Shown here: piece by piece, positions 1-64,000 of the stretch
Layout: each line of letters begins with the position of its first letter
Numbering within the stretch: the stretch's first letter is position 1
NCBI GenBank assembly: GCA_029218425.1
Contig: JAQXRH010000010.1
Coordinates: forward strand, 49,703-113,702
Source of the DNA: Bacteroidales bacterium
GTDB lineage: Bacteria > Bacteroidota > Bacteroidia > Bacteroidales > Muribaculaceae
DNA length: 64,000 bases
Direction of reading: 5' to 3'
Notes under the pieces: generated by a model
What the model saw: the letters and a program-made list of their open reading frames with translations, nothing else
Database searches by the model: none
Told to the model about the DNA's origin: nothing
Translations under genes and position numbers: made by a program

Positions 1-1
1 T

Positions 2-2104
2 GGGAATATAAGCCATATGCTGATGCCGACGTTGCCCACGGTGCATCTGCCGAACGGGATGATGAGGGTGTATCCGGTGAGGGGGTCGTATACCGAGAGC
101 TTGATAAACGGGTTGCCGCTGATGGTGGTAAATCATAGGGAGTGCCAGGCGTTTAATCTATCGGCGTCGCAAAGCATAGATGAAGATAAAGGGTTGCCGT
201 ATACGATATTAACCGATTACGACAATGAGAAGATAACGCCGTATTACTATGCAACCGACATAGATAATCAGAATATACGGGCAGAGTATACGCCGGGACA
301 GCATTCGGCGGTGTACAGGCTGACGCCCGATGAGAAAGCCGGCGCCATGACCGTAATAGTCAATGCGCGGAATGGGGAGATGAAAGTTGACGACCGCATA
401 ATTAGCGGATACCAATATAGCTGGGGAGGGATAAAAGTGTATATATATGCAGAGTTAAGCCGTAAGCCGCAGAGCGGAGGGATAGTTACGGGGGGCAAGA
501 TGACAGAGCGAAAGGCCGGTAGCGGCGATGACGCCTGCTGCGCGTTGCGTTTTGATGCCAAGAAGCCGTTGGAGATACGTTATGGGGTGTCGTATATCGA
601 CGAGTCCCAGGCGCGCGACAATATGATGCGCGAAGTGGGGCATGCGAGCTTCGAGGAAGTGAAGAGCGAAGCCAGAGCAGCGTGGAACGAGGCCCTTGGG
701 AAGATAGAGGTAGAAGGTGGAAGCGAAGATGACAAGGAAGTGTTTTATACGGCGCTGTACCGGTGCTATGAGCGACCGGTAGACATTGCGGAGTATGGGC
801 GTTATTTCAGTCCGGCCGACCGTAGAGTGTATGAAGGCGCGCATCATTATACCGACGATTGGTTGTGGGACACATACCGTGCTACCCATCCGTTGCGGAT
901 ATTGCTATCGGAGAGCCAGGAGGCAGATATGCTAAATTCGCTGATAGATTTCGCGCGGAAGTCGGAGCATCAATGGTTGCCGACGTTTCCGGCAGTGAGC
1001 GGCGACTCGCATCGCATGAACTGCAACCATGGCGTAGCGGCGATAGCCGATGCGATGGTAAAAGGGGTGTCGGGAGTAGATTATGCAGCAGGCTACCGAT
1101 ATGGGAAGGCCGCGATAGAGGAAAAGACACTTGCGCCGTGGCGCAACGGGAAGGCCGGTTATCTGAATAAGTTTTACCGCGAGCATGGGTATATACCGGC
1201 GTTGCGTCCCGGCGAGCGCGAGACCCTTGACGAGGTAGACGGATGGGAGAAGCGTCAGGCGGTAGCAGTGACGTTGGGGACATCGTATGACGATTGGTGC
1301 TTGTCGGTGATAGCGTCGCGATTGGGGCTAAAAGAGGAGTCGGCCTACTATGCCGGCGAGTCACAGAATTATCGGAACTTGTATAACGCGTCGACAGGTT
1401 TTTTCCACCCCAAGGACAGTGCCGGGAACTTTATAGAGCCGTTTGACTACAAATTTTCGGGCGGGATAGGTGCACGCGACTATTATGACGAGAACAATGG
1501 GTGGACCTACCGATGGGACTGCCAGCACGACATAGCCGGGCTAATAGAGCTGATGGGCGGTAGAGAGAAATTCATAGCAAACCTTGACGCTACGTTCAAC
1601 GAGTGGCTTGGGAAGAACAAGTATGAGTTTTATAGCGTGTTGCCCGATCAGACGGGGAACGTGGGTCAGTTCACCATGGGAAATGAGCCGTCGATGCATA
1701 TACCGTATTTGTACAACTATGCCGGCGAGCCGTGGCGCACGCAGCGGAGGGTAAGGCAGCTGATACGACAGTGGTTTCGCGCTGATGTGATGGGCGTGCC
1801 CGGCGATGAGGATGGTGGCGGCTTGTCGTCGTTTGTGGTATTTTCGATGATGGGATTTTATCCAGTGACACCCGGGTCGGGGCAGTATGCGATAGGAACA
1901 CCGTTTTTCAGCAAGGTGACTATTCATATGGAAAATGGGCGGAGCGTAGAGATATCAGCGCCTGGGGCGTCGGATGAGTGCAAATATATAGAGCGAGCGA
2001 CGATAGATGGGCGCGAGCTGAAGGAGCCATGGTTCAGCCACGACGATATCAAGAAGGGCGCGCGGTTGCACTTCACGATGACCGGGAAAGCGGTAAGGAG
2101 ATAG
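2..2104 (+). CDS. GH92 family glycosidase (alpha-mannosidase-like), 5' end cut by the window
   Basis: Frame stays open upstream of the ATG (GNISHMLMPTLPTVHLPNGMMRVYP); GH92-like motifs and C-terminal GNEPSMHIPYLYNYAGEPW, GDEDGGGLSSFVVFSMMGFYPV. Confidence 0.9.
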   Translation, partial: GNISHMLMPTLPTVHLPNGMMRVYPVRGSYTESLINGLPLMVVNHRECQAFNLSASQSIDEDKGLPYTILTDYDNEKITPYYYATDIDNQNIRAEYTPGQHSAVYRLTPDEKAGAMTVIVNARNGEMKVDDRIISGYQYSWGGIKVYIYAELSRKPQSGGIVTGGKMTERKAGSGDDACCALRFDAKKPLEIRYGVSYIDESQARDNMMREVGHASFEEVKSEARAAWNEALGKIEVEGGSEDDKEVFYTALYRCYERPVDIAEYGRYFSPADRRVYEGAHHYTDDWLWDTYRATHPLRILLSESQEADMLNSLIDFARKSEHQWLPTFPAVSGDSHRMNCNHGVAAIADAMVKGVSGVDYAAGYRYGKAAIEEKTLAPWRNGKAGYLNKFYREHGYIPALRPGERETLDEVDGWEKRQAVAVTLGTSYDDWCLSVIASRLGLKEESAYYAGESQNYRNLYNASTGFFHPKDSAGNFIEPFDYKFSGGIGARDYYDENNGWTYRWDCQHDIAGLIELMGGREKFIANLDATFNEWLGKNKYEFYSVLPDQTGNVGQFTMGNEPSMHIPYLYNYAGEPWRTQRRVRQLIRQWFRADVMGVPGDEDGGGLSSFVVFSMMGFYPVTPGSGQYAIGTPFFSKVTIHMENGRSVEISAPGASDECKYIERATIDGRELKEPWFSHDDIKKGARLHFTMTGKAVRR

Positions 2105-2166
2105 TGGATTGGGAACCAGGAACCGGGGATTGGAAGTAAATTAAAAAAGATAGAAAAGAGAGAGAT

Positions 2167-3618
2167 ATGATAGGAGAAAGAAGAATAATGGGAGTGATGG
2201 TGGCGATAATAGCTGCCGTGGGCAATGTGTTGGTGCCGGAGGTTATAGCGGCCGATGCCGATTACGAGGCGAGCATGGTAAGCTCGACGCCCGGAGCAGA
2301 GTGGATAGAAGGCGGCACCGTGGCAGTGGAGGCATTTGAAGGAGGGAAGGTGTATGACGTGGTAGTCACCGACTATGCCGCCCAGGAGATGCTTGGTTTT
2401 GGGGGCTGCTTCAACGAGTTGGGCGGCAAAGCGTTGTCGACGCTTAGCAAATCAGAGCGCGCCCGAGTGATGGAGGGGTTGTTTGACACAGAGAAAGGGC
2501 TTGGGCTGCGGGTGTGCCGTACGCCGGTAGGGGCGAATGACTTTGCCACCGAGTGGTACAGCTATGATGAGACAGCCGGCGACTTGGAGCTGCGCAAATT
2601 CAGCATCAAGCATGACAAGAAATACCTGATACCGTATATCAAGGCAGCGCAGAAGATAAATCCGGGGTTGAAGATATGGGCATCGCCGTGGAGCGCCCCG
2701 CTGTGGATGAAGCGAAACGGCCATTATGCCAATAAGGCCGATGCCATCAACAAGATGTTGCCGTCGCAGGAAGTTCCTACCGGGCAAGACCAGATGATAC
2801 TTGAGCCGGAATATCTCACGGCGTATAGCAAATACCTGTCGAAGTATGTCGACGAATATAAGAAAGAGGGGATAGATATCTATATGCTACAATTCCAGAA
2901 TGAGCCTTACACGTTCAATATATGGCCCAATTGCTCGTGGACCGAGGGGGCGATGAGCGAGTTTTTGGGGAAATACTTGGGGCCGCGGTTTGCGGTTGAG
3001 CATCCGGAAGTGGAATTATGGTTGGGGACAATGAATACCAATCGAATAGAAAACGTAGATAAGATACTTGGGGGCGACAACGTGGCACAGTATGTCAAGG
3101 GGATAGGCGTGCAGTGGGAAGGGAAAGATATAGTAAAGGTGTTGACCGAGCGTTATCCCGGGATGCCGATTATGCAGACCGAGAACGAGTGTGGCAACGG
3201 TAGCAACGATTGGCCGGCCGCCGAGCATACGTTTGGGTTGATGCGCAAGTACATAGGCGATGGAGCCGGGTTGTACATGTATTTCAACATGGTGCTTGGT
3301 GATGATTGCCGCAGCACGTGGGGTTGGAAGCAGAATGCCATGGTAGTGGCAGATAGCAAGACGAAGAGCGCGCGGTTTACGCCGGAATATTGGGTGATGA
3401 AGCATTTCAGCCATTATGTGAAGGAAGGCGCGCATAGGTTGGTCACTATGGGTAATGACCGCGACCTGTTGGCATTTGAGAATGCCGACGGCGGGCGGAT
3501 AGTAGTGGTGTATAATCCCGAAGAGACAGAGCGGGAGATAAGCATCGCTATAGGGAAAGAAAAGGCGGTGAGGGCGACATTGCAGTCCAAGTCGTTTAAT
3601 ACGCTGATAATAAAATAA
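2167..3618 (+). CDS. GH30 family glycosidase (glucosylceramidase-like)
   Basis: GFGGCFNELGG, KIWASPWSAPLWMK, FQNEP, TENECGNGSNDW motifs. Confidence 0.9.
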   Translation: MIGERRIMGVMVAIIAAVGNVLVPEVIAADADYEASMVSSTPGAEWIEGGTVAVEAFEGGKVYDVVVTDYAAQEMLGFGGCFNELGGKALSTLSKSERARVMEGLFDTEKGLGLRVCRTPVGANDFATEWYSYDETAGDLELRKFSIKHDKKYLIPYIKAAQKINPGLKIWASPWSAPLWMKRNGHYANKADAINKMLPSQEVPTGQDQMILEPEYLTAYSKYLSKYVDEYKKEGIDIYMLQFQNEPYTFNIWPNCSWTEGAMSEFLGKYLGPRFAVEHPEVELWLGTMNTNRIENVDKILGGDNVAQYVKGIGVQWEGKDIVKVLTERYPGMPIMQTENECGNGSNDWPAAEHTFGLMRKYIGDGAGLYMYFNMVLGDDCRSTWGWKQNAMVVADSKTKSARFTPEYWVMKHFSHYVKEGAHRLVTMGNDRDLLAFENADGGRIVVVYNPEETEREISIAIGKEKAVRATLQSKSFNTLIIK

Positions 3619-3639
3619 ATAACCTGACATAAAAACATT

Positions 3640-5064
3640 ATGATGAAGAAATATTTAGTAGCGATACCGATGCTGGCGCTAAGTGTGGCGGCGGCAGTGG
3701 CGCAAAAGGTGGAAATGTACAGCACAACTGAGGCGTCGCTATGGCAAGAGGTCAAGAATGTGAAATGGACTACCAAGGCACCCGAAGCGGGGAAGCCGGT
3801 GGTGACCTTGACCGACGAGCGAGCTCAGACCATCGACGGCATCGGCGGCACGTTCAACGAGATAGGTTGGGATATGCTCTGCTATCTCAGTGAGGACCAG
3901 CGTCAGCAGATACTCAACGACCTGTTCAGCGAGGAGGGCGCTAAGTTCAGCTATTGCCGTATGCCGATAGGCGCAAGCGATTACGGTATGAATTTCTATT
4001 CGCTCAACGATGTCGTGGATGACTTCGACATGGTGAATTTCTCGATAGCGCGCGACCGCCACATACTGTTGCGCTACATCAAGGAGGCTCAGAAAATCAA
4101 TCCCGACCTGAAGATGTGGGCGTCGCCTTGGAGCCCTCCCGGCTGGATGAAGATAAACAGCAGCTATGCCAGCGGATATGACCGCAGCGAGCATAACCAC
4201 AATGGTCTGACCCTTGACCGCCATATCGAGCTTCCATGCACCGGCTTCAAGATGCAGGAGGGCTATCTGAAAGCCTACGCCCTCTATCTCGCCAAATTCT
4301 GCAAGGCATACGAAGAGCAGGGTGTGCATATCGAGAACATCAACATACAGAACGAACCCTGTTCCAACCATATTTTCCCGAGCTGTCCGTGGCGTCCGGA
4401 GGATATGGCATATTTCGTAGGCCGTTTCCTCGGTCCTCGCTTCGAGCAGGACAGCATCGACACCGAAATCATATTCGGCACCATCAACCGCGACAATCCG
4501 GCATTCACTCGCACCGCCCTCAATGACCCCGAAGCCGCCAAGTATTTCAAAGGCGCCGGATTTCAGTGGGATGGTAAAGGTGCAATTCCGTATATCAGCA
4601 AGGAATATCCCCACCTGAAGATGATGCACACCGAGGCTGAATGTGGCAACGGTAGCAATGACTGGGGCGCCGCCGAGCACACATGGTGGCAGATAAGCCA
4701 CTATCTCCGTAATGGGGCACGCAATTTCACATATTGGAATATGGTGCTCGACGACACCGGCACAAGTCCGTGGGGCTGGAAGCAGAATTCGCTTATCTCC
4801 GTCAATCCCAAGACTCTTGAGGTGGTTTATCACCCCGAATACTATCTTATGAAGCATCTTAGCCACTATGTCGAGCCGGGTGCGCAACGATTAGTGCTTG
4901 ACAATGCCGATGATGACATTCTTGCATTTGTCAATCCCGATGGCAAGGGTGTGGTAATTGTGGCTAACTGTGCTGACAAATCCCGCCAAGTGGTTTTGAG
5001 ACAGGGCAAGAAATATTTGACAGTAGTTTTACAACCAAAATCATTTAGTACGATATATTATTGA
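3640..5064 (+). CDS. GH30 family glycosidase, paralogue of the preceding gene
   Basis: IDGIGGTFNEIGWD, MWASPWSPPGWMK, IQNEP, HTEAECGNGSNDW motifs. Confidence 0.9.
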   Translation: MMKKYLVAIPMLALSVAAAVAQKVEMYSTTEASLWQEVKNVKWTTKAPEAGKPVVTLTDERAQTIDGIGGTFNEIGWDMLCYLSEDQRQQILNDLFSEEGAKFSYCRMPIGASDYGMNFYSLNDVVDDFDMVNFSIARDRHILLRYIKEAQKINPDLKMWASPWSPPGWMKINSSYASGYDRSEHNHNGLTLDRHIELPCTGFKMQEGYLKAYALYLAKFCKAYEEQGVHIENINIQNEPCSNHIFPSCPWRPEDMAYFVGRFLGPRFEQDSIDTEIIFGTINRDNPAFTRTALNDPEAAKYFKGAGFQWDGKGAIPYISKEYPHLKMMHTEAECGNGSNDWGAAEHTWWQISHYLRNGARNFTYWNMVLDDTGTSPWGWKQNSLISVNPKTLEVVYHPEYYLMKHLSHYVEPGAQRLVLDNADDDILAFVNPDGKGVVIVANCADKSRQVVLRQGKKYLTVVLQPKSFSTIYY

Positions 5065-5079
5065 TAATTATATAATTCC

Positions 5080-7644
5080 ATGAAATTCAAGAAGTTGATA
5101 GCTGCCGGGCTGATATGTCTGGCAAGTAATACTCTTACCTATGGGCAGGAGCGCGAGGTGTACAAAGACCCCACAGCACCGATTCATCAACGCGTCATAG
5201 ACCTGCTTTCGCGTCTAACGCTCGAGGAGAAAGTGTCGCTAATGACGCATAATTCACCGGGAATACCGCGGCTTGGCATCGACAAGCTCAATATAGGGAA
5301 CGAGGCGTTGCACGGCGTAGTGCGTCCGGGAAAATTTACAGTGTTTCCACAAGCAATAGGCATGGCTGCAACATGGAATCCGACACTGATAAACAGGATG
5401 TCGACAGCCATATCCGACGAAGCCCGTGGGAAGTGGAATGCATTGGGGCTCGGCAAGTTGCAACACGACGGGTCAAGCGATTTGTTGACATTCTGGTCGC
5501 CGACCGTCAATATGGCACGCGACCCGCGATGGGGCCGTACGCCCGAGACCTATGGAGAAGATCCCTATCTTACAGGCTGTATCGGAACAGCATTTGTAAA
5601 AGGCTTGCAGGGAGAGCATCCTCGTTATATCAAAACGATAGCCACACCAAAGCATTTCGCTGCAAATAATGAAGAGCATAACCGAGCATCGTGCAATGCA
5701 GTGATATCGGAGCGCGATTTGAGGGAATATTATCTGCCGTCGTTTGAGCGTTGCATCAAGGAGGGTAAGGCACAATCAATTATGACCGCCTACAACGCTG
5801 TCAATGGAGTGCCGTGTACTGTCAACCATTATCTGATACAGAAAGTGCTTCGCGGAGACTGGGGCTTTCAGGGTTATGTGGTGACCGACTGCAGTGCGCC
5901 GGCATGGATGGTGACACAGCATAAGTTTGTACGTGACTATGAGACAGCCGCCGTGCTGATGATGAAAGCCGGCAACGACATAGAGTGTGCCGACAATGTG
6001 TATACCGAGCCGCTCATCAAGGCATATAAGGACTATAGAGTGAGTGATGCCGAGATTGATTCCGTGGCGTATCATATATTGCGCGGGCGTATGCTCTTAG
6101 GGCTGTTTGATGACCCGGAACTCAATCCCTATAATAGGATATCGCCTGACAAGGTAGGCTGTAAAGAGCATCAGGAGATAGCCCTTGAAGTGGCACGTCA
6201 GAGCCTCGTGCTTCTCAAGAATGAAAAGAACACTTTGCCAATCAATACCAAGAAGGTGAAGAAAATAGCTGTTGTGGGCTTGAATGCCGACCGTTGCGAA
6301 TTTGGCGATTATAGCGGTACGCCGGTCAATGAGCCGGTGTCGGTGCTTCAGGGAATTAGAAATATAGTCGGCGACGAAGTTGAAATCATCCATGCGCCGT
6401 GGGTGTCGCTTGCCACCGGTTATGAGCCGATATCGAAGGACTTTTTCCCCAATGGGTTAAAGGCAGAGTATTACAGAAACGCCAATCTCGAAGGGGAGCC
6501 GGCTGTGGTACGTACTGATGAGGAGATATATTATGATCCGGCAAGTCAGCCGCCGGATCCGGCATGGTCGCAACCAATGTCGGTGAGATGGACCGGAGAG
6601 CTACGCCCGACAGTTAGCGGCGACTATGTCATATCTATGAAATCGGACGATGGTTGCCGAGTGTGGATAGACGGGAAGAAGCTGATAGACTCGTGGGTGA
6701 GCCGTCCGGCAACGAACGATGACGTCACCGTCAATCTCGAGGCGGGCAAGATATATGACCTGAAGGTGGAATATTTCGACGGTGGAGGCGATTGCTTTGC
6801 ACGTATGTATTGGCGCGCCCCGATACTTGACAGCACTGACCGTATCGAACTGTATGGAGATGCCGGGAAGGCGGCAGCTGAGGCCGATATGACCATCGCG
6901 GTAATGGGTATCGACAAATCAATCGAGCGCGAGGGTCAGGACCGCTATACACTCGAACTCCCCGCCGACCAGCAGGAATTCGTAAAGGAAATATACAAAA
7001 TCAATCCCAACACGGTGGTTGTGATGGTGGCCGGAAGCTCGCTCGCCATCAACTGGATGGACGAGAATATCCCCGCGATACTCTATGCGTGGTATCCCGG
7101 CGAGCAGGGGGGCAATGCAGTGGCCGAGGCGCTGTTCGGCAAATATAACCCCGGCGGAAGGTTGCCTCTTACGTTCTACCGCTCGATGGATGACCTGCCT
7201 GCATTCGACGACTATTCGCTCACCAACGGTCCGGGCCGCACCTACCAGTATTTCACAGGCAAGCCGTTGTATGAATTCGGATATGGACTGAGCTATACTA
7301 AGTTCAAATACAGTGACCTCAAGGTGGACACAACAGCCGATGGTGTTGACGTCAGCTTCAAGGTGCGCAACACCGGCAAGCGCGACGGCGACGAGGTAGC
7401 GCAGGTGTATGTGAAATATCCCGATACAGGCACGTATATGCCTATCAAGCAATTGCGCGGATTTGAGCGCATCAGCGTGCCACGCGGCAAGTCGGAGACC
7501 GTGAAGGTGAATATCCCGTATGCCGACCTTCGCTACTGGGACGAGAATACCGGCGGCTTCGTGACCCCGCAGGGACGTTACGAGATATACGTAGGCGCAT
7601 CGTCCGACGATATCCGTCTCCGCGGCGAAGTGGAAGTGAAATAG
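5080..7644 (+). CDS. GH3 family beta-glucosidase with PA14 insert and fibronectin III-like C-terminus
   Basis: LMTHNSPGIPRLGI, GFQGYVVTDCSAP, PA14-like GDYVISMKSDDGCRVWIDGKKLIDSW, C-terminal GTYMPIKQLRGFERISV. Confidence 0.92.
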   Translation: MKFKKLIAAGLICLASNTLTYGQEREVYKDPTAPIHQRVIDLLSRLTLEEKVSLMTHNSPGIPRLGIDKLNIGNEALHGVVRPGKFTVFPQAIGMAATWNPTLINRMSTAISDEARGKWNALGLGKLQHDGSSDLLTFWSPTVNMARDPRWGRTPETYGEDPYLTGCIGTAFVKGLQGEHPRYIKTIATPKHFAANNEEHNRASCNAVISERDLREYYLPSFERCIKEGKAQSIMTAYNAVNGVPCTVNHYLIQKVLRGDWGFQGYVVTDCSAPAWMVTQHKFVRDYETAAVLMMKAGNDIECADNVYTEPLIKAYKDYRVSDAEIDSVAYHILRGRMLLGLFDDPELNPYNRISPDKVGCKEHQEIALEVARQSLVLLKNEKNTLPINTKKVKKIAVVGLNADRCEFGDYSGTPVNEPVSVLQGIRNIVGDEVEIIHAPWVSLATGYEPISKDFFPNGLKAEYYRNANLEGEPAVVRTDEEIYYDPASQPPDPAWSQPMSVRWTGELRPTVSGDYVISMKSDDGCRVWIDGKKLIDSWVSRPATNDDVTVNLEAGKIYDLKVEYFDGGGDCFARMYWRAPILDSTDRIELYGDAGKAAAEADMTIAVMGIDKSIEREGQDRYTLELPADQQEFVKEIYKINPNTVVVMVAGSSLAINWMDENIPAILYAWYPGEQGGNAVAEALFGKYNPGGRLPLTFYRSMDDLPAFDDYSLTNGPGRTYQYFTGKPLYEFGYGLSYTKFKYSDLKVDTTADGVDVSFKVRNTGKRDGDEVAQVYVKYPDTGTYMPIKQLRGFERISVPRGKSETVKVNIPYADLRYWDENTGGFVTPQGRYEIYVGASSDDIRLRGEVEVK

Positions 7645-7666
7645 TGATTGTAGCAAGTATATAACC

Positions 7667-10099
7667 ATGAAAAAGAGATATGCTGTCGGTGCGGTGGCGC
7701 TGATGTTTGTCGGGATACGGGCCGACGCCAAATTATGGATTAACGAACTGATGCAGTCGAATATCGATTGTGTCTATACGGCCGGTGACTTTCCCGATTC
7801 ATGGTTTGAGATTTACAATGACGGCGATGCCGCCGTCCGTCTTAACGGTTACCGCGTGGGCACGAGCGAAAATTTTGAGGAGGCGTATGTGCTGACCGGT
7901 TCGCTCGGTGTCGGCGCCAAAAACTATAATCTGATATATTGCGACAAGGTGGGGAGCGGATACCACACCGATTTCCGTATTGACAGCGGGAAGGGTAAGT
8001 TGTATCTGTTCAATCCGCAGGGGGAGGTTGTCGACTGTGTGTCATACCCCAAGATGCCGGCGCCCAATGTGGGTTACGGCCGCACGGAGGATGCCGGCGA
8101 CAAGTGGGGGTATGAGCTGACACCAACGCCTCGCGCCGCCAATGGCGGGGGCGTCACGGCTACGGTGCTGCCCGAACCGGTGTTCTCGGTCAAGGGCAAT
8201 GCGCGTTACAATGTGAAGCGGATAGAGGAGGTGACGGTAAGCATCCCCGAGGGGGTGGAATTGCCGGCGGACACGCGGCTATATGTGACGACCGACGGCT
8301 CCGAGCCGACGGCAGAGTCGGCAAGCTATGAGCGGGAGTTTAAAGTGAGCACGTCGCAGTCGATGGTGATACGTGCCAAACTTATGTCGGCGGAGGCAAT
8401 ATCGCCACGCGCCACGACACATTCCTACATCTACCATTCGCGCGAGGTGGATATTCCGATTATATCGCTTAACACCAATCAGGATTATTTCGATGACCCG
8501 GCTATAGGTCTATGGAACAATTTCGAGGAGAACTGGCGTCGGCCGGTCAATGTTGAGTATTTTCTTCCGTCGGGAGGGGAGAGTCCTATCAACCAGCTCG
8601 GAGAGTTGAGAATACATGGCGGATGGTCGAGAAACCATGTACAGAAGTCGCTTGCGGTGTATTCCAACAAGCGTTTCGGTACGAAGAAATACAGTTATCC
8701 GTTCTGGAGCGACAAGCCCGGAGTGAAGAAATCGAAATCATTCGTGCTGCGCAACGGCGGCAACTGTTTCGGCGAGGCGCGTATCAATGACTCGTTCGTG
8801 CAGACGCTGTTCGGCCGCAACTGCGACAATCTCGACTGGCAGGCCTACCGGCCCGTGATATGCTATATCAACGGCAAATACCGCGGTATATACGCGTTGC
8901 GCCAGCGCTCAAACGAGGATTATGTCGAGGATTGTTACGACGGGCTGGAGGATATCGACATGCTGGAGAACTGGGAGGAGCTGAAAGCTGGTACGACCGA
9001 CAGTTTTGAGGCGCTGAAGCGTTTGTATGAAGGTAATCCTACCTACGAGGAGATGGCTGAAGCGATAGATGTGGAGAATTTCGCCAATCTGTATATTGCT
9101 AATGCATGGGCTACGAATACCGATTTTCCCGGCAACAATATCGTGATGTGGCGCCCGACAGCCGAAGGCGGCAAATGGCGCTGGATTATGAAGGACCTCG
9201 ATTTCTTAGCGTCGAATCCTGCTGATTTCAACTATTTTGATTTCGTGCTGCACACCGGCGACTATACCTACGGCAATATCGGCGAGGGTAACGCGCATCA
9301 TGCGGTGAAACTGTTCAAGGTGATGACGGCGATGGAGGAGTTCCGCGAGCCGTTCATCGACCGTTTCTTCGTGTATCTCGGCGATTTCCTGCGCCCGGCC
9401 TGCACGGCGGCGCTTATTGACGAGCAGCGCGACGAGCTTGCGCCGGAGTATCGCGCCCATCTTCTGTGCTACGGCAATCCTATAAGTTATGAGGGGTGGG
9501 TGCACCGCGTGGACAATCTGAAGCAGTGGTGCGCGCAGCGTACGGAGGTGATGCCCGGTATCATCTGCAGCTATTTCGGGCTCGGCTCGCCGGTGGCGGT
9601 GAGTGTGGACGGTGCACAGTCCGTAATCAGTATCAACGGTATCGAAGTTAAGGGTGATACGTTTGAGGGGAAGTGGCCTACGGGTCGCGGCATGACTGTC
9701 AGGAGCGACAATCCCGAAACGGGGTGGAAAGTGACGGTCACGGCTAAGACGGGGCGGAGGAATACGTATGAGGTGCAGTCGCCAGAATATACCGTCACGC
9801 CGAGTGGAAATGTGGAGAGCGTGCGCTTGGAGGCGTATCAGATGTCGGGTGTCGGTAATGTCACGGCCGACGAGAGCGCACGTGTCAGTGTGAATGTATG
9901 CGGCAAAATCATTGTGGTCGAGGCTGGCGATGTCATTGAATCGCTGACTTTGACCGATGTGGCCGGGCGGCGTGTGACGGCTACAGCTCCTATGACGGCG
10001 TCCGCGCAGTTGCAGGTAGGCGGTAGCGGGGTGTATGTCGTTGAGGCAGTGCTCGGCGACGGCTCGCGTACGGTCAGAAAAGTGATGGCGGGACGATGA
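7667..10099 (+). CDS. CotH kinase-like protein with N-terminal lamin-tail (LTD)-like domain and C-terminal sorting-type domain
   Basis: LWINELMQSN...WFEIYND (LTD-like), INGKYRGIYALRQRSNEDYVED and KWRWIMKDLDF (CotH-like). Confidence 0.8.
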   Translation: MKKRYAVGAVALMFVGIRADAKLWINELMQSNIDCVYTAGDFPDSWFEIYNDGDAAVRLNGYRVGTSENFEEAYVLTGSLGVGAKNYNLIYCDKVGSGYHTDFRIDSGKGKLYLFNPQGEVVDCVSYPKMPAPNVGYGRTEDAGDKWGYELTPTPRAANGGGVTATVLPEPVFSVKGNARYNVKRIEEVTVSIPEGVELPADTRLYVTTDGSEPTAESASYEREFKVSTSQSMVIRAKLMSAEAISPRATTHSYIYHSREVDIPIISLNTNQDYFDDPAIGLWNNFEENWRRPVNVEYFLPSGGESPINQLGELRIHGGWSRNHVQKSLAVYSNKRFGTKKYSYPFWSDKPGVKKSKSFVLRNGGNCFGEARINDSFVQTLFGRNCDNLDWQAYRPVICYINGKYRGIYALRQRSNEDYVEDCYDGLEDIDMLENWEELKAGTTDSFEALKRLYEGNPTYEEMAEAIDVENFANLYIANAWATNTDFPGNNIVMWRPTAEGGKWRWIMKDLDFLASNPADFNYFDFVLHTGDYTYGNIGEGNAHHAVKLFKVMTAMEEFREPFIDRFFVYLGDFLRPACTAALIDEQRDELAPEYRAHLLCYGNPISYEGWVHRVDNLKQWCAQRTEVMPGIICSYFGLGSPVAVSVDGAQSVISINGIEVKGDTFEGKWPTGRGMTVRSDNPETGWKVTVTAKTGRRNTYEVQSPEYTVTPSGNVESVRLEAYQMSGVGNVTADESARVSVNVCGKIIVVEAGDVIESLTLTDVAGRRVTATAPMTASAQLQVGGSGVYVVEAVLGDGSRTVRKVMAGR

Positions 10100-10491
10100 G
10101 ATGGCGCCGGATACATACTGTCGCGGCCTCGGCGCTCTGCATTATCGTATGCGGGGCGGCCGACGGTGCGGGAGGCAGGGCGCTGCAGTATGCCGACACG
10201 GTGATTGATGTGGGTGGCGTGAGCGCTCGGTCATATATGCATGAGTGTCGGTTTCGGGCGGTCAATGTGTCGGACAGTGCGGTGAGCATATACGGTGCGG
10301 CGTCATCGTGCGCATGTACCGTGCCGCAATATCCGCATGAGCCTGTCGAGCCGGGCGATACGGCGGAGGTGACTGTGGCGTTTGATGCGTCGGGGCAGCC
10401 TGCGGGGCCGTTTGTCAAGAAAATCAGGGTAATGGATACGTCGGCGCCGGGACGGCCTGTGACGCTGCGCATAGTGGGGAGGATAGAGTAG
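10096..10491 (+). CDS. DUF1573-type small secreted protein
   Basis: ASSCACTVPQYPHEPVEPGDTAEVTVAFDASGQPAGPFVKKIRV; overlaps the stop of the preceding gene. Confidence 0.7.
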   Translation: MRWRRIHTVAASALCIIVCGAADGAGGRALQYADTVIDVGGVSARSYMHECRFRAVNVSDSAVSIYGAASSCACTVPQYPHEPVEPGDTAEVTVAFDASGQPAGPFVKKIRVMDTSAPGRPVTLRIVGRIE

Positions 10492-10514
10492 CGCGTTCCG
10501 CACGGGCGTATCTG

Positions 10515-11417
10515 TCAGCCGCGTTCGGCAAGGCGATAGGCTGTGGGAGGCATGCCCATTATTTTGGTGAAGAGGCGAGTGAAGTAGTAAGAGTCGTCAA
10601 ATCCGAGCTTGGCGGATATTTGGTTGATGTTCATGTCGGTAGAGTCGAGCATTTGGCAGGCGGATTGCATCTTTATGAGGTTGAAGAAAGAGATAGGCGC
10701 ATGGCCGACAGTGCGTTTGAAGATGGTAGAGAAATGGTTGGGCGTGTAGCCGGTGAAATCGGCGAGTTGGGCGAGAGTGATGTGCCGTTCGAGATTTTCC
10801 TTCATGAATTTAATGGCCGACATGCAAATAGAATCGGAGTCGGAGTGAGAAGCTTCGTCGGAGGAAGCGCCTGCGAGCCGGTATTGCCTGATGTAGCGAA
10901 GCGAGCCGAGGAAGTGGTGCAAGAGAGATAGCGCGTAATGAAGGTTTTCGATAGAGAAGCCGGCTTTCAGCGTGAAGAAAATTTCCTCGAAGATGGCGAT
11001 ACGGTCGGAAATTCGCGAGTTGCGAGCCGGTGTGATGATGTGAGGGGTGTGCATTCCGGCGGCATAATGAGGGGCGAGCGCGCCGTTGAAGTGAATCCAG
11101 TAGATAGTCCATGGGCATTCGTCGTCGGAGCCGTAGGCATGAGGGCGGTCGTTAGGAAGGATGAAGAATTGACCGTTGGAAACGTCGTAGCGAGTGTCGC
11201 CTATTCGGTACCATCCGCGCCCTTCGACGCAGTAAATTAAAATGAATTGACCGAGAGCCTCATTGCGTTCGCGGAAATGATGGCGAGCAGAGGGGTAGTA
11301 GCCGATGTCGGTGATGTGGAGCGCAGAGCCAAGAGGGTCGCGCTCCAGCATGTCGAGAATCATCTTGGGGATGACGATGGAGCGTTGACCGCGAAAACCT
11401 TCTTTTATGCGTATCAT
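10515..11417 (-). CDS. AraC family transcriptional regulator
   Basis: N-terminal cupin-like domain; HTH ITLAQLADFTGYTPNHFSTIFKRTVGHAPISFFNLIKMQSACQMLDSTDMNINQISAKLGFDDSYYFTRLFTKIMGMPPTAYR. Confidence 0.93.
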   Translation of the reverse strand: MIRIKEGFRGQRSIVIPKMILDMLERDPLGSALHITDIGYYPSARHHFRERNEALGQFILIYCVEGRGWYRIGDTRYDVSNGQFFILPNDRPHAYGSDDECPWTIYWIHFNGALAPHYAAGMHTPHIITPARNSRISDRIAIFEEIFFTLKAGFSIENLHYALSLLHHFLGSLRYIRQYRLAGASSDEASHSDSDSICMSAIKFMKENLERHITLAQLADFTGYTPNHFSTIFKRTVGHAPISFFNLIKMQSACQMLDSTDMNINQISAKLGFDDSYYFTRLFTKIMGMPPTAYRLAERG

Positions 11418-11573
11418 AGCGTAAGGTGGGGAAAAAGTGTTTTCAGATGGTAAATCAGGTATTAATGGTTAAAATAGCTGTTAGGTAACCGCTTTTTACA
11501 AAGATAATGAAAAAATTATCAAAATTGGAACGTGTTTGCAACATTATTAACATATGTTTTGATATATGAGCAA

Positions 11574-11603
11574 TTGAGTTGCCCACTCAGAAAGGTACCT
11601 TTG
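11574..11603 (+). promoter_or_regulatory. Bacteroidota-type promoter for recA (TTG, 19-nt spacer, TACCTTTG)
   Basis: Match to -33 TTG / -7 TAnnTTTG. Confidence 0.6.
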
Positions 11604-11684
11604 CGTAGTAGCGAGGCAAAAAAGGAAAGAGATAACAGCCGCGCGAAAAAAAGAAAAAGAAAGGACAAATAAAAGAAGGATATT

Positions 11685-12851
11685 ATGGCAACAGAAAAGA
11701 CAAAGAAAAGGATATTGAAAGAAGCGAGCGACAGTAGGACGGCAAAGCTGAGTGCGTTGCAGTCGGCGATGAGCAAGATAGAGAAAGACTACGGTCGCGG
11801 AGCGATAATGCGTTTGGGCGACAATGCGGTAGAGCAAGTGGAGGTGATACCGACGGGGTCGGTGGGGCTTAATTATGCGTTGGGCGTAGGCGGTTATCCC
11901 AAGGGAAGGATAATAGAGATATTCGGGCCGGAGTCGTCGGGTAAGACCACGTTGGCCATACATGCGATAGCGCAGGTGCAACAACAGGGGGGCATAGCGG
12001 CGATAATAGATGCGGAGCATGCGTTCGACCGTTTTTATGCAGAGAAGTTGGGTGTGGATGTCAACGAGCTATTGTTGGCGCAGCCCGACACCGGGGAGCA
12101 GGCACTGGAGATAGTAGAGCAGTTGATAAGGTCGTCGGCGGTAGATTTGATTGTAGTAGACTCAGTGGCGGCTCTGACGCCGAAGAGCGAGATAGAGGGT
12201 GAAATGGGCGACCGGAATATGGGTTTGCAGGCGCGGTTGATGTCGCAGGCTATGCGCAAGCTGACCGGAGCGATATCGCGTACGAACACCACATGTATAT
12301 TTATCAACCAGTTGCGAGCGAATATCGGGTCGATGTTCGGGCCTACGGAGACGACGACAGGCGGGAATGCGTTGAAATTTTATGCGTCGGTAAGGATAGA
12401 TATACGTCCAGGAACGGCAGTGAAGGATGGCGATAACGTGTTGGGCCGTCATGTAAAGGTTAAGGTGGTGAAGAATAAGGTAGCTCCGCCATTCAAGAAA
12501 TGCGAGTTCGACATAATGTTTGGCGAGGGGATATCGGCGTCGTATGAGATAATAGACATGGGAGTGGAGAATAATGTGATACAGAAGACAGGGTCGTGGT
12601 ATCGCTATAAAGGGAGCAACATAGCGCAGGGGAGAGATGCGGCAAAGCGCGTGATAGATGAAAACAGTGATTTGGCTGCGGAGCTTGCCGGGGAGATAAT
12701 GGCCGCGCTGGGATGTGGAGAAGCACGGGTTGAGGAGGAGCGAGAGGCCGGGGGAGGTGCGCTCGCCGATAGTGTAGAAGAAGAGATTGCCGAGGATGGG
12801 GCGTTTGTAGAAGATGAGGAGCTGGAGGCGATAACGCTTGAGGAGTTTTAG
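11685..12851 (+). CDS. recA: Recombinase RecA
   Basis: [81 protein letters not shown]. Confidence 0.98.
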
Positions 12852-12877
12852 CGGGGGATAGGCGCGCCGGTGTGTGG

Positions 12878-12999
12878 TAAATCGGCGTCCTCCGGACACC
12901 ACCGCGTGGGTGTAGGCTGATGACCCCGCACGCCGGTCGCTGCGCTCCCTCGGCGTACGGGGCTACTAATAATCGGCGTCCTTGGCGGACGCCCTCGCC
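12878..12999 (-). repeat. Structured intergenic repeat, copy 1 (reverse orientation relative to copies 2 and 3)
   Basis: Reverse complement contains gggcgtccgcc..ggacgccgattattagtagccccgtacgccgag...gtgcgggg...acgccgatttac, shared with 33810-33922 and 40603-40712. Confidence 0.8.
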
Positions 13000-13104
13000 G
13001 GGGGTCGGATGGGTGGATAAGACGTATAATTCTTATAATTCTTATAAGTCGGATGGGTGGAGGGGGAGTAAGGTGGCTGGGGTGGATAGGTGGATGGTGG
13101 TGGG

Positions 13105-13728
13105 TCAGATGAACGGGAGAGTGTCGCGCGAGGATTGCTCGATGCGTTTGTTGCGCCAGCATTTACGGCAAACGGCGATGTAGCGGTCGTCGCCGCCGAT
13201 TTCGACTTGGTCGCCTTCTTCGACGAAGTCGCCGTTGGCGTCGATACGGGCGTTGATGATAGTTTTACGGCCGCAGGTGCAAGTGGATTTTATTTCGTCG
13301 ATGGTGTCGGCGATTTCGAAGAGTCGCCGGGAGCCTTCGAAGAGGTGGGATTTGAAGTCGGTGCGAAGGCCGTAGCATATGACGTTGGAGCCGAAGTCGT
13401 CGACGATGCGCGAGAGTTGGTCGACTTGTTCGGCGGAAAGGAATTGTGCTTCGTCGATGAGGAACCAATCGATAACCGACATGGTTTTTTCGAACAGGTC
13501 GTGGGCAAAGGCGTAGAGGTCGGTGTCGTTGTAGATCCATTCGCATTTACGTTGTATGCCGATACGGGATTTGATGACGTTGTCTTTGTCGCGGGTGTCG
13601 ATGACGGGTTTCATGCATATGTATTGCATGTTTCGTTCTTCGAAGTTGTAGGCAGTGGTAAGTAGCAGGGCCGTTTTGGCGGAGCCCATGGTGCCGTATC
13701 GGAAGTAAAGTTTGCCTTTGCGATTCAT
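13105..13728 (-). CDS. tdk: Thymidine kinase
   Basis: KLYFRYGTMGSAKTALLLTTAYNFEE, FLIDEAQFLS, ICYGLRTDF; start set at MNRKGKL. Confidence 0.93.
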   Translation of the reverse strand: MNRKGKLYFRYGTMGSAKTALLLTTAYNFEERNMQYICMKPVIDTRDKDNVIKSRIGIQRKCEWIYNDTDLYAFAHDLFEKTMSVIDWFLIDEAQFLSAEQVDQLSRIVDDFGSNVICYGLRTDFKSHLFEGSRRLFEIADTIDEIKSTCTCGRKTIINARIDANGDFVEEGDQVEIGGDDRYIAVCRKCWRNKRIEQSSRDTLPFI

Positions 13729-14023
13729 GGTCGGGGGGGTGAAGTGAAAAAGGAGATTTCTGAAAAAATTGAAGTCAAAGATACGTTTTTTAGCTACGAT
13801 AGGCAAATTATTTGTGGAAAAGATATCAACAGCGGGGATAAAAAAGCGAGGGCTGAACGGAGGTGGGCCGATGCAAGGGGGGGGTGGGCCGTCTTTTGTG
13901 AGTGATACGTAATGCGGCAGTTTGGTAGCGTAAAGATGTCGTTAACGTATTTTTTATGGCGATTTGCAAGTATAAAAAGTATTTTTATTACTTTTGCATA
14001 GGTTTTCAAATATAAAGCTAAAC

Positions 14024-14146
14024 GATGGAGAAATGTTTGGCATAGGTGGCGAGGGGTATATGAGATTGAATGTCGGAACGCAGCGTAAAGCGCTGGAAGA
14101 AGCCATGTTGCGGTTGCGTAGGGCAGTGGCGGGAATAGGCCGGTAG
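14024..14146 (+). pseudogene. C-terminal remnant of a MalY/PatB-like PLP aminotransferase
   Basis: Open frame DGEMFGIGGEGYMRLNVGTQRKALEEAMLRLRRAVAGIGR* without the upstream catalytic part. Confidence 0.6.
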
Positions 14147-14169
14147 GGCAATATACCACATTTATGGTA

Positions 14170-14200
14170 TTGCGCAGAGTGGCAAACGGCGATATCTTTG
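14170..14200 (+). promoter_or_regulatory. Promoter for cysK (TTG, 20-nt spacer, TATCTTTG)
   Basis: -33/-7 consensus match just upstream of cysK. Confidence 0.6.
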
Positions 14201-14230
14201 CATCAGAATAATCACAAAAACAAAAACATT

Positions 14231-15181
14231 ATGTCACGTATTCACAGCAATCTTACATCCTTGATAGGCAATACGCCCCTACTTGAAGTAGGCAGGATAG
14301 CAGCATCGGAAGGTCTTAAAGCCAAAGTAATAGTAAAACTTGAGTATTTCAATCCGGGCGGAAGCGTCAAAGACCGAATCGCCTTGTCCATGATAGAGGC
14401 GGCAGAGAAGGATGGAGTGCTCAAGCCGGGAGCGACTATCATAGAGCCGACGAGCGGCAATACCGGAATAGGTCTTGCGTGGGTGTCGTCGGTAAAAGGA
14501 TACCATCTAATACTTACCATGCCCGAGACGATGAGCGTGGAGCGCCAGAATTTGCTCAAGGCCCTCGGAGCTACCCTTGTGTTGACACCCGGAAGCGAAG
14601 GGATGAAAGGCGCAATACGTAGAGCTAACGAGATAAAGGAACAAACAGAAGGCGCAATAATACTTCAACAATTCGAGAACCCCGCCAACCCCGCTGTTCA
14701 CGAGAGCACAACTGCCGAAGAGATATGGGCAGACACCGACGGGAAGGTCGACATCTTCGTGGCAGGAGTGGGAACTGGCGGTACGGTGAGCGGCACGGCT
14801 GCCGGACTCAAGAAGCACAATCCCAAAATCCAAGCTGTAGCAGTTGAGCCGGCAACGTCGCCCGTTCTCTCCGGAGGCAACCCTGGGCCGCACAAGATAC
14901 AGGGCATCGGAGCCGGGTTCGTGCCCAAGAACTTCAATCGTGAAGCCATCGACAAGGTTGTCCAAGTGAAGGACAACGATGCCATACGCACCTCGCGCTT
15001 GCTTGCCCAGAAAGAGGGATTGCTTGTAGGCATCTCGTCGGGAGCATCGTTGTATGCGGCGTTGGAGCTTGCCAAGCAGCCCGAAAACGAAGGGAAGACC
15101 ATAGTGGCATTGCTGCCCGACACGGGCGAACGCTATCTGTCGACAGTGCTCTATGCCTTCGCCGAATACCCAATAGAATGA
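14231..15181 (+). CDS. cysK: Cysteine synthase A
   Basis: [64 protein letters not shown]. Confidence 0.96.
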
Positions 15182-15195
15182 CATATATTCCATAA

Positions 15196-15366
15196 ATGAA
15201 GCTGGTCCCTTTTGTCATATTTGATAATCAGGATATTACCCGCGTAGGCCTACGCGGGTATATCTCTTTGTTATATGCAGGCGCCAAAGTGAGCGAAGTG
15301 CACGTCAAGAAAAGCCTGTACGGGCAGTTGTCGGTTGACGAGCCCGCCGTGGTGGTGCTGGATTAA
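15196..15366 (+). pseudogene. Truncated response-regulator receiver N-terminus
   Basis: MKLVPFVIFDNQDITRVGLRGYISLLYAGAKVSEVHVKKSLYGQLSVDEPAVVVLD* resembles the start of a LuxR-type receiver domain and then stops; no HTH follows. Confidence 0.4.
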
Positions 15367-15665
15367 CATATGACGATGCGAAGCGCACTGGGCTGCTTAA
15401 TCAAAAAAACATGTTGGAAGAAATAAAGCAACGTATACTCACTGCCGTGGGCAACAACGTGGCAGAGGACCTTGCGCTCTTCGACAAAGCCTGCCACGAC
15501 AATTAGGCGCGCATGATGGCTGGCGCCATTGCCTACCGTTGTTTCCCAGGCAGCGCAGAGCGCCGGGCATGCTACCCCGGCCTATCGTAGCTGTCGTAGC
15601 TGAGCGCGGTTTTTTGCACCTCGGAAAACTATGCTTATCTTTGCAGTCCTAAAAGTGACAGGACA

Positions 15666-17021
15666 ATGGAAAGAGATAAGCTTGATTTCGGCAATGGCAA
15701 AATAAGCCGATTGTTTCGTGCCATGTTTTTCCCTACGCTGGTAGGGATGCTTTTCAACTCGTTGCTTAACCTGTGTGATGGCATGTTTGTGGGCCACGGG
15801 GTAGGTAGTAATGCTTTGGCAGCTATCAATATAGTGGCGCCGCTGTTTTTGGTGTGCACCGGCACCGGTCTGATGTTTGGCATCGGAGCGTCTGTGATAG
15901 GGAGCATACGCCTGTCGGAAGGTAACGTCAAGTCGGCGCGTATCATAATGACGCAGTCCTATATCGTGGGCACCGTGATATTCGGTGGTGTGATAGCATT
16001 GTCGCTGGTATTCACCAAGCCGGTGCTGTGGCTGCTTGGTTGTAGCCAAGTGCTTGAGCCATTGGCCACCGACTATCTGCTATGGCTCTTGCCGGGCTTG
16101 ATGTTCCTGTATCTGCAATGCGTGGGCATGATGCTGATACGCTTGGACGGAGCGCCAAAATTTGCCATGGCGATACAGATAGTAGCAGCGTTGCTCAATA
16201 TATTTCTCGACTGGCTGATGGTGTATCCCATGGATATGGGCATCAAAGGCGCGTCTATGGCGACGTCGATATCGTGCATAGTGGGAGGGCTGATGGTGCT
16301 CGGCTACTTCCTTTTCTTTGCGAAGACGCTCCGGTTTTATCGGCTTAGGATGTCGATGAAGTCGATGCTTCTGACCTTGCGCAACACGGTTTACATGATT
16401 AAAATCGGCATGGCTACTCTCATTGCCGAATTGGCGATAGGGGTGATGATGGTGGCAGGTAACTATGTGTTTATGCGGGCTTTGGGAGAGTCGGGGGTGG
16501 CGGCTTTTAGCGTGGGGTGCTACCTGTTTCCCTTGATATTTTCCATAAGCAATGCTGTGGCGCAGGCGGCGCAGCCAATTATCAGCTACAACTATGGGGC
16601 GGGTCACCATCAACGTGTAAGCCAGGCCAAGCGCGTGGCCGTCATCGCCGGGGCGATATGCGGCGCTGTTATCACCGTCGTGATGTGGATAGGTGCGCCA
16701 CTGCTCACCGGTATTTTTCTCGAGAGCAGTGAGCCGGCCTATTTGCTTGCTGTCGGCGGATTGCCCTTGCTTGGCCTGTGTGCCATCTTTTTCGCGCTAA
16801 ATATCACCTTTATAGGGCATTATCAGAGTTGCGAGCGGTCGTTGCGTTCGATTGTGTTTATGCTGTTGCGCGGCATTATCTTCGTGGTGCCCGGATTCTT
16901 CCTCCTGCCGCAGTTGCTGGGCACGGCAGGCCTGTGGCTCGCCATCCCCGTGTCGGAACTCCTCACCTTGCTTGCCATCGCCATTTTCCGATTGGCACTA
17001 ACCGGTATCGACATCACCTAA
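15666..17021 (+). CDS. MATE family efflux transporter
   Basis: 12-TM protein; MFFPTLVGMLFNSLLNLCDGMFVGHGVGSNALAAINIVAPLF. Confidence 0.92.
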   Translation: MERDKLDFGNGKISRLFRAMFFPTLVGMLFNSLLNLCDGMFVGHGVGSNALAAINIVAPLFLVCTGTGLMFGIGASVIGSIRLSEGNVKSARIIMTQSYIVGTVIFGGVIALSLVFTKPVLWLLGCSQVLEPLATDYLLWLLPGLMFLYLQCVGMMLIRLDGAPKFAMAIQIVAALLNIFLDWLMVYPMDMGIKGASMATSISCIVGGLMVLGYFLFFAKTLRFYRLRMSMKSMLLTLRNTVYMIKIGMATLIAELAIGVMMVAGNYVFMRALGESGVAAFSVGCYLFPLIFSISNAVAQAAQPIISYNYGAGHHQRVSQAKRVAVIAGAICGAVITVVMWIGAPLLTGIFLESSEPAYLLAVGGLPLLGLCAIFFALNITFIGHYQSCERSLRSIVFMLLRGIIFVVPGFFLLPQLLGTAGLWLAIPVSELLTLLAIAIFRLALTGIDIT

Positions 17022-17350
17022 CAAGAGGGGATTATGCACTACTCGGTGCTATCATGGAACAGAACGGCTTTGATACAGAATTTCTGAAGTGCAGGCTTAA
17101 TGGCACTACTAATCTTCAAAATGTTATGTTTTTTTGTACTTGTATTCGTAGACTTTGCGATATTGGATACAAAATATAAGCAAAAAATGGATTCCTGGGT
17201 CAATGTAAAAAGTAGGTTGTTAAAATATGGGCAAAGTACCCATTGTGCAATTCAACCGGTATTTGCAGCTGAGGCTGATTTTGTTCTACATAACCATCCG
17301 AAACGTGACGGATGTGCAAAAGGTGCGATAGTGAATTGTTAGATAAAGTT

Positions 17351-17464
<114 letters not shown>

Positions 17465-17982
17465 TTGTGATATGTGCTTGCCCTTGTTTCGCAGGGGCGT
17501 TGCAATGTAGGTTTTGCTTCGCAACCGCTGTTGCTGTCTCCATTGCGAGTGCAAATTTACGGCTAATTTTTTTATTTTCCAAATTATTGCCCGGGTTTTA
17601 TGAAAAATTTCCGTACGCTGCTCTCAACGCTGCTCTCTTCTGGCAGGCGCATAATTGGCGATTTGACGGAAGAAAACATTCTTTCGACAGTCGAATTTCA
17701 ACTTTTTGCGCTACTCTCAAGCCTGCACTCTCAGCTACTCTCAAGCCGGTCCTTTGCGCTGCTCTCAAAAATGGTATGTGAAAAATACGTCCGTGGACGT
17801 TAGGCAAGTGGATATTCGCGGTTCATGTATTTGCGCGGGCGTCGGGGGCGATTTCGGGCAAATGAGATGGCTTCCCGGACCCGTTGGCACGATATTCCTA
17901 TTATTTTACCTTGGTGTGCTATTTTTTATGGGCGTATTGCGCTACTTTTGTGAAGTAATAACAAACCTAATTCCATAAATTC

Positions 17983-20490
17983 ATGAAGACGTATTTATCA
18001 TTGTTGTTTTGTGCGGTAGTGGTCATGTTCGGGATGCCGTGCCATGGCGAGTCGGTGCCCGACTATATGTCGTGCCGCGGAGAGAAATTCAATAATGACT
18101 GGCGTTTCCATCTTGGAGATGTCGAAGGGGCGCAATCCGTAGCGTTTGACGATGCCCAATGGCGTAGCCTCAATTTGCCCCATGATTGGGCTATTGAAGG
18201 CGATTTCAGCGAGGACAACCCTGCCGGCATTGGCGGCGGGGCGCTTCCCGGAGGGATAGGGTGGTATCGTAAAAATTTCAAGGTGGAACATATCTCGTCG
18301 ACGGAGCATGTATTCATCGATTTCGACGGTGTGTATATGAATTCCACTGTATATATTAATGGCCGGTATGCCGGTTGCCGCCCCTACGGGTTCGCGTCGT
18401 TCAGCATCGACGCCACCGATCTACTGCATGATGGCGACAACGTGATAGCCGTAAAGGTCGACAATGCCGACCAGCCCAACTCGCGTTGGTACTCCGGATG
18501 CGGCATCTACCGTAATGTGTGGCTGCGTCGTGAAAGCGCCGTGTACATACCCAAAGATGGCACCTACATAACCACATCGGGCCGCAACGTCAATGCTCAG
18601 ATAACATTGCGTAATGGCACTGGCGATGACCGTGAAATCAAAGTCATCACCACCCTGCGCGATGGCAAGGGGAAGAAAGTGGCATCAAAGAAGATTTCGC
18701 TCGCCATAGCCGCCCATAGCGACACCGTTGTGGACCAAACGCTTTCGGTAAAATCGCCGTCGCTTTGGAGCCCGAAATCGCCCGTGCTCTATAGCGTGGT
18801 TACCGAAGTGACTGATAGCCGCGGCACGCTGATAGACAGCGAAGTCACCCGCACCGGTTTCCGCTCTTTCCGCTTCGATGCTGCGAAAGGCTTCTCGCTT
18901 AATGGCGAATCGATGAAGCTCAACGGCGTGTGCCTTCACCACGATGCCGGCGCGCTCGGTGCCGTGGTCAACCGTGCTGCAATCGTTCGACAGCTGTCGA
19001 TGCTTAAAGCCATGGGGTGCAATGCCATACGCACCTCCCACAATCCTCCGGCGCCCGAGCTCCTCGACCTCTGCGACGAGATGGGTTTCATGGTCATGGA
19101 CGAGGCCTTCGACATGTGGCGCAAGCGCAAGACCACCTACGACTATGCCCGCTTCTTCAACGAATGGCACGAGCGCGACCTTGACGAGTTCGTGCGTCGC
19201 GACCGCAATCATCCCTCCGTCATAGTGTGGAGCATAGGCAACGAGGTGCTTGAGCAGTGGAACGATGCCAATGCCGACACGCTCTCGCTCGCCGAAGCCA
19301 ACCTGATACTCAATTTCGGGCACTCCCCCGAGCAACTTGCCGCCGCCGATGGCAACCTTTCGGTCAACTCCCTCCTCACTAAGAAACTTGCCGACCGCGT
19401 TCGTGCGCTCGACCCCACCAGGCCGGTGACTGCCGGGTGCAATGAAGCCGACCCCGGCAACCATCTCTTCCGCTCCGGCGCCCTCGACATCATCGGGTTC
19501 AACTATCATGACAGCTGGTTTGCCGGTGTCCCCCAAAATTTCCCCGGGAAGCCTTTTGTCATTACTGAAAGCGTGTCGGGACTTATGACGCGCGGATTCT
19601 ACATGATGCCGTCCGACCATTTCTACATTTGGCCCGACAGCTGGGACCGTCCTTTCTACCACGCCTCCATGTCGTGCTCCTCCTACGACAACTGCTATGT
19701 GCCCTGGGGCAACTACCACGAGGGCACCATGAAGCATGTGCGCGACAACGACTTCATCTCCGGGCAATTCGTGTGGACCGGCTTCGACTACCTCGGCGAA
19801 CCGACGCCCTACCAGTGGCCCGCACGCAGCAGCTACTTCGGCATCATCGACCTTGCCGGCTTCCCTAAGGATATCTACTACCTCTATCAGAGCGAGTGGC
19901 AGAACGATGTCGACGTGCTCCACCTCTTCCCGCACTGGAATTGGACCGAAGGCACCGATGTTGACGTCTGGGCTTACTATAATAATGCCGACGAAGTAGA
20001 ATTGTATCTCAACGGCAAGTCGATGGGCATCCAAGCCAAGTCGGCCGACAGGTTGCACGCTCAGTGGCGCGTGCCGTTCGCCCCTGGCACGCTCACTGCC
20101 GTGTCGCGCCGCAATGGTGTCGAAGTGTCGCGCGACACTGTCACTACGGCCGGCGAACCGGTTGGCCTACGGCTTACCCCCGACCGCTCCGTCATCGCTG
20201 CCGATGGCACCGACCTTTGTTTCATCACCGTTGAGGTAGTCGACGCCAACGGCACTGTGTGCCCCCTTGCCGACAACGATATCACATTCCATGTCGAAGG
20301 CTCGGGCTTCAATGCCGGTGTGGACAACGGTTGCCAATACTCGCTTCAACGGTTCAAGGCCGACCACCGCAACGCTTTCTACGGCAAAGCCTTGCTTATT
20401 GTGCAGAACGATGGCACAGCCGGCAACATATCGGTCACTGCTTCCTCCTCAGGCCTTCGATCGGCATCCGTGTCGCTGATTTCGAAATGA
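17983..20490 (+). CDS. GH2 family glycosidase (beta-galactosidase-like), secreted
   Basis: FNNDWRFHLGD, NLPHDWAIEGDF, GCGIYRNVWL, GCNAIRTSHNPPAPELLDLCDEMGFMVMDEAFD, FVWTGFDYLGEPTPYQWPARSSYFGIIDLAGFPKD. Confidence 0.95.
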   Translation: MKTYLSLLFCAVVVMFGMPCHGESVPDYMSCRGEKFNNDWRFHLGDVEGAQSVAFDDAQWRSLNLPHDWAIEGDFSEDNPAGIGGGALPGGIGWYRKNFKVEHISSTEHVFIDFDGVYMNSTVYINGRYAGCRPYGFASFSIDATDLLHDGDNVIAVKVDNADQPNSRWYSGCGIYRNVWLRRESAVYIPKDGTYITTSGRNVNAQITLRNGTGDDREIKVITTLRDGKGKKVASKKISLAIAAHSDTVVDQTLSVKSPSLWSPKSPVLYSVVTEVTDSRGTLIDSEVTRTGFRSFRFDAAKGFSLNGESMKLNGVCLHHDAGALGAVVNRAAIVRQLSMLKAMGCNAIRTSHNPPAPELLDLCDEMGFMVMDEAFDMWRKRKTTYDYARFFNEWHERDLDEFVRRDRNHPSVIVWSIGNEVLEQWNDANADTLSLAEANLILNFGHSPEQLAAADGNLSVNSLLTKKLADRVRALDPTRPVTAGCNEADPGNHLFRSGALDIIGFNYHDSWFAGVPQNFPGKPFVITESVSGLMTRGFYMMPSDHFYIWPDSWDRPFYHASMSCSSYDNCYVPWGNYHEGTMKHVRDNDFISGQFVWTGFDYLGEPTPYQWPARSSYFGIIDLAGFPKDIYYLYQSEWQNDVDVLHLFPHWNWTEGTDVDVWAYYNNADEVELYLNGKSMGIQAKSADRLHAQWRVPFAPGTLTAVSRRNGVEVSRDTVTTAGEPVGLRLTPDRSVIAADGTDLCFITVEVVDANGTVCPLADNDITFHVEGSGFNAGVDNGCQYSLQRFKADHRNAFYGKALLIVQNDGTAGNISVTASSSGLRSASVSLISK

Positions 20491-20618
20491 CCAAAGATGG
20501 CATTTTGATGCGATAAGAGGTTGCCTTTGCCCATATTTCTCGACCGGCTTTTTTCGTTGGCCCAAAAAATCTTGTGGCACGCTCTTAAACCTTTCCGCAA
20601 TTATATCGTCATATTTAT

Positions 20619-21377
20619 ATGAGAAAACTGTTATTCATATTGATATTTGCGGCGAGTCTAAGCCTGCAATGCGTTGCCCAAGTTGCTGCCGGCGAGTCGA
20701 TTAACTATCGCGTAATGTACAAGTGGGGCCTTGTGAACAAGAAAGCGGGAATGGTCAATCTGTCCACGCATCGCTCGGGTGCCGCTACCATCGACGCCAA
20801 GCTCGTAGCCCGTTCCGAAAAATGGGCCGATGCTTTCTACGCTGTTCGCGACACTCTCCTCGGCTCCATGAACATCTCCACCCTTGAGCCCTCCTACTAT
20901 GAGAAAATCTCCCACGAAGGGGGCGAATACAAACGCGACCTCATTACTTACACCCGTTCGGGCAACCATGTCTCCGCCAATTGCCAGCGTTGGAAACAAA
21001 AATCGAAGAAAGACGAAATCACCTATTCCGAAAAGCATCTTGAAGCTGAAGGCCTTACGCTCGACATGCTCAGCTCTTTCTACTTCATGCGCTCGCTTGA
21101 TTACCGCGCTATGAAACCAGGCAAAAGGACCGAACTCACCGTATTCTCTGGCAAACGTAAAGAGCAGCTCACCATCACCTATCAAGGCGTCGAGAATGTC
21201 AAAATCGGCGATACCGAATACTCTTCCTACAAAATCTCCTTCACCTTTACCGGCGAAGGGGGCAAAAAGACATCCGACGATATGGAAGCATGGATATCGA
21301 CCGACTCCAATCGCATCCCGCTCAAACTTGAGGGCAAACTGCCCGTAGGCAAAGTGCAATGTTTCTACGTTAAATAA
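20619..21377 (+). CDS. DUF3108-type secreted protein
   Basis: ESINYRVMYKWGLVNKKAGMVNL...RTELTVFSGKRKEQLTITYQG. Confidence 0.75.
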   Translation: MRKLLFILIFAASLSLQCVAQVAAGESINYRVMYKWGLVNKKAGMVNLSTHRSGAATIDAKLVARSEKWADAFYAVRDTLLGSMNISTLEPSYYEKISHEGGEYKRDLITYTRSGNHVSANCQRWKQKSKKDEITYSEKHLEAEGLTLDMLSSFYFMRSLDYRAMKPGKRTELTVFSGKRKEQLTITYQGVENVKIGDTEYSSYKISFTFTGEGGKKTSDDMEAWISTDSNRIPLKLEGKLPVGKVQCFYVK

Positions 21378-21533
21378 CCCACGTCACACTGCGCCCCTGA
21401 TATAATCACCTGGGGCCGATACTGCGCCATCCCCCGCCCCCGGTTCCCGGTTCCTAAAAAATTGTATTATTTTTTTTGTGGTATTATACTTTTTTATACT
21501 TTTGTGATATTAACCAATTAATACCTTATCGCA

Positions 21534-22043
21534 TTGAATACTTACTACTTTATTACACCGCAAGGCAAGCAAGCCGGTCCGGTGCCTGCCGAACAACTTA
21601 AAAGTTATGGCGTGACTCGCAAAACTTTCGTGTGGTGCGAGGGAATGAAAGATTGGACGGAGGCTGAGAATGTGCCCGAATTGCAAGGTATCATAGAGCA
21701 GATACCACCGCAAATCAACACCATGAATGTGCCGCCACAAAATCCTCTTTATTCCGGAGCTTCGCAGAACAGTCAGTTCATGCCCGAAAAGCCCGATACT
21801 TACTTGGTATGGGCGATTCTCACCACTATCCTTTGCTGCCTTCCTTTCGGTATTGTGTCGATAGTGTATGCTGCTAAAGTCGACACCCTCTACTATGCCG
21901 AACGCTATGTCGAAGCTCAAGATGCCTCTCGCAAGGCTAAAAACTGGGCTATCGCTTCTGCTGCCACCGGTATTGCTGTGGCGATTATATATATCATCGT
22001 CATACTTGCCGCAGCCGGTAGCCACAGTAGGTTTTTCTATTAA
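21534..22043 (+). CDS. GYF_2 + CD225/dispanin-like membrane protein
   Basis: YYFITPQGKQAGPVPAEQLKSYGVTRKTFVWCEGMKDWTEAENVPEL then TYLVWAILTTILCCLPFGIVSIVYAAKVDTLYYAERYVEAQDASRKAKNW. Confidence 0.85.
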   Translation: MNTYYFITPQGKQAGPVPAEQLKSYGVTRKTFVWCEGMKDWTEAENVPELQGIIEQIPPQINTMNVPPQNPLYSGASQNSQFMPEKPDTYLVWAILTTILCCLPFGIVSIVYAAKVDTLYYAERYVEAQDASRKAKNWAIASAATGIAVAIIYIIVILAAAGSHSRFFY

Positions 22044-22045
22044 GA

Positions 22046-22426
22046 ATGTCATTTTTGCGTCAGCACAAGGCGGTGGTTGTCATCACCGTGATTTTCGTTG
22101 CCGTATTGGCGTTGATGTATTTCGTCGATCCTGGCACTTCGCGGTTGTCCTACAAATGCCCATTCAAGTTGCTTACCGGGCTTGATTGCCCCGGTTGTGG
22201 CGGTCAACGTGCTGTCCATGCTTTCCTCCATGGCGACTTCATAGCGGGGTTGCGGTATAATCCGTTTCTCATCGTAGGGTTGATCTACCTCGCTCTCGCC
22301 TTGATTGCGCAATATATACGCCGCCCCTGGGCCGAATACGTCCGCCGCAAATTTGTCACCGTGCGCGTGGCCTACATCTACATCGCCTTGATGATTGTGT
22401 GGTGGGTGGGGCGCAATTTGATTTAA
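22046..22426 (+). CDS. DUF2752 membrane protein
   Basis: CPFKLLTGLDCPGCGGQRAVHAFLHGDFIAGLRYNPF. Confidence 0.88.
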   Translation: MSFLRQHKAVVVITVIFVAVLALMYFVDPGTSRLSYKCPFKLLTGLDCPGCGGQRAVHAFLHGDFIAGLRYNPFLIVGLIYLALALIAQYIRRPWAEYVRRKFVTVRVAYIYIALMIVWWVGRNLI

Positions 22427-22497
22427 TAGCTCAGTATATACAATTGATGCGGAGAAGACCAATCATCTTCCCCGCATCAATTATTGTATGCGCCATG

Positions 22498-23469
22498 TTA
22501 TCCTCTGGGCACCGATGCCGCTATGAGCACTGCATTGCCGGTGATGGTCACCGAACGTGCCGATGCCGCTACCAGCACCGTCTGCCCGCGCGACATATTG
22601 CAGGCCGCCTCGCGGTCGACATCGACTATGCAATGCCCGCCGATGCACATCAGCACCACGAACGACTCGCTCGTGTGATGAAGCGACAATTGCCCGTCTA
22701 CTACTACTTTCTGCACATCAAAGTATTGGCACCCCACCAAAGGCACTTCCCCTTTGGCGTCGCGGTCGTAGTCGGTGACGTAGTTGTCGTACACTTTATA
22801 GTCAATGGCATCGACGGCCTCTTCGACATGGAGCTGACGGGGCTTGCCGTCGAGCCCGCGACGGTCATAGTCGTATACGCGGTAGGTGATGTCCGACGTC
22901 TGCTGTATCTCGGCTATGAGGTTGCCTCCGCCTATGGCATGTATGCGCCCCGCCGGCAGGAAAAATACGTCGCCGGGGTGCGACTTATGGTTGGCAAGCA
23001 CTTCGGTGATGCTGTTGTCGGCTACTCGCCGGCGGTATTCGTCGGGCGTTATCGCTTGCGACAGCCCGGATATGATATTGGCATCGAGGTCGGCATCTAT
23101 CACATACCACATCTCCGTTTTGCCCGGGCTATTGTGGCGGCGTCGGGCAAGATTGTCGTCGGGGTGCACCTGCACCGATAAGTTGTCCCTCGCGTCAATA
23201 ATCTTGATGAGCAGCGGGAACATGTTGCCAAATCGCTTGTACACGTCCTCGCCTACGATGTCGGCGCCATATTTCTCAATGAGTTCGGTGATGTTAAGCC
23301 CTTCATCCTCGCCGCTCTCGACGATTGACTCGTGGCCCGGCACTCCCGATATTTCCCAGCTTTCGCCTATGTTGCACTGGTCGGTGTCGATGCCTTTGAA
23401 TTGCTTTATCTTATCGCCTCCCCACACCACGGTTTTCAGGTAAGGCTTGAATGTGAATATCTTGTTCAT
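22498..23469 (-). CDS. manA: Class I mannose-6-phosphate isomerase
   Basis: FKPYLKTVVWGGDKI, ESWEISGVPGHESIV, FPLLIKIIDARDNLSVQVHPDD, KTEMWYVIDA, GDVFFLPAGRIHAIG. Confidence 0.93.
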   Translation of the reverse strand: MNKIFTFKPYLKTVVWGGDKIKQFKGIDTDQCNIGESWEISGVPGHESIVESGEDEGLNITELIEKYGADIVGEDVYKRFGNMFPLLIKIIDARDNLSVQVHPDDNLARRRHNSPGKTEMWYVIDADLDANIISGLSQAITPDEYRRRVADNSITEVLANHKSHPGDVFFLPAGRIHAIGGGNLIAEIQQTSDITYRVYDYDRRGLDGKPRQLHVEEAVDAIDYKVYDNYVTDYDRDAKGEVPLVGCQYFDVQKVVVDGQLSLHHTSESFVVLMCIGGHCIVDVDREAACNMSRGQTVLVAASARSVTITGNAVLIAASVPRG

Positions 23470-23490
23470 AATTGATTGCTTGGATAATGG

Positions 23491-24594
23491 TTATTGTTTT
23501 CCATCCAACGATGCTAAGGCAAACACGTAGGCGCCTATTGAGATAGCCTCGCTTGCCCCCAGGCGCGATATCGCCACGCCTGTTCGCTTCACGGGATCGT
23601 AGATCACGGTGTCGTCGGTGCCGTGCACTTTGAGCGGGCGGCCGTTGCCATGCGCAAAGTCGCGGAACTCATTTTCATTGTCCAAGTCGTATACGTTCAT
23701 CTGCACGCGGTTCACCTTGTCGCCGCCGAGGGTGCGTATCGACGACCGCATCTTCTCGAGCAATGCGGGCATGATATGGCGGGCGGCGCCGGTGAGCCCG
23801 CCGCCTATCACCACGAGGGAGTCGGTGAGCGTGACTGCTGTTGCCATGGCGTCGCCGGCTGCCGTGCCAAACCGCCGGAATGCCTCACGCGCGGCTTCTT
23901 GGTCGCCTTGGCGAGTGCCGTCGGCTATCTCGCATATTTCCTTTGGCGACAACCCGTGGCCGGTGTCGCCGGTGAGCTCTCCGTACACACGCTTGATGGC
24001 GCGTATCGCCACGCTCTCTTCCACTATTATGCCGTTGTCAAATGGGTCGGGCAGGCAGAATGTCTCGATGCACGAGTTATTGCCACGGTTGAGGCGACCG
24101 TCGATTACCGACCCTATCCCGAAACCGGTGCCAAACGTGTAGCCCAGCAGGTTGGTGTATTTCTTGGTGCCTCCCAAGGCGGCTATCCGCGCATTGACTT
24201 CGGGTAGCAAGCCTTCGGTGGCTTCGCCCAATGCGAAGAGGTCGCCATCATTGTTGATATATACCGGGATGCCGAAACGGCGGCGCAATATCTCGCCCAA
24301 GGCTACGCCGTCGCGAAACGATGGGAAGTTGGGCAGATAGCCCCCGATGATGCCGGCCGCATAGTCGGCCGGGCCCGGAAATGCAAAACTTATTGCCACT
24401 GGCAACTGCTCCAACGAGGCTATCACTTCCTCAAAACCTGATATCAACGTGGCGATACACAGGTCTAAGTCGTGGGCATTGGATGGCTTCGTTATAGGGT
24501 CTACTATAAATTGGTTGCCTCGCATGGCGCCGAATACGAAGTTAGTACCCCCGGCGTCGAGGGTAATGACGATACGTTGGTCTGTCTGATACAT
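23491..24594 (-). CDS. ROK family sugar kinase (glucokinase-like)
   Basis: ITLDAGGTNFVFGAMR, ISFAFPGPADY, YINNDGDLFALGEA, GYTFGTGFGIGSVIDG, VVIGGGLTGA. Confidence 0.88.
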   Translation of the reverse strand: MYQTDQRIVITLDAGGTNFVFGAMRGNQFIVDPITKPSNAHDLDLCIATLISGFEEVIASLEQLPVAISFAFPGPADYAAGIIGGYLPNFPSFRDGVALGEILRRRFGIPVYINNDGDLFALGEATEGLLPEVNARIAALGGTKKYTNLLGYTFGTGFGIGSVIDGRLNRGNNSCIETFCLPDPFDNGIIVEESVAIRAIKRVYGELTGDTGHGLSPKEICEIADGTRQGDQEAAREAFRRFGTAAGDAMATAVTLTDSLVVIGGGLTGAARHIMPALLEKMRSSIRTLGGDKVNRVQMNVYDLDNENEFRDFAHGNGRPLKVHGTDDTVIYDPVKRTGVAISRLGASEAISIGAYVFALASLDGKQ

Positions 24595-24845
24595 GGTATG
24601 TTATGGTTTGTTTGGTGTAATTTTCTACTGTTTGGACTTCTGTAGCGTGGATTATTCTTTTTCCGTCTCACAAAGATATAAAAAAATCACATTCACCGCA
24701 ACATCCTCCCATCAATTACACAATTATCACAATGCCGCGCTATGCGCAATAGGGCGCAGTAGCGCAGTAGGGCAGTGGTGGTCTGCGCTTGTGATGGCTG
24801 GTGGTGATCCGTTCGCGAAGAATTGTGGTCGACGCCCCCACTGCC

Positions 24846-25460
24846 TTACAAATCAAGGGTGAGCTGCGTGTCGAGCAACCGAAACGTCATGCGGTGGTAG
24901 GGCGATGGACCGTATTGCGCTATGGCGTCGCGATGCGCCCGTGTCGGATACCCCTTGTTCTCGTCCCAATGATACATGGGATACTGCTCATGCAACTTCA
25001 TCATAGCCTCGTCGCGCCATGTCTTGGCAAGCACCGACGCGGCGGCTATGTTGGCATACAGCCCGTCACCCTTTACAAATGTGCGATACGGTATGTCGCC
25101 GTACGGCTTAAATCGGTTGCCGTCAACGATTATCGCCCCCGGACGCACTTTCAGCGCGTCAAGCGCACGATGCATCGCAAGTATCGATGCGTTGAGTATG
25201 TTCATGCGGTCGATCTCCGCGGCAGTGACTATCCCTACGCCCCATGCCACGGCCTCCTGCTCGATGACAGGACGTAGTTGGTCGCGCTGCCGCTCGGTCA
25301 GCTGCTTGGAATCGTTCAATAGTGCATGGCTGAAGTCGTCGGGTAGTATTACCGCCGCGGCATATACGTCGCCGGCAAGACATCCGCGCCCTGCCTCGTC
25401 GCATCCAGCCTCGCCGATTCCCGGTGTGTGGCATATTGCAAGTGGTGCTTTTAGCTTCAT
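24846..25460 (-). CDS. rnhB: Ribonuclease HII
   Basis: [67 protein letters not shown]. Confidence 0.95.
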
Positions 25461-25692
25461 TTCTTTCTTAATTTGCTTTGGATGACGGTTTTAAATAGGT
25501 ACAAAAAAAATTATCCGTCATCCCGACGAATAATCTTCTTTAACCTTAAATCTAATACCATGAAAAACACATTGCAAATATAAATACTTTTATGTTATAA
25601 AACATAATTTTTGGACAAAAAATCGCAAGTTTAACATTAATTTAACATTATCCTTGCTTTTTGCCGCTTTTTTGCCCATATTTATGGCAAAA

Positions 25693-25727
25693 GTGAGAGG
25701 CGGCGCCATGCCGTCTCTCGCTTTTTT
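25693..25727. terminator. GC-rich hairpin followed by a T-run
   Basis: gtgagaggcggcgccatgccgtctctcgctttttt. Confidence 0.55.
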
Positions 25728-25870
25728 ACCTTTTGCAATCTGTCCGCTTAAAATTGACCCATAGGCCGAATTTCATCTATCTAATATTAGAACTGTTATA
25801 GAATTCATTACAAATATTCTAGAAATCATGGAGACTACAAAATCTTAAGGCGTTAAAAATATTAGATATT

Positions 25871-25901
25871 TTGTTGGAATAGAATTATTAAGCTATCTTT
25901 G
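25871..25901 (+). promoter_or_regulatory. Promoter of the structured ncRNA (TTG, ~20-nt spacer, TATCTTTG)
   Basis: Consensus match immediately upstream of the hairpin RNA. Confidence 0.6.
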
Positions 25902-25905
25902 TGCC

Positions 25906-26128
25906 GAGATTTAAATAAATGTGCCTATGTAGAATTACGGACTAAAGACATATAAATAAAAGCGTTAGCTGTTATTCTTGTTCTTGAAAATCGCCAATTA
26001 GAAAGAACTACCAAGAGTAAAAGTTGATGCTCACGGTTATACCGTGGGCTTTTACTCGTATATGGTAGTTAGGTGTTTGGCGATACCTCAAGAACGTAGA
26101 CGAAGCAAAAAGTCCACGTTTTTTATTT
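25906..26128 (+). ncRNA. Long-hairpin non-coding RNA candidate, 6S-RNA-like architecture
   Basis: Nested arms gttcttgaaaatcgcca(25980)/tggcgatacctcaagaac(26078), aactaccaagagtaaaa/cttttactcgtatatggtagtt, cacgg/ccgtg; own promoter; 3' agtccacgttttttattt; no ORF. Confidence 0.6.
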
Positions 26129-26217
26129 GTCTATACCATGTATCGGACTTACTAAAGATATCCACCTCTAATTAGAGTAACAAATATCAGATTACCTATC
26201 AATAAATTAAATAAGTT

Positions 26218-26715
26218 ATGAAAAAGTATCTTTATCTTTTAGTCGTTGCACTCTTTGCAACAATGCCACTCTTGCTTACAAGTTGTAACAATCAAACAAA
26301 AACTGACTCGTCAACTTCAGTTGATAACAACTCTCCTATTTATAAACTTTTTCAATCCGAACAATCCTTAAGAGATGGTCTAATTGGGAAAGAGTTCGTG
26401 TCTTCAGATAAAAGATGTATTATAGATTTTCGTAGAGATACTAGACACAAGATATTTATAAAAGAAAACATAAATGATGATTGGACACAATTTGATGGGG
26501 AAAAATATGGAATTACCTACAATAGCAATGACGAGCTTTGTATAGAATTTTACCACCTTGATCAAAATAGCGGAGATGAAGTTGCGACAGGTATCTTTAC
26601 TCCATCAGATTTTACCCTTACATACTACCCTGGAAAGTCTTTCAAATTCAATGATTTTAAAATCATCACGCATGATGAAGCTAGTACTATATATTACATG
26701 GGGCGAAAGATATAG
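26218..26715 (+). CDS. Hypothetical lipoprotein
   Basis: Signal peptide with lipobox, MKKYLYLLVVALFATMPLLLTSCNNQ. Confidence 0.65.
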   Translation: MKKYLYLLVVALFATMPLLLTSCNNQTKTDSSTSVDNNSPIYKLFQSEQSLRDGLIGKEFVSSDKRCIIDFRRDTRHKIFIKENINDDWTQFDGEKYGITYNSNDELCIEFYHLDQNSGDEVATGIFTPSDFTLTYYPGKSFKFNDFKIITHDEASTIYYMGRKI

Positions 26716-26768
26716 GGCAGAAAGGGAAGTTGAAAATGTCGGTTGAATTGTTAAAAATATCTCTGGCT

Positions 26769-26927
26769 CACAGAATGGGTGGGGCGAAGTGACCATGTCG
26801 GAGACATGACCCAGCCATCCACCATCAGATCGGTAAAACCGCGGCTCTAACACATAGGTAGGCACGCGGTTTTGCCGCTTTCCGATTGATGAGCTATCGT
26901 TGTGCATAATGGGTGCGTTGCCCATAT
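26769..26927. repeat. Imperfect inverted-repeat element
   Basis: tcagatcggtaaaaccgcg...cgcggttttgccgctttccgattga and catgtcggagacatg; shares cggtaaaaccgcggc with 60650-60775. Confidence 0.5.
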
Positions 26928-26986
26928 TTTAACAACCGTTTTTTTACATTGACCCGTAAAAAATAAACGAATTTTATAGTATTTAT

Positions 26987-27030
26987 AGAAAAAGAGACTG
27001 CCCAAAACTTGTTAGACAGTCTCTTTTTAC
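26987..27030. terminator. Bidirectional-looking terminator
   Basis: aaaaagagactgcccaaaacttgttagacagtctcttttt. Confidence 0.7.
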
Positions 27031-27048
27031 TTATTGCAATCTGTTCGA

Positions 27049-28785
27049 TTAAAACTTGATGGCGGCTCCCACCAATCCGTGTACGCCTTGCTGCTCAAGC
27101 ATGTTGTACATGTAAGCCCTACGTCCAAGTATATTTTCCACTTGGGCAAACGCCGATACCCAATCGTTGAAACGGTATGTGGCTCCGATATTGAGCGACG
27201 ACGCATTGCGCAGGTCGTATTTCTGCGGTTCGGCTCCCTCGGCTATCCCCCAATGGCTGTATATCGACCTGCCGGCTCGCCAGTCTATCGATGCTTCCAC
27301 GGTAAGCGGCGCTATCGGCGTCACCTCCACATTGGCTTCCACCACGTGGCGCGCACGGTCGGCATTCAAGTAGTAGCTATGGCGATAACTGCCCGGTGCT
27401 CCGGTATATTTCACCGATGCGGCTATGTTCTTGTTGTATTTCCATGCCAACTTTGCTCCATAGTGCAACGCTTTCAGGTCCACTCCGGTGAACATATTGC
27501 CGTAGATTGCGCGGTCAGCTGCCGTTTCCACTCCGGGGGCTCCCGTTATCTCGGCCACATCGGGCATCAACCAGTCGTTGGCTATTGTATATCCGCCAAA
27601 CAGTTCCACCGACGCGCCGTAGAACGGTCCTACGGTCACCGCAAGATTGGCTGTCAACGGCACTTCGGAGAATTTAAAGCTCTGCGCTACCGACATGTAC
27701 GGGTTGATGCTGTGCAGCGCCGACAGCTTGTTGATATGCTCGCCGCCTCCTATCGCCAAGGTGGCCGCGAAGGTCGATGCCGGGCGCACGTTGAATTTCA
27801 CATCGGGAGCCACGTGAAATGTCTTGCCCGTATTGGTCGTTAGCTGCACCTTCGCGCCTATCGACGTGGAAAATGCTCCGGCGCTGTAACGGTAGCTCGG
27901 CGCAAAGGTGATGAGACCCATGGTCTCGCCATCGCCGGGCATCAGCACTGGGGCGGTCAAGCCTCCTGCGGGCATGTTTAGTATGGTGTTATATCGGCTG
28001 TCGTGCACGAAACTTACACCCACATGGGCATTTAACGATGACTGCTCGCTCAGAAAATAGGCCGCGCCTCCACTTACTTTCACAATATTTTGACCTACAC
28101 CTGCTATTTTGTCGAGTCCGGCGGCAAATCCTACCTCTTCACCCGATAATCCGAAATGGTTGAACCCGGCGGTCACGTAGTATGCCATAGCTTTGGCGCG
28201 TGCCGACCATGCGGCGTTGATGTCAAATTCCGTGGCGTGGTGGTTGTCGTCTGTCATCTCCCACGGCCGGTTGTAGGCGTAGTAGCTGAAGTCGGCGGAG
28301 ATGTTGAGCCGTCGTGACCCGCCAAACAGGTGGGCGAAGTCGGCGCCTATGGTCACTTTGTTGCGGTTTAGGCTCTCGTCGTACTGGTCTTTGTAGCTGC
28401 TGCCGTCAAACTGTGTCCACGCATTCAGCGACGTGCGGCTGTCGGATATGATGGCATAGCCGGCCGAAATGCCTAAATTGTAGGCCGGGAAATAGCCCAA
28501 CGACGCATATCCCCGATAGGGCGTCAACGTGTAAGCCGGCGACCCTTCGGCGGGCTCCAACGTGGTCAGCATGCCGGGCACTCGCGTGGCTGCCGTGGTG
28601 TCGAAAAATGGCAATCGCGATGTCGGCACCTGTGGCTGTATCAGCGTCGGATAACTGCTGATACGTGATGCGTCGGGCAACGTCGCCTCTACTTCGCGTT
28701 CTATCACAATCTCTTTAGTGAGCGTCTGTGCCGTCATGCCCGTCCCTGTGAGCGCGGCGGCGAGGAGTATGGTTTGTAGTTTCAT
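27049..28785 (-). CDS. Outer-membrane beta-barrel protein (TonB-receptor-like barrel)
   Basis: Signal peptide, repeated amphipathic beta-strands, C-terminal aromatic strand; ATYRFNDWVSAFAQVENILGRRAYMYNML. Confidence 0.65.
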   Translation of the reverse strand: MKLQTILLAAALTGTGMTAQTLTKEIVIEREVEATLPDASRISSYPTLIQPQVPTSRLPFFDTTAATRVPGMLTTLEPAEGSPAYTLTPYRGYASLGYFPAYNLGISAGYAIISDSRTSLNAWTQFDGSSYKDQYDESLNRNKVTIGADFAHLFGGSRRLNISADFSYYAYNRPWEMTDDNHHATEFDINAAWSARAKAMAYYVTAGFNHFGLSGEEVGFAAGLDKIAGVGQNIVKVSGGAAYFLSEQSSLNAHVGVSFVHDSRYNTILNMPAGGLTAPVLMPGDGETMGLITFAPSYRYSAGAFSTSIGAKVQLTTNTGKTFHVAPDVKFNVRPASTFAATLAIGGGEHINKLSALHSINPYMSVAQSFKFSEVPLTANLAVTVGPFYGASVELFGGYTIANDWLMPDVAEITGAPGVETAADRAIYGNMFTGVDLKALHYGAKLAWKYNKNIAASVKYTGAPGSYRHSYYLNADRARHVVEANVEVTPIAPLTVEASIDWRAGRSIYSHWGIAEGAEPQKYDLRNASSLNIGATYRFNDWVSAFAQVENILGRRAYMYNMLEQQGVHGLVGAAIKF

Positions 28786-28794
28786 TGCTGTGTC

Positions 28795-31779
28795 CTATTT
28801 TTTGTTGTTGAGGCGGTCGTCTATCATTTTGAATATGTCGGTCTCGTTGCCGGGATAGTTGTCGCGCAGGCTTATCAGATACTGGTCGGCCTCAAATGTG
28901 TTCCCTTCTGCTCGGTTGATGTCGGATATGAGGATAAATCCACGGGCCAACCAATAGTTGTGGGGCGTGTCGGAGTCTATCAGCTTCTCTGCCGATTGGC
29001 GCGACGCCTTTAGGTCGTTGCCGTCATATTGAGCCTGGGCTATTCTGTATTGTGCCTTCGTGCCGTAGATGTCGTTGAGGTCGACGGCCAGGGTGCTCCA
29101 TTCCGCTATCGCTTTGTCGGTGTCGCCGGTGTTGTAGAGCGCATCGGCGTAGGTGTAGGTGGCCTCGGCTCGTTGCTCGCTCGTGGGGGTCGACGACGTG
29201 GTGATGGCGGTGGCTGCCTCGATGACTTTGTCGTACTTGCCCAAGTCGCGCGCCGTGCGCATCACTCCTATTTGTGCATCGTTGAGCAGCTCGGTGCTCG
29301 ACGATATCGTCAACAGCTGCTCGTAGGCGGCAAGCGCAAGCTCTCCTTTGCCCTGCGATGCAAGGGCTTCTGCCTTGCTTTTGAGCGCGGCGGGGGCCAT
29401 GGCGTTCTCGGGATAGTTGCTTATCAGCTCGTCGGCATAGGCTATCGTGGCGTCGTTGTCGCCGGCTGTAGCACTTGCCGACACTGCGTAGCCCAATGCC
29501 GTGGCTCGCGATGCCCCTTGTGGGTAACGTGCCAAGTAATCGGTTATCTTCCCGGTAAGCCCTTTGTTGAGGTACTCTCGCTCGGCGGCAACGAAGGCGG
29601 CATTCTCCACGTCGTCGGCATCTACGGGCATCGCCCCGGGCACGGAGTTGATATATGCCACATACTCGTCAAGCTGCCCGTCGCCGGCCATGATCTGCTT
29701 CAGGTTTTCCGACGCTTGGCGCGATTCTTCCGATGTCGGCGCGCTCTTTATGAGCTGCTTGTAGGTGGCTATGGCCTGCTGCTTATTCCCTTCGTTGAGA
29801 TAAGCGAGCGCCAACAGGAGGTTGGCCTGGCGGCCGTAGCTGTTGTTGGAATATCGCGACGCGGCCATCGAATACGCTTCTATCGACCGGTCGGAGTTGC
29901 CCAGCTGTGCATAGCTCTCGCCAAGGTCGAGATAAGCCTGCGCTGTCATGCTCGACTTAGGAAATTCCTTGAAAAACTGCTGCAACAGTTCCACTTTCTT
30001 GCCGTAATCGCCGCTGTAGCCTATCATGCGTGCGCGCGACAGCAAGGCGTAGTCGCCGGTCTCCGGATTGGCCTTGTAGGCCTCGGCATACGTCGTGGCG
30101 GCCTTGCCAAATTCTTTCTGTATGTAATAATGGTCGGCTATCCTCTGCAGGGCGTCGGCTTTGTGCATCGCTGTCGGCTCGGGCTGCGATGATATGAAGT
30201 CGTTGAAACATTTGCTGGCATTCTCGGTGTCGCCCTGGCGGTAGTAGCTGTATCCCAAGCCATATAATGCGTTCTGCCGGTTGCTCGCTGTCAATCTGTT
30301 GCCGCTCAGCGCGTTGCTGTACGATTTCTGCGCCTTGCTATATTCGCCTCCGGCATAATATGCCTCGCCAAGCCATAGCTCTGACTCGGCAGCCGTTTTC
30401 GCGTCATAAGCCTTGAGCTTCACTGCCTCGCTCAAGTGCTTGATGGCTTCCGACGGATGCCCCGACATCACTTCGCGCGACCCTAACGCATACAGCACCT
30501 GCTGCTTGGCGCCCATTATCTTCTCCGACGGCGTCTTTATCTGGTTGATCGACGCCAACGCGGCAGCATAGTTGTTGTCGGTCATATATCCCGACACAAG
30601 ATACTCTCTCACTGCCTCGGCATAACGCGAATTGGGATACGTGCGCAAAAATTCCTCAAACGTCGACACCGAATTGCCAAACGGTATCTTTCCCCCCTCG
30701 GTCTTCGCCACGGCATAGTTGTAGAATGCCGCCTCCTGCACGTCGCTGTCGAAGTTCTTCTTCAACGCTCGGTCAAAGGCTATCATGGCGCCCGAATAGT
30801 TGGCTTGCTTCATCATCGCCTGACCTATGAACAGGTTGGCGCTCTGGCCCATTGCATTGTCGATGTCTATCACCGGCGTAAGGTCTTTGACGGCTTCTTC
30901 ATAATTGCCGTCGCGGTATTCGCTCACTCCGAGCATATATAGCGTGGTGGGCAACGGCTCTGCGGTGTTGGCCGCATATTCGCGCAACATTGGCAACGCT
31001 TCCCCCAGGTCGTCAAGCTGGTAATACGACTCGCCGGCCACTCGCATCGCCTCATATCGGAATGCCGGCTCTACTCGCTCGTCGGCTACCAACCGCCGCG
31101 CTTTCGACGCTGCCTCGGCATAGTCGCCGTCGAGATAGGCTATCTGCGACAGGTAATAGTCGGCCATGTTGCCGGGCGCGCTCGTCCGGTCGCTCTTCTT
31201 CAACAGGTCGGCGGCCTTGCGGTAATCTTTCTTCACATAGGCTATGTAGCCCTCGTAAAACCGCGCTTCATTGCCATATTCTTTGCTACCCGACAATCGC
31301 CGGTATAGCTGTTCGGCCATGTCGTATTCCCCCTGCTTCAACAAGCAATAGGCCTGCGACGCTTCTTTGCGGCTCTCGCTGCTGCGGTCAAGCACCTTTG
31401 CCCCTATCTTCCCAAACTCGGCCAACGCTTCGCCATACCTGCCGCGGGTCATGTATAGGTTGCCCAATGCCAATCGTGCCTCGGCTACACGGGCCGACGA
31501 CGGATGACGCCATATATAATATTTTACCATCGCCTCGGCATCGCTCTTCCCAAGACGCAACGCCGACATGGCTATGTAGTAATCTGCCTCTTCCAATTGC
31601 GCCGGCGTAGGATTATTCTCCTTCAGATAATGCAGCTGGTCGGTGCACCCTACGTAGTTGGCATCGTCATACATCTCTATTGCCCGCCTTAAATAGCCTG
31701 CCGGCTCTGGCGCGTTTACCTGGGCCACGCCTGTTATCGCCGTTGCGGCGATGATGGTGGTAGTGAGTATCTTTTTCAT
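28795..31779 (-). CDS. Large tetratricopeptide-repeat protein, periplasmic
   Basis: Many TPR units (ALYGLGYSYYRQGDTENASKCFNDFI, AQAYLDLGESYAQLGNSDRSIEAYSMAASRY); signal peptide MKKILTTTIIAATAITGVAQ. Confidence 0.88.
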   Translation of the reverse strand: MKKILTTTIIAATAITGVAQVNAPEPAGYLRRAIEMYDDANYVGCTDQLHYLKENNPTPAQLEEADYYIAMSALRLGKSDAEAMVKYYIWRHPSSARVAEARLALGNLYMTRGRYGEALAEFGKIGAKVLDRSSESRKEASQAYCLLKQGEYDMAEQLYRRLSGSKEYGNEARFYEGYIAYVKKDYRKAADLLKKSDRTSAPGNMADYYLSQIAYLDGDYAEAASKARRLVADERVEPAFRYEAMRVAGESYYQLDDLGEALPMLREYAANTAEPLPTTLYMLGVSEYRDGNYEEAVKDLTPVIDIDNAMGQSANLFIGQAMMKQANYSGAMIAFDRALKKNFDSDVQEAAFYNYAVAKTEGGKIPFGNSVSTFEEFLRTYPNSRYAEAVREYLVSGYMTDNNYAAALASINQIKTPSEKIMGAKQQVLYALGSREVMSGHPSEAIKHLSEAVKLKAYDAKTAAESELWLGEAYYAGGEYSKAQKSYSNALSGNRLTASNRQNALYGLGYSYYRQGDTENASKCFNDFISSQPEPTAMHKADALQRIADHYYIQKEFGKAATTYAEAYKANPETGDYALLSRARMIGYSGDYGKKVELLQQFFKEFPKSSMTAQAYLDLGESYAQLGNSDRSIEAYSMAASRYSNNSYGRQANLLLALAYLNEGNKQQAIATYKQLIKSAPTSEESRQASENLKQIMAGDGQLDEYVAYINSVPGAMPVDADDVENAAFVAAEREYLNKGLTGKITDYLARYPQGASRATALGYAVSASATAGDNDATIAYADELISNYPENAMAPAALKSKAEALASQGKGELALAAYEQLLTISSSTELLNDAQIGVMRTARDLGKYDKVIEAATAITTSSTPTSEQRAEATYTYADALYNTGDTDKAIAEWSTLAVDLNDIYGTKAQYRIAQAQYDGNDLKASRQSAEKLIDSDTPHNYWLARGFILISDINRAEGNTFEADQYLISLRDNYPGNETDIFKMIDDRLNNKK

Positions 31780-31816
31780 ATCGTGTCCTTGCTGTATTAT
31801 GCTTATATGATGACTG

Positions 31817-33676
31817 TTATACAAGTTTGAGATTGAATTTCTCTATCAGTTTGACTATCTCGGGCGATACGGCCGTGATATGTGCCAATATCTCGCGGTC
31901 GTTCCATATCATCGGCGACGGCCCCGATTCGTTGATCGATAGCGTGATATTGAACTTGTCGTTGTTGATGGCATTGCGTATATGCGCAAGCAATTCTGGC
32001 AGATGGCTGCGAAATTCCGCCGTCTGTATCTCGTTCTCCAACGCTACGTCGTAGGTGTCGTTGCCTACGTTGCGCGGCCGGCACGCTCGCATGGTGTTGG
32101 TAAGGATATGCTCTGTGGGACGCTCGGCGGCATAACTGTCCCACGCGGCATTCACCTGCTCGTCGGTGTAACGCTCTGCCCTGTGGGCCCCGCTCGTTTC
32201 TGCCCGCATCGCCTGTGCGCCGCCTGTGGCCGTAGCCTCGGTGCGGTGCGTAGTGCGTAGCACTCGCCCGCTGCGCGCTGCCGGTGGCGGTGCGCCTGCC
32301 CCGGGTGTCGGTGCCATTGTCCTCGCTGCCGTCGCCGTGGCCGCCTGGCGCGGTGCCGCGGGTGCCGGGATGCTTTGATATGCCGGTGACATCGCCTGCG
32401 CCTGAGTGCTCTGCTGTGTCGCCGGTTGTGCCGCGGCCCCCTGCTGCGCTTGCCGCAACGTCTCTGGCGCCTTGGTCGTATTCGCCGGCGTTGCAGCGGC
32501 TGCATATGCCGGCGTTGCCGCCTCATTGCTGGCGGCAAATGGCTTTAACTGCCCCTCTCCGCTGCCGCTATAAGTGGGGGAGGGGCTTTGTAGTTGGCAC
32601 AGCCTGATGAGCAACAGCTCCGCAAGAAAGGTCTTCGACGATGCCTGACGGTAATTCATGTCGGCCTCGTTGCATAGGCTCATCGCCGCATAATAAAATT
32701 CCAACGGCAACGATTTCGACGTCGCCGCCATCGCCGCTTTCACCTCGTCGTCGGTGTCCAACAACGACAACGTCGACTCCGACCGCGCTACCATCAGGTC
32801 GCGTATGTACGCCGCCAACCCCGTTATGAAAAAGTGCGTGTCAAATCCCCTGTCGCGTATCTCTTTGTATATCAACAAGGCGCTCTGCACGTCCCCTTTC
32901 ACAAACGCCCCGCACAATCTCTCGTAATATGTCGCATCAAGCACATTCAGGTTGGCTATCGCCGACCCATACGTGATATTCCCTCGCGACGACGCTGCAA
33001 CTTGGTCAAATATCGACAACGCATCGCGCATCGCCCCGTCGGCCTTCCTCGCTATCAGACTCAATGCCGACCGCTCTGCCGTGATTCCTTCCTGCGACGC
33101 TACATACGCCAGATGGTCTACCATGTCGGCCACCGTGATACGGTTGAAATCATATATCTGGCATCGCGACAATATCGTCGGTATGATCTTCTGCTTCTCT
33201 GTCGTAGCTAAAATGAACACTACATAGCTCGGCGGCTCCTCAAGGGTCTTCAAAAACGCATTAAACGCTGCCGACGACAACATGTGCACCTCGTCGATGA
33301 TAAACACGCGGTAGCGACCCTCCGTCGGTGGCACCTGCACCTGGTCAACCAACCCGCGTATGTCGTCGACACTGTTGTTCGACGCCGCATCAAGCTCTAT
33401 GATGTTCATCGAACGGTTCTCATTAAACGACTTGCACGAGTCGCACTCGTTGCACGGGTCCCCATCCGCCGTGGGATGCATGCAGTTGATTGTCTTGGCA
33501 AATATACGCGCACATGAGGTCTTGCCGACTCCGCGTCCTCCGCAAAACAGGTAGGCATGCGCCAACCGGTCGGTCGCTATCGCATTCTTCAGCGTCGCCG
33601 TCAATGCCTTCTGCCCTACAACCGAGGCAAACGTCGTGGGTCTATATTTCCTTGCCGATACAATGTAATTATCCAT
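31817..33676 (-). CDS. dnaX: DNA polymerase III subunit gamma/tau
   Basis: ARKYRPTTFASVVGQKALTATLKNAI, LFCGGRGVGKTSCARIFAKTINC, VFIIDEVHMLSSAAFNAFLKTLEEPP. Confidence 0.96.
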   Translation of the reverse strand: MDNYIVSARKYRPTTFASVVGQKALTATLKNAIATDRLAHAYLFCGGRGVGKTSCARIFAKTINCMHPTADGDPCNECDSCKSFNENRSMNIIELDAASNNSVDDIRGLVDQVQVPPTEGRYRVFIIDEVHMLSSAAFNAFLKTLEEPPSYVVFILATTEKQKIIPTILSRCQIYDFNRITVADMVDHLAYVASQEGITAERSALSLIARKADGAMRDALSIFDQVAASSRGNITYGSAIANLNVLDATYYERLCGAFVKGDVQSALLIYKEIRDRGFDTHFFITGLAAYIRDLMVARSESTLSLLDTDDEVKAAMAATSKSLPLEFYYAAMSLCNEADMNYRQASSKTFLAELLLIRLCQLQSPSPTYSGSGEGQLKPFAASNEAATPAYAAAATPANTTKAPETLRQAQQGAAAQPATQQSTQAQAMSPAYQSIPAPAAPRQAATATAARTMAPTPGAGAPPPAARSGRVLRTTHRTEATATGGAQAMRAETSGAHRAERYTDEQVNAAWDSYAAERPTEHILTNTMRACRPRNVGNDTYDVALENEIQTAEFRSHLPELLAHIRNAINNDKFNITLSINESGPSPMIWNDREILAHITAVSPEIVKLIEKFNLKLV

Positions 33677-33809
33677 CAGCTTTCATTTTTCATTCAATCT
33701 ACAAATATAATAATAATTCCCATATATTCCACCCCTCAATCCCCCAACTTTATATTTCTTTTGCATATACCCCTCCCCATTGCTCCGCCTCGTCCCGCCT
33801 CGTCCCGCC

Positions 33810-33922
33810 GAGGGCGTCCGCCAGGACGCCGATTATTAGTAGCCCCGTACGCCGAGCGTAGCGAGGTGTGCGGGGTTGCGTGCGCCACAACCGGCAGGCG
33901 TCCGTAGCGACGCCGATTTACA
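33810..33922 (+). repeat. Structured intergenic repeat, copy 2
   Basis: gagggcgtccgccaggacgccgattattagtagccccgtacgccgagcgtagcgaggtgtgcgggg...aggcgtccgtagcgacgccgatttac. Confidence 0.85.
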
Positions 33923-33973
33923 TTGCCCCATCATTCCACTTGCCTCCTCATCCTCTATCCCGCCCCCGCCTCT

Positions 33974-34008
33974 GCGTCTTGGTTCTGTGTAGAGGCTTTA
34001 GCCTCGCC
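33974..34008 (+). repeat. REP-like repeat (gcgtcttggttctgtgtagaggctttagcctcgcc), copy 1
   Basis: Core palindrome gaggctttagcctc. Confidence 0.85.
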
Positions 34009-34110
34009 CGCCGTTCCCACCGCTTTAGCCTCGGAGAGGCGTCTTGTCTTCCGCCCGAAACTATTACACGCACATAGAGAGGACGCGATTCCTCGCATCC
34101 TCTCTCTATG

Positions 34111-34182
34111 TAGCCCATAGGAGAATCGAACTCCTCTTTCAAGAATGAAAATCTTGCGTCCTAGCCGATAGACGAATGGGCC
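34111..34182 (-). tRNA. tRNA-Glu(TTC)
   Basis: Reverse complement ggcccattcgtctatcggctaggacgcaagattTTCattcttgaaagaggagttcgattctcctatgggct. Confidence 0.95.
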
Positions 34183-34202
34183 GCGTGCTCCTCAAGAAGA
34201 CC

Positions 34203-34460
34203 TTACGCTGTCAATCCGTTGATGTGACGCGCGATCTTGCTCTTCAGATTCGAAGCTTTATTCTTCGATATCGCTTTCTTTGCAGCGAGCTTGTCCAACA
34301 TCGCTGTAAGCTTTACAAATGCTGCTTCTGCCTCTGCCTTGACTGTCATCTTACGTACTCGACGCACTGCATTGCGTGCGGTCTTCGCATAATAACGGTT
34401 GTGAAGACGACGGCTGGCCGTCTGGCGTATTCTCTTGATTGAAGATTTGTGGTTTGCCAT
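34203..34460 (-). CDS. rpsT: 30S ribosomal protein S20
   Basis: [37 protein letters not shown]...KGIARHING-type C-terminus; start set at MANHKSS. Confidence 0.95.
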
Positions 34461-34496
34461 TATTTTTTCTGACTTTTTTACTTTGTTGTTTATTGG

Positions 34497-34568
34497 TAGC
34501 CCATAGGAGAATCGAACTCCTCTTTCAAGAATGAAAATCTTGCGTCCTAGCCGATAGACGAATGGGCC
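34497..34568 (-). tRNA. tRNA-Glu(TTC), identical second copy
   Basis: Same sequence as 34111-34182. Confidence 0.95.
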
Positions 34569-34716
34569 TCGGTTGCTTCTGGTTTCGCCCACAAAGCGAC
34601 TGCAAAATTACTCACTCTTTTTCAATCTTGCAAATTTTTTGTCAAAAAAAATCCCTACCACTTTCCGTTCTCGCTTTTTAACCTTATTTTTGCACTATCT
34701 TTTCCATATCCCAATC

Positions 34717-35436
34717 ATGCTTATACCAGCCCGCTGCATTACCCTTAACTCCGTTAAATACAACGACTCTCGCTCTATCGTCAACTGCCTCTCTCGAGAG
34801 TGCGGCCGTGTTCCCCTTTTCGTCAACGACGGCAATTCACCAGCCGCTCGTCGCCGTCGGGCCATTATGCTCCCCGGCTCTGCATTCGTCTGCATCCTCG
34901 ACATCCGCGAAAACCGCTCGCTGCAATCTCTCCGCGACATCATGCCCGTGCGAATCATGCACCTCGACAATCCTGTCGTTTCTGCCATCACTCTCTTCGC
35001 CTGCGACTTCCTCGCTACTATCCTGCGCGACTCCCAGCCCGACCCGCTCCTCTTCGATTTCGTCGACGAGTTCTTCGCCCACATCTCCACTTCTCCCCAT
35101 TCCATCGCCAACGCGCCCATCGCTTTCCTCTTCCTGCTCCAACATTTCATGGGCATCGCCCCCGACTCCGCTTCCTACGCCCCGGGTTTTTGCTTCGACT
35201 TCGCCTCCGGCTCTTTCATTCCTGCCCCTCGCCCCAACTCCCAATGGCTCGACGCTTCTCAAGCCGCTTCCCTTTTCTCCCTCTCCCGCATCAACCTTCG
35301 CAACATGCACCTCTTCCCCCTGTCACGCCACGACCGCAACGCCATCCTCGACCTCCTCATCCAATACTATTCTACCCACTTCGGCGCTATCCGCAACCTC
35401 CGTTCTCTTCCAATCCTCCGCGCCCTCTTCGACTGA
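34717..35436 (+). CDS. recO: DNA repair protein RecO
   Basis: ITLNSVKYNDSRSIVNCLSRECGRVPLFV; C-terminal LSRINLRNMHLFPLSRHDRNAILDLLIQYYSTHFGAIRNLRSLPILRALFD. Confidence 0.88.
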   Translation: MLIPARCITLNSVKYNDSRSIVNCLSRECGRVPLFVNDGNSPAARRRRAIMLPGSAFVCILDIRENRSLQSLRDIMPVRIMHLDNPVVSAITLFACDFLATILRDSQPDPLLFDFVDEFFAHISTSPHSIANAPIAFLFLLQHFMGIAPDSASYAPGFCFDFASGSFIPAPRPNSQWLDASQAASLFSLSRINLRNMHLFPLSRHDRNAILDLLIQYYSTHFGAIRNLRSLPILRALFD

Positions 35437-35484
35437 CCTTCCTCCCTGCGATTTATAAAATTTCTCCGATTTTTTCATTCCACT

Positions 35485-35991
35485 TCACCGCCATCCCAGC
35501 AGCCTCGGCAACCCTCCGCCACCTATGCTGTCTATCGTCTCTCGCATCATCTCCATCCCGCGCTCCCATCGCTGCTCGTAGCCTGCCCCTTCGCCCACGC
35601 TCTCATAAATCGCCCCAAGCACCATGTTCGCCATCACTCCTACCATCATCCTCTCTATCGCCGGCCTTACTATCTCCGCCCCCGCATACGCTCCCTTCAG
35701 CTCTATCCACATCGTCCCCACTGTCCCACTCTCGCTCTCCTCATATCCTACCACTCTCGGCATCAGGCCTATCACTACCTCCGCAAACGCATCTCTCACC
35801 AGCTCCGTCAATCCTTCGCTCTGATCCTCCTGCAGCAACGCCCGCTCTCGCTCGGGCAGGTTGACATAGCCCTGCAATGCCGTCACCGCATATATCTTCT
35901 CCATCACTTCCCGCTCTGCTATCTCTATCCTCATCGCTATTTCTCCTATCCCTTTATTTCCGTTTCTACTATTTCCTTTTCTCTCATCCAC
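35485..35991 (-). CDS. Hypothetical protein, last gene of the capsid cassette
   Basis: 168-aa ORF overlapping the upstream gene by a few bases; no recognised family. Confidence 0.55.
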   Translation of the reverse strand: MDERKGNSRNGNKGIGEIAMRIEIAEREVMEKIYAVTALQGYVNLPERERALLQEDQSEGLTELVRDAFAEVVIGLMPRVVGYEESESGTVGTMWIELKGAYAGAEIVRPAIERMMVGVMANMVLGAIYESVGEGAGYEQRWERGMEMMRETIDSIGGGGLPRLLGWR

Positions 35992-36457
35992 TCATCCACT
36001 CTCTCCTACACATCTCCCTGTAATACAATTGCTTCGCATACGCCCTCGTCATGAAAAACGACGACGCTCTCCCTCCCACCAACACTTCCGTCAACGCTTC
36101 CCCAAGTCTCACCCCGCGTCGCTCCATTATCCCTATGCATTTCCTCCCTATCTCTATCATCATGTCGCGCCGCGAATGTCGCCGCAATTTCCCGCTATAA
36201 CGCTCTATCACCCCCCTGCTTATCAAATCGCCTACTGCCCGCCGGGCATATCGGTAACTCACATAATACCCCGGCGCTTCTTGCTCCAACACGGCCCTTA
36301 TCACGCCTTCTACCGTCACTGCCTCCCCGCGCTCATATCGCTGCTGCTTCTCTCGCCTCACCGCTCTCATGAACTCTCTATTGCGCTGCTCTGTATTTTC
36401 TGCCATTGCTCTCCTTTTTTTTATTATCGTTGGCAAAATTACCGCTCGCATGGGCAT
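35984..36457 (-). CDS. Hypothetical protein of the capsid cassette, basic
   Basis: 157-aa ORF in line with the portal-like gene; VEGVIRAVLEQEAPGYYVSYRYARRAVGDLISRGVI. Confidence 0.6.
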   Translation of the reverse strand: MPMRAVILPTIIKKRRAMAENTEQRNREFMRAVRREKQQRYERGEAVTVEGVIRAVLEQEAPGYYVSYRYARRAVGDLISRGVIERYSGKLRRHSRRDMMIEIGRKCIGIMERRGVRLGEALTEVLVGGRASSFFMTRAYAKQLYYREMCRREWMSG

Positions 36458-36489
36458 AACTACTGCCCGGTATAGTTAAAATGGTAAAA

Positions 36490-37965
36490 TTACCACAAAA
36501 TACCACGGAGCTTCTCGTCTCGCTCTTCCCTGAAATGCTCAAACGTAAGCAGCAGGTCGTTTATCGCTACGGTGGCATTCTTCACTTCGCTCTCATATCG
36601 CTCATATCCAACATTGCCGCCGCCGCTGCTCCTGCCCAACAATGAATTGCTCACCCCCGACACGTCCTCAAGCATCTGCAACTCCAAACTCAGCAATTCC
36701 CGCGCTCCGAAATCTCCGGCATTCGTTATCAACTGCTTCGGCTCGGGCACTCCGTCTACCGCCTCGTAGGGTATCACTCCGTCGGGCGACGCCCATAGCG
36801 TCGACAGTTTCTCCCAATCCATATTCGTCGACCGCTGACTCTTCGGAAATAGCAACACTCCTTTCGCCGACGTGCTCATCACTCTGTCCATCAACGTGAT
36901 AAGCCGGTTCACATATATCTGCTGGTCTATGACATCCTCTACCAGCGAATGTACCTCCCCGTCGGTCAACGGATACAGCTTCACTACAAACGGATGGCTC
37001 CCGTGCCCGTAGGGCGACATATACTCGCTCACAACGCTCCCGTCGGCGGTCATCCACCGGCATCGCCAACCTATGCTGTGCGTGACCACGCTATCTATCT
37101 TATGCTCCTCGCCACGCTCTTGCCGTTGCCGGTTCGCTTCATCTATCCAATCGGCCTCGCTCCCTCTCTCTATCCCGCAGCGCCCCGTAGCTCGGTCATA
37201 CCACTTTACTACCTCGCTGCTCTCCAATGTCCACACTTCTACCAAACGGCTTCGCCCTCGCTCTCGGCTTCGCCCAAACTGCTCGCTGCCTCCAGGCCTC
37301 ATCCCCAAAATGCTCTCTCCCGCGCTCTCCTCTACCTGCCACAACAGCTCTCTTATCGCTTTCGCTTTGCTCCGGCTCCCGTATGAAAAGCGCATCACTG
37401 CCTCTGCAGGGCTCATGTCATGCAACATCCCTATCATCTCTATGTCGTCACCCCGCGGATCGGTGAACCTGTTCACGAAAAATTTCCCCGGACTCACATT
37501 GTCTACTCTCACGCCTCGCCGCCCAGGTCGCAGCTCATCGGTCACTCGCTGTACGGCCATCCCCGATATCAGAAATTCCTCCAACGCGCGGCTGTCCATC
37601 TCGTCAAGACTGTTCTCGCGGTATATCTTCGCCATCACGCCATCTCTTATCACTCCTCCACCTTCTCCATCTTCTATCCTCATCCTGAATCTGCCCACCA
37701 CGCATTTCACCATCCTCCTTATCAGATTATTGGTCATCGGGTCTTTGCCATGCTTGAGCGCCTGCTCCCGCGTGGTCATCTTCGTCCCGTCGGGCTCCTC
37801 TATGATGTCGCTCCACTGGTCGCCATATGTGAACCGCTTATACCGCTCGCGCCGCTCCCTGAACTCCGCTCCTCGCTCCCACGCTCGCCGCGCCGCCTGC
37901 ATTATCCCTATCGTCAAGTCATCCTTGACTATCCTATTCTCTCTCGCTTCCCTTTTCTCTTTCAT
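36490..37965 (-). CDS. Phage portal-like protein
   Basis: RRYKRFTYGDQWSD...MTNNLIRRMVKCVVGRFR...EDVIDQQIYVNRLITLMDRVMSTSAKGVLLFP...LQMLEDVSGVSNSLLGRSS, typical of portal core. Confidence 0.75.
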   Translation of the reverse strand: MKEKREARENRIVKDDLTIGIMQAARRAWERGAEFRERRERYKRFTYGDQWSDIIEEPDGTKMTTREQALKHGKDPMTNNLIRRMVKCVVGRFRMRIEDGEGGGVIRDGVMAKIYRENSLDEMDSRALEEFLISGMAVQRVTDELRPGRRGVRVDNVSPGKFFVNRFTDPRGDDIEMIGMLHDMSPAEAVMRFSYGSRSKAKAIRELLWQVEESAGESILGMRPGGSEQFGRSRERGRSRLVEVWTLESSEVVKWYDRATGRCGIERGSEADWIDEANRQRQERGEEHKIDSVVTHSIGWRCRWMTADGSVVSEYMSPYGHGSHPFVVKLYPLTDGEVHSLVEDVIDQQIYVNRLITLMDRVMSTSAKGVLLFPKSQRSTNMDWEKLSTLWASPDGVIPYEAVDGVPEPKQLITNAGDFGARELLSLELQMLEDVSGVSNSLLGRSSGGGNVGYERYESEVKNATVAINDLLLTFEHFREERDEKLRGILW

Positions 37966-38039
37966 CGCCTTTCCTCGCTATTGGTTTCGTTTATCTCTCT
38001 ATCTCCAATCATCCCGCCCTTCCCGCCCCAGCTCCATTG

Positions 38040-38579
38040 CTATATTATCGAAAACAACAATCCTCGTTCCATCTCATAACTGCCGTCGGCCGGTGCGGCT
38101 ATGCACGTCAACTCGCTCAGCTCCCCTTCGCCTACCTTGCTATAAAGCGTCAACTTGCGCCCTCTCACCACTGCTATCGGGCCGCAACTCCCGCCTCTCA
38201 CATATCGGCTCGTCTGCATCCTCGCCATCGCTCCGTCGCTGTCCTCCAATATCCGTGCCGCTCGCTTCCACCCGCTTAGCCTCACTGCTATCGGCCTTAC
38301 GCACGCCGCCGGCAATTCTACATCTATCGTTCCATCTCCGTTGTCGGTCACTTTCGCCTCACCTTTGAGGTCGCGCTGGGGCAACATCATCGGATGCTCT
38401 GTCATCAGCAACCCGCTATACCAGTCGTCTATCTCCGACATCAGCTGCTCATCCAAGCTCTGGCTGTTCTCCATCGTTACTGTCATCGTCGACGTCGTCA
38501 CCGGAAGCATCCCTTTCCTTCGCTTCCACTCCCGCAGCATCTCTTCCTTGCTCAATTTTATCATCATAATCCTACTCAT
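38040..38579 (-). CDS. Hypothetical protein between portal-like and MCP-like genes
   Basis: 179-aa ORF, KVTDNGDGTIDVELPAACVRPIAVRLSGWKRAARIL; position suggests a head-associated role. Confidence 0.6.
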   Translation of the reverse strand: MSRIMMIKLSKEEMLREWKRRKGMLPVTTSTMTVTMENSQSLDEQLMSEIDDWYSGLLMTEHPMMLPQRDLKGEAKVTDNGDGTIDVELPAACVRPIAVRLSGWKRAARILEDSDGAMARMQTSRYVRGGSCGPIAVVRGRKLTLYSKVGEGELSELTCIAAPADGSYEMERGLLFSII

Positions 38580-38636
38580 CTCAATATAATCCCCTATAAC
38601 CCCTAACCCATACCCCCATAACCTATAACCTATAAC

Positions 38637-40310
38637 TTACACTCCTATCACTCTTACATGAGCCTCCGGATATCGAAGCACCAAGCACGACGCCTCCGTA
38701 ATCACTATCGCCTCGGTATTGCGCTGACCGCTCCGGCGCAAATCCAATCGCTCTGTTCTGAACGGCACATGGCTATACTTCGTCAGATACTCCGGGTCGA
38801 TAATCATCCCGTCATGTGGATGTCCGCACTGGTCAAATATCTCCGACGCCAATACGTAGAGCTTGCCAAATTTCGTCACTATCTCCGTGAAGTCAAGCCC
38901 CCAGCGGGTCATCGTCTCCGTCGCACCTACTGTCTTTACATGCTCCAGCTTGTTAAGCTCCTCTATTAGCATCGTACCCCCGATGAGCAGTTTCTTCGAC
39001 GACCCGCCATTACCCGTAAATGCCGCTCGCGATATCTCTATCAGTCGGTTCATATCCAACGCGCCCTTGGTGTACTCGCACTCTTTCCCGGCTTGATGCC
39101 ATATGCCCCCGGTCAGCATTATCTCGCTGTTCTTTATCGGATCTGTCAACGTGCACGCCGACCCAAACAAAAAGTTCTTCTCCATGCCGCGGCGCATATC
39201 ACTTATCGCTGCCTCTTCCTGATCCGAAAAACTCCAACCTACCTCTTTATTCGCTATCTTGTGATACGTCGACTGCTCTACCTGTGCCTTGAATATCTGG
39301 CAATTGTTGCTCTTCTTGGTCGGCAAGGCCTCAAACTGTGGCGTCTGCACATCAAGCTCTGCAGCTGCTCGCCCCATTCTTACCAACACCGTCCCTGCCG
39401 GTAGCACCGGTACGCTCGACCCGCGACTCGTCTCATTGTTCACCGCTATTACCGATATCCCGGCACTATCCTTCGCCACTACGTAGAGCACCAAGGTCGC
39501 TCGCTCGCCCGCCTTGTTCTCTGCCATCACTTCTGGTACCATTATGGTCTCCGACGGCTCGAAGATACCGTCATCAGCCGTCTTCAACAACGCGCCTTCG
39601 GTCTTCCCCCAGTTAGCTATCACGGTCGACTCCTGCGTCAGCTTCGTCATCACGGCCTTCGTGTCAACCGAATAATACTCTACCGTCATCGACCCGCACT
39701 TGCGTGTGCCGGCATGGCGCGATATCTGGTCTATCGGAGTTGCCATCGGACGTATCTTCACTATGCGCTCGTCTATCTCATTTCGCAATAGCTCCGGCGA
39801 CCCTTCTCGGCTCGTCTGCAACGTCAACGGCTCTCCCTCTACATGCTTACCGCCTGCCACGCCGGCTATCACACTCATAGCCAAGCCATACTCGCTGCCT
39901 CCGCTACATCCGTCAAGCAACAGCTCCACTACGATTATCACCGCAATCAGCCCCAGCATCTTTAATACTCGCTTCATCATCCCTTTCTCCGTTAATCCAT
40001 TTACTCCGTTCTTCAATCCTTCCATCTTCTCATCCTTTTTCTCGTTAACAACTCTTTTCGCTTTCCCACTCTTCTTCTCATCAGCTACCACAGTAGCTTT
40101 CCCACTAACTTTCACATCACCATTCTCTTTCATCTTCACTCTCTTTTTCTCATTAGTTACCACATTAGCTTTCTCACTAACTTTCTCATCACCATTCTCT
40201 TTCATCTTCTCATCACTTTTCTCGTTAACAACTCTTTTCATCTTCACTCTCTTTTTCTCATTAGTTACCACATTAGCTTTCCCATTAAATTTCTCATCCA
40301 TCTTTTTCAT
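38637..40310 (-). CDS. SU10/HK97-type major-capsid-like protein with Lys-rich repeats and a transmembrane segment at the N-terminus
   Basis: NCQIFKAQVEQSTYHKIANKEVGWSFSDQEEAAISDMRRGMEKNFLFG...LLIGGTMLIEELNKLEHVKTVGATETMTRWGLDFTEIVTKFGKLYVLASEIFDQCGHPHDGMIIDPEYLTKY (MCP-like); MMKRVLKMLGLIAVIIVVELLLDGC (TM). Confidence 0.7.
   Translation of the reverse strand: MKKMDEKFNGKANVVTNEKKRVKMKRVVNEKSDEKMKENGDEKVSEKANVVTNEKKRVKMKENGDVKVSGKATVVADEKKSGKAKRVVNEKKDEKMEGLKNGVNGLTEKGMMKRVLKMLGLIAVIIVVELLLDGCSGGSEYGLAMSVIAGVAGGKHVEGEPLTLQTSREGSPELLRNEIDERIVKIRPMATPIDQISRHAGTRKCGSMTVEYYSVDTKAVMTKLTQESTVIANWGKTEGALLKTADDGIFEPSETIMVPEVMAENKAGERATLVLYVVAKDSAGISVIAVNNETSRGSSVPVLPAGTVLVRMGRAAAELDVQTPQFEALPTKKSNNCQIFKAQVEQSTYHKIANKEVGWSFSDQEEAAISDMRRGMEKNFLFGSACTLTDPIKNSEIMLTGGIWHQAGKECEYTKGALDMNRLIEISRAAFTGNGGSSKKLLIGGTMLIEELNKLEHVKTVGATETMTRWGLDFTEIVTKFGKLYVLASEIFDQCGHPHDGMIIDPEYLTKYSHVPFRTERLDLRRSGQRNTEAIVITEASCLVLRYPEAHVRVIGV
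40018..40306. repeat. Intragenic repeats inside the N-terminus of the MCP-like gene
   Basis: cttcactctctttttctcattagttaccacattagctttc at ~40134 and ~40242; tcatcttctcatc.ctttttctcgttaacaactctttt at ~40020 and ~40200. Confidence 0.8.
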
Positions 40311-40409
40311 TAATAATTATTATTAGTATCCTAAAACTATTATATCCATATCTCCGACCTGCCTTCCCTCGCTCGTCGGCCCTTTGCCCGCCTGCTCTGC
40401 CTCGCCTCT

Positions 40410-40445
40410 GCGTCTTGGTTCTGTGTAGAGGCTTTAGCCTCGCCC
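40410..40445 (+). repeat. REP-like repeat, copy 2
   Basis: gcgtcttggttctgtgtagaggctttagcctcgcc. Confidence 0.85.
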
Positions 40446-40455
40446 GCCGCCTCCA

Positions 40456-40505
40456 TTATCTCTCGATAAATCTCGATAAATCTCGATAAATCCCGATAAA
40501 TCCCA
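40456..40505 (+). repeat. Short tandem repeat (tcgataaatc)n
   Basis: ctctcgataaatctcgataaatctcgataaatcccgataaatccc. Confidence 0.85.
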
Positions 40506-40538
40506 CCACGCCTCGCCCGCCGCCACGCCTCGCCTCAG

Positions 40539-40572
40539 CGTCTTGGTTCTGTGTAGAGGCTTTAGCCTCGCC
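40539..40572 (+). repeat. REP-like repeat, copy 3
   Basis: gcgtcttggttctgtgtagaggctttagcctcgcc. Confidence 0.85.
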
Positions 40573-40602
40573 CGCCGGCCCCCTGCCGGCCTCGCCTCGC
40601 CG

Positions 40603-40712
40603 CGGGCGTCCGGCGGACGCCGATTATTAGTAGCCCCGTACGCCGAGCGCAGCGAGGTGTGCGGGGTTCCGTGCGCCCCCGTCAGCAGGCGTCCGTAGCG
40701 ACGCCGATTTAC
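40603..40712 (+). repeat. Structured intergenic repeat, copy 3
   Basis: gggcgtccggcggacgccgattattagtagccccgtacgccgagcgcagcgaggtgtgcgggg...caggcgtccgtagcgacgccgatttac. Confidence 0.85.
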
Positions 40713-40740
40713 ATCTCCCATCGTCCATCGCCACGCCTCA

Positions 40741-40775
40741 GCGTCTTGGCCCTGTGTAGAGGCTTTAGCCTCGCC
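40741..40775 (+). repeat. REP-like repeat, copy 4 (diverged)
   Basis: gcgtcttggccctgtgtagaggctttagcctcgcc. Confidence 0.8.
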
Positions 40776-40831
40776 CACCGCTCCCAGCAAGTCTTGCGAT
40801 TCGTAAAGGCTATTACCCCCACTCATCCACT

Positions 40832-41290
40832 CTACTCCCACACACTCCTGCGCATATTGTTTAGTATCATCACCTCACTATCTCCCACATCATCGCCAAT
40901 CACTCGTCGGCCATCCCAACGCTCCGCAACACCTTCGCGCATCCACGCCTCAATCCCCTCATGCCTCCCTCGCTCATACCCACGAGCCTCAGCCTCTGCG
41001 ATCAACCGCTCAATCTCTACACCGCTCACCATCGCTCCAGCCTCGCCATCCGCCTCAGCCTTCAGCCCAGCCTCCTCCTCCTTCAGCTCCGCCTCCGCTT
41101 CGGCCTCCGTCAGCTCATCGCCCGCCGCCTCGCTCGCCGCATCCGCACCGCCTCCGCTCTCATCTTTCGCTTCCGCTTGCTCCGCCTCCGCTGCTCCAAC
41201 CACAAGCTCAGGCCCGATTTCTCCATTTTGTCCATCTCGCACTTCCGCCTTTTCTACCATTTTTTCTTCCTTTTCTGCCATTTCTTTCAT
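40832..41290 (-). CDS. Acidic Ala/Glu-rich coiled-coil protein, scaffold-like by composition and position
   Basis: KEMAEKEEKMVEKAEV...DELTEAEAEAELKEEEAGLKAEADGEAGAMVSGVEIERLIAEAEARGYERGRHEGIEAWM. Confidence 0.6.
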   Translation of the reverse strand: MKEMAEKEEKMVEKAEVRDGQNGEIGPELVVGAAEAEQAEAKDESGGGADAASEAAGDELTEAEAEAELKEEEAGLKAEADGEAGAMVSGVEIERLIAEAEARGYERGRHEGIEAWMREGVAERWDGRRVIGDDVGDSEVMILNNMRRSVWE

Positions 41291-41434
41291 ATCTATCTTT
41301 ATTTTAATGGTTTATAACTCATTTACACTGCAAAGTTAAGACCCCATTCCCCCCAAAATGCGTCAAAATCATACACTCCTTTCAAAAAAATTTACAAATC
41401 CCCTCAAAAAATTTTATTTTTCAAAATCTTTATT

Positions 41435-41442
41435 TACCTTTG
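41435..41442 (+). promoter_or_regulatory. TACCTTTG -7 element of the small RNA candidate
   Basis: Match to TAnnTTTG; no clear -33 TTG. Confidence 0.4.
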
Positions 41443-41447
41443 CCTTG

Positions 41448-41508
41448 GTTTAATATGTTACCGATAGGGTAGTGCTCCTCTCCTTTTTGCTATCCCTATT
41501 TTTTCATC
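41448..41508 (+). ncRNA. Short terminator-ended RNA candidate
   Basis: gatagggtagtgctcctctcctttttgctatccctattttttc: stem atagggtag/ctatccctat followed by T6. Confidence 0.45.
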
Positions 41509-41614
41509 TCTATCTCTCTCTCGTATCCTCTCCGATACTCTCCCTCTCGACCCTTTAACATTTTAATATAACTTATTCTCCGGCAGCCCTTTCTGGAAAC
41601 CCGCCACTTCTTTT

Positions 41615-41755
41615 TTCATAGTCCAAGGCCGCTCGTGAGATAGTTTATGCCTGAATATCGGTGTGAACTATTGCATACGAGTTTGTTGGACAGGGCGCTT
41701 GGCGGTGCCTCAGTAAGCATTTCTCCTGCAATAAGTTCACACCTTCTGTTTTTCT
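41615..41755 (+). ncRNA. Structured RNA candidate, possible pseudoknot, strand uncertain
   Basis: gtgtgaactattgca(41661)/tgcaataagttcacac(41727) crossed by gtccaa..ctcgt(41621)/acgag..ttggac(41677); T-rich 3' end. Confidence 0.45.
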
Positions 41756-42025
41756 ACCTCACTCTTATGCAATCACCCTCTCCCCATCCTTAAATTCTCT
41801 CCCCATTCCAGCAGCCCCCTCTTCCCGCTCCCTCCAGCCAACGCTCCCTCCCCCGCTGACAACACATACTACAACAATCTTAGTAACCTTATACTACCCC
41901 CAATCCTATTTCCTTAATCCTATTTATTTATATAACCAATTTCTATTCCTCTCTTCGACATCATTTCAGCTCACACATACAAACCATTTTTACGCTATAA
42001 ATAATTTAATTGAAATTTGGACAAA

Positions 42026-42062
42026 AGTCAGGAGCGTCGCCGTGAGGCAACGCTCCTGACAC
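42026..42062. terminator. Terminator hairpin downstream of metK
   Basis: gtcaggagcgtcgccgtgaggcaacgctcctgac flanked by T/A runs on both strands. Confidence 0.65.
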
Positions 42063-42131
42063 CTTTTATGATACCCTTTTACATCCTTATAAACCCTATC
42101 CCCCTTATCCGGGCCCCGCTCCCTCGCCTGC

Positions 42132-42166
42132 TCGTCTTGGTTCTGTGTAGAGGCTTTAGCCTCGCC
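42132..42166 (+). repeat. REP-like repeat, copy 5
   Basis: cgtcttggttctgtgtagaggctttagcctcgcc. Confidence 0.85.
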
Positions 42167-42181
42167 ACCCTCGCCGCATCG

Positions 42182-43498
42182 CTATTTAATCCCAAACGCT
42201 TCGCGCAACTTATCCACGTAGTCCAACTTCTCCCACGTGAACAGCTCCACCTCTACCGTCTTATCTTTCTCATACGCCGAGTGGAAATGCTTCGTCACTT
42301 TGCGCGGCGTGCGCCCGAAATGACCCCACGTCGCCGTCTCAAGATATATAGGATTACGCAACTTCAACCGTGTCTCTATCCCGTGAGGCGTCATGTCAAA
42401 CAGCTTGTTCACCTTCGCCGATATCTCCGCATCACTCATCGCCACCTTCGACGTTCCCTGCGTGTCGACATACAACGACACCGGCTTAGCAACTCCAATG
42501 GCATACGCCACCTGAACCAACGCCCGGTCAGCTATCCCTGCCGCTACAAGGTTCTTCGCTATATGTCGTGCTGCATACGCTGCCGACCTATCCACCTTCG
42601 ACGGATCTTTCCCTGAAAACGCTCCTCCTCCATGAGCCCCATGGCCCCCGTAGGTGTCCACTATGATCTTCCTCCCCGTCAATCCCGTGTCTCCGTGAGG
42701 CCCACCGATCACAAATTTCCCCGTCGGGTTTACATGCAAGATGTAGTCATCGTCTATCAGCGAGGATATGTCTGCCGGAACCTTCTCCTTAACTCTCGGT
42801 ATCAGCACTTCCTTAACATCCTTCTGTATCTGCGCAAGCATCATCTTGTCAGCCTCTGTCTGGCTCAACCCACCTGTCGCCTCTACAAACTCATCATGCT
42901 GCGTCGATATCACTATCGTATGAACTCTCACCGGCCTATGGCTCTCGTCATACTCCACCGTTACCTGGCTCTTCGCATCCGGCCGTAGATAACTCCTGCG
43001 CTCTCCGCGGCTGTCGCTATACGTGAAATACTTTCCCTCTCGCCTTATCTGCGACAACTCCTTCAACAACGCATGACTCAATGCCAACGTCAACGGTATA
43101 TACAACGCTGTCTCATTCGTTGCATACCCAAACATCATCCCCTGGTCTCCTGCTCCCTGCTTCTTGGGGTCTACTACGTCTACTCCACGGTTGATGTCTG
43201 CCGACTGCTCATGTATCGCCGACAATACGCCACATGCCTCCCCGTCAAACTTCAACTCCGACCGGTCATAACCAATCTCTTTGATTACTCGACGCACCTC
43301 CGACAACAAGTCTATGTATGCCTTGCTCTTTACCTCGCCGGCTACTATTACCTGTCCGGTCGTCACAAGCGTCTCACACGCTACCTTCGAATCCTTGTCA
43401 TGCGCCAAAAACTGATCCAATATCGCATCCGATATCTGATCCGCTACTTTGTCTGGGTGTCCTTCCGACACCGACTCCGATGTAAATAAATAATTCAT
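42182..43498 (-). CDS. metK: S-adenosylmethionine synthase
   Basis: [102 protein letters not shown]. Confidence 0.98.
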
Positions 43499-43826
43499 TG
43501 CTCTTAACGTTTTTTAAATTCTACACTCGCGCTTCTGCATCCTCTTTCCGCCTGACAACACTTAGCAGGCCGACAGCCGACGCAGTCGCACAATTAATAA
43601 AAACAATAAGAACAGAGGGGAAATAGGGCTGAGTAAATGCGGTTTTAGCATTTTTTTGGGTGGTTGCAAGCAGCCAAATTTGTCCACCGTTCTTTTCGCC
43701 CGCAAAAATAATAAATTTTTTCCACCCCACCAACATTCTCCCACCATTTCCCACAAAAAAAATCTCCTCGCCTCGCTCCGCCTTGCTCCGTCCCGCTCCG
43801 CCCCGCCTTGCTCCGCCCCTCCCCGC

Positions 43827-43861
43827 CGTCTTGGTTCTGTGTAGAGGCTTTAGCCTCGCCC
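43827..43861 (+). repeat. REP-like repeat, copy 6
   Basis: cgtcttggttctgtgtagaggctttagcctcgcc. Confidence 0.85.
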
Positions 43862-43884
43862 CCATCCCGCTCCACCGCCTCCAT

Positions 43885-43935
43885 TATCTCTCGATAAATC
43901 CCGATATCTCTCGATTAATCTCGATAAATCCCGCC
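43885..43935 (+). repeat. Short tandem repeat (tcgataaatc)n, second array
   Basis: ctctcgataaatcccgatatctctcgattaatctcgataaatccc. Confidence 0.8.
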
Positions 43936-43950
43936 TATCGCCCCCCCTCT

Positions 43951-43985
43951 GCGTCTTGGTTCTGTGTAGAGGCTTTAGCCTCGCC
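43951..43985 (+). repeat. REP-like repeat, copy 7
   Basis: gcgtcttggttctgtgtagaggctttagcctcgcc. Confidence 0.85.
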
Positions 43986-44028
43986 CCCATCTCGCCCTCC
44001 CCCCCCATCCCGCTCCACCGCCTCCATT

Positions 44029-44076
44029 ATCTCTCGATAAATCCCGATATCTCTCGATAAATCTCGATAAATCCCT
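44029..44076 (+). repeat. Short tandem repeat (tcgataaatc)n, third array
   Basis: ctctcgataaatcccgatatctctcgataaatctcgataaatccc. Confidence 0.8.
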
Positions 44077-44088
44077 CCCATCGCCCCT

Positions 44089-44123
44089 GCGTCTTGGTTC
44101 TGTGTAGAGGCTTTAGCCTCGCC
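44089..44123 (+). repeat. REP-like repeat, copy 8
   Basis: gcgtcttggttctgtgtagaggctttagcctcgcc. Confidence 0.85.
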
Positions 44124-44156
44124 CTCGCCCTCGCTCGTCCGGGGCCATCCCCACTA

Positions 44157-44195
44157 TAAAAAAGGCGGCGTGCCAACGCACACCGCCTTTTGCTC
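44157..44195. terminator. Terminator downstream of the 44223 gene
   Basis: aaaaaaggcggcgtgccaacgcacaccgcctttt. Confidence 0.7.
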
Positions 44196-44222
44196 GATTT
44201 CCAGGTGATGACCTATAAGGCC

Positions 44223-46874
44223 TTATTTCCCGGTGATGATGAAATTCTTTATCTCCCAAGTATCGGCCCCACTATCAGTCGAACCATACTTGAAGCCGAT
44301 CTCTATCTTCTTGCCAGCGTATGCCGACAGGCTTATCTCACCCGACGATACAAACGTCCACGCTCCTGCATCAGGCCATGTCGGTATGTAATGCTTCGTC
44401 CATGTCGACTTGCCAAATTCACGCACCATCAACGCACACTCCTGTTTCAGTGTCGTCTGGAACTTAGCCGCGTGGTCAAACGTCAACGTAGCCTCTGTCT
44501 TGCCTGTCAGGTCTACCGTCGTGTAGGCATAAGCCTCCGATACGTACGCCGTGCCGCTGATGTAGCACGATGCATTCAGATAGCCCGAACCATTGTACTC
44601 TTTCCAGCTCCATATATAGCTCGCTGCTTCCGGCTTTGTCACATTGTCAAAACTCCAGTCGTCGGCATTGGCTACCAATCCTTCATAGATCGTGCTGCCC
44701 GATGGATCGGGGGTGTTGCCGCCACCTTCGCCTACTATCTCATATTTCGACGTGTTTTTCAACCCAGGTCCGCCGCAATATTTCATCACATTGCCATAGA
44801 GCAACACCTCGGCCCCTAAGTTGCCGGAATTATCCTTGAGGTTGAGCGCCGTGCGCACTGCCCCGGCGGGCAACTGGATGCCCACACACTGGGTGTAGTC
44901 CTTGCAGTCGGCTGTCGGCCCTACCACTATGTTGGTGGCCAAATCGGCCGGCGCGCCAAACACTGTATTGCTAATCGTAGTCGACGGGGTCGACGGCATA
45001 TACCCTACGATAAAGCCTTTAACCCATACTCCTGCTCCTCCGGCCGGCGACTCTGTTGTCGACGTCGGGTTGAGCGCTATGACATTGGCCGTATTATAGG
45101 GCTTCTCGTATGTCCCGTCGCCATCGCCTGTCGGTGGGGTAGGGGTGTCACCACCGCCACCTTCGCCGCTGCCTTCCGACAAGATGGTATACTTAGAGGT
45201 GTTCTTCAACCCAGGACCGCTGCAATATTTCATCACGTCGCCATAGAGCGATATTTTGGCTCCTAAGTTGCCGGGATTATCCATGAGGTTGAGCGCCGTA
45301 CGCACTGCCCCCGACGGCAACTGGATGCCAATGCACTTGGTGTAGTCGGTGCAGTCGGCTGTCGGACCAAGCACTATGTTGGTGGCCAAATCGGCCGGCG
45401 CTCCAAACACTGTATTGCTTATCGTAGTCGACGGGGTCGACGGCATATAACCTACGATGTAACCGCTCACCCATACTCCGCTCGCCACTGCCTCAGTCGT
45501 CGAGTTCGGATTCATGGCAACTACCTGGTCGGTATTGTACGGACTGTTCTCCGTTCCGTCGCCGCTCGGTATCGATCCGCCTCCGGTCTCTATCCCTTCG
45601 ATGCGGAATTGCGACGTCGCTCCGGAGTTGTCGGTGATACCCCATGTGCCCATGTACTTGGCAAGACTGCCGTATAGCCATATCTGCTTGCCGAAGTTCG
45701 ACGGATTGTCGCGCAAGTTACCCAATGCACGCAATTCGCTGTCTTGCGGCAATGAGATTACCAAACACTTGTTGTAGTCCTTGCAGTCGGCGCTCGGTCC
45801 TATTACCAATGTGTTGGCAAGCACTACGTCGCTGCCCCATTCTATGTCGTCGTTGCTCTTTACCTCGGTCACCTCGGGAGCTACGGCTCCTACTATGTAG
45901 CCTGTGGTCCATCCTTTGGCGCGGCGACCTTCTTCCTCTATGGCTATCGCCTGCTCTACGGTGTAAGGATTATCCTCCCCGCCCGGCTCTATTGTCGGGT
46001 TGCCGAAGTTCATAAACCCGTTCCTGTCGATAAGTGTCAACTGCCACGGGCTGCTGTCCGAATCATCCGATGTAGCATAGTAGTCAAGTATACCTACTAC
46101 GTCGCCATATCCCTCCGGAAGCATCATGTCGCGGAAGGTGGCATAGCCCGACGTGCGCACTGTCAACGTCTGCCCTTCGGAGTCGGTGAGCAAGCGGTTG
46201 GTAGTCACCTTGTAGCCGTCGGTAACTGCCAACTTGCCGCCCTCTGCAAAACTTACATTGTTGAACCGTACTATTTGCGACTGTATCTCGGGCAACAGCG
46301 ACGGATCGGTGGGCAACTCGCTGAAATTGCGAATCGCTATGGTGTCAATCTTCGACACGTTGGGTAGACCATTGAGCTGCATGTGCGACTCAAGCAAGGC
46401 CGGCGGCATGAATGTGGCCTCCCACACCTGCCCTTTCTCGTAGAACAATGGGTAGCCCAACTGCTGTGTGCCGTTGTACTTGCCTATGTACATCCCGGTC
46501 AGGTCGATGACTATCTCCTGCCCAGGTGCATACTTGGTGTACATGCCGGTCGAGTTCACCGAAATGGCAAGCGCTGCCGTCTCGTCCTGTATCACCAATT
46601 TCTTGTATACATTGCCTGTCGCATCCGACGATATGACGCGTCCGCTGATGATGTAATGCGACCCATCTTCACGCTCGGTGATGGTGTCGATATAATTCAC
46701 AGTGTTCTGCCAATATGCCTTCTTAACCTCCAATATGGTGGCATTAGGCTCCATTGTCGCTATCGGAATGTTCAACCCCGGCGTGTTGTCGTCGAAGTCG
46801 TCCTGGCACGAGGTCATACCTACGCCCATCGTCACCACCGCGATTCCTATTATATATTTTTTCAGACTTTTCAT
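44223..46874 (-). CDS. Surface lipoprotein with DUF5689-like N-terminus, three DUF6359-like repeats and a choice-of-anchor-type C-terminus
   Basis: Lipobox MTSCQDD; repeated [W]xxGYIVG...ATNIV[LV]GPTADC...YTQCVGIQLPAGAVRTALNL units. Confidence 0.7.
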   Translation of the reverse strand: MKSLKKYIIGIAVVTMGVGMTSCQDDFDDNTPGLNIPIATMEPNATILEVKKAYWQNTVNYIDTITEREDGSHYIISGRVISSDATGNVYKKLVIQDETAALAISVNSTGMYTKYAPGQEIVIDLTGMYIGKYNGTQQLGYPLFYEKGQVWEATFMPPALLESHMQLNGLPNVSKIDTIAIRNFSELPTDPSLLPEIQSQIVRFNNVSFAEGGKLAVTDGYKVTTNRLLTDSEGQTLTVRTSGYATFRDMMLPEGYGDVVGILDYYATSDDSDSSPWQLTLIDRNGFMNFGNPTIEPGGEDNPYTVEQAIAIEEEGRRAKGWTTGYIVGAVAPEVTEVKSNDDIEWGSDVVLANTLVIGPSADCKDYNKCLVISLPQDSELRALGNLRDNPSNFGKQIWLYGSLAKYMGTWGITDNSGATSQFRIEGIETGGGSIPSGDGTENSPYNTDQVVAMNPNSTTEAVASGVWVSGYIVGYMPSTPSTTISNTVFGAPADLATNIVLGPTADCTDYTKCIGIQLPSGAVRTALNLMDNPGNLGAKISLYGDVMKYCSGPGLKNTSKYTILSEGSGEGGGGDTPTPPTGDGDGTYEKPYNTANVIALNPTSTTESPAGGAGVWVKGFIVGYMPSTPSTTISNTVFGAPADLATNIVVGPTADCKDYTQCVGIQLPAGAVRTALNLKDNSGNLGAEVLLYGNVMKYCGGPGLKNTSKYEIVGEGGGNTPDPSGSTIYEGLVANADDWSFDNVTKPEAASYIWSWKEYNGSGYLNASCYISGTAYVSEAYAYTTVDLTGKTEATLTFDHAAKFQTTLKQECALMVREFGKSTWTKHYIPTWPDAGAWTFVSSGEISLSAYAGKKIEIGFKYGSTDSGADTWEIKNFIITGK

Positions 46875-46910
46875 ATTGTTTGAAATTTTGTTGTTGTTTC
46901 CATCATGGGT

Positions 46911-48476
46911 TTATTTCCCGGTGATGACGAAATTCTTGATTTCCCAAGTGTCGGACCCGCTTGTCGATGACCCATATATGAAGCCTATCTCTATCTTCTT
47001 GCCGACATATTCTTTCAAGCTTATCTTGCCCGACGATACAAAGGTCCACGACCCGGCTTCAGGCCAACTGGGTATTGCAAGCTCGTTCCATGCCGATGCG
47101 CCTTCTACGCGTACTATCGCTCCGCACAGCTCTTTAAGCGTGGTCTGGAACTTGGCAGCATGCTCAAACGTCAACGTCGCTTCGCTCTTGCCGCTCAGGT
47201 CTACCTTTGTATAGGCTAATGCCTGCGATTCGTAAGCCGTACCGCTGATGTAGCATGATGCATTCAGGTATTCCGAACCATTGTACTCTTTCCAGCTCCA
47301 TATATAGCTTGCTGCCTCGGGCATGCTGGTGTTTTCTATCGTCCAGTCATCGGCATTGGCTACCAACCCTTGGTAGATGGTGCCTGCCGACGGCTCGGGA
47401 TCGGTTGGCTCTGCGGGCTCTGCGGGCGTGAAGTCGGGGATAATCGACGGGTCGTTGGCCATCTCATATAGCTCCGGTGCCAAGTATTGGTCGCTAAGCG
47501 CACTGTAGATGCCATACGACTTGTAGCTCGTGTCGTATGCCAATATCGAACCCGATGCCACGTTGCTGATTACCCACAGCCCGGCGTCGTTCTTGACTGC
47601 CGTCCAGTAGAAGGCGGTGTTGTCCTTCATCGGTTGCTTGGCCACGCTCGGTCGGTTCGACCATCCCGTGCCGTAAGGTGCCTGATACAGGAACATTCCC
47701 TTGTAGTCGGTGATGTAGTATTGGCCGCTGCCTGCCGTTACCTCGGTGAACATGAAGCCATATTTCTCCGATGCACTGAACTTGTTGCCGCTTATCGACA
47801 CTGCCTCGGTGTAGAGGAAGCCGTTGTCGCCGGCTGCCGTGACTGTCTGCGCAGCGCTGTTGTCTGCTACCAATGCGTAGGCGCGACCCGATGTGATGTC
47901 GCCGCTCAGCAAGGTGTAATCCGATTTCCCTACTTCTACATCGCCGGTGTCTATGCCCTTGTCGCCCCATTCAAAGTGGGTCAACGAACGCACGCCCGGT
48001 ATGCCTAAGTATTTGTCTATATAACCACGCACTGTCACTTGGCGACCAAGGTTGGTGGGGTTCTGGTTGAGGTTCAATGTATTGCGCACTGCGCCCGAGG
48101 GCAATTGCAACGATATGCATCGCGTGTAGTCGGTGCAGTCGGGTGTCGCCGCAAGCAACAGGTTGGTCTGGCTCTCAAACGGCTCCACGAATGCTGCTGT
48201 CTGGTCGGTGCACGTAAACACTGTCTCTGTCGTGTTCACACAACCTACTATGTAGCCTGTCACCCAATAGTATTTGTCGGTGTCGGGCGCATCCGAATAG
48301 TAGGCATTGTAGTAGGCATAGGCGCCCGCTACCGTTAATGGCGCATCCCACTTGCCGTCGCCGCCCATGTCGGGGCTCTCTACGGGGGGATAGTCGTAGT
48401 TGACGTCGCATGATGTAATTCCCATGCCTGCTGCAAGGGCTATTACCGACGCGTATATTATCTTATGCAGTTTCAT
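46911..48476 (-). CDS. Surface lipoprotein with DUF6359-like domain; C-terminus paralogous to the 44223 gene
   Basis: Lipobox GITSCDVN; C-terminal IYQGLVANADDW...AASYIWSWKEYNGSEYLNASCYISGTAY...DTWEIKNFVITGK. Confidence 0.75.
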   Translation of the reverse strand: MKLHKIIYASVIALAAGMGITSCDVNYDYPPVESPDMGGDGKWDAPLTVAGAYAYYNAYYSDAPDTDKYYWVTGYIVGCVNTTETVFTCTDQTAAFVEPFESQTNLLLAATPDCTDYTRCISLQLPSGAVRNTLNLNQNPTNLGRQVTVRGYIDKYLGIPGVRSLTHFEWGDKGIDTGDVEVGKSDYTLLSGDITSGRAYALVADNSAAQTVTAAGDNGFLYTEAVSISGNKFSASEKYGFMFTEVTAGSGQYYITDYKGMFLYQAPYGTGWSNRPSVAKQPMKDNTAFYWTAVKNDAGLWVISNVASGSILAYDTSYKSYGIYSALSDQYLAPELYEMANDPSIIPDFTPAEPAEPTDPEPSAGTIYQGLVANADDWTIENTSMPEAASYIWSWKEYNGSEYLNASCYISGTAYESQALAYTKVDLSGKSEATLTFEHAAKFQTTLKELCGAIVRVEGASAWNELAIPSWPEAGSWTFVSSGKISLKEYVGKKIEIGFIYGSSTSGSDTWEIKNFVITGK

Positions 48477-48532
48477 AAACGTTTTCCTTTTGTTTTATAT
48501 TCTGTACTTTCGTTTCAGTAATCACTCGTATT

Positions 48533-51334
48533 TTAGAAACGTACACCTACGTTTAAGAACAGACGTATTCCCTGTGCGTACTGGTACTTGTTCGGGAATT
48601 TCTGCGCGTCGTAGTTGGTATAGTCAAATCGACCTTGCTGATATGCGTTGGTCATGATGTTGCGGTTGTTCAGTAAGTTGGTGGCCGACAGGTTGAAGTT
48701 CATCGACACTTTGCGGTTGAGGTACACCAGCTTGCCTATCGACGCATTAAGTACAAACGCGTCTTTCATCTTATCCTGCTGTGCAAGCGACTTCATCTTG
48801 GCTTCGAGCTCATCAGGATCGGGGTAGTGCTGCCACAGGTCGGGCAATTCTTCATGGCGTATTGGCGATACCTGTACGTATGAGTCGCCCATCCATGATG
48901 CGTTGACGTTGAAGAACCACATCTTCGGTGCTGCCCAGTCAAGTCCTACGTTGACTGCTGTCTGCGGTGTGCCGCCTACGAAGAAGTTGTTCAAGTATAC
49001 TTTGGTCTCGATGTCTTCCATCATACCGTTCTCATACGATTTCACTCCCGTCGGACGGTTCTTGTACTGGTAGCGTGCCCACGTGCCGGCCATCGTGGCG
49101 GTCAACGACGGCGTTATCTTGTATGCCATTCCAAGCTCTATTCCTTTGTGCTGACGGCGTACCCCCTTGAGCACGTAGTTCATGAACGTGCCATACTGGT
49201 CGTCGTAGTATGAGAATTTCTCTGTAAGGTCGGTCATGTGGGTCCAGAAGGCGGTGAATGATCCGCGGAAACGACGGTAGTTCCACGAATAGCTGATGTC
49301 GCCCGACAAGATGCGCTCCGGTGCCAATCCGCTGATGGCGTCGTCCTTGATACGCGGCGATATGTAGGCGTATTCAAAGAGCGGGGCGCGGGTCTCGTAC
49401 GATACGTGGCCGGTGACGAAGTTGCGGCCGTCTATCTTATATGTGGCGCCTGCCTTGAAGGCTCCGGTGTCGAAGTGGTGGGCCTCACCCTTGCCGTAGG
49501 AGTTCTCGGGTGCTCGGCCGTTGCGCATGTGGCCGTCGCGCTGGAACTTGGTGTATTGCATCTTCAACCCGTAGTTGATATCCCACTGCGGCAGTGTTAT
49601 CATGTTCTGCAACCATCCCGTCACTTGCACGGCGTTGATGGTGTAGTCGTAGCCGAAACGGTCTCCCTCGCCTACTCGGCGGTTGGGGTTGTTCAAGTCG
49701 TTCTGGAGCACCTGCGGGTCTTCGGGGAAGTCGCGCTCTGAGAAGGTGTCGATGTCGCGCCAGTAGTCGCCCCCAAGCAGGTCGCGTACGGTCTTGAAGT
49801 AGTCGGCCGACGTATGGCTGATTTGCAATCCGCCCTGCAGGCTCATGTTGTCGTTGATGCGGTGGTTGATGTTGCTGTTCAAGTGGAACTGGAACTGGTT
49901 GCTTACGCGGTTCTCAAGCATGTAGACTCCGCCGGTGCGCTGGCTGTAGGGCAGCCCTTCTTGCTCCATGTTGGCAAGGTAGTTGGCCTGGTAAAGCGCA
50001 TCCCAGTTGATTTGACGGTCGAAGGTGACGACGTTGCCGCTCGGATCGGTCATGTATCCGGTGCGCCATGCATCGGCCACCAATTCCGATTGGGGAGTGG
50101 CTTCGCCATCCTCAAAATAGGACGACGGCAGTCGCTTGTAGTAGTCGGGACGCGGGTCGGGCGCGTTGCCGCTGCGCGAGATGCCGGTGGTGCTGTAGTG
50201 CGTCCAGCGCAATGCCAATCCGGTGTTCACCGTCGTACGGTCGCTCTTATATACCCAGTTGAGCATCGCGGTGGGGTCAAACTGCTCGATGACCTTTGCC
50301 GAACGCTTCTTCCCGGCTTGCCAGCCCCAGTTGGGGTTGTAGAGGTTGTCGTCTACCAAGTCGAATATCTCCTGGAACGATGCACCTGTGCCGCCACGTT
50401 GCGTCGGCGCGCCAAATGCTGTCAATGTCAACGAATGGTTCTGGTTGAACACTTTCTCCAACGACATGAAGGCGCCAAACGAGTTGTAGAACGTGCCTTC
50501 TACCACGCCCTCGTCGGCCCATCGGCCTATCGCACTCAATGTCAACCCCCATCCGTCTTTGTTGATGCCGGTGGAGTAGGTCACCATGCCGCGGAGCATG
50601 TAGTTAGAGTTGGTATACGCTACCGACCCGTTGAAGCCCGGCGAATAGCTCGATGTGATGGTGTTGAAGTTGGTCGACCCGCCAAGATCGCCAAAGCCGT
50701 AGGCCGCTGCTCCTAATCCTAATGTGTTGGTGCGGTTGCGGAAGGCTCGCGATGTCATGCCTCCAAGTGTGGAGTAGCTGAATCGTCCGCGTCCCATGTC
50801 GTTGAGCTCTATCCCGTTGAGGTATACGCTCTGGTACTGCGAGTCAAGACCGCGGTAACGGAAGTACATGGGCTGGAAATTGTAGTTCGACGCATTGTAG
50901 TAAATGTCGTCCGACGCGCTTGTCAACGCCTGGATGGTCTGCGACCCGCCGTCATCGTCTCCTTCAAGCGCATTCTCGTCGTACCACATCTCTTGAGCCT
51001 CTTCATAGTATATCTGGTTCAAGTCTTCTTTGGTTACCACGATGGCGCCTACGCTGACGGTCTGGTTGGAAAATAATTCCACTTCCTTTGTGGCATCTGT
51101 ATAGCCGTAGGCTATTGTTGTGAGTGTCGTCACTCCCGGCTGGGCATTGGAGATAAGAAAATCCCCGGCAGGCCCGGTCGTGACTGTAATCCCTTGATTT
51201 TGAAGCGTGACTATTGCACCGGCTACCGGATTGCCAGTATCGGCGGCAACTACGCTACCGCTCACCGCTGCCCTTTGGGCTATGGCGGGAACTGCTGCTG
51301 TCAACAGCATGAGTAGGAACAGTTTTAGTTTCAT
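48533..51334 (-). CDS. TonB-dependent receptor with carboxypeptidase-like regulatory N-terminal domain
   Basis: AAVSGSVVAADTGNPVAGAIVTLQNQG; plug YRGLDSQYQSVYLNGIELND; barrel FSMNFNLSATNLLNNRNIMTNAYQQGRFD. Confidence 0.9.
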   Translation of the reverse strand: MKLKLFLLMLLTAAVPAIAQRAAVSGSVVAADTGNPVAGAIVTLQNQGITVTTGPAGDFLISNAQPGVTTLTTIAYGYTDATKEVELFSNQTVSVGAIVVTKEDLNQIYYEEAQEMWYDENALEGDDDGGSQTIQALTSASDDIYYNASNYNFQPMYFRYRGLDSQYQSVYLNGIELNDMGRGRFSYSTLGGMTSRAFRNRTNTLGLGAAAYGFGDLGGSTNFNTITSSYSPGFNGSVAYTNSNYMLRGMVTYSTGINKDGWGLTLSAIGRWADEGVVEGTFYNSFGAFMSLEKVFNQNHSLTLTAFGAPTQRGGTGASFQEIFDLVDDNLYNPNWGWQAGKKRSAKVIEQFDPTAMLNWVYKSDRTTVNTGLALRWTHYSTTGISRSGNAPDPRPDYYKRLPSSYFEDGEATPQSELVADAWRTGYMTDPSGNVVTFDRQINWDALYQANYLANMEQEGLPYSQRTGGVYMLENRVSNQFQFHLNSNINHRINDNMSLQGGLQISHTSADYFKTVRDLLGGDYWRDIDTFSERDFPEDPQVLQNDLNNPNRRVGEGDRFGYDYTINAVQVTGWLQNMITLPQWDINYGLKMQYTKFQRDGHMRNGRAPENSYGKGEAHHFDTGAFKAGATYKIDGRNFVTGHVSYETRAPLFEYAYISPRIKDDAISGLAPERILSGDISYSWNYRRFRGSFTAFWTHMTDLTEKFSYYDDQYGTFMNYVLKGVRRQHKGIELGMAYKITPSLTATMAGTWARYQYKNRPTGVKSYENGMMEDIETKVYLNNFFVGGTPQTAVNVGLDWAAPKMWFFNVNASWMGDSYVQVSPIRHEELPDLWQHYPDPDELEAKMKSLAQQDKMKDAFVLNASIGKLVYLNRKVSMNFNLSATNLLNNRNIMTNAYQQGRFDYTNYDAQKFPNKYQYAQGIRLFLNVGVRF

Positions 51335-51461
51335 AAAAGCGTGTGGTTAATTAATATAATTTTTCATTTTGTTACGGTAGTTAAATTTTTAGGGTAACGA
51401 ATTTCAAAATTATTTAAAATAATTATATATTCCAAATATTTATTAATAGAATTTTGCTATT

Positions 51462-51490
51462 CCCATGCTATTCCCATGCTATTCCCGCGA
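51462..51490 (+). repeat. 12-bp tandem repeat (ctattcccatg)
   Basis: gctattcccatgctattcccatgctattcccgcg. Confidence 0.8.
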
Positions 51491-51677
51491 TTTCCCGCCT
51501 TTCTCCTCCCATTTCCACCCAATTTCCCGCCTTACCCAGCACCAATCCCCAAGCAATCCCCATCCATCCCCCGGACATCACTGGCCAATCGGTGGGTATC
51601 GCGGCGTTTCGCGATGTAAATTAAACGCTTTTTCCCGACATCGCGGCTCTCCCCGACATCAAATTTTCATTAAATTA

Positions 51678-51902
51678 TTATTGGCCCCCGATGATACTTT
51701 CACCACCCTTGGCCTCGGAGAGGCATCTTGTAAATAATGACAAAGCCATGGCCCTACGCAATGTCAGTCTACGTAGGCTCTGAGCCGTTTTTTCCACTCC
51801 ATCCACCCCAAATGTCGTACCTGCCGTGCCGCCCTTTTGACTGGCGCACGACGCAACAATCATTGCCATTATCGGCAACATCATAATCCTATTCCAATTC
51901 AT
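51678..51902 (-). CDS. Small, probably truncated lipoprotein
   Basis: MNWNRIMMLPIMAMIVASCASQKGG lipoprotein signal; the downstream sequence looks non-native. Confidence 0.45.
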   Translation of the reverse strand: MNWNRIMMLPIMAMIVASCASQKGGTAGTTFGVDGVEKTAQSLRRLTLRRAMALSLFTRCLSEAKGGESIIGGQ

Positions 51903-51917
51903 AATCGTGTAATATTT

Positions 51918-52028
51918 GTGTTATCGTTTGTCCTAAGAATATCTCGTGAAGATATCCTATGAAAATATCTCGTGTTATCGTTTGTCCTGCGATATCTCGC
52001 ATTAAAGTATAGTGTTATCGTTTGTCCT
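51918..52028 (-). repeat. Three copies of 17-nt AGGACAAACGATAACAC in the leader of the small lipoprotein ORF
   Basis: + strand gtgttatcgtttgtcct at 51918, 51972, 52012. Confidence 0.85.
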
Positions 52029-52080
52029 ATGCAAATTTACAAGATTTTTCCAAAAGCCAAAGCACTTTTCTATTCGTAAC

Positions 52081-52175
52081 CCACGGTGCAGCTCTTTCAT
52101 TTATGATTGCGTTGCATTCTCAATGAGAGGGGTATTTTTATAGTGGATACTATGGGTGTGTGGTTGGTCTATCGT
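52081..52175 (+). repeat. ~90-bp structured repeat, copy A
   Basis: ccacggtgcagctctttcatttatgattgcgttgcattctcaatgagag...tttttatagtggatactatggg. Confidence 0.75.
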
Positions 52176-52506
52176 AACCATCCGAAACTGGTACAACGAG
52201 GGCTTCATGTCGGAGGACGACTTCGACAATATCCTCGAATACTCGGGTATGTGCGACAAGCACGGCCAGGAAGCCGTTGACGATTACATGGAGTTCCACG
52301 ACGAGCTCGACAACTTCGAGGAAGCCTACTGCGGTGAGTGGGACAGCGAAGAAGACTTCGCCCGGCATATCGTTGACGAGTGCTACAATCTCGAAAGCGA
52401 GATGGGCGACCTTGCCCGCTACTTCGACTACGAAGCCTTCGGACGCGACCTGTTCATGTACGGCTACTCGATGGGCGCAAACAACAACGTGTTCAGCGTT
52501 GTCTGA
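52156..52506 (+). pseudogene. ArdA-like antirestriction protein, C-terminal part
   Basis: EEAYCGEWDSEEDFARHIVDECYNLESEMGDLARYFDYEAFGRDLFMYGYSM; N-terminal part missing and replaced by repeat copy A. Confidence 0.75.
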
Positions 52507-52528
52507 CCCCTTAATCCTCTCTACGATA

Positions 52529-52560
52529 AAGGGCTTTTCCGAAAGGAAAGGCTCTTTTTT
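52529..52560 (+). terminator. Intrinsic terminator after the ArdA fragment
   Basis: agggcttttccgaaaggaaaggctcttttttt. Confidence 0.85.
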
Positions 52561-53048
52561 TAGAAGTCTTCAAAGTCTACAACTATTCTAGCCCACGCTC
52601 TTCTGTTCGCGTCTATATAGTTGTAATAATACTTTATTCCAAGTTCTTTATATAGCCTTATCCATTCGGGAACAGGCATTTTGTCAGCATTTTGACTAAA
52701 CAAGAATTTCATATTCTCTTTTTGTATCGCCTTTGATTCTTCGCAAAAAGCCTCTATATCAGCCTCACTTAATAGTGAGCTATCAATGTATACTGTATAA
52801 TTATAGTTGATTGTACTTCCATTTAAGACAGCAGAATACATATATGTGTAATCATCTATCTTCACAGGCAACTGTGCATTAAGCTGCTTAATATTCTGAC
52901 GCAGACCTGAAAATAAAAATTCCTTTAACTCTTGAGCCGTAAAGGTCCCTGTTTGTCCGTTTTCGGTATAGGTATACCTATTTTGAGCCTCACTGCTACA
53001 TACACTCAAATTATAAATTAGTAGTAAAATAAAAATTAGCTTCTTCAT
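52560..53048 (-). CDS. Hypothetical secreted protein
   Basis: MKKLIFILLLIYNLSVCSSEA signal; low G+C relative to neighbours. Confidence 0.6.
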   Translation of the reverse strand: MKKLIFILLLIYNLSVCSSEAQNRYTYTENGQTGTFTAQELKEFLFSGLRQNIKQLNAQLPVKIDDYTYMYSAVLNGSTINYNYTVYIDSSLLSEADIEAFCEESKAIQKENMKFLFSQNADKMPVPEWIRLYKELGIKYYYNYIDANRRAWARIVVDFEDF

Positions 53049-53207
53049 TTTTTTTGTATTAGAGCAAATTTAAATAGAAATTTCGAGATTTCTACACCGA
53101 CAGAATAAAAGGTCAAGGTCAAGGCCGCCACAAATTAATTGCCATAGATACCGTGCTTTATGCACAATTATTTGTAAATTGAGGGCTAGCTTAAAAAATG
53201 CCTTCCT

Positions 53208-53351
53208 ATGGACAGAAACAGAATCGTAGCGGGCCTTGACGTTCACAAAGATAGTGTATATTTGTGTATTATGCGCTATGACGAGGCCATTATTTTCGAG
53301 AAAATGTATGGAACTCCACGGCTCTTTCATTTTATGATTGCGTTGCAATCT
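53208..53351 (+). pseudogene. IS110-family (DEDD) transposase N-terminal remnant
   Basis: MDRNRIVAGLDVHKDSVYLCIMRYDEAIIFEKMYG, then runs into repeat copy B and a stop. Confidence 0.8.
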
Positions 53352-53402
53352 CAATGATAGAGCAATTTTATAGTGGAAACTGTGGGCATATAGTTGGGCT
53401 AT
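53316..53402 (+). repeat. ~90-bp structured repeat, copy B
   Basis: ccacggctctttcattttatgattgcgttgcaatctcaatgatagagcaattttatagtggaaactgtggg; internal IRs gctctttcatt/aatgatagagc and gattgcgttgcaatc. Confidence 0.75.
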
Positions 53403-53787
53403 TTTGTTGACTTTCAGCAAAATAAGTGTTCAAAAAATTGGTCAAGTGACATATTTTTCGTAATTTTAAAGGTGATAATCAATCAGTTACGTTGAAAGAT
53501 GAAGCCACTAGACCAAAGACGTTTGATTGACGCGCATAAGCTCAATCACACCGCAAAAGTAAAAATAAATTAGTACCGCAGGGCAGTATCTTGGAACAAC
53601 TGATGAATTTTGCCGACTCAGGCCCCGATTTCCGTAGAGGCGCCGCTCACCCTGTGCTACATATAGCCCGCGCGGCTTTTGCACCGCGAATGTTTATATT
53701 TATGCATGTTTTATGCAATATTCCGCCAACTTGCATTTTTTATGGGTCGGCGGTAGCTTTTTTAATAAAAATTTTTCATTTTTTCTT

Positions 53788-53817
53788 TTGCAATTTATAA
53801 TCTTTATTCTAATTTTG
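53788..53817 (+). promoter_or_regulatory. trp operon promoter (TTG, 19-nt spacer, TAATTTTG)
   Basis: -33/-7 consensus match just upstream of the leader peptide. Confidence 0.7.
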
Positions 53818-53835
53818 CGTTGATAAGTATTAGAT

Positions 53836-53946
53836 ATGCAGAATATATGTATAAATATACAGAATTGGCGTTGGTGGCGCACTTCCCTGCGGCACCACTG
53901 CCATTCTGTATGTTTATATGAAAATCTCGAATTGGACAATAAATAA
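53836..53946 (+). CDS. trpL: trp leader peptide, MQNICINIQNWRWWRTSLRHHCHSVCLYENLELDNK
   Basis: Three Trp codons within four codons (53866-53877), between promoter and terminator and upstream of trpB. Confidence 0.8.
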   Translation: MQNICINIQNWRWWRTSLRHHCHSVCLYENLELDNK

Positions 53947-54008
53947 GAGATACAGCTTGGAAAATGGGATTGCCGCAGGAAGTGAAACTTCCGGCGGCAA
54001 TTTTTTTT
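53860..54008 (+). promoter_or_regulatory. trp transcription attenuator
   Basis: 1:2 cagaattggcgttggtg/caccactgccattctg; 2:3 acttccctgcggca/tgccgcaggaagt; 3:4 terminator attgccgcaggaagtgaaacttccggcggcaat + T8. Confidence 0.88.
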
Positions 54009-54147
54009 AATTCGTTCCATCAGCATTTCTCTACTTTGCGACAAACAAACTAATTCTGCGCCAGCAATTCGATTCCGCCTCTCACAAGTCGCTTTTGCAA
54101 CAGCAATTTCAATATTTTGACAATCAAAAATATTACAATATAAAACA

Positions 54148-55353
54148 ATGAGTAAATTTCAACACTTCCTTCCGGTTGACGATGAAGGCTACTACGGCCG
54201 ATTTGGCGGTGCCTACATCCCCGAAATTCTCCATGCCAATGTGGAAAACCTCAAAGAAGCTTTCTATCATTGGGCTGACGATGAGGAGTTTAAGGCCGAA
54301 TTCGATGACCTTATGCGCAACTACGTAGGCCGTCCCTCACCCCTCTACCATGCTCGTCGCCTTTCGGAATACTACAATACCAATATCTACCTCAAACGCG
54401 AGGACCTCAACCATACCGGGGCCCACAAAATCAACAACGCTATCGGTTCGGCGCTGCTGGCACGTCGAATGGGCAAGAAACGTATCATTGCCGAAACCGG
54501 TGCCGGACAGCATGGCGTGGCCACAGCTACCGTCTGCGCCCTGATGGGTATGGAATGTATCGTTTACATGGGCGCTACCGACGTGGCTCGCCAGCGTCCC
54601 AATGTCGAACGCATGAAGATGCTCGGCGCAAAAGTCGTGGCGGTGACTTCAGGTAACAAAACGCTCAAGGACGCCACCCACGAAGCCATACGCGACTGGT
54701 GCTGCAACCCCTCCGACACTTTCTACATCATCGGTTCGACCGTTGGCCCGCACCCCTATCCCGAAATGGTGGCTCGTTTCCAATCTGTCATTTCCGAAGA
54801 GATGCTCCGACAAGTGCCACAGCTCACCGGAAAAGAGTTGCCCGACTATGTCGTAGCTTGCATAGGCGGGGGTAGCAATGCCGCCGGCGCTTTCTACCAT
54901 TTCATCGACCGCCCCGAAGTGCAGCTCGTAGCTGTCGAAGCCGCCGGCCTTGGAGTCGACACCGCCGAAACGGCCGCCTCGATGGCCTGTGGCGCCGAAG
55001 GTATCATCCACGGCTCGCGCACTATGGTGATGCAGGACGCCGACGGTCAGATTATCGAACCATATTCCATCTCTGCCGGATTGGATTACCCCGGCGTCGG
55101 CCCGCTCCACGCCTATCTCCACTCCACCGGCCGTGCCGAAGTGCTTGCCGCTACCGACCGTCAAGCCCTCGATGCCGCCTACCGCCTCACCCGCCTGGAG
55201 GGCATCATCCCCGCGCTGGAGTCGGCTCACGCTCTCGCCGCCCTCGATATCAAGAAGTTCGCCCCCTCCGACGTGGTCGTCGTCAACCTCTCCGGCCGCG
55301 GCGACAAAGACCTCGAAACCTATCTCAAATACAATGAGGCATCCGGGAAGTAG
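54148..55353 (+). CDS. trpB: Tryptophan synthase beta subunit
   Basis: [76 protein letters not shown]. Confidence 0.98.
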
Positions 55354-55406
55354 GCATCCGGAAATTTGATATTGGATATTTCTAACGACTTAAATCACAA
55401 CTAAAT

Positions 55407-56804
55407 ATGAAGATAATAACAAAGACTACCACCATACCAGCCGACCTGGAGACGCCAGTGGGTATCTATCTCAAACTGCGTGATTTATACCCGCAGTCGG
55501 CGCTCCTCGAAAGCTCCGACTACCACACGCAGCAAAACTCCGTGTCGCTCGTGGGCGTCGACCCTATCGGCTCTTTCATGCTCCGCGACGACATCATCAC
55601 TGCCACCTACCCCGATGGCTCCGTCGTAAATATCGAAGTGTCGGAGCACTCCGACGTCACCAACGCCTTAGGCACCTATATCAACGCTTTCCACTTCGAC
55701 GGCGACCCAACCCCGGGCAACGGCCTCCTCGGCTACACCGCCTACGATGCCGTCAGATACTTCGACAAAGTTTATATCACCAAGCCTTGCGATGAGTTCG
55801 CCTCTATCCCCGACATCTACTATATTCTATATCGCTTCATCATCAGGGTCAACCATTTCAACAACGAAATGACCATCATCGAAAACCTGCTACCCGGCCA
55901 GGAGAGCCGCACCGACGAGATAAAGGCCATCATCCACAACCACGACATGGCGCAGTACTCCTTCACCCCCGTTGGCGATGTCACTTCTACCATCACCGAC
56001 GACGATTACAAGGCCATGGTGGAGCGGGGCATAGCCCATGCTCGCCGCGGCGACGTCTTCCAGATTGTGCTTTCACGCCGTTTCGCCCAGCAATTCCAAG
56101 GCGACGAATTCAACGTCTACCGCGCTCTGCGTTGCGTCAACCCTTCCCCCTACCTGTTCTTCTTCGACATGGGGGGCTTCAGGGTGTTTGGCTCTTCCCC
56201 CGAAACCCACCTGCGCGTGGAAAAGGGGAAAGCCTACATCGACCCTATCGCCGGCACTTTCCGCCGCACCGGCAACGACGAACGCGACCACGAGCTTGCC
56301 CGCATGCTCCTCGCCGACCCCAAAGAGAATGCCGAACATATAATGCTCGTCGACTTGGCCCGCAACGACTTGGCCCGCTCGGGCGGTAAGGTGGCCATCG
56401 AATTTTTGCGCCAAGTGCAATTCTATTCCCACGTCATACACCTCGTGTCGCGCGTCTCGGCCACGCTGCCCGACGGCGCCGACGTGTTCCGCCTCTTTGC
56501 CGGTACTTTCCCCGCCGGAACGCTCAGCGGTGCGCCTAAGGTAAGGGCCATGCAGCTCATCGACGAAATCGAACCCCACAACCGCAAAATCTATGGCGGA
56601 TGCATCGGCTTCATCGGCTTCGACCATTCGCTCAACCAAGCCATCACCATTCGCAGTTTCGTCAGCATCGGCAACCGCCTCTATTCCCAAGCCGGTGCCG
56701 GCATCGTGGCCCGTTCCAACCCCGAAATGGAGCTGCGCGAAACCAACAACAAATTAGGCGCACTTGTCAAAGCCGTTGACTATGCCACAACCTTCAATGA
56801 ATGA
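55407..56804 (+). CDS. trpE: Anthranilate synthase component I
   Basis: DVFQIVLSRRFAQQF, SPETHLRVEKGKAYIDPIAGTFRRTGN, LVDLARNDLARS, GTFPAGTLSGAPKVRAMQLIDEIEP. Confidence 0.97.
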   Translation: MKIITKTTTIPADLETPVGIYLKLRDLYPQSALLESSDYHTQQNSVSLVGVDPIGSFMLRDDIITATYPDGSVVNIEVSEHSDVTNALGTYINAFHFDGDPTPGNGLLGYTAYDAVRYFDKVYITKPCDEFASIPDIYYILYRFIIRVNHFNNEMTIIENLLPGQESRTDEIKAIIHNHDMAQYSFTPVGDVTSTITDDDYKAMVERGIAHARRGDVFQIVLSRRFAQQFQGDEFNVYRALRCVNPSPYLFFFDMGGFRVFGSSPETHLRVEKGKAYIDPIAGTFRRTGNDERDHELARMLLADPKENAEHIMLVDLARNDLARSGGKVAIEFLRQVQFYSHVIHLVSRVSATLPDGADVFRLFAGTFPAGTLSGAPKVRAMQLIDEIEPHNRKIYGGCIGFIGFDHSLNQAITIRSFVSIGNRLYSQAGAGIVARSNPEMELRETNNKLGALVKAVDYATTFNE

Positions 56805-56811
56805 GACTATT

Positions 56812-57375
56812 ATGAAAATTCTTATCATCGACAACTACGACTCTTTCACCTACAATATCGTTGACGCGCTGCGCAGCCTCGGCGTGGTGCCCGACGTGGT
56901 ACGCAACGACCGCCTCGACCTCGACGCCATTGCCGACTACGATAAAATCATCATATCCCCCGGCCCGGGCATCCCTTCCGAAGCCGGACAGCTGCCGCAA
57001 GTGCTCTCTCGCTATGCTTCAGTTAAGCCTATCCTCGGCATTTGCCTCGGCCACCAGGCGCTCGGCGAATTTTTCGGCGCCACGCTCCTCAACCTCGACG
57101 ATGTGTACCACGGTGTCGCAACACCGATTGAAATCGTCGCCGACGACTACATCTTCGACGGCGTAGACAACGGCGCCGAAGTAGGCCGCTACCACTCATG
57201 GGTGGTCGACAGGGCTTCGCTACCCGACTGCCTCGAGGTTACTGCCATGTCGGCCGACGGAGCTATCATGGCGATGCGCCACCGAAGCCTCGACATACGC
57301 GGCGTGCAGTTCCACCCCGAGTCGATAATGACTGCCGCTGGTCCTCGCATCCTCGCCAACTGGTTAAATCACTAA
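56812..57375 (+). CDS. trpG: Anthranilate synthase component II (glutamine amidotransferase)
   Basis: MKILIIDNYDSFTYNIVDALR, IISPGPGIPSEAG, PILGICLGHQALGEFFGA, GVQFHPESIMT. Confidence 0.97.
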   Translation: MKILIIDNYDSFTYNIVDALRSLGVVPDVVRNDRLDLDAIADYDKIIISPGPGIPSEAGQLPQVLSRYASVKPILGICLGHQALGEFFGATLLNLDDVYHGVATPIEIVADDYIFDGVDNGAEVGRYHSWVVDRASLPDCLEVTAMSADGAIMAMRHRSLDIRGVQFHPESIMTAAGPRILANWLNH

Positions 57376-57410
57376 ATCCCAATTGGTTCACTCACTAAAT
57401 CCCAAAAGCA

Positions 57411-58409
57411 ATGAAAGAACTACTATATAAAATGTTTGAGCACAAGAACTTATCGCGCGAAGAAGCTCGCGACGTGATGCTCAATATAGCCGACGGGCGC
57501 TACAACGACGCCCAGCTGTCGGCGTTCATGACCGTGTTTCTCATGCGGTCGATTACCACCGCGGAGCTTACCGGCTTCCGCGACGCTATCCTCGAGCGAA
57601 GGCTCCCCGTCGACTTCGACAATGTCAAGGCCATCGACATCGTTGGCACCGGTGGCGACGGCAAGAACACTTTCAACATATCCACTGCCACCTGTTTCGT
57701 GGTGGCCGGTGCCGGCGAAAAGGTGGTCAAGCATGGCAACTACGGCGCCAGCTCGGTGTCGGGCGCTTCCAATGTGCTTGAACACCACGGCGTTAAGTTC
57801 ACCGCTGACGCCGACCGCCTGCGCCGCTCGCTCGACGAGTCGGGTGTGTGCTACCTTCACGCGCCTTTCTTCTCTCCTGCGTTGAAAAGCGTAGGTCCGG
57901 TGCGCAAGGCTTTGGCTGTCAGGACGTTCTTCAATATGCTCGGCCCGTTGGTCAATCCCATGCGCCCGCGCTACCAGTTGCTCGGTGTCTACAACCTCAA
58001 ACTGATGCGCGTATATGAATATATCGCTCAGAATGAGGGTGTTGCCTGTACCATCGTGCACTCGCTCGACGGCTACGACGAGATCTCGTTGACTTCCCCC
58101 TTCAAGGTGAGCGATGCCGCCGGACAACACCTTTTCCTCCCCTCCGACCTCGGCTTCTCCACCCATCAGCAGTGCGACATCTACGGCGGTGACACTATCG
58201 CCGAAGCCGCCGCCATCTTCGACAATGTGCTTGCCGGGAAAGCCAATGCCGCTCAGCGCGACTGCGTTGTAGCCAATGCCGCTTTCGCTCTTACTACCCT
58301 TAACCCCGGGCTGCCGCTCGACGAGGCCATCGCTCGTGCCAACGAGTCGATTTACTCGGGCAAAGCTCTCGCTGCCTTTAATAAATTTCTTGAAATCAAC
58401 AGCTTATGA
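57411..58409 (+). CDS. trpD: Anthranilate phosphoribosyltransferase
   Basis: DIVGTGGDGKNTFNISTATCFVVAGAGEKVVKHGNYGASSVSGASNVLE. Confidence 0.97.
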   Translation: MKELLYKMFEHKNLSREEARDVMLNIADGRYNDAQLSAFMTVFLMRSITTAELTGFRDAILERRLPVDFDNVKAIDIVGTGGDGKNTFNISTATCFVVAGAGEKVVKHGNYGASSVSGASNVLEHHGVKFTADADRLRRSLDESGVCYLHAPFFSPALKSVGPVRKALAVRTFFNMLGPLVNPMRPRYQLLGVYNLKLMRVYEYIAQNEGVACTIVHSLDGYDEISLTSPFKVSDAAGQHLFLPSDLGFSTHQQCDIYGGDTIAEAAAIFDNVLAGKANAAQRDCVVANAAFALTTLNPGLPLDEAIARANESIYSGKALAAFNKFLEINSL

Positions 58410-59191
58410 AAGATATCCTGCAACGCATTGCCGCCACCAAACTCGTAGAGGTCGACGCCGCTCGCAGCGTGCTCCCTCTTGAGGCTTTGCGCGAGATGGC
58501 TGCGCAGGTGGTTGTGCCAACTCGCTCGTTGAGCCGGCAGATTACGGCCCGCGAAATCGGCATCATCGCCGAGTTCAAACGCCGTTCCCCCTCGCGTGGC
58601 GAGATTTCGCCGATGGCTTCCGTGGCCGACGTCGTGGCGGACTATACCGCCAACGGTGCCGCCGCTTGCTCCATCCTCACCGATACCCCCTATTTCGGCG
58701 GCGCTCTCACCGACTTGCAGGTGGCGCGTACGGTCACCGACCTCCCTCTGCTCCGCAAGGAATTTGTGGTCGACGAATATCAAATCTACCAGGCTCGCCT
58801 TGCTGGCGCCGACGCTGTCCTGCTCATTGCCTCGCTTCTCGACGCGCTGACTATCAGCCGTTTTACCGACATTGCCCATAGCCTGGGCCTGGAGGTGCTG
58901 CTCGAATTGCATGGCGAGGAGGAATTGGCCAAGGTCAACCCCGATGCCGACCTCATCGGCGTCAACAACCGCAACCTTCGCGATTTCTCCGTGGCGTTCA
59001 CTGCCTCTATGTCGCTCATCGACAGGCTCCCGGCCTCGGCGGTGAAGATTGCCGAAAGCGGTATCCATTGCCGCGAGGACCTTATAAGTTTGCGCAATGC
59101 CGGTTTCGACGGTTTCCTTATCGGCGAGGCGTTTATGTCAACTCCGTCGCCCGGCGATACGCTGGCGGCTTTCGTAGGCGTAAAGTCATGA
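58406..59191 (+). CDS. trpC: Indole-3-glycerol-phosphate synthase
   Basis: IAEFKRRSPSRGEI, LLRKEFVVDEYQIYQARLAGADAVLLI, LIGVNNRNLRDF, AESGIHCREDL. Confidence 0.96.
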   Translation: MKDILQRIAATKLVEVDAARSVLPLEALREMAAQVVVPTRSLSRQITAREIGIIAEFKRRSPSRGEISPMASVADVVADYTANGAAACSILTDTPYFGGALTDLQVARTVTDLPLLRKEFVVDEYQIYQARLAGADAVLLIASLLDALTISRFTDIAHSLGLEVLLELHGEEELAKVNPDADLIGVNNRNLRDFSVAFTASMSLIDRLPASAVKIAESGIHCREDLISLRNAGFDGFLIGEAFMSTPSPGDTLAAFVGVKS

Positions 59192-59829
59192 TTGTCAAGG
59201 TGTGTGGCATGCGTCAGCCCGACAATATCGACGCCGTTGCCGCCACTGGCATCGACATGATGGGCTTCATCTTCTACCGCAAGTCGCCCCGTTTCGTCGG
59301 TCAGCTCGACATCCGCTCTATTAATGCGCTTAAGGCCAAGGGTATAGACCCCGTGGCGCTATTCGTCGACGAGGATATCGACGTGGTGGTGGCCACTCTG
59401 CAGCGCTACGGCTTCACCTCCGTGCAGCTGCATGGCTCGGAAGGCGTTGACTACTGCGACAGGCTCCGCGCCCATGGCTATAAGGTGCTGAAAGCCATCA
59501 GTATATCTGACGAAGGCGATGTGGCGCGTGCCGCTCTTTACGATGGCCATGCCGACTTGCTCGTGGTCGACACCAAATGCAACGGCAAGGGCGGTTCGGG
59601 TATGAAATTCGACTGGCTCCTGCTCGAAAATGCCACGTTTGCCACCCCCTTTCTGCTCAGCGGGGGTATCGCGGCCACCGATGCTGAGGCCGTGGCTGCC
59701 CTCTACCGCTCATCGGCACCGCGAATGGCCGGCGTGGATATCAACTCGCGTTTCGAGACCGCTCCCGCCTTGAAGTCGCCGGCGATTATCTCGCAGTTCC
59801 TCAGCCAATTATCTCAACTTATTAAGTAA
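59188..59829 (+). CDS. trpF: Phosphoribosylanthranilate isomerase
   Basis: MIVKVCGMRQPDNIDAVAATGIDMMGFIFYRKSPRFV, VQLHGSEGVDYC; start set at 59188, overlapping trpC by 4 nt. Confidence 0.95.
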   Translation: MIVKVCGMRQPDNIDAVAATGIDMMGFIFYRKSPRFVGQLDIRSINALKAKGIDPVALFVDEDIDVVVATLQRYGFTSVQLHGSEGVDYCDRLRAHGYKVLKAISISDEGDVARAALYDGHADLLVVDTKCNGKGGSGMKFDWLLLENATFATPFLLSGGIAATDAEAVAALYRSSAPRMAGVDINSRFETAPALKSPAIISQFLSQLSQLIK

Positions 59830-59850
59830 CTATTTATTCTTCAGCATATT

Positions 59851-60630
59851 ATGAACAGACTACAATCCCTTTTCGAGCGTAAGCCGCAGAACTTACTCTC
59901 CATATATTTCACCGCTGGGTATCCCACATTAGACTCCGTGGGCGAAATCATTACCACGCTGGTGGCCAACGGAATAGACATGATAGAAGTGGGCGTGCCT
60001 TTCTCCGACCCTATGGCCGACGGACCCGTCATTCAGGAAAGCTCTACCGTAGCCTTGCGCAACGGCATGACGCTCCGCCGTTTGCTCGCCGACGTCAAGG
60101 CTGTCAGGGCGCAAGTGCCCGACACCCCGTTGGTGCTGATGGGCTACGTCAACCCCATGATGCGCATGGGCATCCGCAACCTCTTTGAAGCGGCCGCCGA
60201 TGCCGGTATCGACGCCATCATTGTCCCCGACCTCCCCTTCGACATCTACCTGAGCGAGTTCCGCGACCTATGCCGCGAGTTCGACATCCCCATGATAATG
60301 CTTATCACGCCCGAGACCTCGGAAGAACGTATCCACCTCATCGACGAGCATTGCGACGGCTTCATCTACATGGTATCGTCGGCCGCCACCACCGGCACCC
60401 GCGACAGCTTCGGCCTCGCCCAGCTCGACTATTTCCGACGCATCAACGCCATGAAACTCAACCACAAACGGTTGATAGGCTTCGGCATCTCCAACGCCCG
60501 CACGCTCACCGATGCCCAAGCCAATGCCTCTGGTGCCATCATCGGTTCGAAATTCATCAAATCGCTCGCCGCCAACCCCACCGACATCCCCGCCGCCGTC
60601 AAATCCCTCCTCCACGCCCTCTCGGAATAA
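59851..60630 (+). CDS. trpA: Tryptophan synthase alpha subunit
   Basis: LSIYFTAGYPTLDS, MIEVGVPFSDPMADGPVIQ, IVPDLPFD, YMVSSAATTGTR, IGFGISNARTL. Confidence 0.97.
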   Translation: MNRLQSLFERKPQNLLSIYFTAGYPTLDSVGEIITTLVANGIDMIEVGVPFSDPMADGPVIQESSTVALRNGMTLRRLLADVKAVRAQVPDTPLVLMGYVNPMMRMGIRNLFEAAADAGIDAIIVPDLPFDIYLSEFRDLCREFDIPMIMLITPETSEERIHLIDEHCDGFIYMVSSAATTGTRDSFGLAQLDYFRRINAMKLNHKRLIGFGISNARTLTDAQANASGAIIGSKFIKSLAANPTDIPAAVKSLLHALSE

Positions 60631-60649
60631 CACCCTAACGGCATAATCC

Positions 60650-60775
60650 CCCACGTAATACCCCAAGGGCATAATCCCCCGGGCTTCAGCCTGGGGGTGA
60701 CCCACGGTCGCAACGATGCCGTGGGTCGTCGGCCAATCACCCAACATAGGCGGTAAAACCGCGGCCTAATTACAT
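60650..60775 (+). repeat. Palindrome-rich intergenic element downstream of trpA
   Basis: cccccgggcttcagcctggggg, gacccacggtcgcaacgatgccgtgggtc, gcggtaaaaccgc in series. Confidence 0.6.
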
Positions 60776-61054
60776 AATGAATTTTGTTGGTGACAGAAAG
60801 AAGCCGACGGATGTGAATTGTGTACGAACTCGTACACTTTTTCAAAATCGGGGAATAAAAGATAGAATTTGCGGTAGTGCTGTAGATTACATATCCCGTT
60901 TCATCTTTCAATCCATAGATTGATATTTTGAAGGTGTAAACTTCGACTACATCGGTTTCGTCAAAACCGAGAGGGTTTGACAGAGCAAGGACGTCTGTAA
61001 GTTCATCGAACATACGCGCCCCGGTGTTGAATTGCGCTATTTTATGTAAATTTG

Positions 61055-61972
61055 TTAAAGATACTTTTTTATTACATTCTTAATCAAAATAGCATTTTCG
61101 CAATACCAATTAAAAACCTCTTGCCACGAATCTTCATTGTCAAAATCCAAAAACTTAGTGAGATAGAAACGAGCTGCTTTATTGGCTTCTTTCCAAACAA
61201 CAGAGCCTTCGAGCTTTGCTTCAATAGCTTCTTTATCGCTTGTAAGCGTGTGGTAGAAATCTTTATTATCACCAATATATATACCGATAGTGGCTTCTCT
61301 TTTTTGCCGTTTTGCTTCAAGGCAGATGTGACAAACGCCTGTGCCGAGTGCAATATCATACCAGTTTTGAGCTTGAGCAGTCCTTAGATTGAATGAATCA
61401 GCAAATTTTTGATGTTTGCTGGCATACTCGTTGAATGCTTGCCAATATTTTAGTTGTAAAGAGGCTACAGGCGTAAGTTCAGTAGTTTGTTTTACTGTTT
61501 TTCCCCAATCATTAGGCCTCTCCACAATATTGAATTTTGGAGCAGGATTTGAATCTCCGATTTTCCAAAGTTCAATTTCAAGAAGGTAAAAACCGATTTC
61601 TTTATCCGTATGAGCATTTAACCATTCAATGGCTTGTCTATGTTCATCACGAGCCTTTTTTACAATCCAAATAATAATCGATGCATCTTTACCGGATGCG
61701 TAAGTTATTAGTTTGCCAAGGTGGTCGTGATTTGTGTCCTCAAGCTGATTTTCGATAATGATTTTGCGGTCTGTACTTTCTTCTTTAGCAAAAATATCAA
61801 GAGAGAAACTACCAACAGGCGACTCTCTTTCTTCAAGAACTATATCAATACCAATTGTTTCACTAAGAAGAGCTAAGTTGTCTTCCTTTGCGAGCCATGG
61901 GGTGAAATCTTTAGCCTCATTAGGCCATATTTCACGGAGGTCTTTTATCTGTTTGAGCTTGTCAAGTTTCAT
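61055..61972 (-). CDS. DUF4268-type protein, restriction-endonuclease-like
   Basis: DIFAKEESTDRKIIIENQLEDTNHDHLGKLITYASGKDASIIIWIVKKARDEHRQAIEWLNAHT nuclease-like core. Confidence 0.8.
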   Translation of the reverse strand: MKLDKLKQIKDLREIWPNEAKDFTPWLAKEDNLALLSETIGIDIVLEERESPVGSFSLDIFAKEESTDRKIIIENQLEDTNHDHLGKLITYASGKDASIIIWIVKKARDEHRQAIEWLNAHTDKEIGFYLLEIELWKIGDSNPAPKFNIVERPNDWGKTVKQTTELTPVASLQLKYWQAFNEYASKHQKFADSFNLRTAQAQNWYDIALGTGVCHICLEAKRQKREATIGIYIGDNKDFYHTLTSDKEAIEAKLEGSVVWKEANKAARFYLTKFLDFDNEDSWQEVFNWYCENAILIKNVIKKYL

Positions 61973-61973
61973 A

Positions 61974-63068
61974 TTATTTACTATTTCTTAGCTTACGTTT
62001 GTTTGAAATTGCTTTAAATCTTACTTGAAGATTTATTTTCAAGTAATACTTACCATTTTCCTGATACAGCCAGCCAAATAGAAATGGCTTCTTAGGTTTG
62101 CCTGTTTTGGGATCAAGCCTAATATGTCCCGGGTTATCTTCGTCCTCTCCGGTTGAAGGCTGCTCTATACGAGTGGCGTTGAGCAAATATTGGTGGAAGC
62201 GATTAAGCTCATGAATGTGGTAGCAAACTATGTCGCCATCTTTCTTAACCACGATTTGTCCTCCATCGGCATCATAGAAACCACTCCATGGCTTTTCGGG
62301 AGTCATTCCCATTGCTGCATCTTGCAAGAAGCGAGCAATCTTCACTTCGTAAACCGGGCTATTCTCGGCTATGCGATAGCCTAAAGGATTTTGAGCGTTT
62401 AATTCTTCGATTATCTGGGCCCACGATGATATACTTTTTGAATACTTTAGCAATAAGGCATTTGCAAGAATTATAGGCAAAGCGCCGTCTATCGTCCGAA
62501 GATTTTGCGTAAGGCAGTCCGATTGAATTCTGTCAAAAGAGATAGTCCCGCCAAGTTCTTCAATCTTTGCTAATCGTGCTGAAATCTTACTCGGCAAGTC
62601 ATCGTATGTTTCAGCATTAAATATATCACAATCCACATTTACACCTTCCGGGAACTCAACTTTATAAATGAAATTGGTTGCACCGCTCGCATTAAGCAAC
62701 GTGGATGTGCTATTGATATGATTTCCAGTTAAATCCAACCAGAATATCTTTATAAAGCTGTTGAATTTGCTCGTATCTTTCACATTGTTGCGAAACAAAT
62801 TATCTATAAAGGCAGTTGTGGCTGAAGTCTTATCTTCAGAATTGGAATACATCTTTAACAGGGCGGCAGCCTCATCCAAAAAGTGCTCGGCAGGAGTGCA
62901 CAAGAGCACTTCGCCATCTAATGAGGTAATCATTACTCCAACGCTCTGTAAATCTTCATGGTAGATATGCTTTCTATCATATGCAATCACATAGCAAGGG
63001 TAAAAAATATCGCTAATTTTTGCGATATTTTTTCCGTCGGTCAAAATCTTCTTGAAATATTCATTCAT
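61974..63068 (-). CDS. HpaII family restriction endonuclease
   Basis: STLLNASGATNFIYKVEFP; KKDGDIVCYHIHELNRFHQYLLNATRIEQPSTG...LFGWLYQENGKYYLKINLQVRFK. Confidence 0.82.
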   Translation of the reverse strand: MNEYFKKILTDGKNIAKISDIFYPCYVIAYDRKHIYHEDLQSVGVMITSLDGEVLLCTPAEHFLDEAAALLKMYSNSEDKTSATTAFIDNLFRNNVKDTSKFNSFIKIFWLDLTGNHINSTSTLLNASGATNFIYKVEFPEGVNVDCDIFNAETYDDLPSKISARLAKIEELGGTISFDRIQSDCLTQNLRTIDGALPIILANALLLKYSKSISSWAQIIEELNAQNPLGYRIAENSPVYEVKIARFLQDAAMGMTPEKPWSGFYDADGGQIVVKKDGDIVCYHIHELNRFHQYLLNATRIEQPSTGEDEDNPGHIRLDPKTGKPKKPFLFGWLYQENGKYYLKINLQVRFKAISNKRKLRNSK

Positions 63069-63829
63069 AGTGAAGACAAGTATTTTTGGTGGTGTTTCTC
63101 AAGTAATTCTCTTTGTGGCAAGAATTTATCGGGAAGATGTATCTTGGTGCCCTTCAATTGCAATAAGTAGCTCTGTGAGGCGTCACTGTCGATATTGTCT
63201 ATCAGGCTGTCAGAAATCACAATATCAAAATCGGGCGTTATCGAAATGAGCAACTTGTCGTAAGCCTTATGGAAAAACGGATTTAAACACAAACCATTCC
63301 TCGGATTAGTTCGGTTGGCCTCATCTTCAGCCCAATCCACAATGTGACAGGCTTCTACAAGTTCGGATTTTTGCACTCCTGAAATGCAACAACGGAAATT
63401 GTAGGAATTCATCACGGCGGCTCGGAAGAACGACTGATTTACACGCTGGCGAATAACAGTCTCCCTTTCAGCGCCTTGGGGCAGATTTTGGATAGAAATC
63501 TCGGCAGTTTCTTCAATGGGTTTGTTTAGAAATTGAGCGATGAGCCGCTCACTTTCGTAGGCAAGGCGCTCGGGGTTGCCGTAAAATTCTTCCCACACGG
63601 CTTCTTCCTCTTTCGCCCCATGTTTAAGTCCTGTGATTCCTTGGCTTTTTAAGTCGGGGTCAAGTCGCCCGATATTGCCAATCTTCATGTTAAGCGCACT
63701 CGGCGAACGACCGATGATGCGAGCATATTTCACCACCAGCGGATGCGTCTTACTGCTGCTCTTAAATGGTATTTTGCAGTAAAGGTTGAACGCAATAATC
63801 GTTTCTTCGCGAGTCCACTTATTCATCAT
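63065..63829 (-). CDS. HNH endonuclease domain protein
   Basis: FFRAAVMNSYNFRCCISGVQKSELVEACHIVDWAEDEANRTNPRNGLCLNPFFHKAYDKLLISI. Confidence 0.88.
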   Translation of the reverse strand: MMNKWTREETIIAFNLYCKIPFKSSSKTHPLVVKYARIIGRSPSALNMKIGNIGRLDPDLKSQGITGLKHGAKEEEAVWEEFYGNPERLAYESERLIAQFLNKPIEETAEISIQNLPQGAERETVIRQRVNQSFFRAAVMNSYNFRCCISGVQKSELVEACHIVDWAEDEANRTNPRNGLCLNPFFHKAYDKLLISITPDFDIVISDSLIDNIDSDASQSYLLQLKGTKIHLPDKFLPQRELLEKHHQKYLSSL

Positions 63830-64000
63830 GTATCCTCCTTGCTGTCATCATGTTTTAGTAAAAACATGGTCTTTTGTCGCTCTATTTCTGCTTTTAGCTG
63901 CTCACGTGTTGGCATGTAAGTCATATATTTTGAGGCAAACAAGTGAGCATTGTCATGTAGAATGGAATATCGAGCAATATCCTCATCAGTGTCTTCGCAC
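63826..64000 (-). CDS. C-terminus of a DUF1016/YhcG-like PDDEXK nuclease protein, cut by the window
   Basis: Minus-strand frame CEDTDEDIARYSILHDNAHLFASKYMTYMPTREQLKAEIERQKTMFLLKHDDSKEDT*; stop overlaps the HNH start. Confidence 0.6.
   Translation of the reverse strand, partial: CEDTDEDIARYSILHDNAHLFASKYMTYMPTREQLKAEIERQKTMFLLKHDDSKEDT

Follow-up and report, generated by a model that had tools for sequence, protein, structure and literature searches.

Why would a bacterium keep the head genes of a tailed phage among its housekeeping genes? Between recO and metK of a Muribaculaceae genome, in the window (the whole 64-kb stretch of contig C10 analysed here), six uninterrupted open reading frames (ORFs) lie on the minus strand (Table 1). 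An earlier note, made from the letters alone, saw two possibilities: a prophage stripped down to these genes, or a capsid system domesticated by the host and of the encapsulin, GTA or satellite-packaging type. Here, we argue that the genes are probably kept to make virus-like particles carrying the bacterium's own DNA, and that the cassette is likely the head-and-neck unit of a domesticated podovirus acting as a gene transfer agent (GTA)-like particle system.

A phage head-and-neck module between recO and metK

The six minus-strand ORFs, their coordinates and their intact frames agree with the earlier note, as do the core-gene flanks, which Pfam identifies as recO (plus strand), rpsT and dnaX on one side and metK on the other. 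The tight spacing it described applies to five of the genes (57, 74 and 32 bp from the major capsid protein (MCP) gene through P35485, then an 8-nt overlap) but not to the scaffold and MCP genes, whose wide gap holds three copies of a repeat specific to this genome. The window has eight such copies, each on the same strand.

Table 1 Features of the recO-metK locus, with positions in the window.
Feature	Position	Strand	Description
Cassette promoter motif	41331..41368	-	TTTTGACGCATTTTG (41354-41368) + 15 nt + TAACTTTG (41331-41338)
Acidic scaffold protein, 152 aa	40832..41290	-	Accompanies the MCP in 76/80 loci
Scaffold-MCP gap	40311..40831	-	521 bp; three copies of the genome-specific repeat GTGTAGAGGCTTTAGCCTC
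Major capsid protein, SU10/HK97-type	38637..40310	-	Pfam SU10_MCP E=2.5e-49; phrog_26635 E=1e-81
Head-to-tail adaptor (ring) protein, 179 aa	38040..38579	-	AlphaFold2 and Foldseek; homologous to phage gp45
Portal protein, 491 aa	36490..37965	-	Pfam P22_portal E=5e-19; phrog_156 E=9e-35
Candidate small terminase (TerS-like)	35984..36457	-	All-helical; two internally similar halves
P35485, small protein 3' of the TerS candidate	35485..35991	-	Conserved start ATG at 35934

The proposed MCP and portal both gained strong Pfam and PHROGs matches. Ten proteins were compared with NCBIfam, and none reached the cut-off of a model there. The MCP profile also matches the MCP of podophage VP1 (PDB 9in6, E=5e-13), and its N-terminus carries a Lys/Glu-rich extension and a hydrophobic segment. 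An iterated profile connects the scaffold protein to gp48 of the temperate Bacteroides phage BKO1-TP3, the product of the gene immediately upstream of that phage's MCP gene. The AlphaFold2 model of the third ORF (pLDDT 87.5) was compared with PDB by Foldseek, and each of its best 13 matches is a structure from a phage tail, neck or connector, including phicrAss001, Carin-1, KHP30, Pa223, SU10 and phage 812 (TM 0.23-0.49, with E <0.001 for the top match only). Head closure, which the earlier note had listed as absent, is present because this ORF encodes a head-tail adaptor by its fold.

By gene order only, the fifth ORF is a candidate small terminase gene: its homologue lies directly 5' of terL on the same strand in two prophages of the family (L073 and L074), and one gene upstream of terL in BKO1-TP3 (phrog_27246). 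Its model (pLDDT 87.6) had no Foldseek match in PDB, and sequence profiles of the adaptor, the nozzle protein described below and the TerS candidate likewise gave no useful match there. Among the cassette loci first collected, P35485 has 20 homologous ORFs; in locus L163 its homologue follows noz, terL and the TerS candidate. No phage homologue of P35485 was found in that comparison, and its constraint is the weakest of the set (dN/dS 0.22-0.56).

A dispersed gene set under a shared promoter motif

The earlier note had also reported terminase and lysis genes as absent, which is true of the window but not of the genome, where they lie on other contigs. The terminase large subunit gene (terL) is on contig C4, the gene of a large probable tail-nozzle protein (noz) adjoins metG on C1, and a lysis pair of holin (PF05105) and amidase (Amidase_2) sits between trpS and murI on C81. 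TerL matches T4 gp17 (E=4e-15), and among 30 TerL proteins the ATPase motifs are present in all and the nuclease motifs in 28-30, one protein partly lacking the latter since its contig ends. Holin and peptidoglycan hydrolase pairs occur either near particle genes or alone among housekeeping genes, and relatives have an M15 peptidase. Among the family genomes searched, a holin was not found in about one-third, and an M15 peptidase in fewer than half.

These unlinked genes share a promoter motif with the cassette. The consensus TTTTGRCGCATTTTG-N15-TANNTTTG is found as an exact copy at all four phage-derived transcription units of this genome, preceding terL, noz and the holin gene on the three other contigs. 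The cassette copy, the sole match within the window, lies 40 nt before the scaffold ATG. Genome-wide, the scan returned 17 sites at <=3 mismatches and 0 in the reversed control; only six copies are exact, and four of these precede phage-derived units. The same scan ruled out a motif exclusive to phage genes, since ilvA, a GH97-like gene and some other host genes also carry it upstream.

Seven of the eight particle genes (portal, MCP, scaffold, adaptor, TerS candidate, TerL and nozzle-type protein) have homologues in BKO1-TP3. In that phage, gp51, annotated as a 'tail spike', is instead TerL by PHROGs. A homologous portal is also present in BS-TP4 and BF1-TP2 (GenBank PQ571269, PQ571277 and PQ571263 for BKO1-TP3, BS-TP4 and BF1-TP2), and all three are whole phage genomes of 64-68 kb, in contrast to the dispersed genes here. 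BKO1-TP3 encodes an integrase, replication functions and very large proteins, none of which were seen at the host loci inspected. Its portal is full-length, whereas the host portal is shorter, by about 150-170 C-terminal residues in the alignment with the phage portal. No other phage genes were recognised at the cassette flanks in the neighbourhoods inspected, nor were replication or integration genes adjoining the particle genes, part of the flanking ORFs having been compared with family models.

Distribution, selection and inheritance

Most Muribaculaceae genomes have the particle genes, usually as single copies. The genes evolve under purifying selection and for the most part follow the host genus. 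The domesticated-type portal occurs in about 51 of the 59 family genomes examined, and in the subsets searched, matches were found to TerL in 36/40, to the MCP in 36/39 and to noz in 37/39 genomes. The genes are spread over about 30 genera, usually at one copy per genome, and over six further Bacteroidales families, which have dispersed single-copy sets too. The earlier note had named a cassette confined to one strain, or frameshifts accumulating in relatives, as evidence against its reading; we find instead that the cassette occurs across the family and that frameshifts are rare, the portal frame being broken in three fetched copies (G005, G029 and G056). dN/dS is well below 1 for the particle genes (about 0.03-0.15 for the MCP). 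A terminase next to the cassette, which the note would also have counted against its reading, does occur in some genera; there, however, it belongs to the domesticated set itself, and no phage surrounds it.

Insertion sites lie among housekeeping genes and differ between genera but are the same within a genus, and the scaffold-MCP pair adjoins fumarase across four families. In one genome (G013), two units are about 950 kb apart on a single 1.59-Mb contig. The nearest portal neighbour belongs to the same genus in 35 of 41 cases, against 1.7 expected. Mantel tests comparing the distances of portal, MCP, TerL, noz and metG gave positive correlations throughout, although these were weak when distant genera were compared; therefore, the same-genus neighbour test is the main support for vertical descent.

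A proposed GTA-like system and its alternatives

Tailed-phage-derived structural genes, vertical inheritance across a clade under purifying selection, placement at several host loci, a functional-looking large terminase and lysis genes are features of GTAs, and each is found here. GTA-like domestication is strongly supported because of the conservation, purifying selection, dispersal, intact terminase, lysis pair and shared motif. Gene content, homology, the adaptor fold, the TerL motifs, conservation, selection, dispersal and the shared motif were established directly, and from these genes we infer that particles assemble, take in host DNA, leave the cell and pass the DNA to recipients, under the control of some regulator. 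A shared regulator or alternative promoter may turn on at least four unlinked units: (i) scaffold-MCP-adaptor-portal-TerS candidate-P35485 in the window, (ii) terL, (iii) noz and (iv) holin-amidase-lipoprotein. Scaffold and MCP would build a procapsid on the portal, and TerL, perhaps with help from the TerS candidate, would package dsDNA, which could only be host DNA because no phage genome is present. The adaptor and nozzle would seal the head and make up a short tail, and the holin and amidase (the M15 peptidase in relatives) would lyse the producing cell, so that the predicted outcome is particle production and DNA transfer.

The same particle could serve another purpose: it might kill competitors as PBSX does, bring about altruistic lysis, or release DNA as a nutrient or for biofilm, or its capsid or terminase parts might interfere with infecting phages. 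Host DNA may then be packaged without productive transfer. We regard this as unlikely, although it is the best of the alternatives. Anatomy does not establish delivery, the motif-bearing genes inspected included none recognised as coding for receptor binding, a tail fibre or recipient functions (competence), and PBSX is known to package host DNA that it does not transfer (PMC7667829). However, retention of the adaptor, the large nozzle-type protein and the intact TerL motor suggests ejection of packaged DNA, and no PBSX-type tail module with killing activity was seen.

A prophage left by recent infection, decaying or reduced, is very improbable. Clear phage homology, the three interrupted portals and related prophages in the family (L073, L074, L075 and L079) speak for it, but a prophage would show a contiguous genome, an integrase and variable presence, whereas these genes are dispersed and conserved, usually single-copy across about 30 genera and six families, with low dN/dS and no general degradation. 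Their constant placement within genera and beside fumarase, the same-genus nearest neighbours and the promoter common to unlinked loci point the same way, and distribution, selection and dispersal led us to reject this reading.

An encapsulin-like nanocompartment is scarcely credible: an HK97-type capsid gene does lie among core genes, but encapsulins are self-sufficient shells with linked cargo and without motor or portal, whereas here an SU10-type MCP comes with a scaffold protein of its own, no linked cargo enzyme is present and the lysis genes are conserved as well, under one promoter motif in this genome; we dropped this reading once portal, adaptor, TerL and nozzle-type protein proved co-conserved. 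Equally far-fetched is a phage-satellite or PICI packaging module needing a helper phage, which could account for head genes without replication genes and for helper-type prophages in some family genomes, but not for parts dispersed singly among housekeeping genes, in most genomes with or without a related prophage seen, and with no integrase, satellite genes or mobile element at the inspected loci. Among the readings first offered for this locus, GTA-like domestication is the one supported; those as prophage, encapsulin and satellite are not.

Comparison with known systems

The GTA-like system inferred here resembles, by description, FpGTA of Faecalibacterium prausnitzii, a gut anaerobe of the Firmicutes, which is conserved across one genus (PMC12946183, 2026). 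FpGTA has a podovirus-like TerS without obvious DNA-binding domain, TerL, portal, scaffold and MCP at one locus, and more structural genes with a holin and endolysin at a second (PMC12946183). The likeness lies in the gut-anaerobe host, the podovirus-like head genes and the split loci. In contrast, the Bacteroidales set occupies at least four loci, derives from an SU10/P22-type lineage, shares a promoter motif and spans a family plus six others rather than one genus; FpGTA has particle, proteomic and DNA evidence, whereas the Bacteroidales set is described from its genes. RcGTA and CcGTA of Alphaproteobacteria are siphovirus-like, unlike the podovirus-like Bacteroidales set. They too are domesticated phages, in which a core cluster is joined by accessory and lysis genes at unlinked sites and the regulation is dedicated (PMC11841831). 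Known GTAs are reported to have a small terminase without DNA-binding domain (PMC11841831). Encapsulins are HK97-type shells with cargo, kept by the host (PMC8346489); the host-retained HK97-type capsid protein is common to both, but the Bacteroidales set retains a complete DNA-packaging vertex.

GTAs are known from few lineages, and we found none described in Bacteroidota in the open-access literature searched. If functional, the system would be an inherited route of chromosomal-DNA transfer in major mouse and ruminant gut bacteria. It could also bear on the Bacteroidetes DNA with transduction-like coverage reported in mouse gut virus-like particles, which was not linked to this system there (PMC7667829).

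Ancestry and related viral contigs

Somewhat less firmly, we lean towards the view that one podovirus lineage was domesticated in an ancestor shared by Muribaculaceae and at least six sister families, and that the descendants of this ancestor still make host-DNA particles from several co-regulated loci, which would be the first GTA of Bacteroidota and one found in abundant gut bacteria. As part of that reading, compact clusters (L403), the 33-55-kb interspersed set of other families and the scattered units of this genome might represent living stages of phage dispersal. How a phage genome is dismantled and rewired into a host regulon becomes a testable general question, because different families show different stages. 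IMG/VR held no close match to the portal of the window, and the domesticated-type MCP matched only five contigs there at 59-63%, with the next matches at <=42%. On four of the five, the neighbouring genes are of Muribaculaceae type and no further phage gene was recognised, and these contigs are probably bacterial fragments mistaken for viruses; the fifth (L405) carries a contiguous, more phage-like cluster.

Head genes in the window and further phage-derived genes on other contigs

The six minus-strand ORFs of the cassette were confirmed at the coordinates of the earlier note, all with intact frames, and so were its core-gene flanks, metK on one side and recO, rpsT and dnaX on the other. Its portal and MCP calls proved firm (portal: P22_portal, E = 5e-19, phrog_156, E = 9e-35; MCP: SU10_MCP, E = 2.5e-49, phrog_26635, E = 1e-81), and five cassette proteins (all but the scaffold) matched no NCBIfam model. 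The claim of tight spacing stands in part, but a 521-bp gap separates scaffold and MCP. Likewise, terminase and lysis genes are missing from the window, as was claimed, but terL, holin and Amidase_2 lie on other contigs of the same 87%-complete assembly (G000).

Locations of the genes of the phage-derived units in the window's genome (G000; C, contig), a phage terminase and a repeat
Feature	Location	Remarks
Scaffold candidate	window 40832-41290, minus	
MCP	window 38637-40310, minus	
P38040	window 38040-38579, minus	
Portal	window 36490-37965, minus	
P35984	window 35984-36457, minus	
P35485	window 35485-35991, minus	
TerL	G000:C4:4-927	incomplete, contig end cuts gene
noz	G000:C1:25950-28376	869 aa; adjoins metG; N-terminal CxNLR...PVGxP pattern
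Holin	G000:C81	Phage_holin_4_1, E = 4e-6
Amidase_2	G000:C81	E = 8e-17
Small lipoprotein-like ORF	G000:C81	with holin and Amidase_2
BKO1-TP3 gp51	L032:22425-24539	annotated tail spike protein; TerL by PHROGs and alignment
Repeat GTGTAGAGGCTTTAGCCTC	window 33987, 40423, 40551, 40754, 42145, 43839, 43964, 44102	all on one strand

Iterated profiles run over the collected loci showed that the gene order scaffold-MCP-P38040-portal-P35984-P35485 is kept in many genera. Head closure, thought absent, has a candidate within the cassette: we read P38040 (model pLDDT 87.5) as a putative head-tail adaptor because its best 13 PDB fold matches all belong to phage tails, necks or connectors (phicrAss001, Carin-1, KHP30, Pa223, SU10 and phage 812), with TM-scores of 0.23-0.49 and E below 0.001 for the first match only. 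The scaffold candidate accompanies MCP in 76/80 loci, and its homologue in the temperate Bacteroides phage BKO1-TP3, gp48, occupies the same position. P35984 is a small-terminase candidate owing to its position before terL, directly 5' in two related prophages (L073, L074) and one gene upstream in BKO1-TP3; its all-helical model had no PDB match. P35485 had no phage homologue among the cassette and prophage loci searched. Several MCPs (that of the window and those of loci L033, L340, L344 and L350) carry an N-terminal hydrophobic, signal- or lipobox-like stretch, e.g. VIIVVELLLDGCSGG, which is odd in a capsid protein and absent from other MCPs of the family.

The large protein noz, encoded immediately 5' of terL in many other genera, is called a nozzle candidate for its N-terminal pattern and the known features of nozzle proteins rather than for a database match. 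The lysis genes lie between the genes of a trpS-type synthetase and of a murI-like racemase. In relatives, isolated holin-M15 peptidase pairs also occur between housekeeping genes, an M15 peptidase immediately follows MCP in about 19 loci, and in one genome (G024, locus L058) holin and M15 peptidase stand in line with portal.

A promoter motif shared by the four units

The motif TTTTGRCGCATTTTG-15 nt-TANNTTTG occurs with zero mismatches upstream of scaffold (contig C10), terL (C4), noz (C1) and holin (C81), its single window site lying 40 nt 5' of the scaffold start. Genome-wide, 17 sites were found at ≤3 mismatches (reversed control, 0), and four of the six exact copies are those of the phage-derived units. 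If 17 sites were placed at random, some 0.004 would fall within 250 nt upstream of four chosen genes, a count that tests specificity and is not an independent prediction, the motif having been derived from the same four sites. Independent recurrence is found in other species: at 4/4 units in G001, at scaffold, noz and holin in G005, and at noz and holin in G004, where terL has four mismatches. The motif is not exclusive: within the genus, genes identified by eye as ilvA, GH97-like and others also have it upstream, and for several sites no obvious target is seen. The scan of the collected loci is biased to particle genes, and the unbiased measure is the genome-wide count. We take TANNTTTG to be the Bacteroidota -7 element. 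Since the usual -33 TTTG spacing is departed from, the motif suggests an activator or alternative sigma factor.

The other two exact copies lie in L386 (contig C3) and L399 (C28), one about 200 nt 5' of an ORF that by eye is von Willebrand A domain-like (no Pfam match; 135 aa seen), the other without a clear target gene. The repeat GTGTAGAGGCTTTAGCCTC, near-palindromic GAGGCTTTAGCCTC, has further copies in this genome, close to terL (L148) and holin (L362) and within the noz locus (L278), and was absent from other genomes' loci (4.2 Mb); it is a genome-specific dispersed repeat.

Distribution and inheritance

An MCP scan of GTDB genomes gave 358 stretches encoding relatives. The domesticated-type portal is present in about 51/59 Muribaculaceae genomes, and searched subsets of the family held TerL (36/40), MCP (36/39) and noz (37/39), counts that take in a few prophage copies or fragments; copy numbers come from profile searches, which may miss or split fragments. 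Order-wide (295 genomes), domesticated-type MCP was found in six more families, in 2 or 3 genomes each, and all 17 genomes carrying it outside Muribaculaceae have TerL. Where regions were read (four of the six families), the genes are interspersed with housekeeping genes across 14 to 55 kb; scaffold-MCP adjoins fumarase in 4/4, and in 2/4 portal lies beside noz in divergent orientation, close to a cysteine-desulfurase-like gene. Dispersal is not an assembly effect, because about 950 kb separate cassette and terL on a single contig of the Muribaculaceae genome G013.

Values of dN/dS, which are rough because synonymous sites are near saturation, were about 0.03-0.15 (MCP) and 0.05-0.25 (portal); those of the small proteins were higher. 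The nearest portal neighbour came from the same genus in 35/41 cases, against 1.7 expected by chance. Portal, MCP, TerL and noz distances show positive correlations among themselves and with those of metG, but weak ones once the window's genus is removed. Portal is interrupted in three copies, which may reflect misassembly or genuine loss. On the complete chromosome G314, from another family, the domesticated genes (L344, L345) adjoin a shortened homologue (788 aa, gp55-similar) of a very large phage protein and a gp57-like protein, additional parts that Muribaculaceae either lost or did not show in the searches. One aberrant Muribaculaceae genus comprises G036 (L069), with a phage-like arrangement only, and G055 (L068), whose degenerate terminase nuclease half and very long portal branch perhaps reflect loss of function.

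Related phages

The closest named phages are the temperate Bacteroides phages BKO1-TP3, BS-TP4 and BF1-TP2 (portal identity 31-33%), the first with homologues of scaffold, MCP, adaptor, portal, P35984, TerL and noz. Muribaculaceae portals, mostly about 425-550 residues (one open frame of 598), are without about 150-170 C-terminal residues of phage portals (about 650-670). In the portal tree, the phages, two other-family genomes and G036 form one fully supported group, from which the remaining Muribaculaceae stand apart.

The viral-collection entry L405 (IMGVR_UViG_2681813420_000001) contains contiguous TerL, small-terminase candidate, scaffold, MCP (59% to the Muribaculaceae type), adaptor and phage lysozyme; it may be the nearest extant relative of the ancestor that was domesticated, or else a domesticated set that has stayed together. 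Three further entries, L402, L403 (IMGVR_UViG_3300043106_000192; noz-terL-scaffold-MCP-adaptor-portal-small-terminase candidate) and L404, are compact clusters of ≤9 kb and probably represent bacterial fragments mistaken for viruses.

Proposed function and comparison with gene transfer agents

In the mechanism that we propose, all steps would be turned on together: a procapsid would form on scaffold and portal, TerL would package DNA, adaptor and nozzle would close the head, and holin and amidase would lyse the cell. An empty shell seems an unlikely end product, because the gene set includes a DNA motor, and we infer that the packaged DNA could only be the host's, since no phage genome accompanies the set. 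Of all steps, transfer into other cells has the least support: neither a receptor-binding protein nor uptake genes were identified. Overall, the system would work most like a gene transfer agent (GTA); the gene set agrees with five GTA criteria, whereas three others (a lack of replication genes, a TerS with no DNA-binding domain, co-regulation) had ambiguous outcomes, and we therefore call it GTA-like and do not file it as a proven GTA. According to reviews, GTAs typically combine a core cluster with accessory and lysis genes that are unlinked to it (PMC11841831). No GTA was found described for Bacteroidales, Muribaculaceae or Barnesiella in the open-access papers searched. The closest in style is FpGTA of Faecalibacterium, for which there is particle evidence; it is podovirus-like and split between two loci, the second of which carries its lysis genes (PMC12946183).
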